From Bryobacterales bacterium (GTDB taxonomy: Bacteria > Acidobacteriota > Terriglobia > Bryobacterales > Bryobacteraceae): a stretch of DNA of 48,179 bases. The stretch lies in assembly GCA_003166865.1 (NCBI GenBank), contig PMUP01000033.1, positions 8,049 to 56,227 on the forward strand, in the 5' to 3' direction. Below are positions 1 through 48,179 of the stretch, one piece after another (within the stretch, counting starts at the first letter, position 1; the number at the start of each line of letters is the position of its first letter). Position numbers and translations under genes: made by a program. Under the pieces are notes generated by a model. It was not told the origin of the DNA. It searched no databases and worked only from the letters and a program-made list of their open reading frames with translations.

Positions 1-1181
1 ATGGTGCGGGCCTGGTCGGCGATAGCGCGCGTGATGGCTTGCCGTACCCACCAGGTGGCGTAGGTGGAAAATTTGTAGCCGCGGCGGTAGTCGAACTTGT
101 CGACCGCCTTCATCAGGCCGATGTTGCCTTCCTGGATGAGATCGAGGAACTGCAAGCCGCGATTGGTATAGCGCTTGGCGATGGACACCACCAAGCGCAA
201 GTTGGCTTCGATGAGCTGTTTCTTGGCGGTTTCCGCTTCCAGTTCGCCGCGCTCGACGATGTGCAGCGTACGCCTGAGTTCGCTCGCGCTGGCGCCGCAC
301 TCTTCTTCCACTTGCTGGATGCGCTGCCCGCACTGGCGCAACTCCTTGCGCAGATCGCGCGATGGCTGGCCGCCCTGGGCCGGCCCTTCCAGTTTCCGCT
401 GGAGCTTGGCGATATCGCGCTCGAGCGGTTTCAATTCCTCCACTGCGCAGCGCAGCCGTCCAGCCAGGCTGCGGCGGACCGAGGTGGTGAATTGGACGTT
501 GCGAATGATCCGGGAAATTTGGACGTGGTTGCGCGCCAGGCCGTAGCGCAGCCCGCGGTGCTGTTTGGGCTTCATCTGCCGGGAGACGGCTTGCAGCTTC
601 TGCCGGAATTGCTGGCTCTTTTTGTAATACTTCTCGATCTCCGAGATCTGCGCCAGCAGCTCGTTGAGCTGGGTGCTGAAGTCTTCGTCGGTAATGACAA
701 ACTCGGGCAGCACCAGGACGTCGCGCACGGAAGTGACGCCGCGCTGCAGATCATCGCCCAGTTGGATGATCTCGCGGATGACCAGCGGCGAACGGGAGAG
801 CGCTTTGCGAACCGCCCATTGGCCGCGTTCATTGCGCTTGGCCAGCTCGATTTCGCCCTCGCGGGTGAGCAGGGGAACGGTGCCCATCTCGCGCAGATAC
901 ATGCGGACCGGATCGTTGGTTTTATCGCCAACATCCTGGGCGAGCTCGAGGTCGCCGAAATCTTCCGGTTCATCCTTGGACGATTTTTCGAAGTCGAGTT
1001 TGGGCTCTTCCAGGATTTCGACGCCGGCGCTATCGAGGTCACTGAGCAGATCCTCGAACTCGCGCCCCGACGTGAAGTCTTCGGTGAGCAACTCGTTCAC
1101 TTCGTCGTACAGAACGAACCCCTTTTCCTTGCCCGAGTCCATGAGATGTTTTAGCCGGCCGTACTTGTCATCCGTAGCCAC
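1..1181 (-). CDS. rpoD: RNA polymerase primary sigma factor RpoD (sigma-70), 3' end cut by window edge
   Basis: Primary sigma factor directing RNA polymerase to housekeeping promoters. About 393 residues are visible and the C-terminal half (regions 3 and 4) lies beyond the left edge. Seen: a short N-terminal acidic region, region 1.2 with [11 protein letters not shown], a long charged non-conserved segment, then region 2 with [43 protein letters not shown] (core-binding and -10 recognition helices). The start is a GTG at 1181-1179, because an in-frame TAA lies five codons upstream; the next ATG would remove the conserved N-terminus. It lies 211 bases downstream of dnaG on the same strand, the usual dnaG-rpoD order. 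Sigma-70 identity is clear from region 2; the primary-sigma call rests on the large non-conserved region and the dnaG neighbour. Confidence 0.95.
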
Positions 1182-1370
1182 TGGTGCCCCGCTTTACCAG
1201 CGATATCCTTCAGGTACCCGCGCAAAACCGAATGCGGCGCCGATGAGTTCCTGGTTCGCCTGGCGGTGCGCGCCGCATCCTTTGCGCTTACCTTTGATTC
1301 CATTTAGTGTACAACATCGTGCCGTGACTCTCGCGCTGTTTTCGGTCATCTGTTTGTGGTAATGGCGCTT

Positions 1371-1416
1371 CATCTTGCAGTGCCGCTGGCGGTCATCTTG
1401 CAGTCCCGCTGACGCT
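1371..1416. repeat. 23-bp tandem direct duplication spanning the dnaG stop codon
   Basis: Two adjacent 23-base copies, 1371-1393 and 1394-1416, both begin CATCTTGCAGT and differ at only a few bases. Copy two encodes the last codons of dnaG. On the minus strand each copy carries GCAAGATGA or a close variant, so the stop codon is duplicated. It is probably a replication-slippage duplication and I see no regulatory motif in it. Confidence 0.7.
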
Positions 1417-3144
1417 CCGGGATTTTTGATCCAGGGCGACCACTTCCTCGGCCAGCCGCATGGCTTCCTGAAGATTTCCGTCGCGTTCAGCGGCTTTGAT
1501 CCGGGCGCGCAAGGCGGCCGCCTCGGATCGAGGGTCTTGTGATTTGAGGCTGCGCAGACAAGCCAGCGCCTGTTCAGCGGCCTTCTCCTCCTCCAGTATT
1601 TCATCGGCAAAAACGACGGACGACAATAGGTCGCGGTCGGCGTCGGAAAGCCGGCCTTCCAGGTCGGCGAAGCGGAAGGGAGCTCCATCGGAATGCATTG
1701 CAAACAGGGCCTTAAACACGTTACGGGCCACGAAGCGGTCGACCGCCGGCAGGTCGCGTAGTTCCGGGATGGCAAGTGACCGGGCGGCCTGGCTAGCCAG
1801 CAGCGAGTGCAGCAGCAGCCGCTCGGTGGGCGGGGCGTCTGGACGGCGGTGAACCGGACCCGGCTCCTTGACGCCCTTGCTGAAATGTTCGCGCACCAGC
1901 TTTTCGTCCACGCCGAGATAGTTGGCTACGTCGTTGGCGACGGCGAATCGCTCCAGGCGGTCGGCGATGCGCTGGATGGCCGGCGCGATGAACTTGAATC
2001 CTTCCATTCGCCCCTCGACGGTTCGCATGTCGAATTTGCCGCGCGCGCGATCGGCCAGCCAGTGGAAGTAGGAAGGGGCCTTCTCCACGCGTTGCCGGTA
2101 GACTTCCGCGCCCGAGGCCTTCACGAATTCGTCGGGATCCAGATCGCCGCCCAGATCGAGCACTCGCACGCGCAGGTTCTCGTCGAGCAGCATTGTGATC
2201 GACTTCTGAGCGGCGTTGGCGCCGGCGGTGTCGGGATCGAAATTGACGACGATGCTCTCGGAGTGACGCTTCAACGCGCGCACCTGCGTGTTCGTCAGCG
2301 ATGTGCCGCAGCTCGCCACCACATTGTGAACGCCGGCGGAATAGACGCCGATGACGTCCATGTAGCCTTCCACCAGCACCGAATAATCCGACTTGCGTAT
2401 CGCTTCCTTGGCGCGATGCAGGTTGTAAAGCACGTAGCTCTTGCGATACAGCGGCGTTTCGGGCGAGTTCAGATACTTGCGCTCCTCGTCCGGGCGAAGC
2501 GCGCGGCCGCCGAAGCCGATCACTTTGCCCGACTCATTGTGAATCGGAAACATCAGCCGGCCGCGGAAATAATCGTAGAAGCCTGGGCCCTCTCGTCTCT
2601 TCAAGACCAATCCCGATTGCTCCAGTTGCTCGGGCGCGAAGCGCGATTCAAATTGACGCGTCAACTGATTCCAGGACGCATCCGAGAGCCCGAGCCCAAA
2701 CTCGGCGATTTGTTCCGGAGTGACATTGCGTCCGGCGAGATACTGGCGCGCCTCCGCACCCGCGGGGGCATTCAAGTTGCTTTGGAACACGCGCGCCGCG
2801 ATTTCATGCATCTCCATCAGCGCGCCGCGGAGCTTCGAATCCGGGTCCGAATAATCGCGCTTGGGCATGTCGATGCCGTTGCGCTCGGCGACCAGCTTGA
2901 GCGACTCAAAGAAGCTGACGCGCTCGATCTCCATGACGAACTTGAAGACGTCGCCGCTAGCGCCGCAGCCGAAGCATTTGTAAAACTGATGGCTTGAATG
3001 CACGGAGAACGACGGCGTCTTCTCGGTGTGGAACGGACACAGTCCCGTGTAGCGCGGCGAGCCGCCGGCCTTTTTCAGCTGCACATACTCGCTGATGGTT
3101 TTGACGATATCGACGGAGGACTTGACTTGCTCGGCGAAATCCAT
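1393..3144 (-). CDS. dnaG: DNA primase DnaG
   Basis: Synthesises the RNA primers for lagging-strand replication and is recruited by the replicative helicase. 583 residues, the usual length of the family. N-terminal CHC2-type zinc ribbon: CPFH at 36-39 and CFGC at 57-60 supply the C, H, C, C ligands. The RNA polymerase basic domain has FRGRLMFPI near 193-201. The TOPRIM catalytic domain has VEGYMDV (E259) and NFDPDTAG (D303, D305). The C-terminal 140 residues are helical and poorly conserved, as expected for the helicase-binding domain. The ATG start is supported by the conserved opening MDFAEQVKSSVDIV. It lies upstream of rpoD on the same strand; the separating 211 bases could hold an rpoD promoter, though I cannot point to a convincing -10/-35 pair. 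Confidence 0.97.
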   Translation of the reverse strand: MDFAEQVKSSVDIVKTISEYVQLKKAGGSPRYTGLCPFHTEKTPSFSVHSSHQFYKCFGCGASGDVFKFVMEIERVSFFESLKLVAERNGIDMPKRDYSDPDSKLRGALMEMHEIAARVFQSNLNAPAGAEARQYLAGRNVTPEQIAEFGLGLSDASWNQLTRQFESRFAPEQLEQSGLVLKRREGPGFYDYFRGRLMFPIHNESGKVIGFGGRALRPDEERKYLNSPETPLYRKSYVLYNLHRAKEAIRKSDYSVLVEGYMDVIGVYSAGVHNVVASCGTSLTNTQVRALKRHSESIVVNFDPDTAGANAAQKSITMLLDENLRVRVLDLGGDLDPDEFVKASGAEVYRQRVEKAPSYFHWLADRARGKFDMRTVEGRMEGFKFIAPAIQRIADRLERFAVANDVANYLGVDEKLVREHFSKGVKEPGPVHRRPDAPPTERLLLHSLLASQAARSLAIPELRDLPAVDRFVARNVFKALFAMHSDGAPFRFADLEGRLSDADRDLLSSVVFADEILEEEKAAEQALACLRSLKSQDPRSEAAALRARIKAAERDGNLQEAMRLAEEVVALDQKSRSVSGTAR

Positions 3145-3239
3145 GTTCGTGGTGAAGTGCGCTGGCTGAAACTGTTGCTCCTATGGTTACATACTGGGGG
3201 GTGGGTGGTGGGTCGTGGGTTCGCGGCGGAGAAACAACG

Positions 3240-4397
3240 CTAACGCTTTTGCTCCTTCGAGTAATCGATGAAGTTCAACTCCTTGCACTTACCCGGATTA
3301 TACGGAGCATCGGCGACCAGGATGGTATCGGACCCCGCGTATTTGCCTTTCAAGAACACAGCATCTTCGGCGACATAGCTGCGCGTGAGCGCCATCTTGT
3401 TCGGATCTAATATGAATCGTTCGACCACGTGCAGCTTATCGCTGTTACGAACTGGGGTGTTCAGGAACCCTGGCAAGAATCCCACGGTATCGACGACCAG
3501 CGTGTCGCCTTCCCAATGTCCGATCGAGTGCCCGGCGCGGCTCGGCTTGATGCTGTTCGGGTGTTCTTGCATGTTCATGTAGATGGTGCGTTTCAACCCG
3601 AGCTGCCCGTACTCGAGCACGATCGTATCTTTGTTCTGAGTAATCCGGTTGACCGGCCCGTCGAAGGCCCAGTCAAAGATGATGCTGGTGGTCTCGCAGC
3701 GGAAACGCGGATTATCTTCGCGCTTGAAATCGGCGGCCGCTTTTTCTCCGGCCTCTGTCAGTTCGGTCCCGCCATAACGCCTCGGCCCGGCGCGGGACAC
3801 GTCCGCGAAGGAGATCGCCGGCCGATCGCCCGGCTTGTATTCCGCCAATTTATCGAGCGGCACTAATCCGCCCCCGATGCCGCGCGCATTGGCCATCACC
3901 AGTTGCACTGGCGCCCAGTCGCCCGATATGTTCGGCTCTCCCGATGGCCGTCGCGTCGGCCGATCCGTCTTTGGCGCGGCGATTGGGCCTCTCACCTCCT
4001 GGATGCCACCTTGTGTCGCCTTGACGTATTGCCCATAGCGGTCCATTCTAGTTCCGTCGGCCGCCATGATGGTCTGCAAGTAACACGAGGCGGGATCGGT
4101 CCGGTTGGGCGAAGCTTCGACTGTGATCTGCTGGCCCACCGGAAAGTTTTCCTTGGTCCAGCCCGAGCGCCGCAGCACGTGAACAGACCTCATTTCGCAT
4201 CGATGGTGACTAACCCCTCCGTCTTTTTCGGTGACGTCAAAGTAGATCCACGAGTGCGGATTGATCATTTCGACGCGTGTGAGCTTGCCGTTGAACTCCA
4301 CGGTCTTGCTCATGTCATACTCCGAGCCGCCGTGATGCGCGAGGGCAAGCGGGGGCAGCGCGAGAAATGCGAGGAAAAGCAGGATGGCCAAAGGCAC
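3240..4397 (-). CDS. Secreted DUF6152-like protein with C-terminal GHWEGD domain
   Basis: No biochemical function is recognised. The open frame extends much further upstream, but the GTG at 4397-4395 fits best: GGAGCGG lies a few bases before it and translation opens with a clean signal peptide, MPLAILLFLAFLALPPLALA, cleaved before HHGG. The product is 385 residues. Residues 20-120 resemble DUF6152 (KTVEFNGKLTRVEMINPHSWIYFDV). The C-terminal half carries GHWEGDTLVVDTVGF and LHVVERF, a block also present in the stand-alone protein encoded at 38001-38762, so this looks like a two-domain fusion. The upstream in-frame extension overlaps the divergent UvrC-like gene and has no credible start. A periplasmic or secreted role is inferred from the signal peptide only. 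Confidence 0.75.
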   Translation of the reverse strand: MPLAILLFLAFLALPPLALAHHGGSEYDMSKTVEFNGKLTRVEMINPHSWIYFDVTEKDGGVSHHRCEMRSVHVLRRSGWTKENFPVGQQITVEASPNRTDPASCYLQTIMAADGTRMDRYGQYVKATQGGIQEVRGPIAAPKTDRPTRRPSGEPNISGDWAPVQLVMANARGIGGGLVPLDKLAEYKPGDRPAISFADVSRAGPRRYGGTELTEAGEKAAADFKREDNPRFRCETTSIIFDWAFDGPVNRITQNKDTIVLEYGQLGLKRTIYMNMQEHPNSIKPSRAGHSIGHWEGDTLVVDTVGFLPGFLNTPVRNSDKLHVVERFILDPNKMALTRSYVAEDAVFLKGKYAGSDTILVADAPYNPGKCKELNFIDYSKEQKR

Positions 4398-4473
4398 GAT
4401 TGTTCCGCTCCAGGTGCGAACCAGTATATACGCGGTGGCCAAGATGAGGGTGAGGGCGCGACACTGGGAACGG

Positions 4474-5595
4474 ATGCAGGTTCCCGATCCAACGATTATC
4501 GAACGCGAACATTTGGATGCAAGCGTCGCCGAAGTTCCCAACGCGGACGCGGTGTTTGTTGTTTGGGCGGGTGATCGTTCGGCGTACCTCGCGAAAACCA
4601 GCATGCTCCGGCGGCGACTGCTACGGATCTTCAAAGCGGACGCTTCGCTGCGGCGGTCGCTGAACCTGCGCGAAGTGGCCACGCGGGTGGAGTATTGGCC
4701 CACGGCGTCGCGGTTCGAATCGATGCTGCTGCACTACGCGCTGGCGCGCCGTTATTTTCCGGAAGACTATTTGCGGCTGATCAAGCTGCGGATGCCGGCC
4801 TACGTCAAACTGATTCTGGCGAACGAATTCCCGCGCACGCAGGTGAGCGCGCGCCTGAGCGCCAGCCGCGCTCTACATTACGGGCCGTTCCAATCGCGGG
4901 CCGCAGCCGAGCTTTTCGAAAACCAGTTCCTGGATCTGTTTCAGATGCGCCGCTGTCAGGAGAATCTGGAGCCGAGCCCGCAGCATCCGGGCTGCATCTA
5001 CGGCGAGATGAATCGATGCCTGCGGCCTTGCCAACAGGTGGTGACGCGCGATGAATATCTGAGCGAGACCAAGCGCGTCGAAGAATTCCTGACCGGTAAC
5101 GGCGGTGCGTTGCTGAGTGTCGCGATGGCCGCGCGCGATCGGCTCAGCGCCGAGATGAACTTCGAGGAAGCTGCGCGCCAGCACAAACAACTGGAGCGCA
5201 TCCAAGCGGTGCTCGCTCTGCGTGGCGATTTGGTTTGCGACGTTGAGCGGTTGTATGGAGTCGCAGTGGCTCCATGCCTTGCGCCTGACAGCGTTCTGCT
5301 GTGGTTCGTGTGCCAAGGGGCGTGGCAAGCGCCGGTGCGATTTACGCTGACGTCGCTCGTATCGTTGGATCAGCGGCTGCGTGAGTTGGTGGCGTCCATC
5401 CAACCTGAGACGGCGCCGCCGCTTGCCGAGAAGCAGGAACATTTGGCGTTGCTTGCGCGCTGGCACTATTCGAGCTGGAGCGATGGAGAATGGATCGGGT
5501 TCCCAGGGCTCGATCAAGTGCCCTATAGGAAGCTGGTGCGCGCCGTTTCGCGGGTGAGGCAGAAGGCGGCGTTAGTGGAGCCCGGCCCGGTCTAG
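4474..5595 (+). CDS. UvrC N-terminal-half homologue (GIY-YIG/UVR protein)
   Basis: Resembles only the N-terminal half of excinuclease subunit UvrC, and in that respect the Cho-type nucleases. 373 residues against roughly 600 for UvrC; no C-terminal RNase H-like nuclease or helix-hairpin-helix part is present. The first 90 residues align with a GIY-YIG nuclease, but the signature is eroded (VFVVW for GIY, AYLAK for YIG); the downstream arginine run MLRRRL and a glutamate (RFESMLL) remain. Next come the UvrC-like EFPRTQVSARL, YGPF and GEMNRCLRPC segments and a UVR motif (AEMNFEEAARQHKQLERI) that in UvrC contacts UvrB. Start ATG 4474 has GGGAA just upstream; ATG 4444 is an alternative. Its 3' end overlaps the convergent transporter gene by 24 bases. 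DNA-repair involvement is inferred from family. Confidence 0.75.
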   Translation: MQVPDPTIIEREHLDASVAEVPNADAVFVVWAGDRSAYLAKTSMLRRRLLRIFKADASLRRSLNLREVATRVEYWPTASRFESMLLHYALARRYFPEDYLRLIKLRMPAYVKLILANEFPRTQVSARLSASRALHYGPFQSRAAAELFENQFLDLFQMRRCQENLEPSPQHPGCIYGEMNRCLRPCQQVVTRDEYLSETKRVEEFLTGNGGALLSVAMAARDRLSAEMNFEEAARQHKQLERIQAVLALRGDLVCDVERLYGVAVAPCLAPDSVLLWFVCQGAWQAPVRFTLTSLVSLDQRLRELVASIQPETAPPLAEKQEHLALLARWHYSSWSDGEWIGFPGLDQVPYRKLVRAVSRVRQKAALVEPGPV

Positions 5596-6450
5596 AAATC
5601 CTTTTGCAACATCGCGCGCGGGGCGGTGCTGGGCGTCCACGGCGTAGTTCATGTTGCGCATTTCCGTGTCGGAGATTTTTCCGGAGAGCTCGGACAGAAT
5701 CGCGCGGAGAGTTGGATACACCATCAGAGCGTCTTCGCGAATAACGATGCAGGCCTGATAGGGCGGAAACACGTGCTTGTCGTCGGTGAGCACGGTAACG
5801 TCCAACTTATTCAAGAGCCCGTCGGTGGTGTTGGCGGCTGCCATGCTCACCTGTTTCTGTTCGAGGGCTTGGTAGAGCAGGCCCAGATCCATGCTCTTGG
5901 GAGCCGCAATCCATTTGATGGCATAAGCCCGATTCAGCGCGCCATACGCGTCGGGACGCGTCAGGAATTCGTAGCCTGCGCCGAGCGCGAATCCGGTTGG
6001 ATCCGCCGCCGCGTCGCTCAAAGTTTGGAGGTGCCGCGCACGGGCGTCTCCGCCGCGAATGGTCATCGCGAAAGAATTCTCGAATCCCAACGGGTCCAGC
6101 CAATCGAGATGAAAGCCGCTCGCATATGCGGCGCGAACCTGCTCCAGAACCACGGCCGGATCGGTGACGCCGCTGCTCTTGAGCACATTGGTGAACGCGG
6201 TGCCGGTGTATTCCGGGTACAGGTCGATGCCGTTGGACAGCAGCGCTTGATGGGCGAGGAGCGTTCCGCCCAGATCCAGCTTGCGTTCCACCGGTTGATG
6301 CAGCCGCGCTTCGATGTGCTGTGCGATGATCTCGCCCAGGATCAATTGCTCGGTGAAATTCTTGGAGCCGACCACGATACGGTTGTGAGCGCCGCAACCG
6401 ACCAGCAGCAGGAGGGGAGCTAGGACACAGAGACGCGTCGTTCGATCCAA
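5572..6450 (-). CDS. OpuC/EgtU-family substrate-binding lipoprotein, candidate ergothioneine or osmolyte receptor
   Basis: Periplasmic or membrane-anchored solute receptor of an ABC importer. 292 residues. The TTG start at 6450 has GGAGG six bases upstream. It opens with a lipoprotein signal ending LVGC (lipidated C19), then the family hallmark VGSKNFTEQLILGEI, followed by DLYPEYTGTAFT and AANTTDGLL, all typical of the glycine-betaine/choline/ergothioneine-binding OpuAC fold. It overlaps the upstream permease gene by 31 bases and is last in the egtB-egtD-transporter operon. In described EgtU proteins the permease and receptor are one polypeptide in this same order; here they are separate. The family is secure; ergothioneine as ligand is inferred from operon context, and betaine or choline remain possible. 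Confidence 0.88.
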   Translation of the reverse strand: MDRTTRLCVLAPLLLLVGCGAHNRIVVGSKNFTEQLILGEIIAQHIEARLHQPVERKLDLGGTLLAHQALLSNGIDLYPEYTGTAFTNVLKSSGVTDPAVVLEQVRAAYASGFHLDWLDPLGFENSFAMTIRGGDARARHLQTLSDAAADPTGFALGAGYEFLTRPDAYGALNRAYAIKWIAAPKSMDLGLLYQALEQKQVSMAAANTTDGLLNKLDVTVLTDDKHVFPPYQACIVIREDALMVYPTLRAILSELSGKISDTEMRNMNYAVDAQHRPARDVAKGFLDRAGLH

Positions 6451-7040
6451 CTGAATCCTCCGTCCGAGAGCAGCGCGAGCAGCGCGGCGGGGATTGCGCC
6501 CGCCAGGATTTGCGTGGTGTCCACGGACGCAATGCCGCGGAAGATGAACACGCCGAGTCCTCCGCCTCCGATGGCGGCCGCGATGGTAGCAGTTCCAATG
6601 GTGGTTACGGTGGCGATGCGCACGCCGGCGAGTATAGTTGGTGCGGCCAGCGGCAGCTCGACTTGCCAGAGCAGTTGACGGCCGGTCATGCCCATGGCGA
6701 TGGCGGATTCTCGCACGGCGGAGTCCACGCCGAGAATGCCCGCGAGGGTGTTGCGAAGAATGGGAAGCAGCGCGTAGAGGACCAGGGCGACGATCGCGGT
6801 CCGTTTGCCGATGCCGCCGATGAACGGGATGGGGATTAAGAACCCGAACAGCGCGAGGCTTGGAATGGTTTGCATCACGTTGGCGAAGCCGAGCAATGGA
6901 GTGCGCAATGCCGCGCGGCGCGTGAGCAGGACGCCGAGGGGAAACCCGGCCGCCACGGCGATTGCCATCGAGACCAGGACCAGGACGACATGCTCGCCGG
7001 TTAACTGCGCCATCTCCTGCAGCAAGTAAGGAGGAATCAT
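6420..7040 (-). CDS. OpuC/EgtU-family ABC transporter permease
   Basis: Inner-membrane channel subunit of the importer. 206 residues with about five or six hydrophobic helices, the normal size for a ProW/OpuCB-type permease. The BPD_transp_1 signature is visible: VRESAIAMGMTGRQLLWQVELPLAAPTILAGVR, the EAA loop that docks on the ATPase, and before it NVMQTIPSLALFGFLIPIPFIG. The ATG at 7040 lies 10 bases after the ATPase stop, and its own 3' end runs 31 bases into the receptor gene, so the three transport genes are translationally linked. The polypeptide ends after the last helix (SWIERRVSVS) with no fused solute-binding domain, unlike EgtU of Streptococcus or Helicobacter. Confidence 0.92.
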   Translation of the reverse strand: MIPPYLLQEMAQLTGEHVVLVLVSMAIAVAAGFPLGVLLTRRAALRTPLLGFANVMQTIPSLALFGFLIPIPFIGGIGKRTAIVALVLYALLPILRNTLAGILGVDSAVRESAIAMGMTGRQLLWQVELPLAAPTILAGVRIATVTTIGTATIAAAIGGGGLGVFIFRGIASVDTTQILAGAIPAALLALLSDGGFSWIERRVSVS

Positions 7041-7050
7041 GGCTTCTCGA

Positions 7051-7776
7051 TCATAAAGTCGACAAGAAGGCGCGCGCTTCCGGGCCGCTCGATTTTACGA
7101 ACTCGGCTGGTGTTGCCAGAACTTCCAGTCTGCCACGGTGGAGCAGAGCGATTTCGGTGCCCAGGCGCAGAGCTTCCCGCACGTCATGGGTGACGAAGAT
7201 GGATGTCTTCCGCAACCGGTCGCGCAGCGCCAGGAATTGATCCTGCAGCTCCACGCGCGTTACCGGATCCAGCGCGCCGAAGGGTTCGTCGAAAAGCAGG
7301 AGCTTTGGTTCGGCCGCGAGAGCGCGCGCGACGCCCACACGCTGGCGCTGTCCTCCCGAGAGCTGGCGCGGATAGCGATCGAGAAACTGCGCCGGTTCGA
7401 GGCCAACTTGATCGAGCAGCTCGGACACGCGCGCGGCAATGCGGTCTGGCGGCCAGCCTTTCAGGCGCGGCACCAGCGCGACGTTTTCGCCGATGGTGAA
7501 GTGTGGAAACAGGCCGACTTCTTGAATGACATAACCGATACTACGCCGGAGCTGGATGAGATCCCAATCGGTAGTGGCGCGGTCGTCCACCAGAACCTGG
7601 CCGCCGGAAGGAAACAGGAGGCCGTTCAGCATCTTCAGCGCCGTGGTTTTCCCGGAGCCGCTGCGGCCGAGCAGCACCAGCGTGCAGCCCTCCACGATGC
7701 GTAGGTTCAGATTGTCGAGGACGAGATTGCCGCCGATGCAGTAACAAACGTCGCGAAATTCCAGGGTGACACTCAA
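7051..7776 (-). CDS. OpuC/EgtV-family ABC transporter ATP-binding protein
   Basis: Energises the adjacent importer by ATP hydrolysis on the cytoplasmic face. 241 residues with a complete ABC core: Walker A GRSGSGKT at 37-44, Q-loop Q85, signature LSGGQ at 139-143, Walker B LLLFDE at 159-164, and the H-loop in FVTHD. There is no C-terminal CBS pair, which many OpuA/ProV ATPases carry for osmotic sensing; this makes an osmoregulated role less obvious. Translation starts at TTG 7776, overlapping the egtD stop as TTGA, with no clear Shine-Dalgarno, so re-initiation after egtD is likely. Third gene of the five-gene operon. Confidence 0.92.
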   Translation of the reverse strand: MSVTLEFRDVCYCIGGNLVLDNLNLRIVEGCTLVLLGRSGSGKTTALKMLNGLLFPSGGQVLVDDRATTDWDLIQLRRSIGYVIQEVGLFPHFTIGENVALVPRLKGWPPDRIAARVSELLDQVGLEPAQFLDRYPRQLSGGQRQRVGVARALAAEPKLLLFDEPFGALDPVTRVELQDQFLALRDRLRKTSIFVTHDVREALRLGTEIALLHRGRLEVLATPAEFVKSSGPEARAFLSTL

Positions 7777-8714
7777 CTAATGGTCCAAAGATTTTCCGCG
7801 AAGGGCCAATCCCGGTCGACCCACTGGCCTTCGACGCGGAACCCGGTCTGCTCCGCCATCGCGTCCAGTTCTTGAAGCTGGAATTTGTGCGAGGACTCGG
7901 TCCAAATCGTCTCGTCCGCGCGGAAAGTTACCGAGAGATCAGCTTCCGCGATGAACGCGGTCTGATTCAAACGCGAGCGGAGGTGCATTTCGATCCGGCG
8001 GTGTTCCTCGTTCCAGCGCGCCTGATGCTCGAAGTCGCGCAGTTGGAAATCGCCGCCAAGCTCTCGATTGATGCGCCCGAGCAGGTTGAGATTGAAAGCG
8101 CCAGTGACGCCGGTGGGATCGTCGTAGGCCACCAGCATGCGCTCGGGTTCCTTCACCAGGTCGGCGCCGATCAGCAGCGCGTCGCCGGGAAGCAGAGCGC
8201 GGCGCAGATCGCGCAGAAATTCCACGGCGCAAGGGCGCTCGAAGTTGCCAATGGTGCTGCCGAGGAACAGCACTAGAAGCGCTTCACCGGCCTCGCGTTC
8301 GGCGGTGGCGCGCGCCATCCCGTCCAGATAAGACTGAACCAGCGGATGCACGTCGGCGATGTCGGACAAATCGCGCTCGCAACGCGCCAGTGCGTCGGCC
8401 GATACATCGATGGGATAGTAGCGCAGGGGACCTTGATGCGGAGCCGCGCCAATGGCTTGCAGAAGATGGCGAGTCTTTTTGCCCACTCCACTGCCCAACT
8501 CGATTACGGCGGCGCGAGCCGGAATCAACCTGGCAATATCGCTGGCATGACGGCGCAGCAAGCGCTCGTCGGCGCGAGTCAGGCCATATTCGGGTAAGTG
8601 CGTGATGGCCTCGAAGAGCGAACTGCCCAATTCGTCGTAGAGATACTTCGAATGCAGCTCTTTTCGAGGCTTGGCGAGGCCGAGGCGCACGTCGCACACG
8701 AATTCGCGCGTCAT
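7773..8714 (-). CDS. egtD: L-histidine N(alpha)-methyltransferase EgtD
   Basis: Trimethylates the alpha-amino group of histidine to hercynine using three S-adenosylmethionine molecules, the first step of ergothioneine synthesis. From the chosen ATG the protein is 313 residues. Family hallmarks: the N-terminal LHSKYLYDELGSSLFEAITHLPEY motif, SAM-binding VIELGSGVGKK (about 70-80), LFLGSTIGNF, a GADLVKEPERMLVAYDD block, and FNLNLLGRINRELGGDF. ATG 8714 was chosen because family alignment starts soon after it and it avoids extensive overlap; an in-frame ATG at 8777 would add 21 residues and overlap egtB by 35 bases, and neither has a strong ribosome-binding site. It directly follows egtB and its stop overlaps the ATPase start. 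Confidence 0.93.
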   Translation of the reverse strand: MTREFVCDVRLGLAKPRKELHSKYLYDELGSSLFEAITHLPEYGLTRADERLLRRHASDIARLIPARAAVIELGSGVGKKTRHLLQAIGAAPHQGPLRYYPIDVSADALARCERDLSDIADVHPLVQSYLDGMARATAEREAGEALLVLFLGSTIGNFERPCAVEFLRDLRRALLPGDALLIGADLVKEPERMLVAYDDPTGVTGAFNLNLLGRINRELGGDFQLRDFEHQARWNEEHRRIEMHLRSRLNQTAFIAEADLSVTFRADETIWTESSHKFQLQELDAMAEQTGFRVEGQWVDRDWPFAENLWTIS

Positions 8715-8742
8715 GCTTGGGACCGCAGCGCTGTCCCCGGTT

Positions 8743-10026
8743 TTAGTCTTCGGCCACTCGAAAACTTGCGTAGACATAGGGATAATCGGGCCGGAACCAA
8801 TTGCGGAACGAACGGCGCAACATGCAGGCGGCCGTCACGGGCGACCCACCTTTCAGTACGTAGTGTTTTTCATCGAAGAAGTCTTTGGAGTACCCCGGAT
8901 AAAATGGCAGCGGCTGAAATCCGGCAAACGGGCCGAACTTCGTGGCTGTCCACTCCCAGCCGTTTCCGACAAGCTGGGAGACGCCGCAGGCGCTGTCACC
9001 CGCCGGATGGGCATCCACGTCGAGCGGATCCCATTGACGGAAATCAAAATTGCCTCGTTTCGAGCTCGGCTCGGCATGGCCCCACGGATAAGGACGCTCC
9101 GCGAGTCCGCTTGTTTCATGGGCAGGCGTTTCGCCAGTGGAGGAGGTCCCATAGGCCGCGCGATGAAACTGAGGTTCGGTGGGCAACTGCTTTCCAGCCC
9201 ATTGGGCGTAGGCGCTGGCTTCGGCGTGCGTGACATACACGGGCGCGTTGACCGGGAGCGGGACTTCGGAAAACATCCCGCGATAGAGCCAGCGCGCACG
9301 TTGTTGAGATCTGCCCTGTGTCCAGAAATGCGGCGGGGCACCGCCATCGCCCACGAAATCCAGATACTGTCCGTTGGTGACCTTGTACTTGCCGATGCGA
9401 AAGCCGGGGACTTCCACCTGGTGCTCGGCGAACTCGTTGTCCCAACCGAACTTGCCGTGTTTTTGTCCCAGGGTCGCAAAGCCGGGAGCGATCTGGATCA
9501 TAGCCGCCGCAAGCGGCCCATGCGAGGAATAGGCCAGTGGCATCGCGCCCGAGGCCTTCTGCTCATACGGCAGGTTGTGCAGCATGTAAGCCAAGGTCTC
9601 GCCGTGCATCAGCCGGTGTTCGAGGGCGACTTGAATGACTTGTGCCGGGACGATCTGTTCGGACGATTGCTCGATCAACTCGTCCAGGATGCCGCGGATG
9701 CGCCGGCTATAGCTTCGAACCTCGTCCACCCGTGGCCAGTCGGCCGGCTCGTCCGAAGCCGCTTGCCCAACCGGAGGGTCAATGCCGAATTCGAAGAGCT
9801 TGTCGAATGTGGGGTGAAACGACGGAACGTCCAGGGTTTTTCGCGCGATCAGGTTCCAGTCGAACGTTTCCAGGTGTCCCAGGTAGAAAATGAGGCGGTG
9901 CCGCTCGGGAATCGGCCGCGCGTAAATGGCCTCGGCCTTTAGCAGGCTGAAAACATAGTCGGTTAGTTTGCGAGCGGAATCTAACCGTTCCTGGAGCGCC
10001 CTGCTCGCCACCGTTGCAGTCGACAT
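8743..10026 (-). CDS. egtB: Ergothioneine synthase EgtB (hercynine oxygen-dependent sulfoxide synthase)
   Basis: Non-haem iron enzyme joining hercynine to cysteine or gamma-glutamylcysteine with O2 to give the sulfoxide precursor of ergothioneine. 427 residues. The N-terminal DinB-like domain supplies the 3-His iron site: H51 in YLGHLETFDW, and H137 and H141 in EHRLMHGETLAYML. The C-terminal formylglycine-generating-enzyme (FGE) domain starts near 175 and shows KYKVTNGQYLDFV, YVTHAEASAYAQWAGKQLPTE, GNGWEWTATKF and RRSFRNWF. The ATG has GGAGG seven bases upstream. No egtA or egtC is near, which would fit direct use of cysteine as in the Chloracidobacterium enzyme, but the window is too small to exclude them elsewhere. 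Product transport is probably provided by the downstream genes. Confidence 0.93.
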   Translation of the reverse strand: MSTATVASRALQERLDSARKLTDYVFSLLKAEAIYARPIPERHRLIFYLGHLETFDWNLIARKTLDVPSFHPTFDKLFEFGIDPPVGQAASDEPADWPRVDEVRSYSRRIRGILDELIEQSSEQIVPAQVIQVALEHRLMHGETLAYMLHNLPYEQKASGAMPLAYSSHGPLAAAMIQIAPGFATLGQKHGKFGWDNEFAEHQVEVPGFRIGKYKVTNGQYLDFVGDGGAPPHFWTQGRSQQRARWLYRGMFSEVPLPVNAPVYVTHAEASAYAQWAGKQLPTEPQFHRAAYGTSSTGETPAHETSGLAERPYPWGHAEPSSKRGNFDFRQWDPLDVDAHPAGDSACGVSQLVGNGWEWTATKFGPFAGFQPLPFYPGYSKDFFDEKHYVLKGGSPVTAACMLRRSFRNWFRPDYPYVYASFRVAED

Positions 10027-10036
10027 GCTAGCCTCC

Positions 10037-10084
10037 GGCTACAGCACTGGTCCGGGTACAACACGGACCGGGTACAGCACTATC
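10037..10084. repeat. Three imperfect 16-17 bp tandem repeats upstream of egtB
   Basis: Three consecutive units related to GGGTACAACACGGACC occupy 10037-10053, 10054-10069 and 10070-10084 in the egtB leader. They are bracketed by CTAGCCTCCGGC (10028-10039) and CTAGCATCCGGC (10088-10099), a second near-identical pair. On the minus strand this lies immediately before the egtB ribosome-binding site. It may be a slippage or segmental duplication, or a repeated operator controlling the operon; the sequence alone does not distinguish these. Confidence 0.6.
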
Positions 10085-10180
10085 AGACTAGCATCCGGCG
10101 GACGAAAACGGGAGTTACGCCGATACGGGTTTGCGGCACGGGCGGTGGGCGCGTGCCGGTGTTTGCCAGGCGATCCGCTA

Positions 10181-10762
10181 TTACTTGGTGCCGGGCGTGA
10201 GTTGTCCAGGCTGGGCAGCGGCGGTATTTTGCGCGTTCTGCGCGGCCTGCGCGTTTAACACGGCTTGTGCATCCCAGGCCGCTTTATTGCGAGGCGTCTT
10301 CCAGATCTTATCGCCCCACCATGCGGCCTCAACTACGCCCGCGGGTGGAGGCGTCTTCTTGGCTGCGATGGTTTCCTGTGCGTCCGCGGCTCGATACGCC
10401 GCCAGCTCAAAGTTCAGTGTTCCCGTGGCGCCGCTCGAATCCGTGTAATTGATCACCAGGGTTCGTTTGCGATGGGTGAACATCAGCGACTGAGCCGGGA
10501 TCACGCGCATGACATGCTTCACGTCCGCCTTTTCGATATCGGTGCTGGTGATCTGATCGTAAGGCAAGCGGTAAACCACTCCGTTGTAGTGGAAGCGGAG
10601 CTCCTTGGCGTCGTCGAAATTGAACGAGCCAGCCGAGTTCACCGGAATCGATTTCACCGTGCCTCCGACGTACTGCACAGTGTCGGACGCGGCGTGGAGC
10701 ACAGCCGGTGGCACGGCCGCGAAAACGAGGGTCGAGACGAGAATTTGGCGGATTGAGAACAT
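10181..10762 (-). CDS. Secreted protein with YVGGT...PYDQI motif, paralogue of the protein at 40338-40826
   Basis: Function unknown. ATG 10762 is preferred over an upstream in-frame ATG because AGGAG lies eight bases before it and it opens a signal peptide (MFSIRQILVSTLVFAAVPPAVLHA). The mature part is about 170 residues: a small beta-rich domain with VQYVGGTVKSIP, GVVYRLPYDQITS and FTHRKRTLVINYTDSSG, then an Ala/Gln/Asn-rich tail (NAQAAQNAQN). The protein encoded at 40338-40826 shares AEYVGGTITQIP, WRVPYDKINLVEYG and a similar hydrophobic stretch, so they are paralogues. It lies upstream of egtB on the same strand, but 154 bases separate them, so co-transcription is uncertain. Confidence 0.75.
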   Translation of the reverse strand: MFSIRQILVSTLVFAAVPPAVLHAASDTVQYVGGTVKSIPVNSAGSFNFDDAKELRFHYNGVVYRLPYDQITSTDIEKADVKHVMRVIPAQSLMFTHRKRTLVINYTDSSGATGTLNFELAAYRAADAQETIAAKKTPPPAGVVEAAWWGDKIWKTPRNKAAWDAQAVLNAQAAQNAQNTAAAQPGQLTPGTK

Positions 10763-10860
10763 GTGGTACATCTCCTGCTGAGTACTATCGGCCAAAGCAC
10801 GCCGGACTTTAGCCTTTTCGCATCGGCCTGATGCCCGTACACCTCTACAATGAAAGCAGT

Positions 10861-11124
10861 ATGTCTGTCTACGACGAACGCCGCGAAGAGCTGGAACAGC
10901 AAGAGTTTATGATGGGCGTCGAGCGCGGGCGCCTGTCGGTCACGCTTGATTTATTGACCGATGCGTTGGTGCTGGTGGGCCAGCACGGCGTCTATTGCCA
11001 GAGCGCGCGGCAGCCCGGCAAGCCCGCCATGGATATACAGATGATCTCGAAATGCCTGACCGATGCCAAGGAGCTGGTGGCGGACGTGATGGGCGAGCTG
11101 AAGCGGAAATCGGCGCCGCGGTAG
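10861..11124 (+). CDS. Small conserved-looking hypothetical protein, 87 residues
   Basis: Function unknown. Probably cytosolic: no signal peptide or membrane helix, charged N-terminus (SVYDERREELEQQEF), a central helix (SVTLDLLTDALVLVG) and a C-terminal helix (MISKCLTDAKELVADVMGELKRK). An in-frame ATG 30 bases upstream is less likely because it would extend into the divergent promoter space shared with the secreted protein at 10181-10762. No strong Shine-Dalgarno is visible. The next gene (11128-11292, minus strand) converges with a gap of three bases. Confidence 0.6.
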   Translation: MSVYDERREELEQQEFMMGVERGRLSVTLDLLTDALVLVGQHGVYCQSARQPGKPAMDIQMISKCLTDAKELVADVMGELKRKSAPR

Positions 11125-11127
11125 CGG

Positions 11128-11292
11128 CTAGTGCGGGCGCGTCGCGAAGTAGTAGTAGGTCCAGACGAAGATCAGTCCCGCGATGCAGAGGCCCAGCATG
11201 AAGAGCTTGCGGCCGAGCGAAGGCTGGTAGCCGGGCGGTTTGTCGGGACTAGTTGTTGGTTGTTGGTTATTGGTTATTGGTTCGGAGGGCAT
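11128..11292 (-). CDS. 54-residue single-pass membrane protein
   Basis: A short open frame with convincing protein character. It starts at ATG 11292, MPSEPITNNQQPTTSPDKPPG, a polar Pro/Asn/Gln/Thr-rich head, followed by one hydrophobic helix (KLFMLGLCIAGLIFVWTYYYF) and a short basic tail ATRPH. The head contains a short repeat in DNA (ATAACCAATAACCAACAACC). It is convergent with the 87-residue gene, with a three-base gap. Function unknown; the helix and the lack of stops suggest a real small membrane protein. Confidence 0.6.
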   Translation of the reverse strand: MPSEPITNNQQPTTSPDKPPGYQPSLGRKLFMLGLCIAGLIFVWTYYYFATRPH

Positions 11293-11328
11293 GGACTTCG
11301 ATTCAAGTATAGCGTCGGCGGAGCGCTC

Positions 11329-11715
11329 TTACGGCAGCGGGTAGAGGGCGAGTTGGGTCATTGGAAAATCCTTGCGATTGTCCGTCATCAACACCAGATG
11401 ATGAGCCAGCGCGGTGGCCGCGATGATGAGATCGACGACGCCTAACGTTCGCCCCTTCTTGGCCCATTCATTCTTGAGCAAACCCGCATAACGCGCCAAT
11501 TGCGCGTCCAGTTCATAATGCTCCAGCCTGTCCAGAAAGCGCTCCGTGAAGGCGAACTCCCTCGGACGGATGCCAGCGTAGATCTCTGTCAGAGTTACCA
11601 CGGAACAGGCGAGCGTGTCGCCGGCTTCGACCAACGACCCGAGCAACTGCCAGCGTCCGCGTTTTTGATTTATCGCGTCGATGATGACCGACGTGTCCAG
11701 AAGATAAATCGCCAT
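11329..11715 (-). CDS. vapC: VapC-type PIN-domain ribonuclease toxin
   Basis: Endoribonuclease toxin of a type II toxin-antitoxin pair, probably cleaving tRNA or another RNA when freed from its antitoxin. 128 residues, standard for VapC. The PIN acidic residues are present: D7 (LLDTSVII), E44 (TLTEIYAG), D95 (GVVDLIIAATAL) and D112 (LMTDNRKDF). The start codon overlaps the antitoxin stop by one base (TAATG), typical of co-translated TA pairs. All catalytic residues look intact, so I take it as active. Confidence 0.9.
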   Translation of the reverse strand: MAIYLLDTSVIIDAINQKRGRWQLLGSLVEAGDTLACSVVTLTEIYAGIRPREFAFTERFLDRLEHYELDAQLARYAGLLKNEWAKKGRTLGVVDLIIAATALAHHLVLMTDNRKDFPMTQLALYPLP

Positions 11716-11996
11716 TACGTGCGGTCGCGCTGCTCTTGAATCCTTTGGAAGCGAGCTTCGCTTTCAGCGCGCATCTTGCGGATCCAAGCCGCGGCTCCGT
11801 CCTTTAGCTCCGGATGATCTTGGTCCTTCCAAATCGGCTCTTTACGTTTGAAGAGCTGCAGGAGTTTTTGGCGTTTTATCTCGCGCTTGGCCAGATCCGC
11901 GAGAAAGGCGCTCCTGCCCCGCGAGCCGGCGATCTTGTCAATCTCGCGCACAAGATCTTCAGGCAGGACGACGTGGGCTCTCTTGGTTGATGGCAT
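11715..11996 (-). CDS. vapB: Ribbon-helix-helix antitoxin of the VapBC pair
   Basis: Binds and inhibits the adjacent PIN toxin and probably represses its own promoter. 93 residues. The N-terminus shows a ribbon-helix-helix pattern (RAHVVLPEDLVREIDKIAGSRGRSAFLADLAKREI), giving the DNA-binding dimer; the C-terminal half is charged and helical (AAWIRKMRAESEARFQRIQEQRDRT), the expected toxin-binding tail. First gene of the pair. An in-frame upstream extension (to 12058) is possible only in another frame and is not supported. Confidence 0.85.
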   Translation of the reverse strand: MPSTKRAHVVLPEDLVREIDKIAGSRGRSAFLADLAKREIKRQKLLQLFKRKEPIWKDQDHPELKDGAAAWIRKMRAESEARFQRIQEQRDRT

Positions 11997-12058
11997 GGGC
12001 TTCTTTTGTTAACTATGATGTCCCACTTCATTGTGACATAGACGCCGCGGCTTCGCAC

Positions 12059-12691
12059 TCACATCCCCTGCAAAAACGGGTTCCTCCGCCGCTCGCGTCC
12101 TATTGTAGTGTTGGCGCCGTGGCCTGGGATCACCACTACCGTATCATCCAAACGCAGCAGCTTATCGTGAATGGACCGCAGAATCTGCCGCGAATTCCCG
12201 CCCGGCAAATCGGTGCGTCCGATGCTATCAAGAAACAGCGTATCGCCCGCTACCAGCTTATTCTCCGCAGGAATCCACAAGCTGATGCTGCCTTGCGTGT
12301 GCCCGGGCGTCTCCAGCACCCGGAAGTCGGCCGGGCCCAGCTTCACGACTTCGCCTTCCCGCGCGTTTACATCGACGCCGGTCTTTTCGGGCGCGGCCAC
12401 TCCCAGCCAATTGGCTTGCGTATCGATGTGATCGTACAGCTCCTGATCGTTCGCGTTCATATATACCGGCGCACCGGTGGCGGCCTTGAGCTTCTGCGCT
12501 CCCCCGATGTGATCGATATGCGCGTGCGTGATGATGATGGCCTTCACGCGCAGGTGATTCTGTTCCAAGATGGCGGTGATGCGCCCGATCTCGTCGCCCG
12601 GATCGATGACCACTGCCTCGCCGCTGGCTTCGTCGCCGAAGATGGAACAATTGCACTGCAACATGCCGACCGGCAGGATTTCGTGGATCAT
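12059..12691 (-). CDS. Metallo-beta-lactamase-fold hydrolase, glyoxalase II-like
   Basis: Zinc-dependent hydrolase of the glyoxalase II/YcbL-like group, probably acting on thioesters in the cytosol. 210 residues, typical of the short bacterial YcbL type. The metal motif THAHIDH spans 55-61, with downstream ligands in ETPGHTQGS, VAGDTLF and VIPGHG. There is no C-terminal glutathione-binding helical domain as in long glyoxalase II. It is divergent from the CopD-like gene with only 17 bases between start codons, so their promoters must overlap the coding starts or be shared. The substrate cannot be told from sequence. Confidence 0.88.
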   Translation of the reverse strand: MIHEILPVGMLQCNCSIFGDEASGEAVVIDPGDEIGRITAILEQNHLRVKAIIITHAHIDHIGGAQKLKAATGAPVYMNANDQELYDHIDTQANWLGVAAPEKTGVDVNAREGEVVKLGPADFRVLETPGHTQGSISLWIPAENKLVAGDTLFLDSIGRTDLPGGNSRQILRSIHDKLLRLDDTVVVIPGHGANTTIGRERRRNPFLQGM

Positions 12692-12708
12692 AATCGTATA
12701 CTCGGATT

Positions 12709-13146
12709 ATGGACCCAGCGGTACGCGCAGTGCTCGGGGTGTGCATGCGATGGATACACATCGCGTCCGTGGTCACGCTGATCGGCGGATTCATTTACGC
12801 GCGATTCGTTCTCGCTCCGGCGCTGGCTTCGCTTCCTCCGTCCGAGCGCGAACTCGCCGGCGGCGTCGCGGTGACCAGCTTTCGTCCGCTGATGTTCTTC
12901 GTTCTGATCGCGGCGATCGGTTCGGGAATGTACAACTATTCGAACAAGGCCAGCTTTCCGCCGGGCTACCAGATGTGGTTCGGGATCAAGATGCTGCTGG
13001 TGCTTCACATTGCCGCTTCCGCGATCCTATATTCGGTGCGCGCGTCCAGCCAAGCGAAACGCAACCGCACGGCGCTGAGCATCGCGATCTCTGGTTTGGC
13101 TGTGGTCGCAATCTCCGCTTACTTGAGATATCTGTCGTTACGATGA
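12709..13146 (+). CDS. CopD-like four-helix integral membrane protein
   Basis: 145 residues with four hydrophobic helices: RWIHIASVVTLIGGFIYARF, FRPLMFFVLIAAIGSGMYNY, IKMLLVLHIAASAILYSV and LSIAISGLAVVAISAYL. The spacing of histidines (WIHIAS in helix 1, VLHIAA in helix 3) and the short length recall the CopD/DUF2269-type membrane proteins, which may bind haem or copper. The stop overlaps the start of ygfZ as ATGA, indicating translational coupling. The link of a membrane redox or metal protein with YgfZ, an iron-sulphur repair factor, is suggestive only. Confidence 0.65.
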   Translation: MDPAVRAVLGVCMRWIHIASVVTLIGGFIYARFVLAPALASLPPSERELAGGVAVTSFRPLMFFVLIAAIGSGMYNYSNKASFPPGYQMWFGIKMLLVLHIAASAILYSVRASSQAKRNRTALSIAISGLAVVAISAYLRYLSLR

Positions 13147-14009
13147 CCGGCTACGACGCACTTCGGAACCGTGCTGCCTGGCTGGATCTCTCCGCCCGCG
13201 GCAAAATCAAACTCACCGGGGAGGATCGCGCGCGGCTGCTGCACGCCATGACTACCAACCACATCCAGCAGCTCACGCCCGGCTCGGGCTGCTACGCGTT
13301 TTTCCTGAATGACAAGGGCCGCGTTCTTGCCGACGCCAACGTCTTGTGCCGGCCGGACTACTTCTTGCTCGATGTGGAGCCCGAAACGCGCGATTCCCTC
13401 TACCAGCACCTGGACCGCTTCATCATCGCCGACGATGTCACGCTCGAAGATGTGACCGACGCCACCGCGACCATCGCCGTCGAAGGCCCGGAGGCGGCCA
13501 GTGTGCTGGAACGCGTGGGCGCTCCGGTTCCCGAGGCCGAATACTCGAGCGTCGATTGGGACAACGCGCTGGTCGCGCGGGTCAATTCTACGGGCAGCGC
13601 CGGATTCTTCATCTTCGCTCCAGCTTCGGAAAAGCTGGCACTGATCTCGCGGCTCGAAGCCGCCGGCGCCGAGTTCGCCCGCGCCGAAGCTGCTCGCGTG
13701 GTCCGCCTGGAGCATGGCAAGCCACGCTATGGCGAAGACATCAGCGATCGATTTCTTGCCCAGGAAGCGAATCAACCGCAGGCGCTCAACTTCAGCAAGG
13801 GTTGCTACCTGGGGCAGGAGATTGTGGAGCGCGTTCGGTCGCGAGGCCAGATCCATCGGGTGCTGATGCCGCTGATTCTGGATACCAAAGAGCCGCCCGT
13901 GCCGGGGACCAAGTTGCAAGTGGATGCGGCGCCCGCAGCCGAAATTACATCCGCGGCGTATTCGCCGGCGATGGACAAAGTAGTTGCGTTGGCTTACGTG
14001 CGGAAGTAG
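13143..14009 (+). CDS. ygfZ: YgfZ/GcvT-family folate-binding protein
   Basis: Tetrahydrofolate-dependent factor that helps maintain or repair certain Fe-S enzymes. 288 residues from ATG 13143; much longer in-frame upstream extension exists but covers the CopD-like gene in another frame. The family signature KGCYLGQEIVERVRSRGQIHR, with its conserved cysteine, is intact at about residues 219-239. The N-terminal GcvT-like domain shows KIKLTGEDRARLLHAMTTNHI. Start overlaps the upstream stop (ATGA), with no separate ribosome-binding site needed. Confident family call; the exact client enzymes are not known. Confidence 0.92.
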   Translation: MTGYDALRNRAAWLDLSARGKIKLTGEDRARLLHAMTTNHIQQLTPGSGCYAFFLNDKGRVLADANVLCRPDYFLLDVEPETRDSLYQHLDRFIIADDVTLEDVTDATATIAVEGPEAASVLERVGAPVPEAEYSSVDWDNALVARVNSTGSAGFFIFAPASEKLALISRLEAAGAEFARAEAARVVRLEHGKPRYGEDISDRFLAQEANQPQALNFSKGCYLGQEIVERVRSRGQIHRVLMPLILDTKEPPVPGTKLQVDAAPAAEITSAAYSPAMDKVVALAYVRK

Positions 14010-14041
14010 ACCGCTTGCTGACGCGCGCGGCTCAGTTCTGT
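14010..14041. repeat. REP-like dispersed repeat fragment
   Basis: The gap after ygfZ contains CCGCTTGCTGACGCGCGCGG followed by CTCAG. A close relative is split over 34348-34445 (CCGCTTGCTCACGCGCC, then GCGCGCGGCTCGG). It is probably a remnant of a dispersed palindromic element. It also lies between two convergent genes, so it may serve in termination, though I see no clear hairpin with a T run. Confidence 0.45.
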
Positions 14042-15040
14042 TCAGTTGCGGGTGTTCAGCACTTTCGGAATCGATACATAGCCAACGATCGTGTCTTTCT
14101 TAATGTCGTTAACCACGATCTCGTAAGGCTGCTTCGCTTTCGACGTCATGAACTGCAACGGCTCGTTCACCACGCGATCCCGCTTCTCCACCGTTTTGTC
14201 GTCGGCGGTCAGCTCGATGGTGTAGCGGTTCTTCTTGGGATCGGCGCGCATGAGCTTGATGGCAACATCCCCCACCTTTTGCGGCACCTTGGCCTTTGAG
14301 ATGGTGAATTGAACGTAGTTTCGCTCGCCCAGCGCTTGCAGCGCCTGTAGCTCTTTCCCGTTGGTGGCGATCAACACGCTGTGGCCGTCCAGTTCACCAG
14401 TGGCGCGCTTCAGATCGGCCACTGTCTTTTCGAGTTCCGATTTGGTGGAAGCCACGTCGCCCTTGACGGCGGTCACTTGGGTGCCAACTTCCGAGATCTT
14501 GCTGTCAGCCGCATCCCGCACCTTCGAAATATCCGAGGAGAGCTCCTGCTTGGCCTGCGCCTGCGCCGCTTCCAGCGCGCTGCGCGTCTCGTCCACTTTC
14601 TTGAGCGCCTCGTCCTTAGCCTGACCCAAGGCCAGGCTGGCTTGTCTACGTGCGCGTTCCAACTGATCCCGCAACTGGTCCACGGTTCGGCGGTTGCTGC
14701 GCGTGCTCACCGACGTCGATTCCTCCAGCTTGTCCAGCCGCGCTTGGGCTGAGTCGCTGGCGGTGCTTAGTTGCTTCTTCACTTTGTCCAACTGCATGTA
14801 CCCATAAACGTCAACGGCGATCAGCGCGGCCACGATGCCAAACAAAACGCCGAACTTCCACCCCAACCCCGACCCTTCAGTTTGGTGTGGAGGAGGAGGC
14901 GGCGCATAATATTGCGGCGGCGCGGCGTAATACGGCGGAGGCGGTCCGTATGGCGGCGGTGCGGATGGCGGCGGCGCCGGCGGCGTCGAGGGGGGTGGCT
15001 CCGAACCTGAACCAGGACTGGGATTAGGGAAGATGGACAT
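14042..15040 (-). CDS. Membrane-anchored coiled-coil protein with Pro/Tyr-rich head
   Basis: Function unknown. 332 residues from ATG 15040, which has GGAGG four bases upstream; the frame is open a further 79 codons upstream without a credible start. Order: a low-complexity Pro/Tyr-rich cytoplasmic head (about 10-60, runs such as PPPYGPPPPYYAAPPQYY), one membrane helix (WKFGVLFGIVAALIAVDVYGYM), a long predicted coiled coil of about 150 residues (LDKVKKQLSTASDSAQARLD onward, heptad-like with Lys/Glu/Ala), and a C-terminal beta-rich domain (NYVQFTISKAKVPQKVGDVAIKL, RYTIELTADDKTVEKRDR). It could organise or span the envelope; convergent with ygfZ. Confidence 0.75.
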   Translation of the reverse strand: MSIFPNPSPGSGSEPPPSTPPAPPPSAPPPYGPPPPYYAAPPQYYAPPPPPHQTEGSGLGWKFGVLFGIVAALIAVDVYGYMQLDKVKKQLSTASDSAQARLDKLEESTSVSTRSNRRTVDQLRDQLERARRQASLALGQAKDEALKKVDETRSALEAAQAQAKQELSSDISKVRDAADSKISEVGTQVTAVKGDVASTKSELEKTVADLKRATGELDGHSVLIATNGKELQALQALGERNYVQFTISKAKVPQKVGDVAIKLMRADPKKNRYTIELTADDKTVEKRDRVVNEPLQFMTSKAKQPYEIVVNDIKKDTIVGYVSIPKVLNTRN

Positions 15041-15114
15041 GGGACCTCCGCTCCGTAGATTAGCAGTTATATAACCCTTTGGATGGGCCGAGGTTGCAGC
15101 CGGTTTCAGCCAGC

Positions 15115-15720
15115 TTAGGACTTTGCCTTCGGGACCGTGAATTCCAGAAAGGCTTGCTTCGGCACGCCCGGCTCGAAACAGCGCCGGCAGCGAGCCTCGT
15201 ACATCCCGCCCGCTCCCACCACGATCAAGTCGTTCGACTCCACCAGCCGCTGGGTGTGCTTGGCCGGATTGCCGCAACGCATGCAGATGGCCAGTGTTTT
15301 CGTGATCGATTCGGCCAGGCTGAGCAGCTCGGCCATGGGCGGAAATGGCCGGCCCATGTAATCGGTATCCAGGCCCGCAATCATCACCTGCTTGCCGCCG
15401 TCGGCCAATTGCGTGGCTACCTCCACCAGGTCGGGACCAAAGAAGTTGGCCTCGTCAATTCCCACGACTTCGGTGCGTGGATCGAGCAGCGGCAGGATTT
15501 CGGAGGCGCGTTGAATCACTTGCGACTTCATCCGCAGATCGTTGTGGGAAACGATTTCGTCGCTTGAATAGCGCTGGTCGATCAGGGGCTTGAAAACCTG
15601 CACTCGTTTCCGGGCGATAATTGCCCGCCGGAGCCGCCGCATCAGCTCTTCGCTCTTGCCCGAAAACATCGGGCCGCAGATTGCTTCGATCCAGCCCAGA
15701 TTGCCAGTGACGATGTCCAT
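15115..15720 (-). CDS. tdk: Thymidine kinase
   Basis: Phosphorylates thymidine to dTMP in the salvage pathway. 201 residues from ATG 15720, the normal size for bacterial type II thymidine kinases. Walker A GPMFSGKS at 16-23, catalytic DEANFF at 89-94, and a C-terminal structural zinc site with CMRC and CRRC. An in-frame ATG at 15738 is an alternative start; the longer frame to 15855 overlaps the divergent methyltransferase and is unlikely. Only about 32 bases separate it from the divergent gene, so each promoter must overlap the other's 5' end. Family call is secure. Confidence 0.95.
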   Translation of the reverse strand: MDIVTGNLGWIEAICGPMFSGKSEELMRRLRRAIIARKRVQVFKPLIDQRYSSDEIVSHNDLRMKSQVIQRASEILPLLDPRTEVVGIDEANFFGPDLVEVATQLADGGKQVMIAGLDTDYMGRPFPPMAELLSLAESITKTLAICMRCGNPAKHTQRLVESNDLIVVGAGGMYEARCRRCFEPGVPKQAFLEFTVPKAKS

Positions 15721-15752
15721 TGATTGACGAAGCCGCATCTTATCATGGGAGG

Positions 15753-16445
15753 ATGCCTGTCGCCGGCCGTGCTCTGAGTGCGCGTTCGATTGTGCCCGAG
15801 ATGCTGGATCACGCGCCTCCCGACGTGGCACGCGCCAGCCTGCGCGACTTGGCACGGATCAATCGCTATTTCGGTGGGTATCTGGTGGTGCGGAAAATGT
15901 TCGCGCGCCTGGTGCAGCGCGGCGAGAGCTTTTCGGTTCTGGATGTCGGAGCGGCTTCCGGCGACATGGGCGCGGCGATACTGCGTAGTTTTCCGAACGC
16001 CCGAGTTACGTCGCTCGACTACAAGGCAGATCATTTGGCTCAGGCGGCCGACCCCAAACTGGTGGCCGACGCGTTCCACCTGCCGTTCCGGCCCGCGAGC
16101 TTCGATTTTGTGTTTAGCTCGCTGTTTCTGCATCACTTCACCAATGAACAGGTGGTGGAGCTGTTTACCAACTTCCGTTCCATCGCGCGGCGCGCCGTGC
16201 TGGCCATCGATCTGGATCGGGGGCCGCTGGCTTATTATTTCCTCCCGAACACGCGCTGGCTGTTCGGCTGGCACGCGATCACCGTCATCGACGGCCAGAT
16301 TTCGGTGGCGGCGGCGTTCAAGAGGGAAGAATTGTTAGCGCTGGCCGCGAGGGCGGGGTTGGGCCGCGCCGATGTTCGGGTGCATCGGCCATGGTCGCGG
16401 TTGTCGATGGTGGCGCCGGTCTCAGCGGAACGCGCCGGGCGATAG
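15753..16445 (+). CDS. Class I SAM-dependent methyltransferase
   Basis: 230 residues. SAM-binding motif I VLDVGAASGDMGAA near residues 62-75, motif II-like VTSLDYKADHL, acidic motif IV FDFVFSSLFLHHF. The N-terminus (SARSIVPEMLDHAPPDVARASLRDLARINRYFGG) is a conserved lead-in found in many uncharacterised bacterial methyltransferases. ATG 15753 is my choice though its AGG lies too close to act as a normal Shine-Dalgarno; ATG 15801 is an alternative. The substrate is unknown; small molecule, quinone or lipid are possible. Divergent from tdk. Confidence 0.8.
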   Translation: MPVAGRALSARSIVPEMLDHAPPDVARASLRDLARINRYFGGYLVVRKMFARLVQRGESFSVLDVGAASGDMGAAILRSFPNARVTSLDYKADHLAQAADPKLVADAFHLPFRPASFDFVFSSLFLHHFTNEQVVELFTNFRSIARRAVLAIDLDRGPLAYYFLPNTRWLFGWHAITVIDGQISVAAAFKREELLALAARAGLGRADVRVHRPWSRLSMVAPVSAERAGR

Positions 16446-16487
16446 AGGAGACCTGCGACCGTGCTGTAGCAGACCTCCCCGACTCAG

Positions 16488-16883
16488 CTATCTTTTCTCA
16501 GATACGTGGCCGCGTCCATCGCGCATTTCGTTCCCTTGGAAGTGCGCACTATCGACGCGTTTTGACGGCTCGGCTTTCTCGCCACGCTGTGGCATTGGGC
16601 CCGTGTAGCCGTGATCTGGATGCAAGCGGTTATTCACGTTGCCCTGGTAGTCGCTCGCACCATGGAACCATGGGCCAGCGCCGTTGAAGGCCTCTCCATT
16701 GAACCATTCGGGGCCGTAATAGCCGGCGGGAGAACAGCCATAAGGGTTGGTGTCATAGTAACCATAGGGACAGTCGGGCGCTGTTCCGATTTCAACGGCG
16801 ACCTGGGCCTGTGCTTTGGGGGTGGAAGCTGTGAAGCCGATTCCAGCGACAGCAGCCAACATTAGAAATGTAAATCCGCGCAT
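16488..16883 (-). CDS. Secreted Gly/Tyr-rich protein of the CPYGYY family
   Basis: 131 residues. ATG 16883 has GAGGTGA upstream and opens a signal peptide (MRGFTFLMLAAVAGIGFT...KAQAQ). The mature chain carries APDCPYGYYDTNPYGCSPAG then YYGPEWFNGEAFNGAGPWFHG and HPDHGYTGPMP, a pattern I know from small secreted acidobacterial proteins of unknown role. Two cysteines may pair. The C-terminus is charged (RGEKAEPSKRVDSAHF). No catalytic motif; an envelope-associated structural role is only a guess. Confidence 0.75.
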   Translation of the reverse strand: MRGFTFLMLAAVAGIGFTASTPKAQAQVAVEIGTAPDCPYGYYDTNPYGCSPAGYYGPEWFNGEAFNGAGPWFHGASDYQGNVNNRLHPDHGYTGPMPQRGEKAEPSKRVDSAHFQGNEMRDGRGHVSEKR

Positions 16884-17044
16884 AAGTTCACCTCGCAATC
16901 GCTGGAGCACTTCCCTGGCCCACTCTGGAGAAAGCGGCATGCATGGCAAACTATCGAATCTGGCAGGCCGGGCGCACCCTACTAGGCCATCAGACTGGTA
17001 ACGATATATGGTCATATGACCACGTCCGGTCACGGCCGCGACGG

Positions 17045-18106
17045 ATGCGAGGCCTCGTCCTTACGATCGTCGCCGTAACGTCCGTCGCCGTAACGTCCGC
17101 CCAGGCCCAGTGGACCATGCAGCAGTCTCATACTACTGCCGGGCTGCGAGGCATCCACAACGTCGGTGGCGGCGTGGTGTGGGCCAGCGGCGTCCAGGGC
17201 ACGGTTCTCCATACCACCGACGACGGCCAGACATGGCAAACCTGCGCCGTGCCCCAGGGAGGCGAAAAACTGGACTTTCGGGGCATTCAAGCCTTCGATG
17301 CAAACACCGCCATCGTCATGTCCGCGGGCGCCGGCGATCTCTCCCGCCTCTACAAGACCATTGACGCCTGCCGGACCTGGAAACTTGCTTTCACCAACCC
17401 GGATACGGACGGTTTTTGGGACGCCATCCAGTTCTCCAGTCCGGCCTTCGGCGCGCTGATCGGGGATCAGGTCCGCAGCCACCTCCCCGTGTTCTTCAGT
17501 AGCGACGCCGGAGATAGTTGGCAGCAGTTCGATCCGAAGGCAATCCCGGCGGTCGACAAGAATCAGTCTTTTTTCGCCGCGAGTAACACGGCGCTACTGT
17601 TGGATGCAAGGAACTCGAAGCTCTACATGATTACAGGCGGAGGGACCACTTCGCTTATCACATTAGATCCGCATTTAGCCGGCGGAGCAGTCTCCTACAC
17701 GCATCTGGACATGGCGACAGGTGCGGCGGCTGGGGGATTCTCCTTGGCCTCCAGAGTTGATGGATCCAATCTGGTGATAGTGGCCGTCGGTGGAGACTAC
17801 AAGGCGCCTGAGCGACGGACGGGAACAGCAGCATTCTTCGCCGATGGGAAATGGCAAGCTCCCGATACGTTGCCCAATGGTTACCGCAGCGCAGTGGCGT
17901 ATTACGCGGCTGGCAAGGCATGGATCACGGTAGGTCCGAATGGAACGGATATTTCCACCGACGACGGCCGCAACTGGCATGCACATAAACCCGCCGCGGA
18001 GGAGAGTCCGGACGCCGATAAGAACTGGAACGCCCTTTCGCTCCCCTTCGTGGCAGGCCCAAACGGACGCATCGGCAAGCTCAATCCCGATGCATTGAAG
18101 CCGTAA
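17045..18106 (+). CDS. Secreted YCF48/BNR-repeat-like beta-propeller protein
   Basis: 353 residues from ATG 17045. Signal peptide MRGLVLTIVAVTSVAVTSAQA; its VAVTS repeat reflects a direct DNA repeat of GCCGTAACGTCCGTC. The mature protein has repeated propeller-like units: GLRGIHNVGGGVVWASGVQGTVLHTTDDGQTW, VFFSSDAGDSW, AWITVGPNGTDISTDDGRNW, matching the Asp-box/YCF48 pattern (S/T-x-D-x-G-x-x-W). Extracytoplasmic; plants use a related HCF136 factor for photosystem assembly but no such role is implied here. Its 3' end overlaps the convergent PEP-CTERM gene by 26 bases. Confidence 0.8.
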   Translation: MRGLVLTIVAVTSVAVTSAQAQWTMQQSHTTAGLRGIHNVGGGVVWASGVQGTVLHTTDDGQTWQTCAVPQGGEKLDFRGIQAFDANTAIVMSAGAGDLSRLYKTIDACRTWKLAFTNPDTDGFWDAIQFSSPAFGALIGDQVRSHLPVFFSSDAGDSWQQFDPKAIPAVDKNQSFFAASNTALLLDARNSKLYMITGGGTTSLITLDPHLAGGAVSYTHLDMATGAAAGGFSLASRVDGSNLVIVAVGGDYKAPERRTGTAAFFADGKWQAPDTLPNGYRSAVAYYAAGKAWITVGPNGTDISTDDGRNWHAHKPAAEESPDADKNWNALSLPFVAGPNGRIGKLNPDALKP

Positions 18107-18701
18107 ATCGTCGGCGCAGACGCAATGCGGCGAGCGGGATTGCGCCGGCTAGCATCAGGCCAAGCGAACCCGGTTCCGGAACGGCTGAGGTTGGTGAGCC
18201 GAGAACGGCCGAGAACGTCGCCTCGCCGCTGAACGACGTGATGTCAAGGGCGCCGCCGCCGCTGAGAGCCAGATCCGTGGACCCGACGGTATAGAGCGTG
18301 TACGGCGCCGATGCAAGGGCGGTTGTCAGACCGTAGGTGGCGAAGGGCGACGAGGATTCTGCAGAGAGATAGGCTTGATATGGTTCGTATGCGATCCCGG
18401 CTACGTTGATGCTGTTGTCGAAGAAATACGTATCGGTGCTTATCGTGTACCCCACCCCCCCTACCGTGACCGAGTTATCAGCCTGGTCCGGGGCGCACGG
18501 GTAACTGTAGGTGAAGCAGGTGGTGGTGATGTCTGAAGTATTCGTGACCTCGGTAAAGGTAATGGTTTCATTGGAAAATGGGGTACCGTTGAGAGTGCCG
18601 CTGCCAGTAGCGCTGATGCTAAATGTGATGGGCGAGGCCATCGCGGGAAGCGCCGCAAGGGTACCAAGAGTACCTAGTATGAAAAGCGTTTTTGTCATCA
18701 T
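18081..18701 (-). CDS. PEP-CTERM sorted exported protein
   Basis: 206 residues. Signal peptide MMTKTLFILGTLGTLAALPAMA; strong AGGAGG before the start. The mature chain is Ser/Thr/Gly-rich and beta-like. The C-terminus is a canonical PEP-CTERM tripartite signal: VPEPGS, a hydrophobic helix (LGLMLAGAIPLAAL) and a basic end (RLRRRF), recognised and cleaved by exosortase EpsH/XrtA-type enzymes. No exosortase is encoded in the window. The function of the mature part is unknown; it may go to the cell surface or extracellular matrix. Confidence 0.88.
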   Translation of the reverse strand: MMTKTLFILGTLGTLAALPAMASPITFSISATGSGTLNGTPFSNETITFTEVTNTSDITTTCFTYSYPCAPDQADNSVTVGGVGYTISTDTYFFDNSINVAGIAYEPYQAYLSAESSSPFATYGLTTALASAPYTLYTVGSTDLALSGGGALDITSFSGEATFSAVLGSPTSAVPEPGSLGLMLAGAIPLAALRLRRRFTASMHRD

Positions 18702-18832
18702 TTGAATATCCTCCTGCCGCTCGAATCTGCCGATAGCCTGATAGAATTAACCACGGACTTTTGGGCGCCTCGGCGGCTTATCCAGAATGAACGTTGGGGC
18801 GTGGAAAGTCCTGCGAAGGCGATTAATCCTCA

Positions 18833-20704
18833 ATGAAAGATGGATCAAACGAGGATCAAAGCGGACAGCCAAGTCTTAGAGAAGACGAGATTTACGAGTT
18901 CGAAGGCTTCCGGCTGGACGCTGTCGAGAAAATCCTGTTCCAGCGCGGACACCCCGTCGCCCTGACGCCCAAAGCGCTCGACACCCTGATCGCTTTAGTG
19001 CGGCGGCACGGCCGCGTGGTATCCAAACACGAATTGCTCCAGACCGTCTGGCCCGGCACCTTTGTCGAGGAAGGGGTCCTGGCCCAGAACATCCTTACGC
19101 TACGCCGGGCGCTGAATGCGGATTGGATTGAAACGGTTCCCAGGCGAGGGTACCGTCTGTCGGCGACGGTCACCCGGACTGCCGGAACGGCCGTTCCAAG
19201 GTCGAGAATGTGGATCTGGTGGGCGGCGGCCTGCATAGTGCTGGTTGCGTCGGCGGCTCTGATTCCGGCCATGGTTTCGCTGCGCGCCGGACGGTCCAAG
19301 GCCCGAGCCGGGAACGCTCCCATACGGTCCCTCGCGGTTCTGCCGTTCCACTCGATTTCGGTGGACTCTCCCTATCTCGGCCTCGGGCTGGCGGACGTGC
19401 TGATTAACCGGCTAGGCACTTTGCCGCAGATCACCGTGCGGCCGACCAGCGCGATCCGCAAATTCGGCGACGCGGCTTCGGACCCCTTGACCGCGGGCCG
19501 CGAGCTCGGCGTGGACGCGGTGCTGGAAGGCAACCTCCAGCGGGACGGAGATCGGGTCCGCGCCACCGTGCGGCTGCTGCGCATGCCGGATGGAGCTTCG
19601 CTGTGGACCGGCCAATTCGATCAACGAGTTCAGGACCTGTTCACGCTGGAGGATTCCATTGCTGGACAAGTGGCCAACGGTCTGGTCTTAGATCTTACGG
19701 CCAGTGAGCGCGAGCGGGTGATGCGGCGCTACACCGGCAACGCGGAAGCCTGGCAGGCCTATATTCGCGGGCGTTATCTGTGGGACCGCCGAACACCGGA
19801 GACGCACCAGAGGGCCATCGCGGAATTTGAGAAGGCCACGCACATCGATGACAGATATGCGCTGGCCTATGCTGGCCTGGCGGATGCCTACGCGCTGCTG
19901 GGATCGAATCCGAATCATGTGATGCCGCGTTCGGAGGCGATGGCGAAATCGCGCGCCGCCGCTTTGAAAGCCATAGACCTGGATGGCGATCTCGCCGAAG
20001 CGCATACTGCCCTCGCGTTCATCCTCATGCACTATGACTGGAAATGGGCCGACGCGGAGCGGGAGTTCCAGCGCGCGCTGAATCTGAACCCGAGCTACGC
20101 GACGGCTCATCAATGGCATGCGATGAATCTGCTGGTGACCGGGCATCCCAACGACGCCATTCAGGAATTGAAAAACGCCCAAGCGCTGGACCCGGCGTCG
20201 CCCATCATCATCTCGGATCTCGCCGAGATGTACGTTTACACCGGCCGGCTGGATGAGGCGGTAGCGGAAAGCCGGCGCGTGCTGGAACTCGATCCGTCGT
20301 TTACGCTAGCCCGCTGCTGGCTGGCATGGGCCCTCAGCGGACAGCGTCGTTTTGAGGAGGCCGCCGCGGTCGTCGGCCAGCGCCAGCCGGAAAGCGATCC
20401 GTCCCAGTTGTCGGCGTTGGCTTATCTCTACGCGGCTTCGGGCCGGAAAGCAGAAGCTCGGCGGACGGCGGACCGGATCCGGCGTCAGGCGCAACAGGAT
20501 TTCGGGCTATCTTACACAGTGGCATCCGCGTACGCCTCCGCGGGCGATGTGGACGCGATGCTGCCGTGGCTTGAGAAGGCCTATGCCGAGCGGTCCGGCG
20601 CGCTTCTACTCTTAAACGTGCACCCGCTGTTTGACGCCGTAAGGCAAGATCCAAGATTCCAGGCGTTCGTGGCGCGCGCAGGACTGCCGCCGCTAAGGAA
20701 TTAA
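18833..20704 (+). CDS. CadC/ToxR-like winged-helix transmembrane regulator with TolB-like and TPR domains
   Basis: 623 residues. Residues 21-112: OmpR/CadC-type winged helix (FEGFRLDAVEKILFQ, LTPKALDTLIALVRRHGRVVSKHELLQTVW, ILTLRRAL, IETVPRRGYRL) that binds DNA from the membrane. One membrane helix near 126-150 (MWIWWAAACIVLVASAALIPAMV). A TolB-N/adenylate-cyclase-associated segment from about 164 (IRSLAVLPFHSIS, YLGLGLADVLINRLG) follows, then at least six TPR units up to 610. This architecture is common in Acidobacteria, where it probably senses an extracytoplasmic or metabolic cue. It sits 64 bases upstream of the TIR gene on the same strand, but a hairpin lies between them, so co-transcription is not assured. 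Confidence 0.85.
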   Translation: MKDGSNEDQSGQPSLREDEIYEFEGFRLDAVEKILFQRGHPVALTPKALDTLIALVRRHGRVVSKHELLQTVWPGTFVEEGVLAQNILTLRRALNADWIETVPRRGYRLSATVTRTAGTAVPRSRMWIWWAAACIVLVASAALIPAMVSLRAGRSKARAGNAPIRSLAVLPFHSISVDSPYLGLGLADVLINRLGTLPQITVRPTSAIRKFGDAASDPLTAGRELGVDAVLEGNLQRDGDRVRATVRLLRMPDGASLWTGQFDQRVQDLFTLEDSIAGQVANGLVLDLTASERERVMRRYTGNAEAWQAYIRGRYLWDRRTPETHQRAIAEFEKATHIDDRYALAYAGLADAYALLGSNPNHVMPRSEAMAKSRAAALKAIDLDGDLAEAHTALAFILMHYDWKWADAEREFQRALNLNPSYATAHQWHAMNLLVTGHPNDAIQELKNAQALDPASPIIISDLAEMYVYTGRLDEAVAESRRVLELDPSFTLARCWLAWALSGQRRFEEAAAVVGQRQPESDPSQLSALAYLYAASGRKAEARRTADRIRRQAQQDFGLSYTVASAYASAGDVDAMLPWLEKAYAERSGALLLLNVHPLFDAVRQDPRFQAFVARAGLPPLRN

Positions 20705-20732
20705 CCGGCCACTCTCGCTCAGGTCGCGCAGC

Positions 20733-20747
20733 CACCGCGCGGCGGTG
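20733..20747 (+). terminator. GC hairpin between the regulator and the TIR gene, possible weak terminator
   Basis: The sequence CACCGCGCGGCGGTG forms a six-base stem (CACCGC/GCGGTG) with a three-base loop, beginning 29 bases after the regulator stop. There is no downstream T run, so intrinsic termination is doubtful; it could attenuate transcription into the TIR gene. Confidence 0.3.
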
Positions 20748-20768
20748 CCGGGTGTATTCTAAGCGGTG

Positions 20769-22508
20769 ATGGAACCGCGCACTATCCTCTGGTACGTCAT
20801 CGAAGATCATTGGCACGATGCCGGGAATGAAATTTTCCGTTACCGCGCACATGACACGAGATTGGAACAACGCGTCGTGATTGAGATGCTACCGGCGGAC
20901 GAACGTCCCGAGGTCGCGAAGGGGCTTCGAAGTGAACTGATGGCCTTCGCTCGGATCAATCATCCAAACATCATTGACATCCTGGACTTCGGCAGTTTTG
21001 AGGAACAGGGACAACGCGGATCGTATTGCGTGATGCCCTTTTTCGAGGGTTCCACTCTTTTCGAATTGCTGCGGCACTCGCAAGCCGGACTTCGAGTGGA
21101 ACGGGCGGTGAACATCATCGTCCAGGCATGCCGGGGTCTGGAGGCGATGCATGAGAAGGGCCTCATCCACGGAAATCCGGCGGCGATGAACATCTTCGTC
21201 ACGACAGATAATTTTGTCAAACTTCTCCCTGATTGGCACGTGCCGGGGAAGGCCCCTGCCAAGCCTCGGCCGGAGTCGGACATCTTTATCCTGGGCGTGG
21301 CCTGCTACGAAGCGCTAACAGGAAGACCCATTGAGGGGACAAACGCCGATCTTCCGCCCGTGGCCTCGGATGTGAACCCGGACGTGAACATTCGCCTGGC
21401 CCTCACGCTGCAACGAGCGATGGATAGAGACCCGGGAAGCCGGTTCGCAACCGCAACGGCATTCGGCGACGCTCTTCGGGATGCTTTTTCCGGCCGTCAA
21501 GAAGTCTTTCCTGGGAGCTCGGCGCCCGCTCCTACCACTGGGGCCGGTGCCGCCGCACCAGAAGCACAAGCGCCACGGGGTCCTTCTTTCTTCGCGAGCA
21601 AACTGCGCTCGCTGAGGGATTGGCTTACGCGTGATCGCTCTGCCGACGGCCCCGGGCCTGACGCCGGCGAAACTGCTACGCCGCAGGTGCCAGACGGGGC
21701 GCACGTCGACAACGTGAATTTCAGCATCACCGCCCCTGGCAGCGTCACGCCGGGCAAGCAGTTCGAATTCCAGTTCTGGGCGTATCTTGAAGGGCAGCGC
21801 GATGTGGTGCGCGCGCGTGCAGTGGAAGCGCTGGGCGAATCCGCGCGCAAGAAAATGCTATTCGCATCGCAGGGTCCTTACCCGATTGCGCGGGGCGCCG
21901 TCCTGGGCATCCGGCTCACGCTGGACCAAATGGAAATCGCGGAAGACAGCAAAATTTTCCTTTGGACGGGCGAGATCGGAGTGGCTGCGTTCGTTGTCAA
22001 AGTAAGTGCCGGCGCAACGTTTGGCCCCCACGCCGGAAAGGCCGCCATTTGCGTCGACGGGGTTCCCGTCGGACGATTGGACTTCCTCCTTCAGGTGAAG
22101 GAGGTGAGGGGCAGTTCTACGACCATCCGCTCCGAACTGAAGACCCACCGGCGTGCATTCGCTTCCTATGCGAGCGAGGACCGAAGCCAGGTACTGGCGC
22201 GGGTGCAGGGCATCCATAAGGTGGCCCCGAACCTTGCGGTATTCATCGACGTGCTTGAGCTTCGCTCGGGCGAATACTGGGCGCAGCGCCTGGTGGATGA
22301 GATTCCGACGCACGATACGTTTTTTCTATTCTGGTCGCGGCACGCGATGCAATCGACGTGGGTGGAGAAGGAGTGGCGGTGTGCCTACGAAAAGAGAGGC
22401 CTCGATTTCATCGATCCGATACCACTGGAGCCGCCTAGTAAAGCGCCTCCGCCCGCCGAACTCGCTGGAAAGCACTTCAATGACCCACTGCTCGCTTTCA
22501 TCACGTAG
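20769..22508 (+). CDS. Pseudokinase / beta-domain / TIR fusion protein, candidate defence or NAD-hydrolysing effector
   Basis: 579 residues from ATG 20769 (a GTG lies just before it). Residues 5-240 keep a protein-kinase fold outline (YRAHDTRLEQRVVIEML, NHPNIIDILDFG, CVMPFFEGSTLFELL, SDIFILGVACYEALTGRPI) but lack catalysis: the ATP lysine position is E39, the HRD loop reads HGNPAAMN (134-141), DFG reads PDW, and there is no glycine loop. A low-complexity linker (245-310) follows. Residues 313-447 form a beta-rich domain (VNFSITAPGSVTPGKQFEFQFW to VDGVPVGRLDFLLQV). Residues 460-545 are a TIR domain: RRAFASYASEDRSQV, FIDVLELRSGEYW, TFFLFWSRHAMQSTWVEKEW, with E535 at the NADase glutamate. The tail HFNDPLLAFI resembles TIR proteins with the same beta-domain. 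No partner gene adjoins. A role in abortive defence is inferred, not shown. Confidence 0.85.
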   Translation: MEPRTILWYVIEDHWHDAGNEIFRYRAHDTRLEQRVVIEMLPADERPEVAKGLRSELMAFARINHPNIIDILDFGSFEEQGQRGSYCVMPFFEGSTLFELLRHSQAGLRVERAVNIIVQACRGLEAMHEKGLIHGNPAAMNIFVTTDNFVKLLPDWHVPGKAPAKPRPESDIFILGVACYEALTGRPIEGTNADLPPVASDVNPDVNIRLALTLQRAMDRDPGSRFATATAFGDALRDAFSGRQEVFPGSSAPAPTTGAGAAAPEAQAPRGPSFFASKLRSLRDWLTRDRSADGPGPDAGETATPQVPDGAHVDNVNFSITAPGSVTPGKQFEFQFWAYLEGQRDVVRARAVEALGESARKKMLFASQGPYPIARGAVLGIRLTLDQMEIAEDSKIFLWTGEIGVAAFVVKVSAGATFGPHAGKAAICVDGVPVGRLDFLLQVKEVRGSSTTIRSELKTHRRAFASYASEDRSQVLARVQGIHKVAPNLAVFIDVLELRSGEYWAQRLVDEIPTHDTFFLFWSRHAMQSTWVEKEWRCAYEKRGLDFIDPIPLEPPSKAPPPAELAGKHFNDPLLAFIT

Positions 22509-22586
22509 CGGCGCAGAAGGGCCGGCGCACGGGTGTGACTGGCCAGTACCTTCAGACCAGGCTCCTTGGCATAATAGATACCTGCC

Positions 22587-24635
22587 ATGAAAAAGCTCGC
22601 CGTCCTGATTTTTTCCGCTGTGACTCTGTTAGGTTGCTTTGCCATTCGATCCGACGCCGCGCGCCCGCTCGCTCTGGAAGATTATTACCGCATCGAGACC
22701 GCTTCCACTCCGGCGATCTCCCCGGACGGCCGCTGGGTGGTCTTCGTCCGCACCAACATCATCGAAGCTGAGAACCGGCGTCACACCGAGCTGTGGATCA
22801 GCCCATTCGATGGATCGACGCCCGCGTTGAGACTCACCAGCGGCGCCTCCAACGCATCCGCTCCCCGCTGGAGTTCCGACGGAAAACTGCTGGCGTTTCG
22901 TTCGGATCGCAAAGCCCAAGGCGCGGACGGCGACATATGGTTCCTTCACATGGACGTTGCTCCCAATGACGCGGACGCGTTCCAGATCCCTGGCGTCGGC
23001 GGCCTGCCGATCTTCAGCCCCGACAACCGCTTCATCGCTTTCACCAAGAAGACTCCGCCGCCCTCCGATCCGCCCGCCGAATCGCCTTTCGAAAAGCAGC
23101 TCGACCAGCGTTTCAAAGGGAAAATATACGACTGGATGAACATCCGTTACGACCAGCGCGGCTACCTGGGGGATCCTCGCGATCCGCACGCGACGCCGCC
23201 AGCTGAGTTGTACGTGATGGCTCGCGAAGGCGGCGCAGCGAAGCAGCTAACCCACCTCAATGTTGACGTCACCGCAGCCGTGTGGCGTCCCGATAGCGGC
23301 GCGCTGGCCCTGATCGCCGATTCCCATCAACGCGACGAATACTCCTACGAGCGCGCCGACCTCTGGATCGTCGATCTGGAAACACAGATCCGCCGCCTGA
23401 CCGACGATGGATTCGAATATGCTTCCCCAACTTGGTCGCCCGATGGGAAGGATCTCGCGTTTCTTCGCAGCCAGGGACTGAATCTGATCCTTCAAGCCCA
23501 CCAGAAGTATGGCGCCGCTGTCGACATCTATCGCATGCCGGTAGATGGCGGGTCCATGAAGAATCTGACTCCGGATTTCGACTTGATTCCTAACGGTGCC
23601 AAATGGGCCGGCGACAGCATCTTTTTCAGCTCCGAGGTTGGCGGGGACGGTCATCTGTTCCGCATGGCCGCGATTGGCGGCGCTCCGGTGCAGGTGACTA
23701 AGGGCGAGCGATCGTTCGCTGGCTTCAGCATCTCACAACATTTCGATCGCATCGCGTATACTGCCCAAGACCCCACGCGCCCATTGGAGGCGTTCTCATC
23801 AAACATCGATGGCAGCGGAGAAATCAGGCTCAGCCGGTTCAATGACAAGCTCTTGAGCGAGGTCGACCTCAATCCCGCCGAGCGCATTCATTTTCCGAGC
23901 AAAGACGGAACAAGCGTCGAGGGCTGGATCGTGAAGCCGCATTCCGGAACGGCTCCGTATCCGCTGATCCTCAACATCCACGGCGGACCGCACATGGCTT
24001 ACGGCAGCGAGTTCGAGTTCGAAGTCCAGTGGCTTTCGAACGCTTACGCGGTGCTCTACACGAACCCGCGCGGGTCCACCGGGTATGGCGAAAAATTCCT
24101 GTGGGCCACCTGGGACGGCTGGGGCAAGCTGGACTATCAGGACGTGATGGCGGGCGTGGACTACGCTGTCGCGCACTATCCCGTGGACCCGAACCGCCTG
24201 GGTGTGACTGGCTACTCCTACGGCGGTTTCCTGACCAATTGGGTGATCACGCAAACCACGCGCTTCAAAGCCGCGGTGGTGGGCGCGGGCATTTCCAATT
24301 GGTTGAGCGATTACGGCACCGCCGATATTCCTCGCACCAAAGAAAGCGAATTTTCGGGCGCGCCGTGGAATCAGGAAGCGGGCGAGCGTCTGCGCGCGCT
24401 GTCTCCCATCACGTACGCCGGTAACGTCAAGACGCCGACCCTATTCGTCCACGGCGAAGGCGATATGCGAGTGCCGATCGAAGAAGGCGAGCAAATGTAC
24501 ACCGCGCTGAAGAAACAGCACGTCGAGGCGAAGTTCATCCGCTATCCCGGCAACTATCATGGCGGCTGGCCCCCTTGGGACGTGGTCCATCGTTACTATC
24601 AGGAAACGGGCTGGTGGCAGGAGCACCTGAAGTGA
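22587..24635 (+). CDS. S9-family serine peptidase (prolyl oligopeptidase / acylaminoacyl-peptidase type)
   Basis: Secreted or periplasmic peptidase. 682 residues. The signal MKKLAVLIFSAVTLLGCFA could be cleaved by signal peptidase I or, given LLGC, be lipidated. Residues 25-400 form a WD40/TolB-like propeller (TPAISPDGRWVVFVR, APRWSSDGKLLAFRS, SPTWSPDGKDLAFLRS). The C-terminal alpha/beta hydrolase has the oxyanion segment NIHGGPH, nucleophile S544 in GYSYGGF, D626 in HGEGDMRVP and H658 in YPGNYHGG. All catalytic residues are intact. It stands alone, 34 bases before the membrane protein gene, so they may share a transcript. Confidence 0.92.
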   Translation: MKKLAVLIFSAVTLLGCFAIRSDAARPLALEDYYRIETASTPAISPDGRWVVFVRTNIIEAENRRHTELWISPFDGSTPALRLTSGASNASAPRWSSDGKLLAFRSDRKAQGADGDIWFLHMDVAPNDADAFQIPGVGGLPIFSPDNRFIAFTKKTPPPSDPPAESPFEKQLDQRFKGKIYDWMNIRYDQRGYLGDPRDPHATPPAELYVMAREGGAAKQLTHLNVDVTAAVWRPDSGALALIADSHQRDEYSYERADLWIVDLETQIRRLTDDGFEYASPTWSPDGKDLAFLRSQGLNLILQAHQKYGAAVDIYRMPVDGGSMKNLTPDFDLIPNGAKWAGDSIFFSSEVGGDGHLFRMAAIGGAPVQVTKGERSFAGFSISQHFDRIAYTAQDPTRPLEAFSSNIDGSGEIRLSRFNDKLLSEVDLNPAERIHFPSKDGTSVEGWIVKPHSGTAPYPLILNIHGGPHMAYGSEFEFEVQWLSNAYAVLYTNPRGSTGYGEKFLWATWDGWGKLDYQDVMAGVDYAVAHYPVDPNRLGVTGYSYGGFLTNWVITQTTRFKAAVVGAGISNWLSDYGTADIPRTKESEFSGAPWNQEAGERLRALSPITYAGNVKTPTLFVHGEGDMRVPIEEGEQMYTALKKQHVEAKFIRYPGNYHGGWPPWDVVHRYYQETGWWQEHLK

Positions 24636-24669
24636 ATGGGGGCGGTGATTTGATCGGATTTTCTCAAGC

Positions 24670-26880
24670 ATGATCCATGTGGTCCCGGTTCTGTTCGGGG
24701 CGCTATTCACGGTAGCCACTGCCTGGGCGCTCGGCATGCTGCTGTTGCGCAACCTGGCACTGTCGTTCGATCCCTGGGAGCGGCGCCTGCTCGCGTTTTT
24801 CGCCGGATCGGCATGCTTAAGCGCAATCCTATTTGCCCTCAGCGCCGCCCATCTGGCCTATCGCGGCGTCCTGCTGGCCCTGGGACTCGGCAGCATTGGC
24901 TACGCCGCATATTCCGGGGCGTTGCGATCCCCCGGAAAGGCATTCGCGCCACTGGCGCCCCTGTGGCGATGGGTCTTCATTCCTGCTTTTGCCGCATTCA
25001 CCTGGTACGGCTTCTTCAACGCCCTCGTTCCCGAACACAGTTCCGATGGCATGGCCTATCACCTGAGCGAGGTGGTGATTTACCAGCACGCCCACGGTTT
25101 CCCGCGCATCACCAATGACATTTTTGCCAGCCTCTCGCAGGGTATCGAGCTGCTGTACCTGTTCGCCTTCGATTTCGGCCGGCATTCGGCGGCTACTCTG
25201 GTTCACTACGCCTTCCTGATCGCACTGGCGTTCCTGGTCCTGTCGTATGGACGGCGCATTGGACGGCCAGCGGTGGGTGTCGCGGGAGCTATCTTCACCT
25301 ACACCAGCCCGGTGGTGCTGCGCGACGCGACGGTAGCTTACGTTGACGTGGCGCTGGCCGCCGTTCTGTTCGCGCTGTTCTACCTGTTGCAGGTGTGGGA
25401 CGAGAGCCGCGATTCCAACTTGCTGGTGCCCATCGGCCTGCTGGCCGGGTTCTGTTACGCGGTGAAATACACGGGCTTTCTGGCGGTGCCGTATGCGGTG
25501 GGGTTCGTGGCCTGGAAGCTTTTGAGGAACGCGCGCAAGCCGCTGCTTCGTCCCGTGCTGGTGATCGCGCTCTCGGCCGCGGTCATGGTCCTCCCCTGGA
25601 TGGTGAAGAACTGGATCGAAGTCGTGAATCCCGTCTCGCCGCTCGCCAACCGCACCTTTCCGAATCCCTATGTGCATATCTCGCAGGAAGACTTCATGCG
25701 GAAGTATTTCAGCAGTTACGATCTCGCCAGCCGCTGGCAAATACCTCTGGACGTGACCGTGAAGGGCGACCACCTGGGAGCCTTCCTCGGACCGATTTTC
25801 GTGCTCACACCGCTGGCGCTGCTGGCGCTGCGCTTCCGCGAGGGCCGTCAATTGCTGTTGGCCGGGCTGCTGCTGGGGTCCACTTATTTCGGCAACATTG
25901 GCACACGCTTCCTCATTCCGATCGTCCCTTTCGTTTCGCTGGCGCTGGCGCTGGCGGTGGCGAATCTTCCCTGGTTGCTGTTTGCGCTGCTGGTGGCGAA
26001 CATCATCGCCTGTTGGCCTGCCATGTATCGCATTTACTGCAGCCCTAACGCGTGGCGGTTGGAGGAGATACCCGTGGCGGCCGCGCTGCGCCTTCAATCC
26101 GAGGACGACTATCTCAGCCAGGACCCTGAATACAGAATCGTGCGCATGATTGGCCGCGTGGTTCCTCCCGGCGACCGCATCTTCGCCATTGGGCAAAATG
26201 GGACATCGTACCTTCCGCGAGAGCTGCTGATCGGTCATCACAGTGCGGCCAATGAAGTTATCGAGGACATCCTCTGGACGCCGGTGGCAGCGGGCTACCA
26301 GCCGGTGCTGTCTGTCAAGTTCGATTTCCCACCGCGCGAGTTTCGCAAGCTGCGAGTGGTCCTGAAGGGCAGCGAAACTGACGGCCAATGGTCCATAACC
26401 GAACTGCGCATCTTCGACGGCCCGAAGGAGTTGCCGCGCGATCCCGGCTGGCGGCTTACCGCTCATCCCAATCCCTGGGACGTGCAACTGGCGTTTGACA
26501 ACACTCCCGTGACGCGCTGGCGCAGTTGGCAACCAGCCGCCCCCGGCATGTATGTGGAAGTGGATTTCCCCCGGCCGCAACCAGCCAGTTCGGTGGTCGT
26601 CGAATCCAGCTATGAAACCGTGAACACCAAGATCGCGCTGGAAGGCATGGGAACGGATGGGCAATGGACCACGGTCTCCGATCATCCCGCGATAACCACC
26701 CACCCGATCCGCACCAGTCTCCGGATGGCTGCCATCGCCGAGCTAAAAGCCCGCGGAATTCAGTATGTCGTGATCCACCCGGGAGATCCTGGCGCCGATG
26801 ACTTCTTCCGTTATCCGGCAGCCTGGGGGCTCAGCCTGGTCGGCCAGGAAAGCGGTGCCCACCTGTACCGCATCCCGTAA
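24670..26880 (+). CDS. GT-C-like polytopic membrane protein with C-terminal discoidin-like domain, copy 1
   Basis: 736 residues. About 10-12 membrane helices to residue 460, with an N-terminal segment EHSSDGMAYHLSEVVIYQHAHGFPR placed as the acidic lumenal loop of ArnT/PMT-type (GT-C) glycosyltransferases; catalytic assignment is uncertain. The C-terminal 250 residues include two galactose-binding/F5-8C-like beta-sandwich stretches (VKFDFPPREFRKLRVVL... ELRIFDGPKELP and WQPAAPGMYVEVDFPRPQPASSVVVES). It is a paralogue of the gene at 27464-29671, highly similar over its whole length at DNA level (for example the shared segment around 24890/27690), which indicates a recent tandem duplication. A lipid-linked sugar transferase role is inferred. 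Confidence 0.75.
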   Translation: MIHVVPVLFGALFTVATAWALGMLLLRNLALSFDPWERRLLAFFAGSACLSAILFALSAAHLAYRGVLLALGLGSIGYAAYSGALRSPGKAFAPLAPLWRWVFIPAFAAFTWYGFFNALVPEHSSDGMAYHLSEVVIYQHAHGFPRITNDIFASLSQGIELLYLFAFDFGRHSAATLVHYAFLIALAFLVLSYGRRIGRPAVGVAGAIFTYTSPVVLRDATVAYVDVALAAVLFALFYLLQVWDESRDSNLLVPIGLLAGFCYAVKYTGFLAVPYAVGFVAWKLLRNARKPLLRPVLVIALSAAVMVLPWMVKNWIEVVNPVSPLANRTFPNPYVHISQEDFMRKYFSSYDLASRWQIPLDVTVKGDHLGAFLGPIFVLTPLALLALRFREGRQLLLAGLLLGSTYFGNIGTRFLIPIVPFVSLALALAVANLPWLLFALLVANIIACWPAMYRIYCSPNAWRLEEIPVAAALRLQSEDDYLSQDPEYRIVRMIGRVVPPGDRIFAIGQNGTSYLPRELLIGHHSAANEVIEDILWTPVAAGYQPVLSVKFDFPPREFRKLRVVLKGSETDGQWSITELRIFDGPKELPRDPGWRLTAHPNPWDVQLAFDNTPVTRWRSWQPAAPGMYVEVDFPRPQPASSVVVESSYETVNTKIALEGMGTDGQWTTVSDHPAITTHPIRTSLRMAAIAELKARGIQYVVIHPGDPGADDFFRYPAAWGLSLVGQESGAHLYRIP

Positions 26881-26916
26881 TGAACCAATATTTTCTCTGC
26901 GTCGCCCTGCCATAAT

Positions 26917-27450
26917 ATGTTCTTGATTCGAGCGGCCTGCCTCCTTCTATGCGTGCTGTGTCTGGCCGCGTGCGATCGTCTTCCTCAAAGCTATCCTCCG
27001 CCCGAGCAGCGCCAGCCCGTGGCGGGCTTCAACCCCGGGCCCGACGCCATGATGGTGTCCATGGAGGACTCCGACGCCGACCCCGTCATCGTCAAGGATA
27101 TTTACCCCGGTACCGGCATTCCCTGGCGCTGGACCAAGCAGGAACCGACCGTCAAGGTACTGGTGTTTTCCACCGAAAGTGTCAAGTTCAGCGCCGACTT
27201 TGCCATTTGGGATGACAGCTTCAAGACCACGGGCCCCCTGGAAATTTCGTTTCTCGTGAACGGCAAGCTGCTCGACAAAATCCGCTACACCACGCCTGGC
27301 AAGAAGCATTTCGAGAAGCCTGTACCGGCCGATTGGCTCGCTGGCAATACCGAGGCCACCGTGGCCTTGTCGGTGGATAAACTGTACATCGCGCCGCGGA
27401 GCGGGGATGAGTATGGCGTGATCCTTTCGCGCCTGGGGCTCAAGCCATGA
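26917..27450 (+). CDS. Small lipoprotein between the two GT-C-like genes
   Basis: 177 residues. Lipoprotein signal ending in LAAC (C19), MFLIRAACLLLCVLCLAAC. The mature chain is beta-rich: WRWTKQEPTVKVLVFSTESVKFSADFAIWDDSFKTTGPLEISFLVNGKLLDKIRYTTPGKK. This looks like an immunoglobulin-like or carbohydrate-binding-like fold, unrecognised beyond that. It starts 36 bases after copy 1 and ends 13 bases before copy 2, all on the plus strand, so it is probably in the same operon and may have moved with the duplication, though no second copy of it exists after copy 2. Confidence 0.7.
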   Translation: MFLIRAACLLLCVLCLAACDRLPQSYPPPEQRQPVAGFNPGPDAMMVSMEDSDADPVIVKDIYPGTGIPWRWTKQEPTVKVLVFSTESVKFSADFAIWDDSFKTTGPLEISFLVNGKLLDKIRYTTPGKKHFEKPVPADWLAGNTEATVALSVDKLYIAPRSGDEYGVILSRLGLKP

Positions 27451-27463
27451 TCGGGCTGCCGGA

Positions 27464-29671
27464 ATGATGCATGTCCTGCCGATCTTGTTCGGGGCGCTGT
27501 TCACGTTAGCCACCGCGTGGTCACTCGGCATGCTGCTGTTGCGCAACCTCGCGCCGTCGTTTGACGCCTGGGAGCGGCGCCTGCTCGCGTTTATTGCCGG
27601 ATCGGCGTGTCTCAGCGAAATCATGTTCGCGCTGAGCGCGGCGAAACTGGTCCATCGCGGCGTGCTCCTCGCCGTGGGACTCGCCAGCATTGGCTACGCC
27701 GCATATTCCGGGGCGTTACGATCCCCCGGAAAGGCATTCGAGCCTCTCGGGCTCTTGTGGCGATGGGTCTTCATCGCTGTTTTTGCCGGCTTGACCTGGT
27801 ACGCCTTCTTCAACGCGCTTGCCCCTGAACACAGCTCCGACGGTATGGCGTATCACCTCAGCGAGGTGTCGATTTACCAGCACGCCCACGGATTCCCGCG
27901 CATCACCAACGACGTCTATGCCAATCTGTCGCAGGGCATCGAGCTGCTGTACCTGTTCGCCTTCGATTTCGGCAGACACTCCGCGGCCGCTCTGGTTCAT
28001 TACGCCTTCCTGATCGCGCTCGTGTTCCTGGTCCTGTCGTATGGACGGCGAATTGGCCGCCCAGCGGTGGGGGTCGCGGGAGCTATCTTCACCTACACCT
28101 GTCCAGTGGTGCTGCGCGACGCCACCACAGCTTACATCGACGTCGCGCTGGCCGCCGTTCTGTTCGCGCTGTTCTACCTGCTGCAGGTTTGGGACGAGAG
28201 CCGCGATCCTAAACTGATCGTGCCCATCGGCATTCTGGCCGGATTCGGTTACGCGGTGAAGTACACGGCGTTTCTCGCGCTGCCGTATGCCGTTGGCTTC
28301 GTTGTATGGAAGTTGTGGCGCGCGCGCAAGCCGCTGCTCGGTCCGGTGCTGGTGATCGGGCTCTCGGCCGCCGTCATGATCCTGCCCTGGATGTTGAAGG
28401 ACTGGATCGAAGTCGCGAATCCCTTCGCGCCGCTCGCCAACCGTGTCTTTCCGAATCCCTATGCGCACATCTCCTGGGAAGATGAGTGGCGGAGCTATCT
28501 GAGCACCTACGGTCTACACAGCCGCTGGCAAATCCCGCTCGAGGCGACTGTCAAGGGCGGTCAATTGGAAGGCTTCCTGGGGCCCTCCTTCCTGCTCACC
28601 CCGCTGGCACTGCTGGCGCTGCGCTTCCGCGAGGGACGTCAATTGCTGCTCGCGGGCCTGGTGCTCGGGTCCACCTATTTCAGCAATGTTGGAACGCGCT
28701 TTCTGATTCCGGTGGTCCCGTTCATTTCTGTCGCGCTGGCTCTAGCTGTGGCGAATCTTCCCTGGCTGCTGCTGGCGCTGGTGGCGGCGAACGTCATCAC
28801 CTGTTGGCCCGCCGTGTATGGGCGTTATTGCACCCCTGGCGCGTGGCAGATCTACGAGCTGCCGGTGAAGGCCGCGCTGCGGCTCCAATCCGAGGACGCC
28901 TATCTCAGCCGGGACCCCGACTACAACATCGTGCGCATGATGGGCCGCGTAGTTCCCCCGGGCGGCCGCATCTTCGCGATCGGGCAGAACGGGACATCGT
29001 ACCTTCCGCGCGAGCTGCTGATCGGTTATCGCAGCGCCGCCAACGAAGTTATGCAGGACATCCTCTTGACGCCCCTGGTTCGGGACTACCAGCCGGCGCT
29101 TTCCCTTAAGTTCGATTTTCCCGCGCGTGAGTTCCGCAAGCTGCGCGTGGTCCAAAAGGGCAGCGAACCCGAGGACCAATGGTCCATGGCCGAACTGCGC
29201 ATCTTCGAAGGTCCGAACGAGTTGCCGCGCGATCCCGGCTGGAGGCTTACCGCGCATCCCAATCCCTGGGAAGTGCAGATGGCGTTCGACAACAGTCCCG
29301 TGACGCGCTGGCGGAGCTGGCAACCAGCCTCCCCAGGCATGTATGTGGAAGTGGATTTTCCCCGGCCGCAACCAGCCAGTTCGGTGACCGTCGAGGCCTC
29401 CGACGAGATGGTGAACACCAAGATCCGTCTGGAAGGCATGGGAATGGATGGCCAATGGAGCACTGTTTCCGATCATCCCGTGATATCGGCCCACCCGATT
29501 CTCAGCAGCCTCCGCATGGCTGCCATCGCCGAGCTGAAAACTCGCGGAATTCAATATGTCTTGATCCATCCGGGAGATTTCGGCGCCGATGATTTTTTGC
29601 GTTATCCGGCAGCCTGGGGGCTGAGGCTCGCCGGCGAGGAAAACGGCACGCGCCTGTACCGCATCCGGTGA
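27464..29671 (+). CDS. GT-C-like polytopic membrane protein with C-terminal discoidin-like domain, copy 2
   Basis: 735 residues, paralogue of 24670-26880 and collinear with it end to end. Conserved blocks are almost unchanged (HSSDGMAYHLSEVSIYQHAHGFPRIT, RIGRPAVGVAGAIFTYT, IGQNGTSYLPRELLIG, RWRSWQPASPGMYVEVDF), while loops 330-370 and the segment near 540 differ most. This suggests divergence after duplication under retained constraint. Two adjacent ATGs (27464, 27467) are possible starts. The next gene begins 19 bases downstream (BadF/NAGK kinase), so the membrane proteins, lipoprotein and kinase may form one envelope-glycan operon. Confidence 0.75.
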   Translation: MMHVLPILFGALFTLATAWSLGMLLLRNLAPSFDAWERRLLAFIAGSACLSEIMFALSAAKLVHRGVLLAVGLASIGYAAYSGALRSPGKAFEPLGLLWRWVFIAVFAGLTWYAFFNALAPEHSSDGMAYHLSEVSIYQHAHGFPRITNDVYANLSQGIELLYLFAFDFGRHSAAALVHYAFLIALVFLVLSYGRRIGRPAVGVAGAIFTYTCPVVLRDATTAYIDVALAAVLFALFYLLQVWDESRDPKLIVPIGILAGFGYAVKYTAFLALPYAVGFVVWKLWRARKPLLGPVLVIGLSAAVMILPWMLKDWIEVANPFAPLANRVFPNPYAHISWEDEWRSYLSTYGLHSRWQIPLEATVKGGQLEGFLGPSFLLTPLALLALRFREGRQLLLAGLVLGSTYFSNVGTRFLIPVVPFISVALALAVANLPWLLLALVAANVITCWPAVYGRYCTPGAWQIYELPVKAALRLQSEDAYLSRDPDYNIVRMMGRVVPPGGRIFAIGQNGTSYLPRELLIGYRSAANEVMQDILLTPLVRDYQPALSLKFDFPAREFRKLRVVQKGSEPEDQWSMAELRIFEGPNELPRDPGWRLTAHPNPWEVQMAFDNSPVTRWRSWQPASPGMYVEVDFPRPQPASSVTVEASDEMVNTKIRLEGMGMDGQWSTVSDHPVISAHPILSSLRMAAIAELKTRGIQYVLIHPGDFGADDFLRYPAAWGLRLAGEENGTRLYRIR

Positions 29672-29690
29672 TGCGGCATTACTTCCTCTC

Positions 29691-30635
29691 ATGCCCCAAT
29701 ACTTCCTCGGCGTCGACGGCGGCCAATCCAGCACCACCGCGATCATTGGCGATGAAAGCGGACGCGTGCTCGGCATCGGCCGCGGCGGGCCCTGCAATCA
29801 CGTAGGCGCGTCCGAAGGTCGGGCTAAGTTCGTCAATGCTATCCATGCATCTGTTCGCGCAGCCTGTTCCGAAGCCGGACTGGAAGCTGGAACGGTCCGC
29901 TTTGTCAGCGCCTGCCTGGGATTCAGTGGCGGTCCGGCGGACAAACAAGCGATTCTCGGCGAGATCCTTGCGAGCGATCGCATTCTCGTCACCGGCGACG
30001 CCACGATCGCTCTATCGGGCGCGCTGGCGGGCGAGCCGGGAATCGTGATTATCGCCGGGACCGGCTCCATCGCATTTGGCCGTAATGCCCAGGGCCGAAC
30101 CGCGCGCGCCGGCGGTTGGGGCTATCTGTTTGGAGACGAGGGCGGGGGATTCTGGATCGTGCGCGAAGCCTTGCGCGCGGCTCTGCGCTGGGAAGAGGGT
30201 TGGGGATCGCCCACGGCGTTGCGCGCCATGTTGCTGGATAGCACCGGTGCGCGCAACATCAACGATCTGATGCATCGCTGTTATACGCCTGAGTTTCCAC
30301 GGCCGCGCGTCGCGAGCCTTTCGTTACTGGTGAATACCGCTGCGGAGAATGGCGATCCAATGGCTCGGAAGATTTTCAGCGAAGCGGCCAGCGAACTTGC
30401 CCTGTTGGCTCGTGCTGTCGGTAGCCAGTTGTTCGATCCTCAGGACTCAGCGCGCTGCGCCTACAGTGGTGGAGTCTTCCACAGCCGGATCTTACGGGCT
30501 CGGTTTCGGGATGCGCTTGAGCGCGAGCCAGGCTTGGTGGCAACTCCTCCCGTTCACGATCCAGCCACCGGAGCCCTACTGGAAGCTTATCGGGCGGCGG
30601 GCAAAATTGCCTACGGAATACTCAGCCGTTTCTAA
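29691..30635 (+). CDS. N-acetylglucosamine kinase-like / BadF-BadG-BcrA-BcrD family ATPase
   Basis: ASKHA-fold sugar kinase. 314 residues. Phosphate 1 motif VDGGQSSTTAIIGDE (8-22), phosphate 2 region ILVTGDATIALSGAL, adenosine motif VIIAGTGSIAFGRN, followed by GGWGYLFGDEGGGFWI, the DEGSG-like block that marks the NAGK/BadF family. By family this is likely to phosphorylate N-acetylglucosamine or a related amino sugar; the 2-hydroxyglutaryl/benzoyl-CoA activase branch has cysteine ligands, which are not seen here. It follows the GT-C-like gene by 19 bases, fitting cell-wall or glycan recycling. Confidence 0.85.
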   Translation: MPQYFLGVDGGQSSTTAIIGDESGRVLGIGRGGPCNHVGASEGRAKFVNAIHASVRAACSEAGLEAGTVRFVSACLGFSGGPADKQAILGEILASDRILVTGDATIALSGALAGEPGIVIIAGTGSIAFGRNAQGRTARAGGWGYLFGDEGGGFWIVREALRAALRWEEGWGSPTALRAMLLDSTGARNINDLMHRCYTPEFPRPRVASLSLLVNTAAENGDPMARKIFSEAASELALLARAVGSQLFDPQDSARCAYSGGVFHSRILRARFRDALEREPGLVATPPVHDPATGALLEAYRAAGKIAYGILSRF

Positions 30636-30695
30636 TGCGGTGACTAGGGTGAGTTTCCCCCAAAAGCACCTTACGGCCTGGCCGATGAGATTTTT

Positions 30696-31781
30696 GTGGA
30701 AGATCGCGCTGATATCGCCGTGCGCGCGCATTGCTTGCGGGTGGCCACTTGGTCCAGCGAGTTGGCCGGCGCTATCGGGCTTTCCGAATCCGAAAGAAAG
30801 CTGGTTAAGGAAGCCGCCATCTCCCACCATATTCCTGAGATTTTGGTGGACGATCGGGCGCACGCTCGCCTGCTGGCCGAAATGCGGCTGGAAGCGGCCT
30901 GGGAGCAACCGCTGGTCCCCAATGATGTGCGGGTGGTGCTGGAGACACTGTGGGGCCGCCGGCCAATTTCCGATCCAGCCATGGGCAAGATTGTAGCGGT
31001 GCTGGAGATCAGCGACGATTTCGACCAGTACTTCGAATCCGAGCCCCTGTTCGATGACACCGATACTCCCGATCAATGCGCGAATTCGTCGGTCGCAGCC
31101 ATGCTGTCCTATTTGCAGGTCCCGAGCCATGGGGACGTCAGCCGGGTGATCGACCGGCTGCCAGTGTTTCCCCGCGCGGCCCGCGAGGTGGTGCGTCAGG
31201 CGATGAATCCCAACGCCGGTCCCCTCGAATTGGAGGAGCTTGCAGCCACTCTCCGCGGGAGCTTCGCGTCGCCGCGCTCGCACCATATTTGGAACCACAG
31301 TTTGGATGTGGCGGAAGCCGCACAGATGCTTGCCCTGAACTGCTCCATCACGGTGGATCCTGCCCAGGCGTTCCTGGCGGGTTTGATTCACGACATCGGC
31401 CGGTTGGCCTTCTCCAACATGCCCGCCGCGTTCCTCGAGCGTTTCCATCGTCTCACCGATGGCGGCTGTCCTGCCATCGAAGTGGAGATGTGCCTGGCTG
31501 GGCGCTGCCACGGCGAAGTTGGGTCCGAGACACTGGAGCAGTGGGAATTCCCCCCTGACGTCGTCGAAGCCGTGCGTTGGCATCATCACCCGGAGCGCTC
31601 CCCGCTGGCGTTGACTGCGCTGTGCTATCTGGCCGAATTCATGACAGACACCCAGGAGGATCTCCCGTCCTATATCCGCTTGAACACGGCTTGCCGACGG
31701 GTGGGAATCAGCATGGCCGCGCTCACCGAGCTGGGGCACCAGAAGATGGGCGGACTGGAGAGCTTGCGTTTCGCGGGGTAG
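30696..31781 (+). CDS. HDOD/HD-domain protein
   Basis: 361 residues. GTG 30696 is the first in-frame start; the frame is open to 30648 upstream without another start, and no strong Shine-Dalgarno is visible. Residues 10-50 look like a first HD domain but the HD pair is HH (AAISHHIPEI). Residues 150-190 (VIDRLPVFPRAAREVVRQAMNPNAGPLELEELA) recall the HDOD lead-in. Residues 208-300 carry a good HD domain: HHIWNHSLDVAEAAQML, LAGLIHDIGRLAF, and HGEVGSETLEQWEFPPDVVEAVRWHHHPE. HD proteins of this type act in signalling, often on nucleotides or as non-enzymatic hubs. Target unknown. Confidence 0.75.
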   Translation: MEDRADIAVRAHCLRVATWSSELAGAIGLSESERKLVKEAAISHHIPEILVDDRAHARLLAEMRLEAAWEQPLVPNDVRVVLETLWGRRPISDPAMGKIVAVLEISDDFDQYFESEPLFDDTDTPDQCANSSVAAMLSYLQVPSHGDVSRVIDRLPVFPRAAREVVRQAMNPNAGPLELEELAATLRGSFASPRSHHIWNHSLDVAEAAQMLALNCSITVDPAQAFLAGLIHDIGRLAFSNMPAAFLERFHRLTDGGCPAIEVEMCLAGRCHGEVGSETLEQWEFPPDVVEAVRWHHHPERSPLALTALCYLAEFMTDTQEDLPSYIRLNTACRRVGISMAALTELGHQKMGGLESLRFAG

Positions 31782-31823
31782 CGCAGGCTACAATAAATCC
31801 AAGCAGCTTCACGGTCGCAAAAT

Positions 31824-32642
31824 ATGGCCTGTCGTGTTTGGGCAGTGTTTTTACTGCTGATGCCCTCAATTGCGCGTAGTCAAAGCGCGGGGGATAGCGG
31901 AAGCGTGTCGTTGAGTGTGAATACCAGCAGACCCTTGGCTGAAATGCTGGATAAGGTACAGCATCTCTACCTCAACCCTATTAGCTTTGAAGAGGCTCCG
32001 TATGAGAGCTCCGTCGACCTGAAGAGCATTCCTGTCAAACAAGATGACGGCTCGACAATTATTTTCCGGGGACCGCCGATCGTTGATTTCAGCGTGACGC
32101 TCGGACCAACGGATTCGTCCGGTCATACGGCGGCCCAGTCCGTTCTCAGCTCGTATAACAATGCGGGCCTGCCCGGCATTTATAGTGTCGTCCAGGCCGG
32201 CGATCAAGTGAGCGTGGTGCCACAAAAGGTTCGTGCTTTAAGCGGCAACATGCGCGAGGTGACGCCACTGATGAGTTCGCCGGGTGAATTCCCCCTGGCG
32301 ACGCGCGGCGCGATTCAGACGCTCCAACTCGTTGCCCAGAGTATCGCATCTCACAGTGGCGCAAAGGTGATTCTTTTGAACGTGCCGTTCAACCTCGACG
32401 ATACCGTCACCATGAGTGCAACCGGAGAAGCGGCTCGCGACGTAATCGTGCGTTTGGGCGCAATCTTTGGGAGGCCGACAATGTCATCGCAGTGCCTATA
32501 CGATGCGACATTCAAGACCTATTACCTGAGTGTTCAGATCATTTCCGCGCCGAACCCTCCGGGCGTTCCGGCTCGCCACGGGTTGCGCATTCCGCTGCCC
32601 AGGGCGGGCCCCGAGGACAGCCCGTTCTTCACGAAACAGTGA
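31824..32642 (+). CDS. Secreted hypothetical protein
   Basis: 272 residues. Signal peptide MACRVWAVFLLLMPSIARSQ. No recognised family. Mature features: SLSVNTSRPLAEMLDKVQHLYLNPISFEEAPYE, a beta/alpha segment (QTLQLVAQSIASHSGAKVILLNVPFN) and a Pro-rich end (APNPPGVPARHGLRIPLPRAGPED). The layout, with a short N-terminal alpha-beta module and STN-like spacing (RPLAEMLDKVQ), faintly recalls secretin/TonB short N-terminal domains, but I do not claim it. Starts 42 bases after the HD gene. Confidence 0.55.
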   Translation: MACRVWAVFLLLMPSIARSQSAGDSGSVSLSVNTSRPLAEMLDKVQHLYLNPISFEEAPYESSVDLKSIPVKQDDGSTIIFRGPPIVDFSVTLGPTDSSGHTAAQSVLSSYNNAGLPGIYSVVQAGDQVSVVPQKVRALSGNMREVTPLMSSPGEFPLATRGAIQTLQLVAQSIASHSGAKVILLNVPFNLDDTVTMSATGEAARDVIVRLGAIFGRPTMSSQCLYDATFKTYYLSVQIISAPNPPGVPARHGLRIPLPRAGPEDSPFFTKQ

Positions 32643-32654
32643 TTGGGTGATTGG

Positions 32655-32726
32655 CCGCCGATAAACACCGATGGCTGCGGATTCTGAGCAAGAACTTTAC
32701 CGGCGTCGATCTCCGTTCATCTGCGG
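32655..32726. repeat. Imperfect inverted repeat in the 145-base gap
   Basis: CCGCCGATAAACACCGAT (32655-32672) and ATCTCCGTTCATCTGCGG (32709-32726) are imperfect reverse complements (13 of 18 positions), 36 bases apart. This resembles the decayed arms of dispersed palindromic elements with GATAAACACCGAT/ATCGGTGTTCATC cores. The rest of the gap 32643-32787 shows no gene. Low certainty. Confidence 0.35.
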
Positions 32727-32787
32727 CTGAATGTCATTTTTCCGCACCCGAAAGCTTGTCACGCCCCAGGTCTGTAATAATTGTTAG

Positions 32788-34341
32788 GTGGCTGACGAGC
32801 GCAGCGCGTTGCTCGAACTGATCCGGCGGGGCCGGCGTCGCCAAGCCTCGCATCTCGCGATCCACGCCGCTTCTTTCGGCGCCGTGATTGCGCTAGCGGG
32901 CGCGATCGTGCTGCTTGTCGTCGGCGCTCAAATCCTCAATTGGTATTGGTTGGTGGTGCTCTTCGCCGCGGGCCTCGCTGCCGGCGCCTACCGTTTGCGC
33001 ACCAGTCTGCTGAAGCCCTATGAGATCGCCCAATCCATCGATCGGCGCCTCGCGTTGAAGGACGCGCTTTCCACCGCGTATTACTTTCGTGGGCGCGCGA
33101 ACCGAAGTGCCGCGCCGCGCGACTTTATCGACGGTCAGCGAAAGCACGCGGAGAACCTGGCGCGGTCGGCCGACATCGATCGCGGGATGCCGTTCAGCTT
33201 GCCGCGAACCGCGTACATCAATCTGGCTCTGGTGGCCGTCGCGTTCGGGATGTTCGGGCTGCGTTATGGAATCAAGCGTAGTCTCGACCTCGGTTCGCCG
33301 CTGGTTCACATCAACCTGGACGGCTTCTTCGGAAACTCCCCCAAGATTGCCGATGCGCGCGCTCGCGGAAAACATCCCGGCGAGAGTGACGGGCGCCGCG
33401 ATCCGGCTGCCGAGAATCCCTGGGACTCGAAAACCAGCGATTTTGATCCCGCCACTGATGCAGCACTCCAATCGGTGGAGGATCCCGACCCGAATAACGG
33501 AAACGCATCTCCCGATGGCTCCGCCAAAGCGAATGCCAAAAGTACCGAGCAGTTACCGCCGGGAACCAATCCGCTGGATTCCGGCGAAAAAGGCGACTCG
33601 TCGCCCTCCGACAATGCCAGCGCCAACGCCACGCCCGGAGCCGATTCCAAATCCGGGCAGCAGAACGGCTCCAAGGACGCCAAGGATTCCAGCCAATCTG
33701 GCAATTCCGCCGACAATTCCAGCTTGGCGGGCAAGCTGCGCGACGCGCTCTCCAATCTGCTCGCGAAGATGAAGCCGCAATCCAAGCAAGGGGGAGGCAA
33801 GCCCAACGACTCTTCGCAATCGGCCAGTTCGCAGACCTCGCAGCAAGGCGAAAAGCAAGAAGGCGACCCCAAGTCCGGCCAGGAGCAGGCCGACGCCAGC
33901 GCCAATTCGCAATCCGAGGGCGAACAGCAGCAAGGCGGAACCCAACAGGCTTCGCAGGGCAAGAGCGAGGGCCGCAGCAACAATCAGCCGAATTCGCCCG
34001 ACGGTAAGAGCGGCATCGGCAAACAGGACGGCGACAAAGCCGCTCGCGAAGCCGCCGAACTGGCCGCCATGGGAAAACTCAGCGAGATTATCGGCAAGCG
34101 GGCCGCCAACATCAGCGGCGAAGTGATGGTGGAGGTCTCATCCGGCAAGCAGCAGTTGAAAACGCAGTATTCCGATCGCAACGGCGCGCACTCCGAGGCC
34201 GGCGGCGAAATCAACCGCGACGAAGTGCCACTGGCCTATCAGCAATACGTGCAGCAGTATTTCGCGCAAATGCGCAAGCTGCCCGCGGCGAAGAGTAAGG
34301 CCGCGCCGGACGCGAAGCTCAAGACCACCAGCCTGCCGTGA
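32788..34341 (+). CDS. Three-helix membrane protein with long Ser/Gln/Asn/Gly-rich low-complexity region
   Basis: 517 residues; GTG start. Residues 22-72 form two helices (FGAVIALAGAIVLLVVGAQIL, YWLVVLFAAGLAAGAYRL), a third near 143-162 (YINLALVAVAFGMFGLRYGI). In between, LKPYEIAQSIDRRLALKDALSTAYYF is well ordered. From about 185 to 430 the chain is low-complexity and polar (Ser, Gln, Asn, Gly, Asp, Lys), probably disordered and extracytoplasmic or cytoplasmic. The end is ordered again (ELAAMGKLSEIIGKRAANISGEVMVEVSSG, VPLAYQQYVQQYFAQMRKLP). No family recognised; reminiscent of proteins next to BatA/MoxR clusters, but none is present here. Confidence 0.7.
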   Translation: MADERSALLELIRRGRRRQASHLAIHAASFGAVIALAGAIVLLVVGAQILNWYWLVVLFAAGLAAGAYRLRTSLLKPYEIAQSIDRRLALKDALSTAYYFRGRANRSAAPRDFIDGQRKHAENLARSADIDRGMPFSLPRTAYINLALVAVAFGMFGLRYGIKRSLDLGSPLVHINLDGFFGNSPKIADARARGKHPGESDGRRDPAAENPWDSKTSDFDPATDAALQSVEDPDPNNGNASPDGSAKANAKSTEQLPPGTNPLDSGEKGDSSPSDNASANATPGADSKSGQQNGSKDAKDSSQSGNSADNSSLAGKLRDALSNLLAKMKPQSKQGGGKPNDSSQSASSQTSQQGEKQEGDPKSGQEQADASANSQSEGEQQQGGTQQASQGKSEGRSNNQPNSPDGKSGIGKQDGDKAAREAAELAAMGKLSEIIGKRAANISGEVMVEVSSGKQQLKTQYSDRNGAHSEAGGEINRDEVPLAYQQYVQQYFAQMRKLPAAKSKAAPDAKLKTTSLP

Positions 34342-34437
34342 CAAAACCCGCTTGCTCACGCGCCACCCGTCCAGTGTTTTTCGAGTCGATGTTCTCCAGT
34401 GCACGACTTCCGGTCGTCTCCGGGTGTGCTGCTGGCG

Positions 34438-34465
34438 CGCGGCTCGGAATAACGACTGAGCCGCG
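34438..34465. repeat. REP-like palindrome fragment with hairpin, intergenic
   Basis: CGCGGCTC (34438-34445) pairs with GAGCCGCG (34458-34465) over a 12-base loop, followed by ACCGTAAGGGAG. Another part of the same element, CCGCTTGCTCACGCGCC, lies at 34348-34364. Compare 14010-14034, where the pieces are contiguous. It lies between two convergent genes, so it may also act as a bidirectional terminator. Confidence 0.5.
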
Positions 34466-34490
34466 ACCGTAAGGGAGTCGGTGCCCAGGT

Positions 34491-35516
34491 CTACTTTTTG
34501 TCCTTGGTTTGCGCGACGGTCTGCGCCAGATAATTCACCACCTGGGCTTCGTCGCGCGCCACTTCATAATACGCCGCGCGCAGTAGCTGATCCTTGCGAT
34601 TGATCAAGGTCTCGCGGATGTTCTGTTGCACCCTCGGATCGGTCAATTCCCGCTGCCCGGCCGGCTCCCGCGAAAAAATCTTGAATACGCGATAGCCTTC
34701 GGGCGTCTTCACCACCGGCGTTACCTGGCCCGGCGGCGCGATTTGAATCGCGGCGCGGAGCTCCGGATTGGCCTTCTCCAGCGCCGAGGCGGGCACGAAT
34801 CCCAGATCGCCCCCATTGGGCGCCGAGGTTGGATCCTCGGAAAAATTTTGGGCCAGCATCGAGAAATCCTCGCCTTGTTTGAGCCGCGCCTCCAGCATGT
34901 CCATCTTCTTGCGCGCCTGCTCTTCGTTCTGCGCCTTGTCGTTTTTCAGATTCCGGACGTTCGGATCCGGATTCGGCGTCACCAGAATCTGCGCCAGATG
35001 CACCTGCGGCTCGGGAAAATTGAAGCTGCTCTTGTTGGCATTGTAGAAATCGGTGACATCCTTGTCGGAGATCGAAATGTGCGACGTGATCTCCTTGTTC
35101 AACAGCTTGGTCATGCTGAGGTCGCGCTTGAGCTGCGCTTTCATATCGTCCGCGCTCATTTTGCGCGCCGCCAATTGTTTTTGAAACTCTTCCTGCGTGT
35201 AGGGCGCCTTGAGCTCGGCGAATCTCGATTCCACGTCCGCATCGGTCGCCATCAAGCCCAGCTTCTCGGCCCGCTGCAGCATGATCTCGTTGTCCACCAG
35301 GGTGCGCAGCACTTCCAACTTCTGAATCATCATCTGGTCGTCGCTCGGCCGCTCGGTGGACGACATGAACTGCGCTTGATACTGCTTGTCCAGGTCGGCA
35401 TAGGTGACCACACGCCCGTTCACGGTGGCCGCGACATTGTCTGGAACGGCGTGCCTGCATCCGCACAAGCACAAGGCGAGCACAACGCTCCAGAAAGCGG
35501 GGAAAAGACGAGACAT
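34491..35516 (-). CDS. PpiC/SurA-type peptidyl-prolyl isomerase lipoprotein
   Basis: Periplasmic folding factor. 341 residues. Lipoprotein signal ending LCGC (MSRLFPAFWSVVLALCLCGC). Residues 25-165 are a SurA_N-like chaperone module (VAATVNGRVVTYADLDKQY, TLVDNEIMLQRAEKLGL, SDKDVTDFYNANKS). A parvulin domain follows (VHLAQILVTPNPDPN, ARLKQGEDFSMLAQNFSEDPTSAPNGGDLGFVP, PGQVTPVVKTPEGYRVFKI), with the expected isomerase residues mostly conserved. Divergent from the metallophosphoesterase gene with a 45-base spacer. Confidence 0.88.
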   Translation of the reverse strand: MSRLFPAFWSVVLALCLCGCRHAVPDNVAATVNGRVVTYADLDKQYQAQFMSSTERPSDDQMMIQKLEVLRTLVDNEIMLQRAEKLGLMATDADVESRFAELKAPYTQEEFQKQLAARKMSADDMKAQLKRDLSMTKLLNKEITSHISISDKDVTDFYNANKSSFNFPEPQVHLAQILVTPNPDPNVRNLKNDKAQNEEQARKKMDMLEARLKQGEDFSMLAQNFSEDPTSAPNGGDLGFVPASALEKANPELRAAIQIAPPGQVTPVVKTPEGYRVFKIFSREPAGQRELTDPRVQQNIRETLINRKDQLLRAAYYEVARDEAQVVNYLAQTVAQTKDKK

Positions 35517-35561
35517 TCGGTAGATGATTCCATTCTACAGTCTCTTGTTACAATCGGGCGC

Positions 35562-36353
35562 ATGGGGTGGATGAGCATTCAGCGACGTTGCCTCCTCGCC
35601 GCGGCGCTGGCGGTGGCCGCTCTTACAGCTGCGGGTTCCCCCCAGAACAATTTCCGCTTCTCCATTTTGGGCGACCGCACCGGCGATGCCGAGCCGGGAG
35701 TTTACGAGCAAATTTGGAAAGATATCGACGGGCTGCATCCTAATTTCGTCATCAATGTCGGGGACACCATTCAGGGCGGCAACGACGCCACGGCCGCATC
35801 CGAGTGGAACGCTCTCCGCCCGCTCTGGGATGGCCATCGTTTTCCAATTTACTTTACGCCCGGCAATCACGACATCTGGTCGGCCGCGTCGCGGGTCATT
35901 TACGAACAACAAACCAAGCACCCGGCGTTTTATGGCTTCGATTACCAAAACGCGCACTTCACCGTGCTCGATAACAGCGAAACCGAAGACCTGAGCGACG
36001 AGCAGATGCAATTTCTCGCGCGCGATCTGGTCCAAAACCGCGATCGCGATCCCAAGTTCGTCTTCTTTCACAAACCCTTCTGGCTGGTCCCGGTGAAGTT
36101 TCAAAGCAGCCAGTTCCCCTTTCATCAATTGATCAGCAGGTACGGCGTGCGTTACGTGGTGAGCGGCCACGGCCACCAATTCGTACGAGCAGTGCAGGAT
36201 GGCATTGTCTATCTTGAAGCGCCCAGCTCCGGCGGCCAGCTCAAGGGCCAAGGCTTCGAGCAGGGCTGGTTCTTCGGGCACGTATTGGTCACGGTTAAGG
36301 GATCACACGTCGACATGAAGGTGAAGCCACTCGACCCGCCTTCCGGCCAATGA
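35562..36353 (+). CDS. Secreted calcineurin-like metallophosphoesterase
   Basis: 263 residues from ATG 35562 (ATG 35571 also possible); the frame is open far upstream but that is antisense to the PpiC gene. Signal peptide RRCLLAAALAVAALTAAGS. Metal motifs in order: ILGDRTGD, VINVGDTIQGG, FTPGNHD, FFHKPFW, VVSGHGHQF. These give the two-metal phosphoesterase site intact. It could hydrolyse phosphate mono- or diesters outside the cytoplasm; the substrate is unknown. Confidence 0.88.
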   Translation: MGWMSIQRRCLLAAALAVAALTAAGSPQNNFRFSILGDRTGDAEPGVYEQIWKDIDGLHPNFVINVGDTIQGGNDATAASEWNALRPLWDGHRFPIYFTPGNHDIWSAASRVIYEQQTKHPAFYGFDYQNAHFTVLDNSETEDLSDEQMQFLARDLVQNRDRDPKFVFFHKPFWLVPVKFQSSQFPFHQLISRYGVRYVVSGHGHQFVRAVQDGIVYLEAPSSGGQLKGQGFEQGWFFGHVLVTVKGSHVDMKVKPLDPPSGQ

Positions 36354-36407
36354 CGCGTTTTAATCTGCGGCTGGGAACTCGTGCGATCATGACACTCAGG
36401 AGGCCGT

Positions 36408-36872
36408 ATGGAAGCGATGATTGCAAGTCTGGTGGGCCGTTATGAAAGAGGCGTGCTCACGCGCCGGGGGTTGATTCAGGGTCTCGCGATGCTGGCCGCG
36501 GGCGGCGCGGCATCCACCGCTCAAGCCCAGGACGCCGCCCTTAAAGGGACGAAGATCGATCACATAAGCATTCAAGTCAGCGATCTGCCGCGTGCGGTTG
36601 CGTTTTATGAAAAGACCTTCGGACTGACCGTGTTGAGTGAGGACAAGCCCAACGAAATCGCGCGCCTCGGCGCGGGGAAGATTATCGTCTCACTTCATCA
36701 CAAGACTCCGACTGGTCTGGTGGATCACTTCGCGATCGGAGTCGAGAACTTCAACAAGGAATCCGTGACAGAGAAACTCAAGGAGCGCGGAATAACTCCG
36801 GAAGAAAACCTGGATGCGGGGTTTCATATCAAAGATCCGGAAGGAATGAACGTTCAGATTGTCCCAGCGTGA
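36408..36872 (+). CDS. Exported glyoxalase/VOC-fold protein
   Basis: 154 residues with AGGAGG before ATG 36408. The N-terminal TRRGLIQGLAMLAAGGAASTAQA looks like a twin-arginine (Tat) signal. The remainder is one VOC unit: KIDHISIQVSDLPRAVAFYEKTFGLTVLSED, VDHFAIGVENF, FHIKDPEGMNVQIVP. One unit means a homodimer would be needed for a full metal-binding site. Substrate unknown; export is inferred from the leader. Confidence 0.8.
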   Translation: MEAMIASLVGRYERGVLTRRGLIQGLAMLAAGGAASTAQAQDAALKGTKIDHISIQVSDLPRAVAFYEKTFGLTVLSEDKPNEIARLGAGKIIVSLHHKTPTGLVDHFAIGVENFNKESVTEKLKERGITPEENLDAGFHIKDPEGMNVQIVPA

Positions 36873-36929
36873 AGGAAACCGCCTAACACGGCGGGGCCTT
36901 GGTGCGCGAAACTAGGGGAGAGGTAGCCT

Positions 36930-37154
36930 ATGGAGGTCCATTTTTCACCGGATAAGGAAGCCCGCCTTCGGGACTTGGCCACTCGGATCGGCAAGGACGC
37001 CGCCCAGCTCGTCGAAGAAGCCGTTGACCGGATGCTCGAATATGACGCCCGTTTCATTGAAGCCGTCAAAGAAGGCCGCGCTGCGGCTCGCCGTGGCGAT
37101 TTGTTGGAACACGACGAAGTCGTTGAACGCGTCGAAAAGCTTTTGCGCTCTTAA
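36930..37154 (+). CDS. ParD-like antitoxin
   Basis: 74 residues with GGGGAGAGG before ATG 36930. Predicted ribbon-helix-helix or CopG-like fold: MEVHFSPDKEARLRDLATRIGKDAAQLVEEAVDRMLEYDARF, then a charged helical tail (VKEGRAAARRGDLLEHDEVVERVEKLL) of the kind that binds ParE/RelE toxins. Its stop overlaps the toxin start (TAATG). The toxin downstream is frame-shifted, so this may be an orphaned antitoxin. Confidence 0.8.
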   Translation: MEVHFSPDKEARLRDLATRIGKDAAQLVEEAVDRMLEYDARFIEAVKEGRAAARRGDLLEHDEVVERVEKLLRS

Positions 37155-37422
37155 TGCGGGTTCGGTGGACGACCACTGCTGCCGACGATCTGGCCAATAT
37201 CGTCGAGTACATTCGCAAAGACAATCCTGCCGCCGCCCGCCGCGTCATATTTTTGCCGGTATTGCTGCGCTGCGCGCATTTCCCAATCGAGGCCGGGTCG
37301 GTCTTGTTGAGAACACCCGAGAAATTGTCTTCTTTCCTTGGCCCTACATTGCTGTATATCAAATCATCGACGATCAAGCGGAAGTGATTCGCATTCGACA
37401 CGCCGCGCAGAACTGGCCGTGA
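37154..37422 (+). pseudogene. ParE/RelE-family toxin, disrupted by a frameshift
   Basis: The N-terminal part reads MRVRWTTTAADDLANIVEYIRKDNPAAARRV in the ATG 37154 frame, an excellent ParE start, but then departs from the family. From about 37247 another frame continues the family: AGIAALRAFPNRGRVG, TREIVFFPWPYIAVYQIIDDQAEVIRIRHAAQNWP, ending at the TGA at 37420-37422. The switch falls in a TTTTT run after GTCATA (about 37243-37252), with some residues missing. The two frames together make nearly all of a ParE protein. Most likely an inactivating indel; a sequencing error or programmed slippage cannot be excluded from one sequence. Confidence 0.8.
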
Positions 37423-37476
37423 GCATCCAGCGGACGCTGGCTAGTCCCTCCGGCATGCTGCAAAGCGGCTCGCGCC

Positions 37477-38004
37477 TTACGGCCGGCCTTCGCTCGACGG
37501 CGGCACCAGCCCCTTGATCCGCAGAAATGCCCCGATAATCCCATACATTTCGTTGTCGTGCGCGATGTTCCAATTCAGCAGCCCGAGCCGGCTCATGTCC
37601 CATCGGAACCACTTCACTGGAGCGATGCCGGCGGTGTCGGTCATGGATGCGTACACCGGATCGCAATAATCGAAGGATGCCTTGAGCGAGGCCACTAGAT
37701 CGGCCTTGGCGGTCTTGGGCGGCGCGAACTTTGCGCCGGCAGTGGTCTTCTCGCCTTTCACCACTTGGCACATCAGCAACTGCGCGTCGGCGGTGTGCGC
37801 GATCATCTCGCCAAACGTTCGCACTTGCGGAACGGTGCGGAAGGAGTAATCTTCCGCCGGCATTCGGTCCGCCGCTTTTAGCAGGCTGTCCTTTACCAGC
37901 GCATAGCTCTGCCGGGCATCGGCGCCAATCGGGTTGTCTTGTGCGTGCGACATTGCCGCGCCAACAAGCCCAAAAATGAGCATTAGACGATAATTTAAGT
38001 TCAT
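37477..38004 (-). CDS. Secreted DinB-family protein
   Basis: 175 residues from ATG 38004, with GGGGA upstream and MNLNYRLMLIFGLVGAAMSHAQ as signal peptide. The mature chain follows the DinB four-helix pattern: YALVKDSLLKAADRMPAEDYSFRTVPQVRTFGEMIAHTADAQLLM, and NIAHDNEMYGIIGAFLRIKGLVPPS. The metal histidines appear at the expected positions (IAHTADAQ, IAHDNEMYG). The start overlaps the stop of the upstream gene (ATGA), so the two are co-translated. Substrate unknown. Confidence 0.82.
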   Translation of the reverse strand: MNLNYRLMLIFGLVGAAMSHAQDNPIGADARQSYALVKDSLLKAADRMPAEDYSFRTVPQVRTFGEMIAHTADAQLLMCQVVKGEKTTAGAKFAPPKTAKADLVASLKASFDYCDPVYASMTDTAGIAPVKWFRWDMSRLGLLNWNIAHDNEMYGIIGAFLRIKGLVPPSSEGRP

Positions 38005-38762
38005 TTCCCCACCAGGTGTTGAAGATCTTTGTTGTTCTCGTTGCAGACGTACTCGAGCAAGTCCGTGTCGGGAAGAAGCTTGAGCGGAAACGTCACCGTC
38101 CACGGTTTGGTGTAGGCCTTCGGATCGTCGATGGTAATCAGAATGTCCATGTTTCCGAAATCCTTCCGCCGGAAGCGCTCGGTGACATGCAGTGCATCGG
38201 TGGCAGGGCGGCCATCGTTATCCAGCCAGCCCTGGTTGTTGAAGCCGGCGGTCTGGGCCACGAAATCGTCCCCTTCCCAATGCCCCACCGAGTAACCCAT
38301 CCATGTCGGATTGGGATCTTTTGGAAGCTCGCGCCCATCGGTGAAAATCTGGCGATACATATGGACAGCCTCGTACAGAATTACGACCATCTTGTCGCTG
38401 TTCACAATCTTGTAAGGGTAGGGCACTGCGTCGGCTCGCGGTACGCCGCCGGGAATGCAGTTTCCCGTAGGATCTTCTCTGCTCTCGGTGTCGCGCCGCT
38501 GCCTGAACAACGCGGCTGCCCAGGGCTGGAATGGAAGATCGCTGGACTTCAGCTCTGAAGTGATGTTGATGAACTGTCGCGTGGTAGGCTCCCACAGTCC
38601 CGCGATATCCGTCTTGCCGTCCGGTCTCTTGGGCGCCGGCGCCGATAGATTCGGCTTGCCGTCCGGCAGCCGCGGAATGTCCGGAGTTCGAATATTCAGC
38701 CACTGCGCTGAAGCGAGCCCGCAAGCGAGTATGGACGCACTGCATAGGATGGCCGAACGCAT
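38001..38762 (-). CDS. Secreted protein with GHWEGD domain, related to the C-terminal half of the protein at 3240-4397
   Basis: 253 residues. Signal peptide MRSAILCSASILACGLASAQ. The mature chain has GLWEPTTRQFINITSELKSSDLPFQPWAAALF, then MVVILYEAVHMYRQIFTDGRELP, WMGYSVGHWEGDDFVAQTAGFNNQGWLDNDGRPATDALHVTERFRRKDFG. The GHWEGD...TxGF...LHVTERF arrangement is shared with the fusion at 3240-4397, which adds an N-terminal DUF6152-like domain. Common in Acidobacteria; no enzymatic role is known to me. First gene of a two-gene operon with the DinB protein. Confidence 0.78.
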   Translation of the reverse strand: MRSAILCSASILACGLASAQWLNIRTPDIPRLPDGKPNLSAPAPKRPDGKTDIAGLWEPTTRQFINITSELKSSDLPFQPWAAALFRQRRDTESREDPTGNCIPGGVPRADAVPYPYKIVNSDKMVVILYEAVHMYRQIFTDGRELPKDPNPTWMGYSVGHWEGDDFVAQTAGFNNQGWLDNDGRPATDALHVTERFRRKDFGNMDILITIDDPKAYTKPWTVTFPLKLLPDTDLLEYVCNENNKDLQHLVGK

Positions 38763-38825
38763 CTGGGACCCGTATCAGTATACAGCGCTCTAATTGGACG
38801 TACGTCTTGGCCGATCTGGAGCTTA

Positions 38826-39664
38826 GTGAAGAAGCAGATTATGCACTGGTGTCCCGTCGCCTTGGGCGTCGTGTTCCTGTTCTCGCTGGCTTATCTGCAG
38901 CGCGAATCTAGCGCTGATTAAATCGATTAGGGCTTCACCATGCAGACGGTGGTGTACACACGGCCGCCATTTTACGCCGCGCTCCTTCGGCCGCTTGCCG
39001 CCTTGGCCTACCACGTGGCGTATGCCGCCTTTTCGATCGCGACGCTCGGAAGCATCTTGTGGTTCGTCATTGGGTTTTCAAAAGAGTGTCCCTCGCTGCC
39101 ATTCTTTGCCGCGATTAGCATTCCGCTGCTGACCGCCCTATGCAATGGACAAGATACACCGCTGTTGCTTGCGATCCTGGGCGGTTCAATATTGTTAACC
39201 CGGCGGAAAATGGAATTTCTGGCGGGACTCGTGCTCTCCCTATGCGCCATCAAGTTTCACTTGTTCCTGTTTCCCCCAATTCTTCTATTGGTCAAGAAGC
39301 GTTGGCGTATGGCGGAGCAGCCAGCGGCATCGCACTTCTTGCGGGATTGGGCGTGCTGGTAAACGGTGCCCATTCGACTTGGCAATACATTACGGTCTTG
39401 CGGGATTCTTGGATCAACCCCAGCGCGATCGGAATGCCGAATCTCCACGGCCTAGTGGCCGTTTTGCATGGCGATGCGCGAATGGAAATGCTGCTCGCGG
39501 GCCTTGTGTTACTGGCATTCCTGTGGATTACACAGCGCAGCGAAAACTACGAGTTTCTTCTGGCCGCAAGCCTGGTATGCGGTCTGCTCGTGAGTTTTCA
39601 TTCCGGCGTGGCCGATGACGTGGTCCTGTTTCCAGCGTTCGTAATGGGGGAGTATTTTGTTTAA
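38826..39664 (+). pseudogene. GT87-like (mannosyltransferase-type) membrane protein, broken by stops, deletion and frameshift (copy A)
   Basis: Starting near GTG 38826, the frame gives a membrane helix (HWCPVALGVVFLFSLAYLQ), then TAA and TAG stops before continuing in the same frame as VVYTRPPFYAALLRPLAAL, an expected loop/helix of GT87 proteins. It runs to LLLVKKRWR, where a frameshift near 39306 moves it to another frame (AYGGAASGIALLAGLGVL, STWQYITVLRDSWINPSAIGMPNLHGLVAVLHGD). Compared with copy B at 45743, about 50 residues after the first helix are missing. Several helices remain recognisable. Probably non-functional; the 3' fragment (to 39664) ends without a full tail. Confidence 0.75.
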
Positions 39665-39689
39665 TGGCGCGCGAGGGGCGACGCCGGGA

Positions 39690-40334
39690 CTACTTGCTAG
39701 CAGGGGTGCGGGGCGTGGGCGCTAATGCGGGCGCGGACGTCGCGCGTCCTTGATTCGTGGTCGCGACGTGCATTTTGGCGGCTTTGTAGTCGGTAACCAG
39801 CCGTTTCGCGATCTTGTCGGCGACGTCGGCGCTGGCGCCTAGAAACTTCCCCCCCAGGCTTTCGGCGGTCGCGGACCAAATCACATCCCCGTCCTTGGCC
39901 ACCAGCCGAACGGTGGCAATGGACTCGTGCTTGCGCTCTTCGGTGCGGCTGCTCTCGTTTTGGCCAAGCGACAGGCTCCCCGAGTGATTGCTGCTGCTGT
40001 TCGCGTAATTGCGCAGGCCCTCGCTGCTGCCGCTGCCGATCTGCGAGCGCGCGTTGAGACCATCCGACGATTGGAAAGTATCGGTGAAGACATCGTCGTC
40101 GCCCGCGCCCTTCAACACCGCGTCGGCCTTGTCTTCCTCCTCGGTAATGATGAACTGTTTGGAGTTGTGGAGACTGGTCATCAGCAGGTCGCGAATCTGG
40201 AGCGCCGCGTCGCCGCCTGTCAGCACCGCGATATAGATGCGGCGGACCTTGCTCAGTTGCTGGGCGGACTCGTCTTCCGGCGTCTGATCCGCGTACGGCG
40301 CGAAGAACAGGATGGCGCACAAAAACCAAGGCAT
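39690..40334 (-). CDS. Secreted hypothetical protein
   Basis: 214 residues. Short signal MPWFLCAILFFAPYA. Possible CsgG-like or surface-antigen-like alpha/beta core: RRIYIAVLTGGDAALQIRDLLMTSLHNSKQFIITEEEDKADAVLKG, then a Ser/Asn-rich insert (SSSNHSGSLSLGQNESSR), then IATVRLVAKDGDVIWSATAESLGGKFLGASADVADKIAKRLVTDY. The first and last segments have the shape of a DUF4136/curli-factor-like domain, but I do not assign it. It starts four bases after the upstream gene's stop, so they are co-transcribed. Confidence 0.7.
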   Translation of the reverse strand: MPWFLCAILFFAPYADQTPEDESAQQLSKVRRIYIAVLTGGDAALQIRDLLMTSLHNSKQFIITEEEDKADAVLKGAGDDDVFTDTFQSSDGLNARSQIGSGSSEGLRNYANSSSNHSGSLSLGQNESSRTEERKHESIATVRLVAKDGDVIWSATAESLGGKFLGASADVADKIAKRLVTDYKAAKMHVATTNQGRATSAPALAPTPRTPASK

Positions 40335-40337
40335 CGC

Positions 40338-40826
40338 TCAGCTCTTGCCGCTCCTGCGAGCGTCTTCGTCCTGGTATTCAACCTTGCGGCCGGTGCGCGC
40401 TTCCAGGCTGACCAACATCACTCGGATATCATCCTTGCCCACCTTGAAGATCATGGCTTGCTGGTGATCGTCGTCATCGGAGTAGCCCACGGTGAGAAAG
40501 TGCTGGCGCTTGGTGGCGAACAGGAACAGCGGCGAAATGAGTAGCGCGGCAATGTAGCGCCGATTCACCTTTTGCCCGTATTCCACCAGGTTGATTTTGT
40601 CGTATGGAACGCGCCAGCTGGCTTTTCCGGAATAGAAGACGAAGAACTGGGCGTCCACGGCTTGCACGTTTCCATGACAGCCGGGTGGAATTTGCGTGAT
40701 GGTGCCGCCGACGTATTCAGCGTGGCTCCCCAATTGCGCCGCGTGCAGCAGGGATGAGTCGCGAGCCGGGAGAACGGTGAATAGCGCGGCCAGTGCGCCG
40801 AGCGCGGCGAGATTCCTGGGTGTCAT
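40338..40826 (-). CDS. Secreted protein with YVGGT...PYDKI motif, paralogue of 10181-10762
   Basis: 162 residues. Leader MTPRNLAALGALAALFTVLPARDSS. AEYVGGTITQIP, SGKASWRVPYDKINLVEYGQKVNRRYIAALLISPLFLFATKRQHFLTVGYSDDDDHQQAMIFKVGKDDIRVML: a beta-rich module plus a short hydrophobic helix. Related to the protein at 10181-10762 (YVGGTVKSIP, YRLPYDQI). Its end lacks the Ala/Gln tail of that paralogue. Divergent from the sulfite-oxidase-like gene; first gene of a two-gene operon with the secreted protein at 39690-40334. Confidence 0.72.
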   Translation of the reverse strand: MTPRNLAALGALAALFTVLPARDSSLLHAAQLGSHAEYVGGTITQIPPGCHGNVQAVDAQFFVFYSGKASWRVPYDKINLVEYGQKVNRRYIAALLISPLFLFATKRQHFLTVGYSDDDDHQQAMIFKVGKDDIRVMLVSLEARTGRKVEYQDEDARRSGKS

Positions 40827-40877
40827 ACTAGGGTTAGTAGTCCGATTCCGCAGAAACTCTCACCGCCGTCGGCGCAT

Positions 40878-41537
40878 ATGTTCGGCATGGATCAAAACAA
40901 AACTCAACAAGAACGTATTCCTACCCCGGAGGATGCGGTAGGGGGTGTGATTGTGAGTCCTGACACTCGTCGCGTCAATCGTGTTCCGCCCGGCCAAAGC
41001 CGCACCAAAAAATGGCCGATTTTGGATGCCAGCGGTCCGCCGCCGATTTCCCTCGAGCGCTGGAAGTTTTCCATCGGCGGCATGCTGGCTTGTCCCATGG
41101 AGTGGGACTGGCGCGAGTTTCAGGAACTCGAGCGCGTGAAGGTCTTCTCCGATTTTCACTGCGTAACGCACTGGTCGCGCTTGGGCAATAGTTGGGAAGG
41201 CGTTTCAACCCGCAGTCTGATTGAGCTCGCCGGAGGCGCGTTGCCGGGCGCGCAGTACGTGGTGGCTCGCGGCTATGATGACGGATTCACCACCAATCTT
41301 CCGCTGGCCGATTTTCTGGCGGAGGACGCGCTGGTGGCGTTTCTGCACGATGGCCAACCGCTCACGGCAGAGCATGGCGGTCCGGCGCGTTTGATCGTTC
41401 CGCAACTGTATGCCTGGAAGAGCGCGAAGTGGATCGCTGGCCTCGAGCTCGTGGATTGCGACAAGGCTGGTTTCTGGGAGCGCAATGGGTACCACATGCA
41501 TGGCGACCCTTGGAAGGAAGAGCGTTTTGGCTGGTGA
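40878..41537 (+). CDS. Molybdopterin-dependent sulfite-oxidase-like oxidoreductase
   Basis: 219 residues (ATG 40878 or 40887). Compact Oxidored_molyb domain: RWKFSIGGML, WDWREFQELERV, VFSDFHCVTHWSRLGNSWEGV with the molybdenum-ligating C95, AEHGGPARLIVPQLYAWKSAKWIAGLELV, GFWERNGYHMHGDPWKEER. This matches the short YuiH-like group, of the same superfamily as MsrP but without a leader, hence cytosolic. Its natural substrate is unknown. The next gene starts inside its 3' end (TTG 41527), so translation is coupled. Confidence 0.9.
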   Translation: MFGMDQNKTQQERIPTPEDAVGGVIVSPDTRRVNRVPPGQSRTKKWPILDASGPPPISLERWKFSIGGMLACPMEWDWREFQELERVKVFSDFHCVTHWSRLGNSWEGVSTRSLIELAGGALPGAQYVVARGYDDGFTTNLPLADFLAEDALVAFLHDGQPLTAEHGGPARLIVPQLYAWKSAKWIAGLELVDCDKAGFWERNGYHMHGDPWKEERFGW

Positions 41538-42426
41538 TGTTTTAGCTGCAGCGCGATACGCGCGCAAGGCCGCGCCCGAATATTTCCGCCGGTATCGCGA
41601 GGAGCGGCGTTGTGCGGTTCCGCCCGCGCCCTTTACTCCGCATCCGAAGCGCTGGGCCGATACCGGTTTGCACGCCGCATGGCTGGGCCACAGCACGGTG
41701 CTTCTGAAGATCGACGGATTCACAATCCTGACGGATCCGATCCTCGGCGCGCGCTGCGGAGTGCGGATGGGTCCTGTGACACTTGGCCTGCGAAGACTGG
41801 TCGCGCCTGCGATCAGCCGCCCGCAATTGCCGCATATCGATCTGATCCTGCTCTCGCACGCGCATTTCGATCACTTCGATCTGGCCACGCTGCGAGGTCT
41901 GGAGCGCGCGGGCACGGCTGTGGTGACGGCGAAATACACCAGCGATCTGTTGCGCCCACGGCGCTATCAAAGCGTCCAGGAAGTGGGCTGGGGCGAACGC
42001 GTCCGCGTTGGTCCGCTCTCCATCCTGGGCATACCCGTAAAACATTGGGGCGCGCGCATGCGTTCGGATGTCCATCGCGGGTATAACGGCTATTTGATCG
42101 AGACCGCGCGCCATCGCGTGGTGTTCGGCGGCGACACCGCGTTCACGGATGCATTCAAATCCGTGCGCGCGAAGAAGCCCGTGGACCTGGCGATCATGCC
42201 GGTAGGCGCTTACGATCCGTGGATTCATGTGCATTGCAATCCCGAGCAGGCCTGGCGGATGGGCGCCGATTGCGGAGCCGAACACCTGCTCCCGGTACAT
42301 CATCAGACCTTCCGGCTGAGCCGCGAGCCGTATCTTGAGCCGGTGGAGCGCTTCCTGGCGGCGGCCGGCGCTCATTCGGATCGCGTAATCGCCACGCGCG
42401 TGGGGCACGAATGGTCGCTCACCTAA
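41527..42426 (+). CDS. MBL-fold metal-dependent hydrolase, NAPE-PLD/UlaG-like
   Basis: 299 residues. TTG 41527 is chosen because AAGGAAG stands about six bases upstream and the family's typical opening (AARYARKAAPEYFRRY) follows; the long open frame upstream belongs to the preceding gene's region. Zinc motif SHAHFDHFD, then GVRVGP-like WGERVRVGPLSILGIPVKHWGARM, VVFGGDTAFTD, LLPVHHQTFRL. It resembles NAPE-PLD-like and UlaG-like hydrolases acting on phosphodiester or lactone bonds. Overlaps its upstream neighbour by 11 bases and the next gene by 16. Cytosolic. Confidence 0.88.
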   Translation: MAGDVLAAARYARKAAPEYFRRYREERRCAVPPAPFTPHPKRWADTGLHAAWLGHSTVLLKIDGFTILTDPILGARCGVRMGPVTLGLRRLVAPAISRPQLPHIDLILLSHAHFDHFDLATLRGLERAGTAVVTAKYTSDLLRPRRYQSVQEVGWGERVRVGPLSILGIPVKHWGARMRSDVHRGYNGYLIETARHRVVFGGDTAFTDAFKSVRAKKPVDLAIMPVGAYDPWIHVHCNPEQAWRMGADCGAEHLLPVHHQTFRLSREPYLEPVERFLAAAGAHSDRVIATRVGHEWSLT

Positions 42427-43244
42427 CTGCCGCGCGCCTCGCGGTATTGCTGGCTGCAGCGAGCGCGCTGCTTGCTCAGGACGCGCGCGACATCGTGCGC
42501 AAATCCGTCGAGCTCGATCAAGCCGATTGGGCGCGCATGAAGGACTACACCTGGATCGCCCGCCAGACCGATCGCAGCCTGGATTCGCGCGGCCACGTCA
42601 AATCCGAAAAGACCGACGAGTGGGAAACCGTCGTCCTCTACGGCGAGCCGCATCGTCGCATGCTGGAACGCGATGGAAAGCCGCTTTCGGCCGAGGACCA
42701 GCGCAAGGAGCAGCAGAAGTTGGACAAAGCCGTGGCGAAGCTGGAGCATGAAAGCCCCGAGCAGCGACAACGCCGCGAGGCCGACTATGAGAAGGAGCGC
42801 GAGAAAGACCGCGAATTCTTGCGCGAAGTACCCGACCTGTTCGACCTCCGCCTGCTGGGTGACGAAAAGATCGACGGCCATGACGTCTGGGTGATCTCGG
42901 CCACGCCCAAACCCGGGTATCAGCCCAAGCACAGCGACGCGAAGCCGCTGCTCAAGGTCCAGGCTAAGATGTGGATCGACAAGGCCGAGTATCAATGGGT
43001 GCGCCTGGAAGCCGAGACCACGGCCACTATTTCCTTCGGGCTGTTCATCGCGCGATTGAATCCCGGCGCGAAGCTGGTCTTCGAGCAAACGCGGGTGAAC
43101 GACGAGGTGTGGCTGCCGAAGCGCGAAGTGGTCAGCGGAGCGGGCCGGCTGGGATTGGTGAAGAAGCTGGCCGGGGAACAGGAAGTGACCTGGAACAATT
43201 ACCGGAAGTTTCAGGTGGATTCGAAAGTGGTTGCGACGCAATAA
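42411..43244 (+). CDS. Secreted LolA-like outer-membrane lipoprotein-sorting-type protein
   Basis: 277 residues. Signal peptide VAHLTAARLAVLLAAASALLAQ. The mature chain: DARDIVRKSVELDQADWARMKDYTWIARQTDRSLD, then a charged helical insert (RKEQQKLDKAVAKLEHESPEQRQRREADYEKEREKDREFL), then FDLRLLGDEKIDGHDVWVISATPKPGY, VQAKMWIDKAEYQWVRLEAET and EVWLPKREVVSGAGRLGLVKKL. The second half has the LolA-like/DUF-type beta fold that binds lipids. Its start lies in the MBL gene's last codons. Role inferred from fold only. Confidence 0.75.
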   Translation: MVAHLTAARLAVLLAAASALLAQDARDIVRKSVELDQADWARMKDYTWIARQTDRSLDSRGHVKSEKTDEWETVVLYGEPHRRMLERDGKPLSAEDQRKEQQKLDKAVAKLEHESPEQRQRREADYEKEREKDREFLREVPDLFDLRLLGDEKIDGHDVWVISATPKPGYQPKHSDAKPLLKVQAKMWIDKAEYQWVRLEAETTATISFGLFIARLNPGAKLVFEQTRVNDEVWLPKREVVSGAGRLGLVKKLAGEQEVTWNNYRKFQVDSKVVATQ

Positions 43245-43250
43245 TAGGAA

Positions 43251-44486
43251 ATGCGTATCAACAGACGTAATTTTCTGGCCGCTGCGGGGGCGTCCCCGCT
43301 GGCGCTAGCCCAAGCACCCGACCCGATTCGAAAACTCCGGCCGATGACCTCCGGAATCCATCCGATCACGGATGACGAGCGGCGCGCCCGCATGGAAAAC
43401 GCCCGGCGGCTGATGCGGGAGAACAAAATCGGCGCCATCTTGCTGGAAGGCGACTCGAGCATGTTCTACTTCACCGGCACTCGGTGGGGCCGCAGTGAGC
43501 GGACTTTCGGAATGGTGTTTCCCGCTGACGGCGAACCCGCGTGGGTGGTACCGGGGTTCGAGGAGGCGCGCGCCCGCGAAGTAATCCGCTTCGGCGCCGA
43601 CATCCGGACCTGGCAGGAAGACGAGAGCCCGTACCGGCGGATCGCGCAGATCCTCAAAGATCGCGGTGTGTCGGGAGGACGGATCGGGATGGAAGAACGC
43701 GTTCGCTTCTTCGTCTACGACGGGATCCGCAAGGAAATGCCGGCCGCCGAATTCGTCAGCGCCGATCCGGTGACCGCCGGATGCCGCATGATCAAGTCTC
43801 CCGCCGAGATCGCGCTCATGCAGCGGGCCAACGACATTACGATCGAGGCGTATGGCGCCGGCCTGGCGACGCTGCGCGAAGGGATGACGAACACCGATCT
43901 TGGAAATAACATCCTGGCCGCGTATACGGCGCTGGGCGTCGAGGGCGATATTTCGGTGAGTTTCGGAAAATACACGGCGTTCCCGCACGGCAGCATCCAG
44001 CCCCAGAAACTGCAACCGGGAGACGTGGTGCAGATCGACGACGGGTGCCGCGTCGACGGCTATCAATCCGACATCACGCGGACCGTGGTGTTCGGCAAGC
44101 CCACGGACCGGCAGCGCCAGGTCTGGAATTTTGAACGCAAGGCGCAGGACGCCGCGTTTGCGGCGGCGAAACCAGGGGCTGCTTGCGAATCCATTGACGC
44201 GGCCGCTCGAAAAGTGATCACCGATTTCGGCTTCGGTCCCGATTATCGAGTGCCGGGCCTGCCACACCGCACCGGTCACGGAATCGGCCTGGATGAGCAC
44301 GAATGGACTTACCTGGTCCGCGGAAACAAGACGCGTCTTCAGCCGGGGATGTGCTTCAGTGATGAACCGATGATCGCGATCTACGGCGAGTTCGGAATTC
44401 GCCTGGAGGATTGTATGCACATCACCGAAGACGGCGCGCGGATGTTTTCCAAGCAAAGCCCGGCCATCGATCAACCTTTTGGTTAA
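43251..44486 (+). CDS. M24-family metallopeptidase (Xaa-Pro aminopeptidase-like)
   Basis: 411 residues. Leader INRRNFLAAAGASPLALAQ looks like a Tat signal. N-terminal creatinase domain (RRLMRENKIGAILLEGDSSMFYFTGTRWG). The pita-bread catalytic domain keeps the dimetal set: D263 (QIDDGC), D274 (YQSDITRT), H343 (RTGHGIG), E372 (SDEPMIA), E386 (GIRLEDCMH). Likely cleaves a peptide bond before proline. It follows the LolA-like gene by six bases. Its stop codon TAA is the first TAA in the 19-bp tandem repeat. Confidence 0.9.
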   Translation: MRINRRNFLAAAGASPLALAQAPDPIRKLRPMTSGIHPITDDERRARMENARRLMRENKIGAILLEGDSSMFYFTGTRWGRSERTFGMVFPADGEPAWVVPGFEEARAREVIRFGADIRTWQEDESPYRRIAQILKDRGVSGGRIGMEERVRFFVYDGIRKEMPAAEFVSADPVTAGCRMIKSPAEIALMQRANDITIEAYGAGLATLREGMTNTDLGNNILAAYTALGVEGDISVSFGKYTAFPHGSIQPQKLQPGDVVQIDDGCRVDGYQSDITRTVVFGKPTDRQRQVWNFERKAQDAAFAAAKPGAACESIDAAARKVITDFGFGPDYRVPGLPHRTGHGIGLDEHEWTYLVRGNKTRLQPGMCFSDEPMIAIYGEFGIRLEDCMHITEDGARMFSKQSPAIDQPFG

Positions 44487-44570
44487 CGGCCCCGGTGTCG
44501 GTTGACGCCCCCGGTGTTGGTTAACGGTCCCGGTGTTGGTTAACGGTCCCGGTGTTGGTTAACGCCCCCC
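44481..44570. repeat. 19-bp tandem repeat of about 4.7 copies overlapping an M24 peptidase stop codon
   Basis: Unit GGTTAACGGTCCCGGTGTT. Copies at 44481-44499, 44500-44518, 44519-44537, 44538-44556 and a partial at 44557-44570; copies 3 and 4 are identical and the others differ by one to three bases. The first copy supplies the last codons and stop of the peptidase gene. The unit contains GTTAAC, a near-palindrome. Period 19 places TAA in all frames, so readthrough is stopped. The 90-base region between the stop and the next gene holds only this repeat. It resembles a minisatellite (VNTR). Confidence 0.85.
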
Positions 44571-44577
44571 GTGGCTG

Positions 44578-45638
44578 CTACTGAGCCAGCGCTTCGGCCA
44601 ACTGTTTCAGCTTGGCTTGAAACTTGACCGGGTCCGAGCCTGGGCGGAATTCGATTACTCCGGCGCGGGGCGCGAAAACGATGGAGTGCTGGGCGCCTTG
44701 CTCGTTCTCGATGAAGGGGCCGGACAGTTTTCGCACTACTTCGCTGGACATTTCCATGGCGTCGGCCGGCGGCGTTCCCAGGACGGCGGCGAATTAATCC
44801 TGGCTCCAGCGGCCCACCATGGCCGGCGGCGGTAGAATATTCTCGAAGCGGGCCTGGAATGCGCGGACCGCGTTGGCGACAACATTCGCCGAATAACAAT
44901 TCCCCAGACCCTCGAAGTTGCGAACCACCGCTAGCAGCACGGAGAAGGGTTTGTTTTGGTGCATCAGCTCGCCAATACGGCCATCCACGATACGGTTGTC
45001 GGCCTGCCCTTTTTCGGGCGCGGGATTAGCCTTGGGCGGCGCGCCGCTTGCACTTCCTGATGCAGCAGACGAATCTCATCCTTGAGCTGGGCGATCGCCA
45101 GTTGATTCGAGGTGCGCATCTGGTCGACGCTGGCGGTGATCTTGGCGGTGGAGGCATGGATAGCGCCGCGGATCTCCTGAATGTCGTCGCTGGCGGCGGT
45201 CTTGTTGAGGTGCTGCAGTTCGCGCTTGAGACCATGTTCCAGCAGAATTTCGCTTTCACTGACGGAGCCGGCAAAGGCTTCCGTCGCGGCCGCGGCCGCC
45301 TGGACGTCCCTGCGCAACCGCTGGACCTGCGCGCGAGTCTTTTCCCAATAGTTCTTCAGCTCAGCGTCGAAACCAGCCTGGACGAACTCCAGTTGCCGGG
45401 TGTTCGCGTCGGCCTGCAATTGATCCCGCAGCGCCTGTAATTGTGCGCGGAAGTGACCGGCCTCCGAAGCTTCCAGTTCCACCACGTGCCGTTCGGAAGA
45501 GCGCAGCGCTTCCGAATAACAATTGAGCGCCGCGCGATGCAGCTCTTCCAGGCGATCGAGTTCCGTAACCGTTTTGCGTAGTGAGATCAAGGGAGCCTTT
45601 GGTTTCTTGTCGCACGCGAACCTCAAACATTTAAACAT
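44578..45638 (-). pseudogene. Coiled-coil/GGDEF-type protein, broken by a frameshift and a stop in the GGDEF motif
   Basis: Start ATG 45638 (TTG 45683 possible). Residues to about 210 are coiled coil (TVTELDRLEELHRAALNCYSEALRSSERHVVEL, KITASVDQMRTSNQLAIAQLKDEIRLLHQEVQAARR), after which this frame drifts (RPRLIPRPKKGRPTTVSW) and ends at 44964. Near 45045 another frame takes over (ANPAPEKGQADNRIVDGRIGELMHQNKPFSVLLAVVRNFEGL, AMVGRWSQD), then TAA, then FAAVLGTPPADAMEMSSEVVRKL, APRAGVIEFRPGSDPVKFQAKLKQLAEALAQ ending at 44578. The shape fits a degenerate diguanylate-cyclase domain, with RWSQD-stop-F in place of RWGGDEF, so the stop replaces the E of the signature by one base (GAA to TAA). Almost certainly inactive. 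Confidence 0.7.
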
Positions 45639-45742
45639 TTTGATCGCGACCGCTCCCTCCGCGCCGGCGGCCGCTGTGCTCAAACATGCGCCGTGCTAAA
45701 GTTTCCCCAACGCGCCGTCGAATGCACGGATAGCCAACCTCC

Positions 45743-46712
45743 ATGCGCCGAATCCCGCTGCAAACTTGGGCCGCCGTCGTCGGATTCTGCCTGTTCTGGA
45801 TCGCCCTGGGGTCCTTGATCGCGCCTACCGCTCGCAAACACGACTTCTTGAATCTCTACACCCGAGCGTCGCTGCCCTGGACGGGAACTTCGCGCATATG
45901 CACTCCCCGCAAGTCCAGTTGGAGCGCGAGCGCCGGTTCGTCCCCGGGCTGGACGCTTTAGTCCCCTTCGTCCGGCCGCCCTTCTACGCGCTGATCCTCG
46001 CGCCCCTGGCGCTGTTGCCTTTTGGCGCTGCCTTCTGGGTGTGGATTGGCTTGCAGTCCGTGCTCCTGATTGGCTGCTGGGCTTGGGCCTTCCGGCGTTG
46101 GGGCCCCGATGCGCTGGTCTTCGGCGCGCTCTATCTTCCAACCGCGCTCGGCATCGCACCCGGGCAGGATTGTGTTGTGATGCTGGTCATCGCCATCGCA
46201 GCCGTGGCTGCCGAAGTGCTGGTATCCCTGTGGCTCGCTGGAACCGGCGGCCTCATGGAGTACTACTAGCTTCTCCGAAAGAAAGACCTCGAGCATCTCA
46301 ACCCCTCGCCCGAGCTCATGATCAACGTGCACGGACTGGCGCTGAACTTCGGCACCGACAGCCTAGTGATCCGCGGGTTGCTGGTCGCGATCGTGATCGG
46401 GCTGGAACCGGCCGCCTCGTGGCGCGCTCCCTTGTGGCGCTGGATCGCCGCGCCCTCGGCTGGCTCCTTACTGGTCCCGCCCCACGTCTACGGCTACGAT
46501 GCCGGACTGCTCCTGCTTTCCGTGTGGCTCGCGATTTTCATTTCCACCGATAAATTCACCGCCTGGCAGCCACCTTGCTATGCACGCCCATCCCGTTCTT
46601 GATGACTTTAGCGGAACGCCCCTGGGCCGCCGCCACGCCTCTGGCACTGCTGCTGTTTCTCGTCACCCTCAACCGCAAAGGCAGCGATTCTCAGAACCCT
46701 TCCCACACGTAG
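45743..46712 (+). pseudogene. GT87-like (mannosyltransferase-type) membrane protein, broken by frameshifts, internal loss and an in-frame stop (copy B)
   Basis: The first helix is in the ATG 45743 frame (RRIPLQTWAAVVGFCLFWIALGSLIAPTARKHDFLNLYT). Near 45862-45880 it shifts to another frame: VAALDGNFAHMHSPQVQLERERRFVPGLDALVPFVRPPFYALILAPLALLPFGAAFWVWIGL, APGQDCVVMLVI, then in-frame TAG at 46267-46269, then the same frame continues as KKDLEHLNPSPELMINVHGLALNFG, PPHVYGYDAGLLLLSVWLAIF. Near 46560 a third frame resumes (AATLLCTPIPFLMTLAERPWAAATPLALLLFLVTLNRK) up to TAG 46710-46712. The pieces in order form a GT87-type membrane protein with a central block missing. Tail overlaps the convergent GNAT gene. 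Confidence 0.75.
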
Positions 46713-47659
46713 GCCGAAAAATTCCGCGTCTTGTGGAAGCCCATCCGCTCGTATAGCGCGATCGCTTCCGTATTCGCCGCCGTCACCGTCAACGTCACCT
46801 TCCGGCAGCCGTGCCGCGCCAGCGATTCGAGCGACCGCCGGATCAGCTCGTATCCTACGCCCGTCCCGCGCGCCGTCCCTGACACGCAGACCTGCGTCAC
46901 ATGACCTACGTCCGCATGCACCAGGCTCGCCAGGCATATCCCGCTCAGCCGTCCCGTTCCCGGATCCACCGCCACATACGAAGCCGGCTGAAAGAACGCT
47001 CCGCATCCCGGAAACTGCACGATATTCATCAGGAACCGCCGTGCTCCGGCGGGCGACCGGTACTGATCGTTGATCTGGCTATCGACGTGCCCCCGGTACG
47101 CCGCCGCTATCAGCGTCGCCGCCTCGTCTTGCTTGCGCTCGGACCAGCTATCGAACCACACCGGCTGCGTCGGATGCCCCTCGCGCAAACGCCCCGCCAC
47201 CTCGCTCTCAATCTCCATGAAGTTGCGAGCGTGCGCGCGCAAGAAGCGCCGCTCCGGCAGGTCCATCGCCGCACCGGTGCGCAGCATCATCAATTGCGAT
47301 TCGATCCGCCGGATGTACTGGATCTTCATCAGTCCCTCGACCACGGTCGTGAGCAAGCGCTCTTCGTTCTCCACGCTCAAGTAGTCCTTCATCACGTAGA
47401 GGTCGCCGATCAGCCCCTTGCGCTCCTCGGCCACGTAATAGCAATAGCCCACCGGATATCCGTTGATCAGCAGCGCATACCCGTTCAGCGCCTGCATTTC
47501 GAGGAAACGCCGCACCAATCCAGCCGAGCCGCGAAAATCCCAGTCCAGCGTCTCGCGCCAGATCTGAGTCTCTTCCTCGAGCAGCATGTCCAGATCCCCG
47601 CCCTTCAGATGACGCAGTTCCACGATGCGCGCCACGGGGGTGTCGGAAAGAGCCGCCAT
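46691..47659 (-). CDS. Tandem GNAT-family N-acetyltransferase
   Basis: 322 residues from ATG 47659; a TTG-initiated longer form (47692) would add 11. Two GNAT folds: the first, residues 20-160, is less conserved (NGYALLINGYPVGYCYYV, LIGDLYVM); the second has the acetyl-CoA motif TQVCVSGTARGTGVGYELIRRSLESLARHGCRKVTLTV and the closing TAANTEAIALYERMGFHKTRNFSAYVW, both well conserved. The substrate is not predictable; by analogy it may be an amine or protein N-terminus. Convergent with the broken GT87-like gene. Confidence 0.88.
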   Translation of the reverse strand: MAALSDTPVARIVELRHLKGGDLDMLLEEETQIWRETLDWDFRGSAGLVRRFLEMQALNGYALLINGYPVGYCYYVAEERKGLIGDLYVMKDYLSVENEERLLTTVVEGLMKIQYIRRIESQLMMLRTGAAMDLPERRFLRAHARNFMEIESEVAGRLREGHPTQPVWFDSWSERKQDEAATLIAAAYRGHVDSQINDQYRSPAGARRFLMNIVQFPGCGAFFQPASYVAVDPGTGRLSGICLASLVHADVGHVTQVCVSGTARGTGVGYELIRRSLESLARHGCRKVTLTVTAANTEAIALYERMGFHKTRNFSAYVWEGF

Positions 47660-47717
47660 ACGGTTCAAGCCTACACCGAAACAGAATGCCAATCCAGCGT
47701 GCGTTCCAGGGGGGGAC

Positions 47718-48179
47718 TTAGTGAGGAAGATCGCCGGTGGGTTTCCCCGTGGTCAGTTCGTTATAAGCGTCCTTCACCTGGCCGGGTAAAGAATCGGCGC
47801 TGACCCAATTCTTCACCGCATCGGGTAAGTGTAGCGTGGCCATCTGTTTACCGTTGACCGTCTTCACCAGGTCGTCCAGTTTCTTGCCGCGCGCCACCTC
47901 GGCCTGCACCGCTTTGCGCAGCTCAATCATGAACGCCCGCTGGCCCGTCAGGATCTCCTTGCCGCCCGCGCCACCGTGGCCCGGAAGCACGTGATCCACC
48001 TTCAGCTTCAGCGCGCCGTCCAACACCTTGGGCCAGTTGCCGATGTTCCCATCCCCGGTGAAGTTGTACGGACCATTCACCGCCGCGTCGCCCGTGCACA
48101 GCACTCGCTCTTTCGGCAGATAGACAAATCCGTCGCCGCGCGTGTGCGCCCATCCGAAATTGTAGAACTCCACGCGCCG
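47718..48179 (-). CDS. MBL-fold metallo-hydrolase, 5' end beyond the window
   Basis: Only the C-terminal 153 residues are visible; the catalytic HxHxDH motif should lie upstream, outside the window. Seen: VEFYNFGWAHTRGDGFVYLPKERVLCTGDAAVNGP, a ligand-bearing strand pattern, then HVLPGHGG and a helical tail (IELRKAVQAEVARGKKLDDLVKTVNGKQMATLHLPDAVKNWVSADSLPGQVKDAYNELTTGKPTG). This fits the QuorumQuench/CphA-unlike MBL branch of secreted cyclase-like hydrolases common in Acidobacteria. Substrate unknown. Confidence 0.82.
   Translation of the reverse strand, partial: RRVEFYNFGWAHTRGDGFVYLPKERVLCTGDAAVNGPYNFTGDGNIGNWPKVLDGALKLKVDHVLPGHGGAGGKEILTGQRAFMIELRKAVQAEVARGKKLDDLVKTVNGKQMATLHLPDAVKNWVSADSLPGQVKDAYNELTTGKPTGDLPH

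Follow-up and report, generated by a model that had tools for sequence, protein, structure and literature searches.

Within the 48,179-nucleotide stretch of DNA analysed here (the window), the ORF listing places egtB, egtD and the genes of an ABC ATPase, a permease and a receptor lipoprotein in one uninterrupted minus-strand series spanning positions 5572-10026 (Table 1). The host of this block is a Bryobacterales-type acidobacterium. Computed from mechanical ORF starts, egtB and egtD overlap by 35 bases, egtD and the ATPase gene by 4, and the permease and receptor genes by 31, with a gap of 10 bases between the ATPase and permease genes; the coordinates agree with an earlier sequence-only reading of the window, which had described five consecutive genes with overlaps or gaps of 35 bases or less.

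Table 1. Genes of the five-gene block, with their window positions and assignments.
Gene or product	Positions	Strand	Length (aa)	Family or motif	Remark
egtB-like sulfoxide synthase	8743-10026	minus	427	HxxxHxE motif (H137, H141) and H51	Nearest solved relative EgtB-IV
egtD, L-histidine N-alpha-methyltransferase	7773-8777	minus	334	TIGR03438, above cut-off	
ABC ATPase, ProV/OpuC type	7051-7776	minus	241	PF00005	
ABC permease	6420-7040	minus	206	PF00528	Own gene here, receptor-fused in more distant relatives
Receptor lipoprotein	5572-6450	minus	292	PF04069 OpuAC	

The EgtD assignment relies on a PF10017 match and on a TIGR03438 score of 318 bits, against a curated NCBIfam cut-off of 290.9. The egtB product matched PF03781 and contained a DinB_2 stretch just below the Pfam cut-off (22.4 versus 24.8); its three histidines are presumably metal-binding. 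It scored 192 bits with the EgtB model TIGR03440 (curated cut-off 360), 221 with the OvoA N-terminal model (cut-off 400) and 196 with the SenA model (cut-off 420). As all three models were matched below their cut-offs, the name egtB is valid as a sulfoxide-synthase superfamily assignment. The search for EgtE returned nothing above cut-off and nine weak matches, a result also positive in 14 of 14 control genomes; being uninformative, EgtE was dropped as proof of the end product.

By family and by subgroup fold, the receptor belongs to the OpuC/ProX-type quaternary-amine importers (PF04069; 178 bits, cut-off 21.2), and its lipoprotein-type Cys is invariant across an alignment of 20 receptor sequences. 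The top sequence and fold matches overall were engineered acetylcholine, nicotine and related sensors (7.6e-57), which we take to be derived from an OpuBC-type receptor. Among the natural receptors of known ligand in the list, the best match was Helicobacter pylori EgtU (7e-52); ProX gave 8e-40 and pneumococcal EgtUC 1e-35 to 1e-37. Fold comparison yielded Z scores of about 31-37 to EgtU, Archaeoglobus fulgidus ProX, OpuBC/OpuCC and YehZ structures, and below 20 to lactococcal OpuAC and the ProX of 1r9l. It was set aside as a ligand discriminator, since ergothioneine, betaine and choline receptors of the subgroup score alike, as was tree placement relative to the EgtU and ProX references, which sit on long branches with weak deep forks. 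An ordinary OpuC/ProX importer of compatible solutes (glycine betaine, choline or carnitine), lying near egtBD for regulation or methyl supply, is a distinctly unlikely reading. It agrees with the OpuAC fold, with the choline and betaine receptors among the matches, headed by the OpuBC-type sensors, and with a genome search in which this was the only PF04069 receptor of the host; the same genome gave no match to a BCCT transporter, and both results also count for the histidine-betaine importer favoured below. The compatible-solute reading sits less well with the ATPase, for which the family search lists no CBS domain, as the sequence-only reading had maintained.

The same five-gene block occurs in 4 of 4 other genomes of the genus searched, and linkage extends well beyond it. 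Among the named loci, defined as the best 80 of 580 confirmed receptor candidates, 35 adjoin egtB and/or egtD (both genes in 28, egtD only in 5 and egtB only in 2, within the stretch examined), while 42 show no egt gene within that stretch; where at least 4 kb were available on each side (42 named loci), 19 were linked and 21 had no egt gene. In the linkage count over 121 relatives, both genes were present in 57, lying at most 10 kb apart in 26 of these and at most 3 kb apart in 22. Linked loci include contigs labelled Nitrospirota and Gemmatimonadota and display at least four gene orders, with egtBD before the transporter in some loci and after it in L051, L133 and L144, convergent with it in L138, L139, L142, L143 and L146, and divergent from it in L136, L152 and L087. 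As gene orders differ, the linkage was rebuilt more than once; parsimony counted 21 changes between linked and unlinked states, a figure inflated by short contigs scored as unlinked. The expected recurrence of egtBD-transporter clusters in related genomes is thus borne out, and its breadth, together with the block shared within the genus, indicates that the arrangement is more than chance.

Presence and absence follow the same pattern. In a sample of 199 genomes from the phylum, EgtD was detected in 44 of the 55 that carry the importer (leaving 11 without EgtD) and in 29 of the 144 that do not. Among the 121 relatives it was detected in 45 of the 51 whose importer match was strong and in 25 of the 70 without such a match; the Fisher tests on these counts ignore the relatedness of genomes. 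Even where an importer had no egt neighbour in the stretch examined, EgtD was encoded elsewhere in 31 of 42 genomes; the other 11 of 42 gave no EgtD match, like the three genomes with a divergent methyltransferase described below, and most of these genomes are drafts of unstated completeness. A tie between the EgtU/OpuC-type importer and ergothioneine genes, by position and by presence or absence, is therefore supported, and a compatible-solute function leaves the linkage to a histidine methyltransferase unexplained.

Other gene contexts widen the range of candidate ligands. Six importers follow a gene of the F420-oxidoreductase family, and five of the six end an F420-biosynthesis block; the genes preceding some unlinked importers, at first taken for histidine biosynthesis, proved to be those of F420 biosynthesis. 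Elsewhere, a divergent PF10017 methyltransferase replaces egtD with the operon order kept (L155, L161, L164 and L066), and the genomes of L155, L161 and L164 yielded no match to EgtD and none to EgtB (3/3). Importers that have the same pocket and follow F420 genes or adjoin a divergent methyltransferase make a broader betaine importer possible, and the F420 cases also lend something to the compatible-solute reading. A transporter of methylated amino acids in general, whose ligand is indicated by the adjoining methyltransferase (ergothioneine or hercynine by EgtD, another betaine by the divergent enzymes), would account for the kept operon order and for the three genomes without EgtD or EgtB; with four such loci only, and a pocket hardly altered in them, we regard it as very improbable.

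The constant neighbour is not always the pair of enzymes. L137, L154 and L180 show egtD without egtB, and in L197-L199, where egtD and the ATPase gene precede a fused permease-receptor ORF, the EgtB profile found no match above 60 bits in 15 kb around the importer; elsewhere in these genomes it gave weak matches of 66 to 107 bits, and it may have overlooked other EgtB types. Such loci would suit the import of hercynine (histidine betaine) or a different pathway intermediate as precursor for EgtB, with ergothioneine a poor ligand. We consider this unlikely: of the 33 named loci showing egtD (best 80 of 580), 28 also have egtB, a cell with EgtD would have little need of imported hercynine, and the published affinity of pneumococcal EgtU for hercynine is a very weak 600 per molar.

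The sequence-only reading had also proposed a split EgtU. As a description of architecture the term is apt, since the same family is fused in other Acidobacteriota, in some cases beside egtD; the specificity residues of the pneumococcal protein (G244, F293 and Y337) did not bear it out. The window has two genes where more distant Acidobacteriota relatives carry permease and receptor in one ORF with a separate ATPase, and some of these fused ORFs adjoin egtD, or egtB/egtD as in L074-L076. A distinct fused type with a Tyr cage lies near egtBD in L087 (overlapping ORFs) and L088 (1.8 kb) and farther away in L089 (4.8 kb) and L090 (8.9 kb).

The aligned pocket of the window receptor comprises K30, N31, F32, G62, T63, Y81, T84, F123, N125, F127, E161, R165, N207 and Y231. 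Pneumococcal EgtU contacts K242, T296, N339, E375 and R379 recur as K30, T84, N125, E161 and R165. Its specificity determinants, described as G244 and a Y-to-F switch (F293, Y337) (PMC9732360), are replaced by F32, Y81 and F123, so that the alignment with ergothioneine-contacting residues did not favour the sequence-only reading. As a test, however, G244 and F293 are weak, since H. pylori EgtU, solved in complex with ergothioneine, also lacks both. Nor was a betaine-type pocket, which that reading had named as counter-evidence, observed. The AfProX family is characterised by a four-Tyr cage (PMC9732360), and the window has Y, F, N and Y at these positions; the Phe and Asn in place of two A. 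fulgidus ProX cage tyrosines weigh against a compatible-solute importer, whereas F32, Y81 and F123, as in that ProX, speak for one. At two positions the pocket is unlike all three aligned references, namely those of Y341 (Phe here) and Y419 (Asn here; Tyr or Phe in the references). In pneumococcal EgtU these tyrosines are water-network bridges round the thioimidazole, and their replacement agrees with hercynine as ligand.

Across the named loci (best 80 of 580), Phe at the G244 position and Tyr at the F293 position were found in 80/80, the scan pattern SKNFTEQ partly selecting for that Phe; the cage Phe occurred in 80/80 and the cage Asn in 71/80, a uniformity partly due to selection, as these loci are those nearest the query. 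In 65 loci of relatives, Phe occupied the G244 position in 56 and Tyr the F293 position in 61. Linked and unlinked receptors have alike pockets, so the pocket letters do not track egtBD and were dropped as substrate evidence.

On balance, and with moderate confidence, we favour a single operon that makes and imports a histidine betaine, its transporter being a split, producer-linked relative of EgtU whose ligand is most likely ergothioneine and possibly hercynine. Gene context suggests the substrate, and the five genes would presumably be transcribed together and confer a benefit through uptake. Judging from their families, EgtD would trimethylate histidine to hercynine, to which EgtB would add sulfur; the periplasmic receptor lipoprotein would capture the histidine-derived betaine, most likely ergothioneine, and deliver it to the permease and ATPase, which would carry out the ATP-driven uptake. 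The cell could then make ergothioneine, recover what leaks, and use that released by soil neighbours and fungi.

More tentatively, and with some doubt, the locus may represent a widespread EgtU-like importer family of ergothioneine producers (in Acidobacteriota and in contigs labelled Nitrospirota or Gemmatimonadota), split and fused, with a Phe/Asn cage instead of Tyr/Tyr. Its association with EgtD-type methyltransferases would be close enough for the neighbouring gene to predict the ligand, novel betaines of divergent enzymes among them, and its hosts would recycle and trade ergothioneine in soil. A producer-linked importer would make ergothioneine something that soil communities recover or share, and that a maker may also collect; a genomic rule for substrate assignment would be gained in the large OpuC/ProX importer family, as would a further ergothioneine pocket chemistry to set beside that of EgtU. 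Such an importer could also matter for fermentation, where product re-uptake has been suspected (PMC12689799). No report of an importer beside egtBD came up among the open-access papers searched, a set with few subscription papers, so that evidence of novelty is weak.

Compared with known systems, the biosynthetic half resembles the EgtB-IV/EgtD route to ergothioneine, the window EgtB being nearest to EgtB-IV among solved proteins (8.7e-51) and EgtD scoring above its cut-off. The receptor shares its fold with the betaine and choline receptors OpuBC/OpuCC of Bacillus subtilis and with A. fulgidus ProX, which has the residues F32, Y81, F123, E161 and R165 of the window in common but Tyr at the positions of F127 and N207. 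Streptococcus pneumoniae EgtU (EgtUBC; structures 7txk and 7txl), described as serving a host that cannot itself synthesise ergothioneine (PMC9732360), is alike in fold and in K242, T275, T296, N339, E375, R379 and Y443, but has permease and receptor fused instead of encoded separately, and differs from the window at I243 (N), G244 (F), T274 (G), F293 (Y), Y337 (F), Y341 (F) and Y419 (N). H. pylori EgtUV (EgtU structures 8dp6 and 8dp7) has a PF04069-type receptor with 38-39% identity to that of the window. Its EgtU is likewise one fused chain, and to our knowledge H. pylori is not an ergothioneine producer. Nine of the 14 aligned pocket letters (K, G, T, Y, T, F, N, R and Y) are common to H. 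pylori EgtU and the window receptor, and the two differ at the remaining five (P/N, S/F, Y/F, D/E and F/N).

ORF calling returned egtB, egtD and the genes for the ATPase, permease and receptor on the minus strand as the sequence-only reading had placed them; neighbouring genes overlap or are spaced by at most 35 bases, figures that rest on mechanical ORF starts. In profile searches, EgtD scored above its curated cut-off, and EgtB fell within the sulfoxide-synthase superfamily, below the curated EgtB, OvoA and SenA cut-offs, with EgtB-IV as its nearest solved protein. Family searches bore out a ProV-like ATPase, in which no CBS domain was found, and assigned the permease to the BPD type. The receptor, a PF04069 protein with a lipoprotein-type cysteine, is the only one of its family in its own genome, where no BCCT match was found. 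As no C-S lyase could be assigned in this organism, the end product is deduced from EgtB and EgtD. The complete block occurs in each of the five searched members of the genus (G000-G004). Judged from the nearest named relatives, the host is an acidobacterium of Bryobacterales type.

The neighbourhood of importer and egtBD is meaningful. Among 121 genomes (own and relatives), 74 had a receptor match (E <=1e-10), 70 an EgtD match (E <=1e-20) and 57 both; receptor and EgtD genes were at most 10 kb apart in 26 of these 57 and at most 3 kb apart in 22. In named genomes, 580 receptors were confirmed; around the best 80 of these, the stretch covered held egtB and egtD in 28 cases, egtD only in five, egtB only in two, a divergent PF10017 methyltransferase in three and no egt gene in 42. 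Where at least 4 kb was available on each side (42 of these 80 loci), 19 were linked, two had the divergent methyltransferase and 21 had neither. By record titles, which can be wrong for metagenome bins, seven of nine Nitrospira/Nitrospirae/Nitrospiraceae loci among the 80 were linked, the other two being contigs below 5 kb; the sole Gemmatimonadetes locus (L172) was linked, and three cyanobacterial loci (L169, L177, L179) showed no egt gene in the stretch covered. In one genome (G066), egtB, egtD, ATPase and permease lie together on one contig and the only receptor match on another (L039 = C113, L096 = C301); at L117, L141, L171 and L184, receptor genes had no permease or ATPase match (>=250 bits) in the stretch covered.

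Co-occurrence in relatives was likewise upheld, EgtD being present in 45/51 genomes with a strong importer match versus 25/70 without, and in 44/55 versus 29/144 of the 199 genomes sampled across the phylum (Fisher p = 3e-9 and 7e-15, respectively, overstated in strength as relatedness is ignored). Importers with no egt neighbour in the stretch covered came from genomes with EgtD in 31 of 42 cases. In the phylum sample, 11 of the 55 genomes with an importer have no EgtD, which counts against ergothioneine.

The gene order is not a single frozen block: in the window and in many relatives egtBD lies upstream of the importer; it is downstream in L051, L133 and L144 and, where the importer is fused, in L074-L076, convergent in L138, L139, L142, L143 and L146, and divergent in L136, L152 and L087. 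Parsimony on a quick receptor tree (96 rows) gave 21 linked/unlinked switches, a number inflated by short contigs scored as unlinked. Several other families of the phylum encode permease and receptor as one ORF, permease first, as in EgtU. Such fused genes adjoin egtB and egtD in L074-L076, and directly follow egtD and the ATPase in L197, L198 and L199, where no EgtB profile match above 60 bits was found within the 15 kb searched. A second fused type, with a Tyr cage, occurs near egtBD in L087 and L088, with the receptor part ahead of the permease part, and 4.8-8.9 kb from egtBD in L089 and L090; more than one OpuC/EgtU-type importer is therefore associated with egtBD.

The published ligand contacts of pneumococcal EgtU are K242, I243, G244, T274, T275, F293, T296, Y337, N339, Y341, E375, R379, Y419 and Y443 (PMC9732360). 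At these 14 positions, from K242 to Y443, alignment gave KIGTTFTYNYERYY for pneumococcal EgtU, KPSGTYTFNYDRFY for H. pylori EgtU, KPFGTYTFDYERYY for A. fulgidus ProX and KNFGTYTFNFERNY for the window receptor. The window receptor has neither the pneumococcal signature (G244, F293, Y337) nor the four-Tyr cage of ProX, so that neither residue check proposed earlier found its pattern. H. pylori EgtU also lacks that signature, although its ergothioneine complex has been solved (8dp7). The Y341 position is Phe in 80/80 of the best 80 of 580 named receptors and the Y419 position Asn in 71 (Ser 7, Ala 1, Asp 1), a uniformity partly due to selection, as they were picked by similarity and the patterns SKNFTEQ and MDLGLLY; among 65 loci from relatives, other types included, the counts were 49 Phe and 44 Asn. 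In pneumococcal EgtU, Y341 and Y419 are cage members bridging a water network (PMC9732360), and the window receptor is thus a further pocket type whose letters do not tell the ligand. The pocket does not differ between linked and unlinked receptors, which also counts against ergothioneine. An AlphaFold2 model of the window receptor was confident (mean pLDDT 92); in fold comparison, subgroup receptors scored alike and engineered sensors came top.

Other contexts also count against ergothioneine and may point to another or broader substrate. The importer directly follows an F420-oxidoreductase-family gene at six loci (L157 by Pfam; L159, L165, L181, L182 and L186 by similarity), at five of which an F420-biosynthesis block ends there, L165 having the last gene only; all six genomes contain EgtD and EgtB matches at other sites. 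At four loci, a divergent methyltransferase that lacks the EgtD stretch 'YLYDxxGSxLF...LPEY' takes the place of egtD, and no EgtD or EgtB match was found in the genomes of L155, L161 and L164; these operons possibly serve a different amino-acid betaine.

Coordinates of features in the window and at importer loci
Locus	Coordinates	Strand	Feature
Window	5572-10026	minus	Five-gene block
Window	4384-5595		Protein weakly similar to UvrC-type N-terminal parts, below all cut-offs; gene convergent with the receptor gene, overlapping its end
Window	11329-11996		Two small genes, by eye resembling a PIN-domain toxin-antitoxin pair
L066	3261-4259		Divergent PF10017 methyltransferase, heads importer operon
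L155	7044-8018		Divergent PF10017 methyltransferase, heads importer operon
L161	7524-8558		Divergent PF10017 methyltransferase, heads importer operon
L164	7457-8518		Divergent PF10017 methyltransferase, heads importer operon
L161	11071-12668		Downstream of importer: MbnB/TglH/ChrH-type enzyme gene (PF05114) and protein without Pfam match
L157	2879-8387		CofH_C, F420 ligase, CofC, CofD, radical SAM and F420 oxidoreductase, running straight into importer genes

The receptor would most likely capture a histidine-derived betaine for import by the ATPase and permease. Gene context favours ergothioneine as the ligand; hercynine ranks next, since egtD occurs without egtB at some loci. An ordinary betaine importer is less likely but possible. 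The simplest benefit would be to recover product that leaks out, or to scavenge it from fungi and soil neighbours. The open-access literature searched yielded no published importer beside egtBD. Ergothioneine importers have already been described in Firmicutes, S. pneumoniae among them (PMC9732360), and, by structure titles, in H. pylori; in C. glutamicum engineered for ergothioneine, import via betaine carriers is suspected (PMC12689799). By sequence, engineered acetylcholine and nicotine sensors outrank H. pylori EgtU as matches to the window receptor, and H. pylori EgtU is its best natural match with a known ligand among the matches listed.
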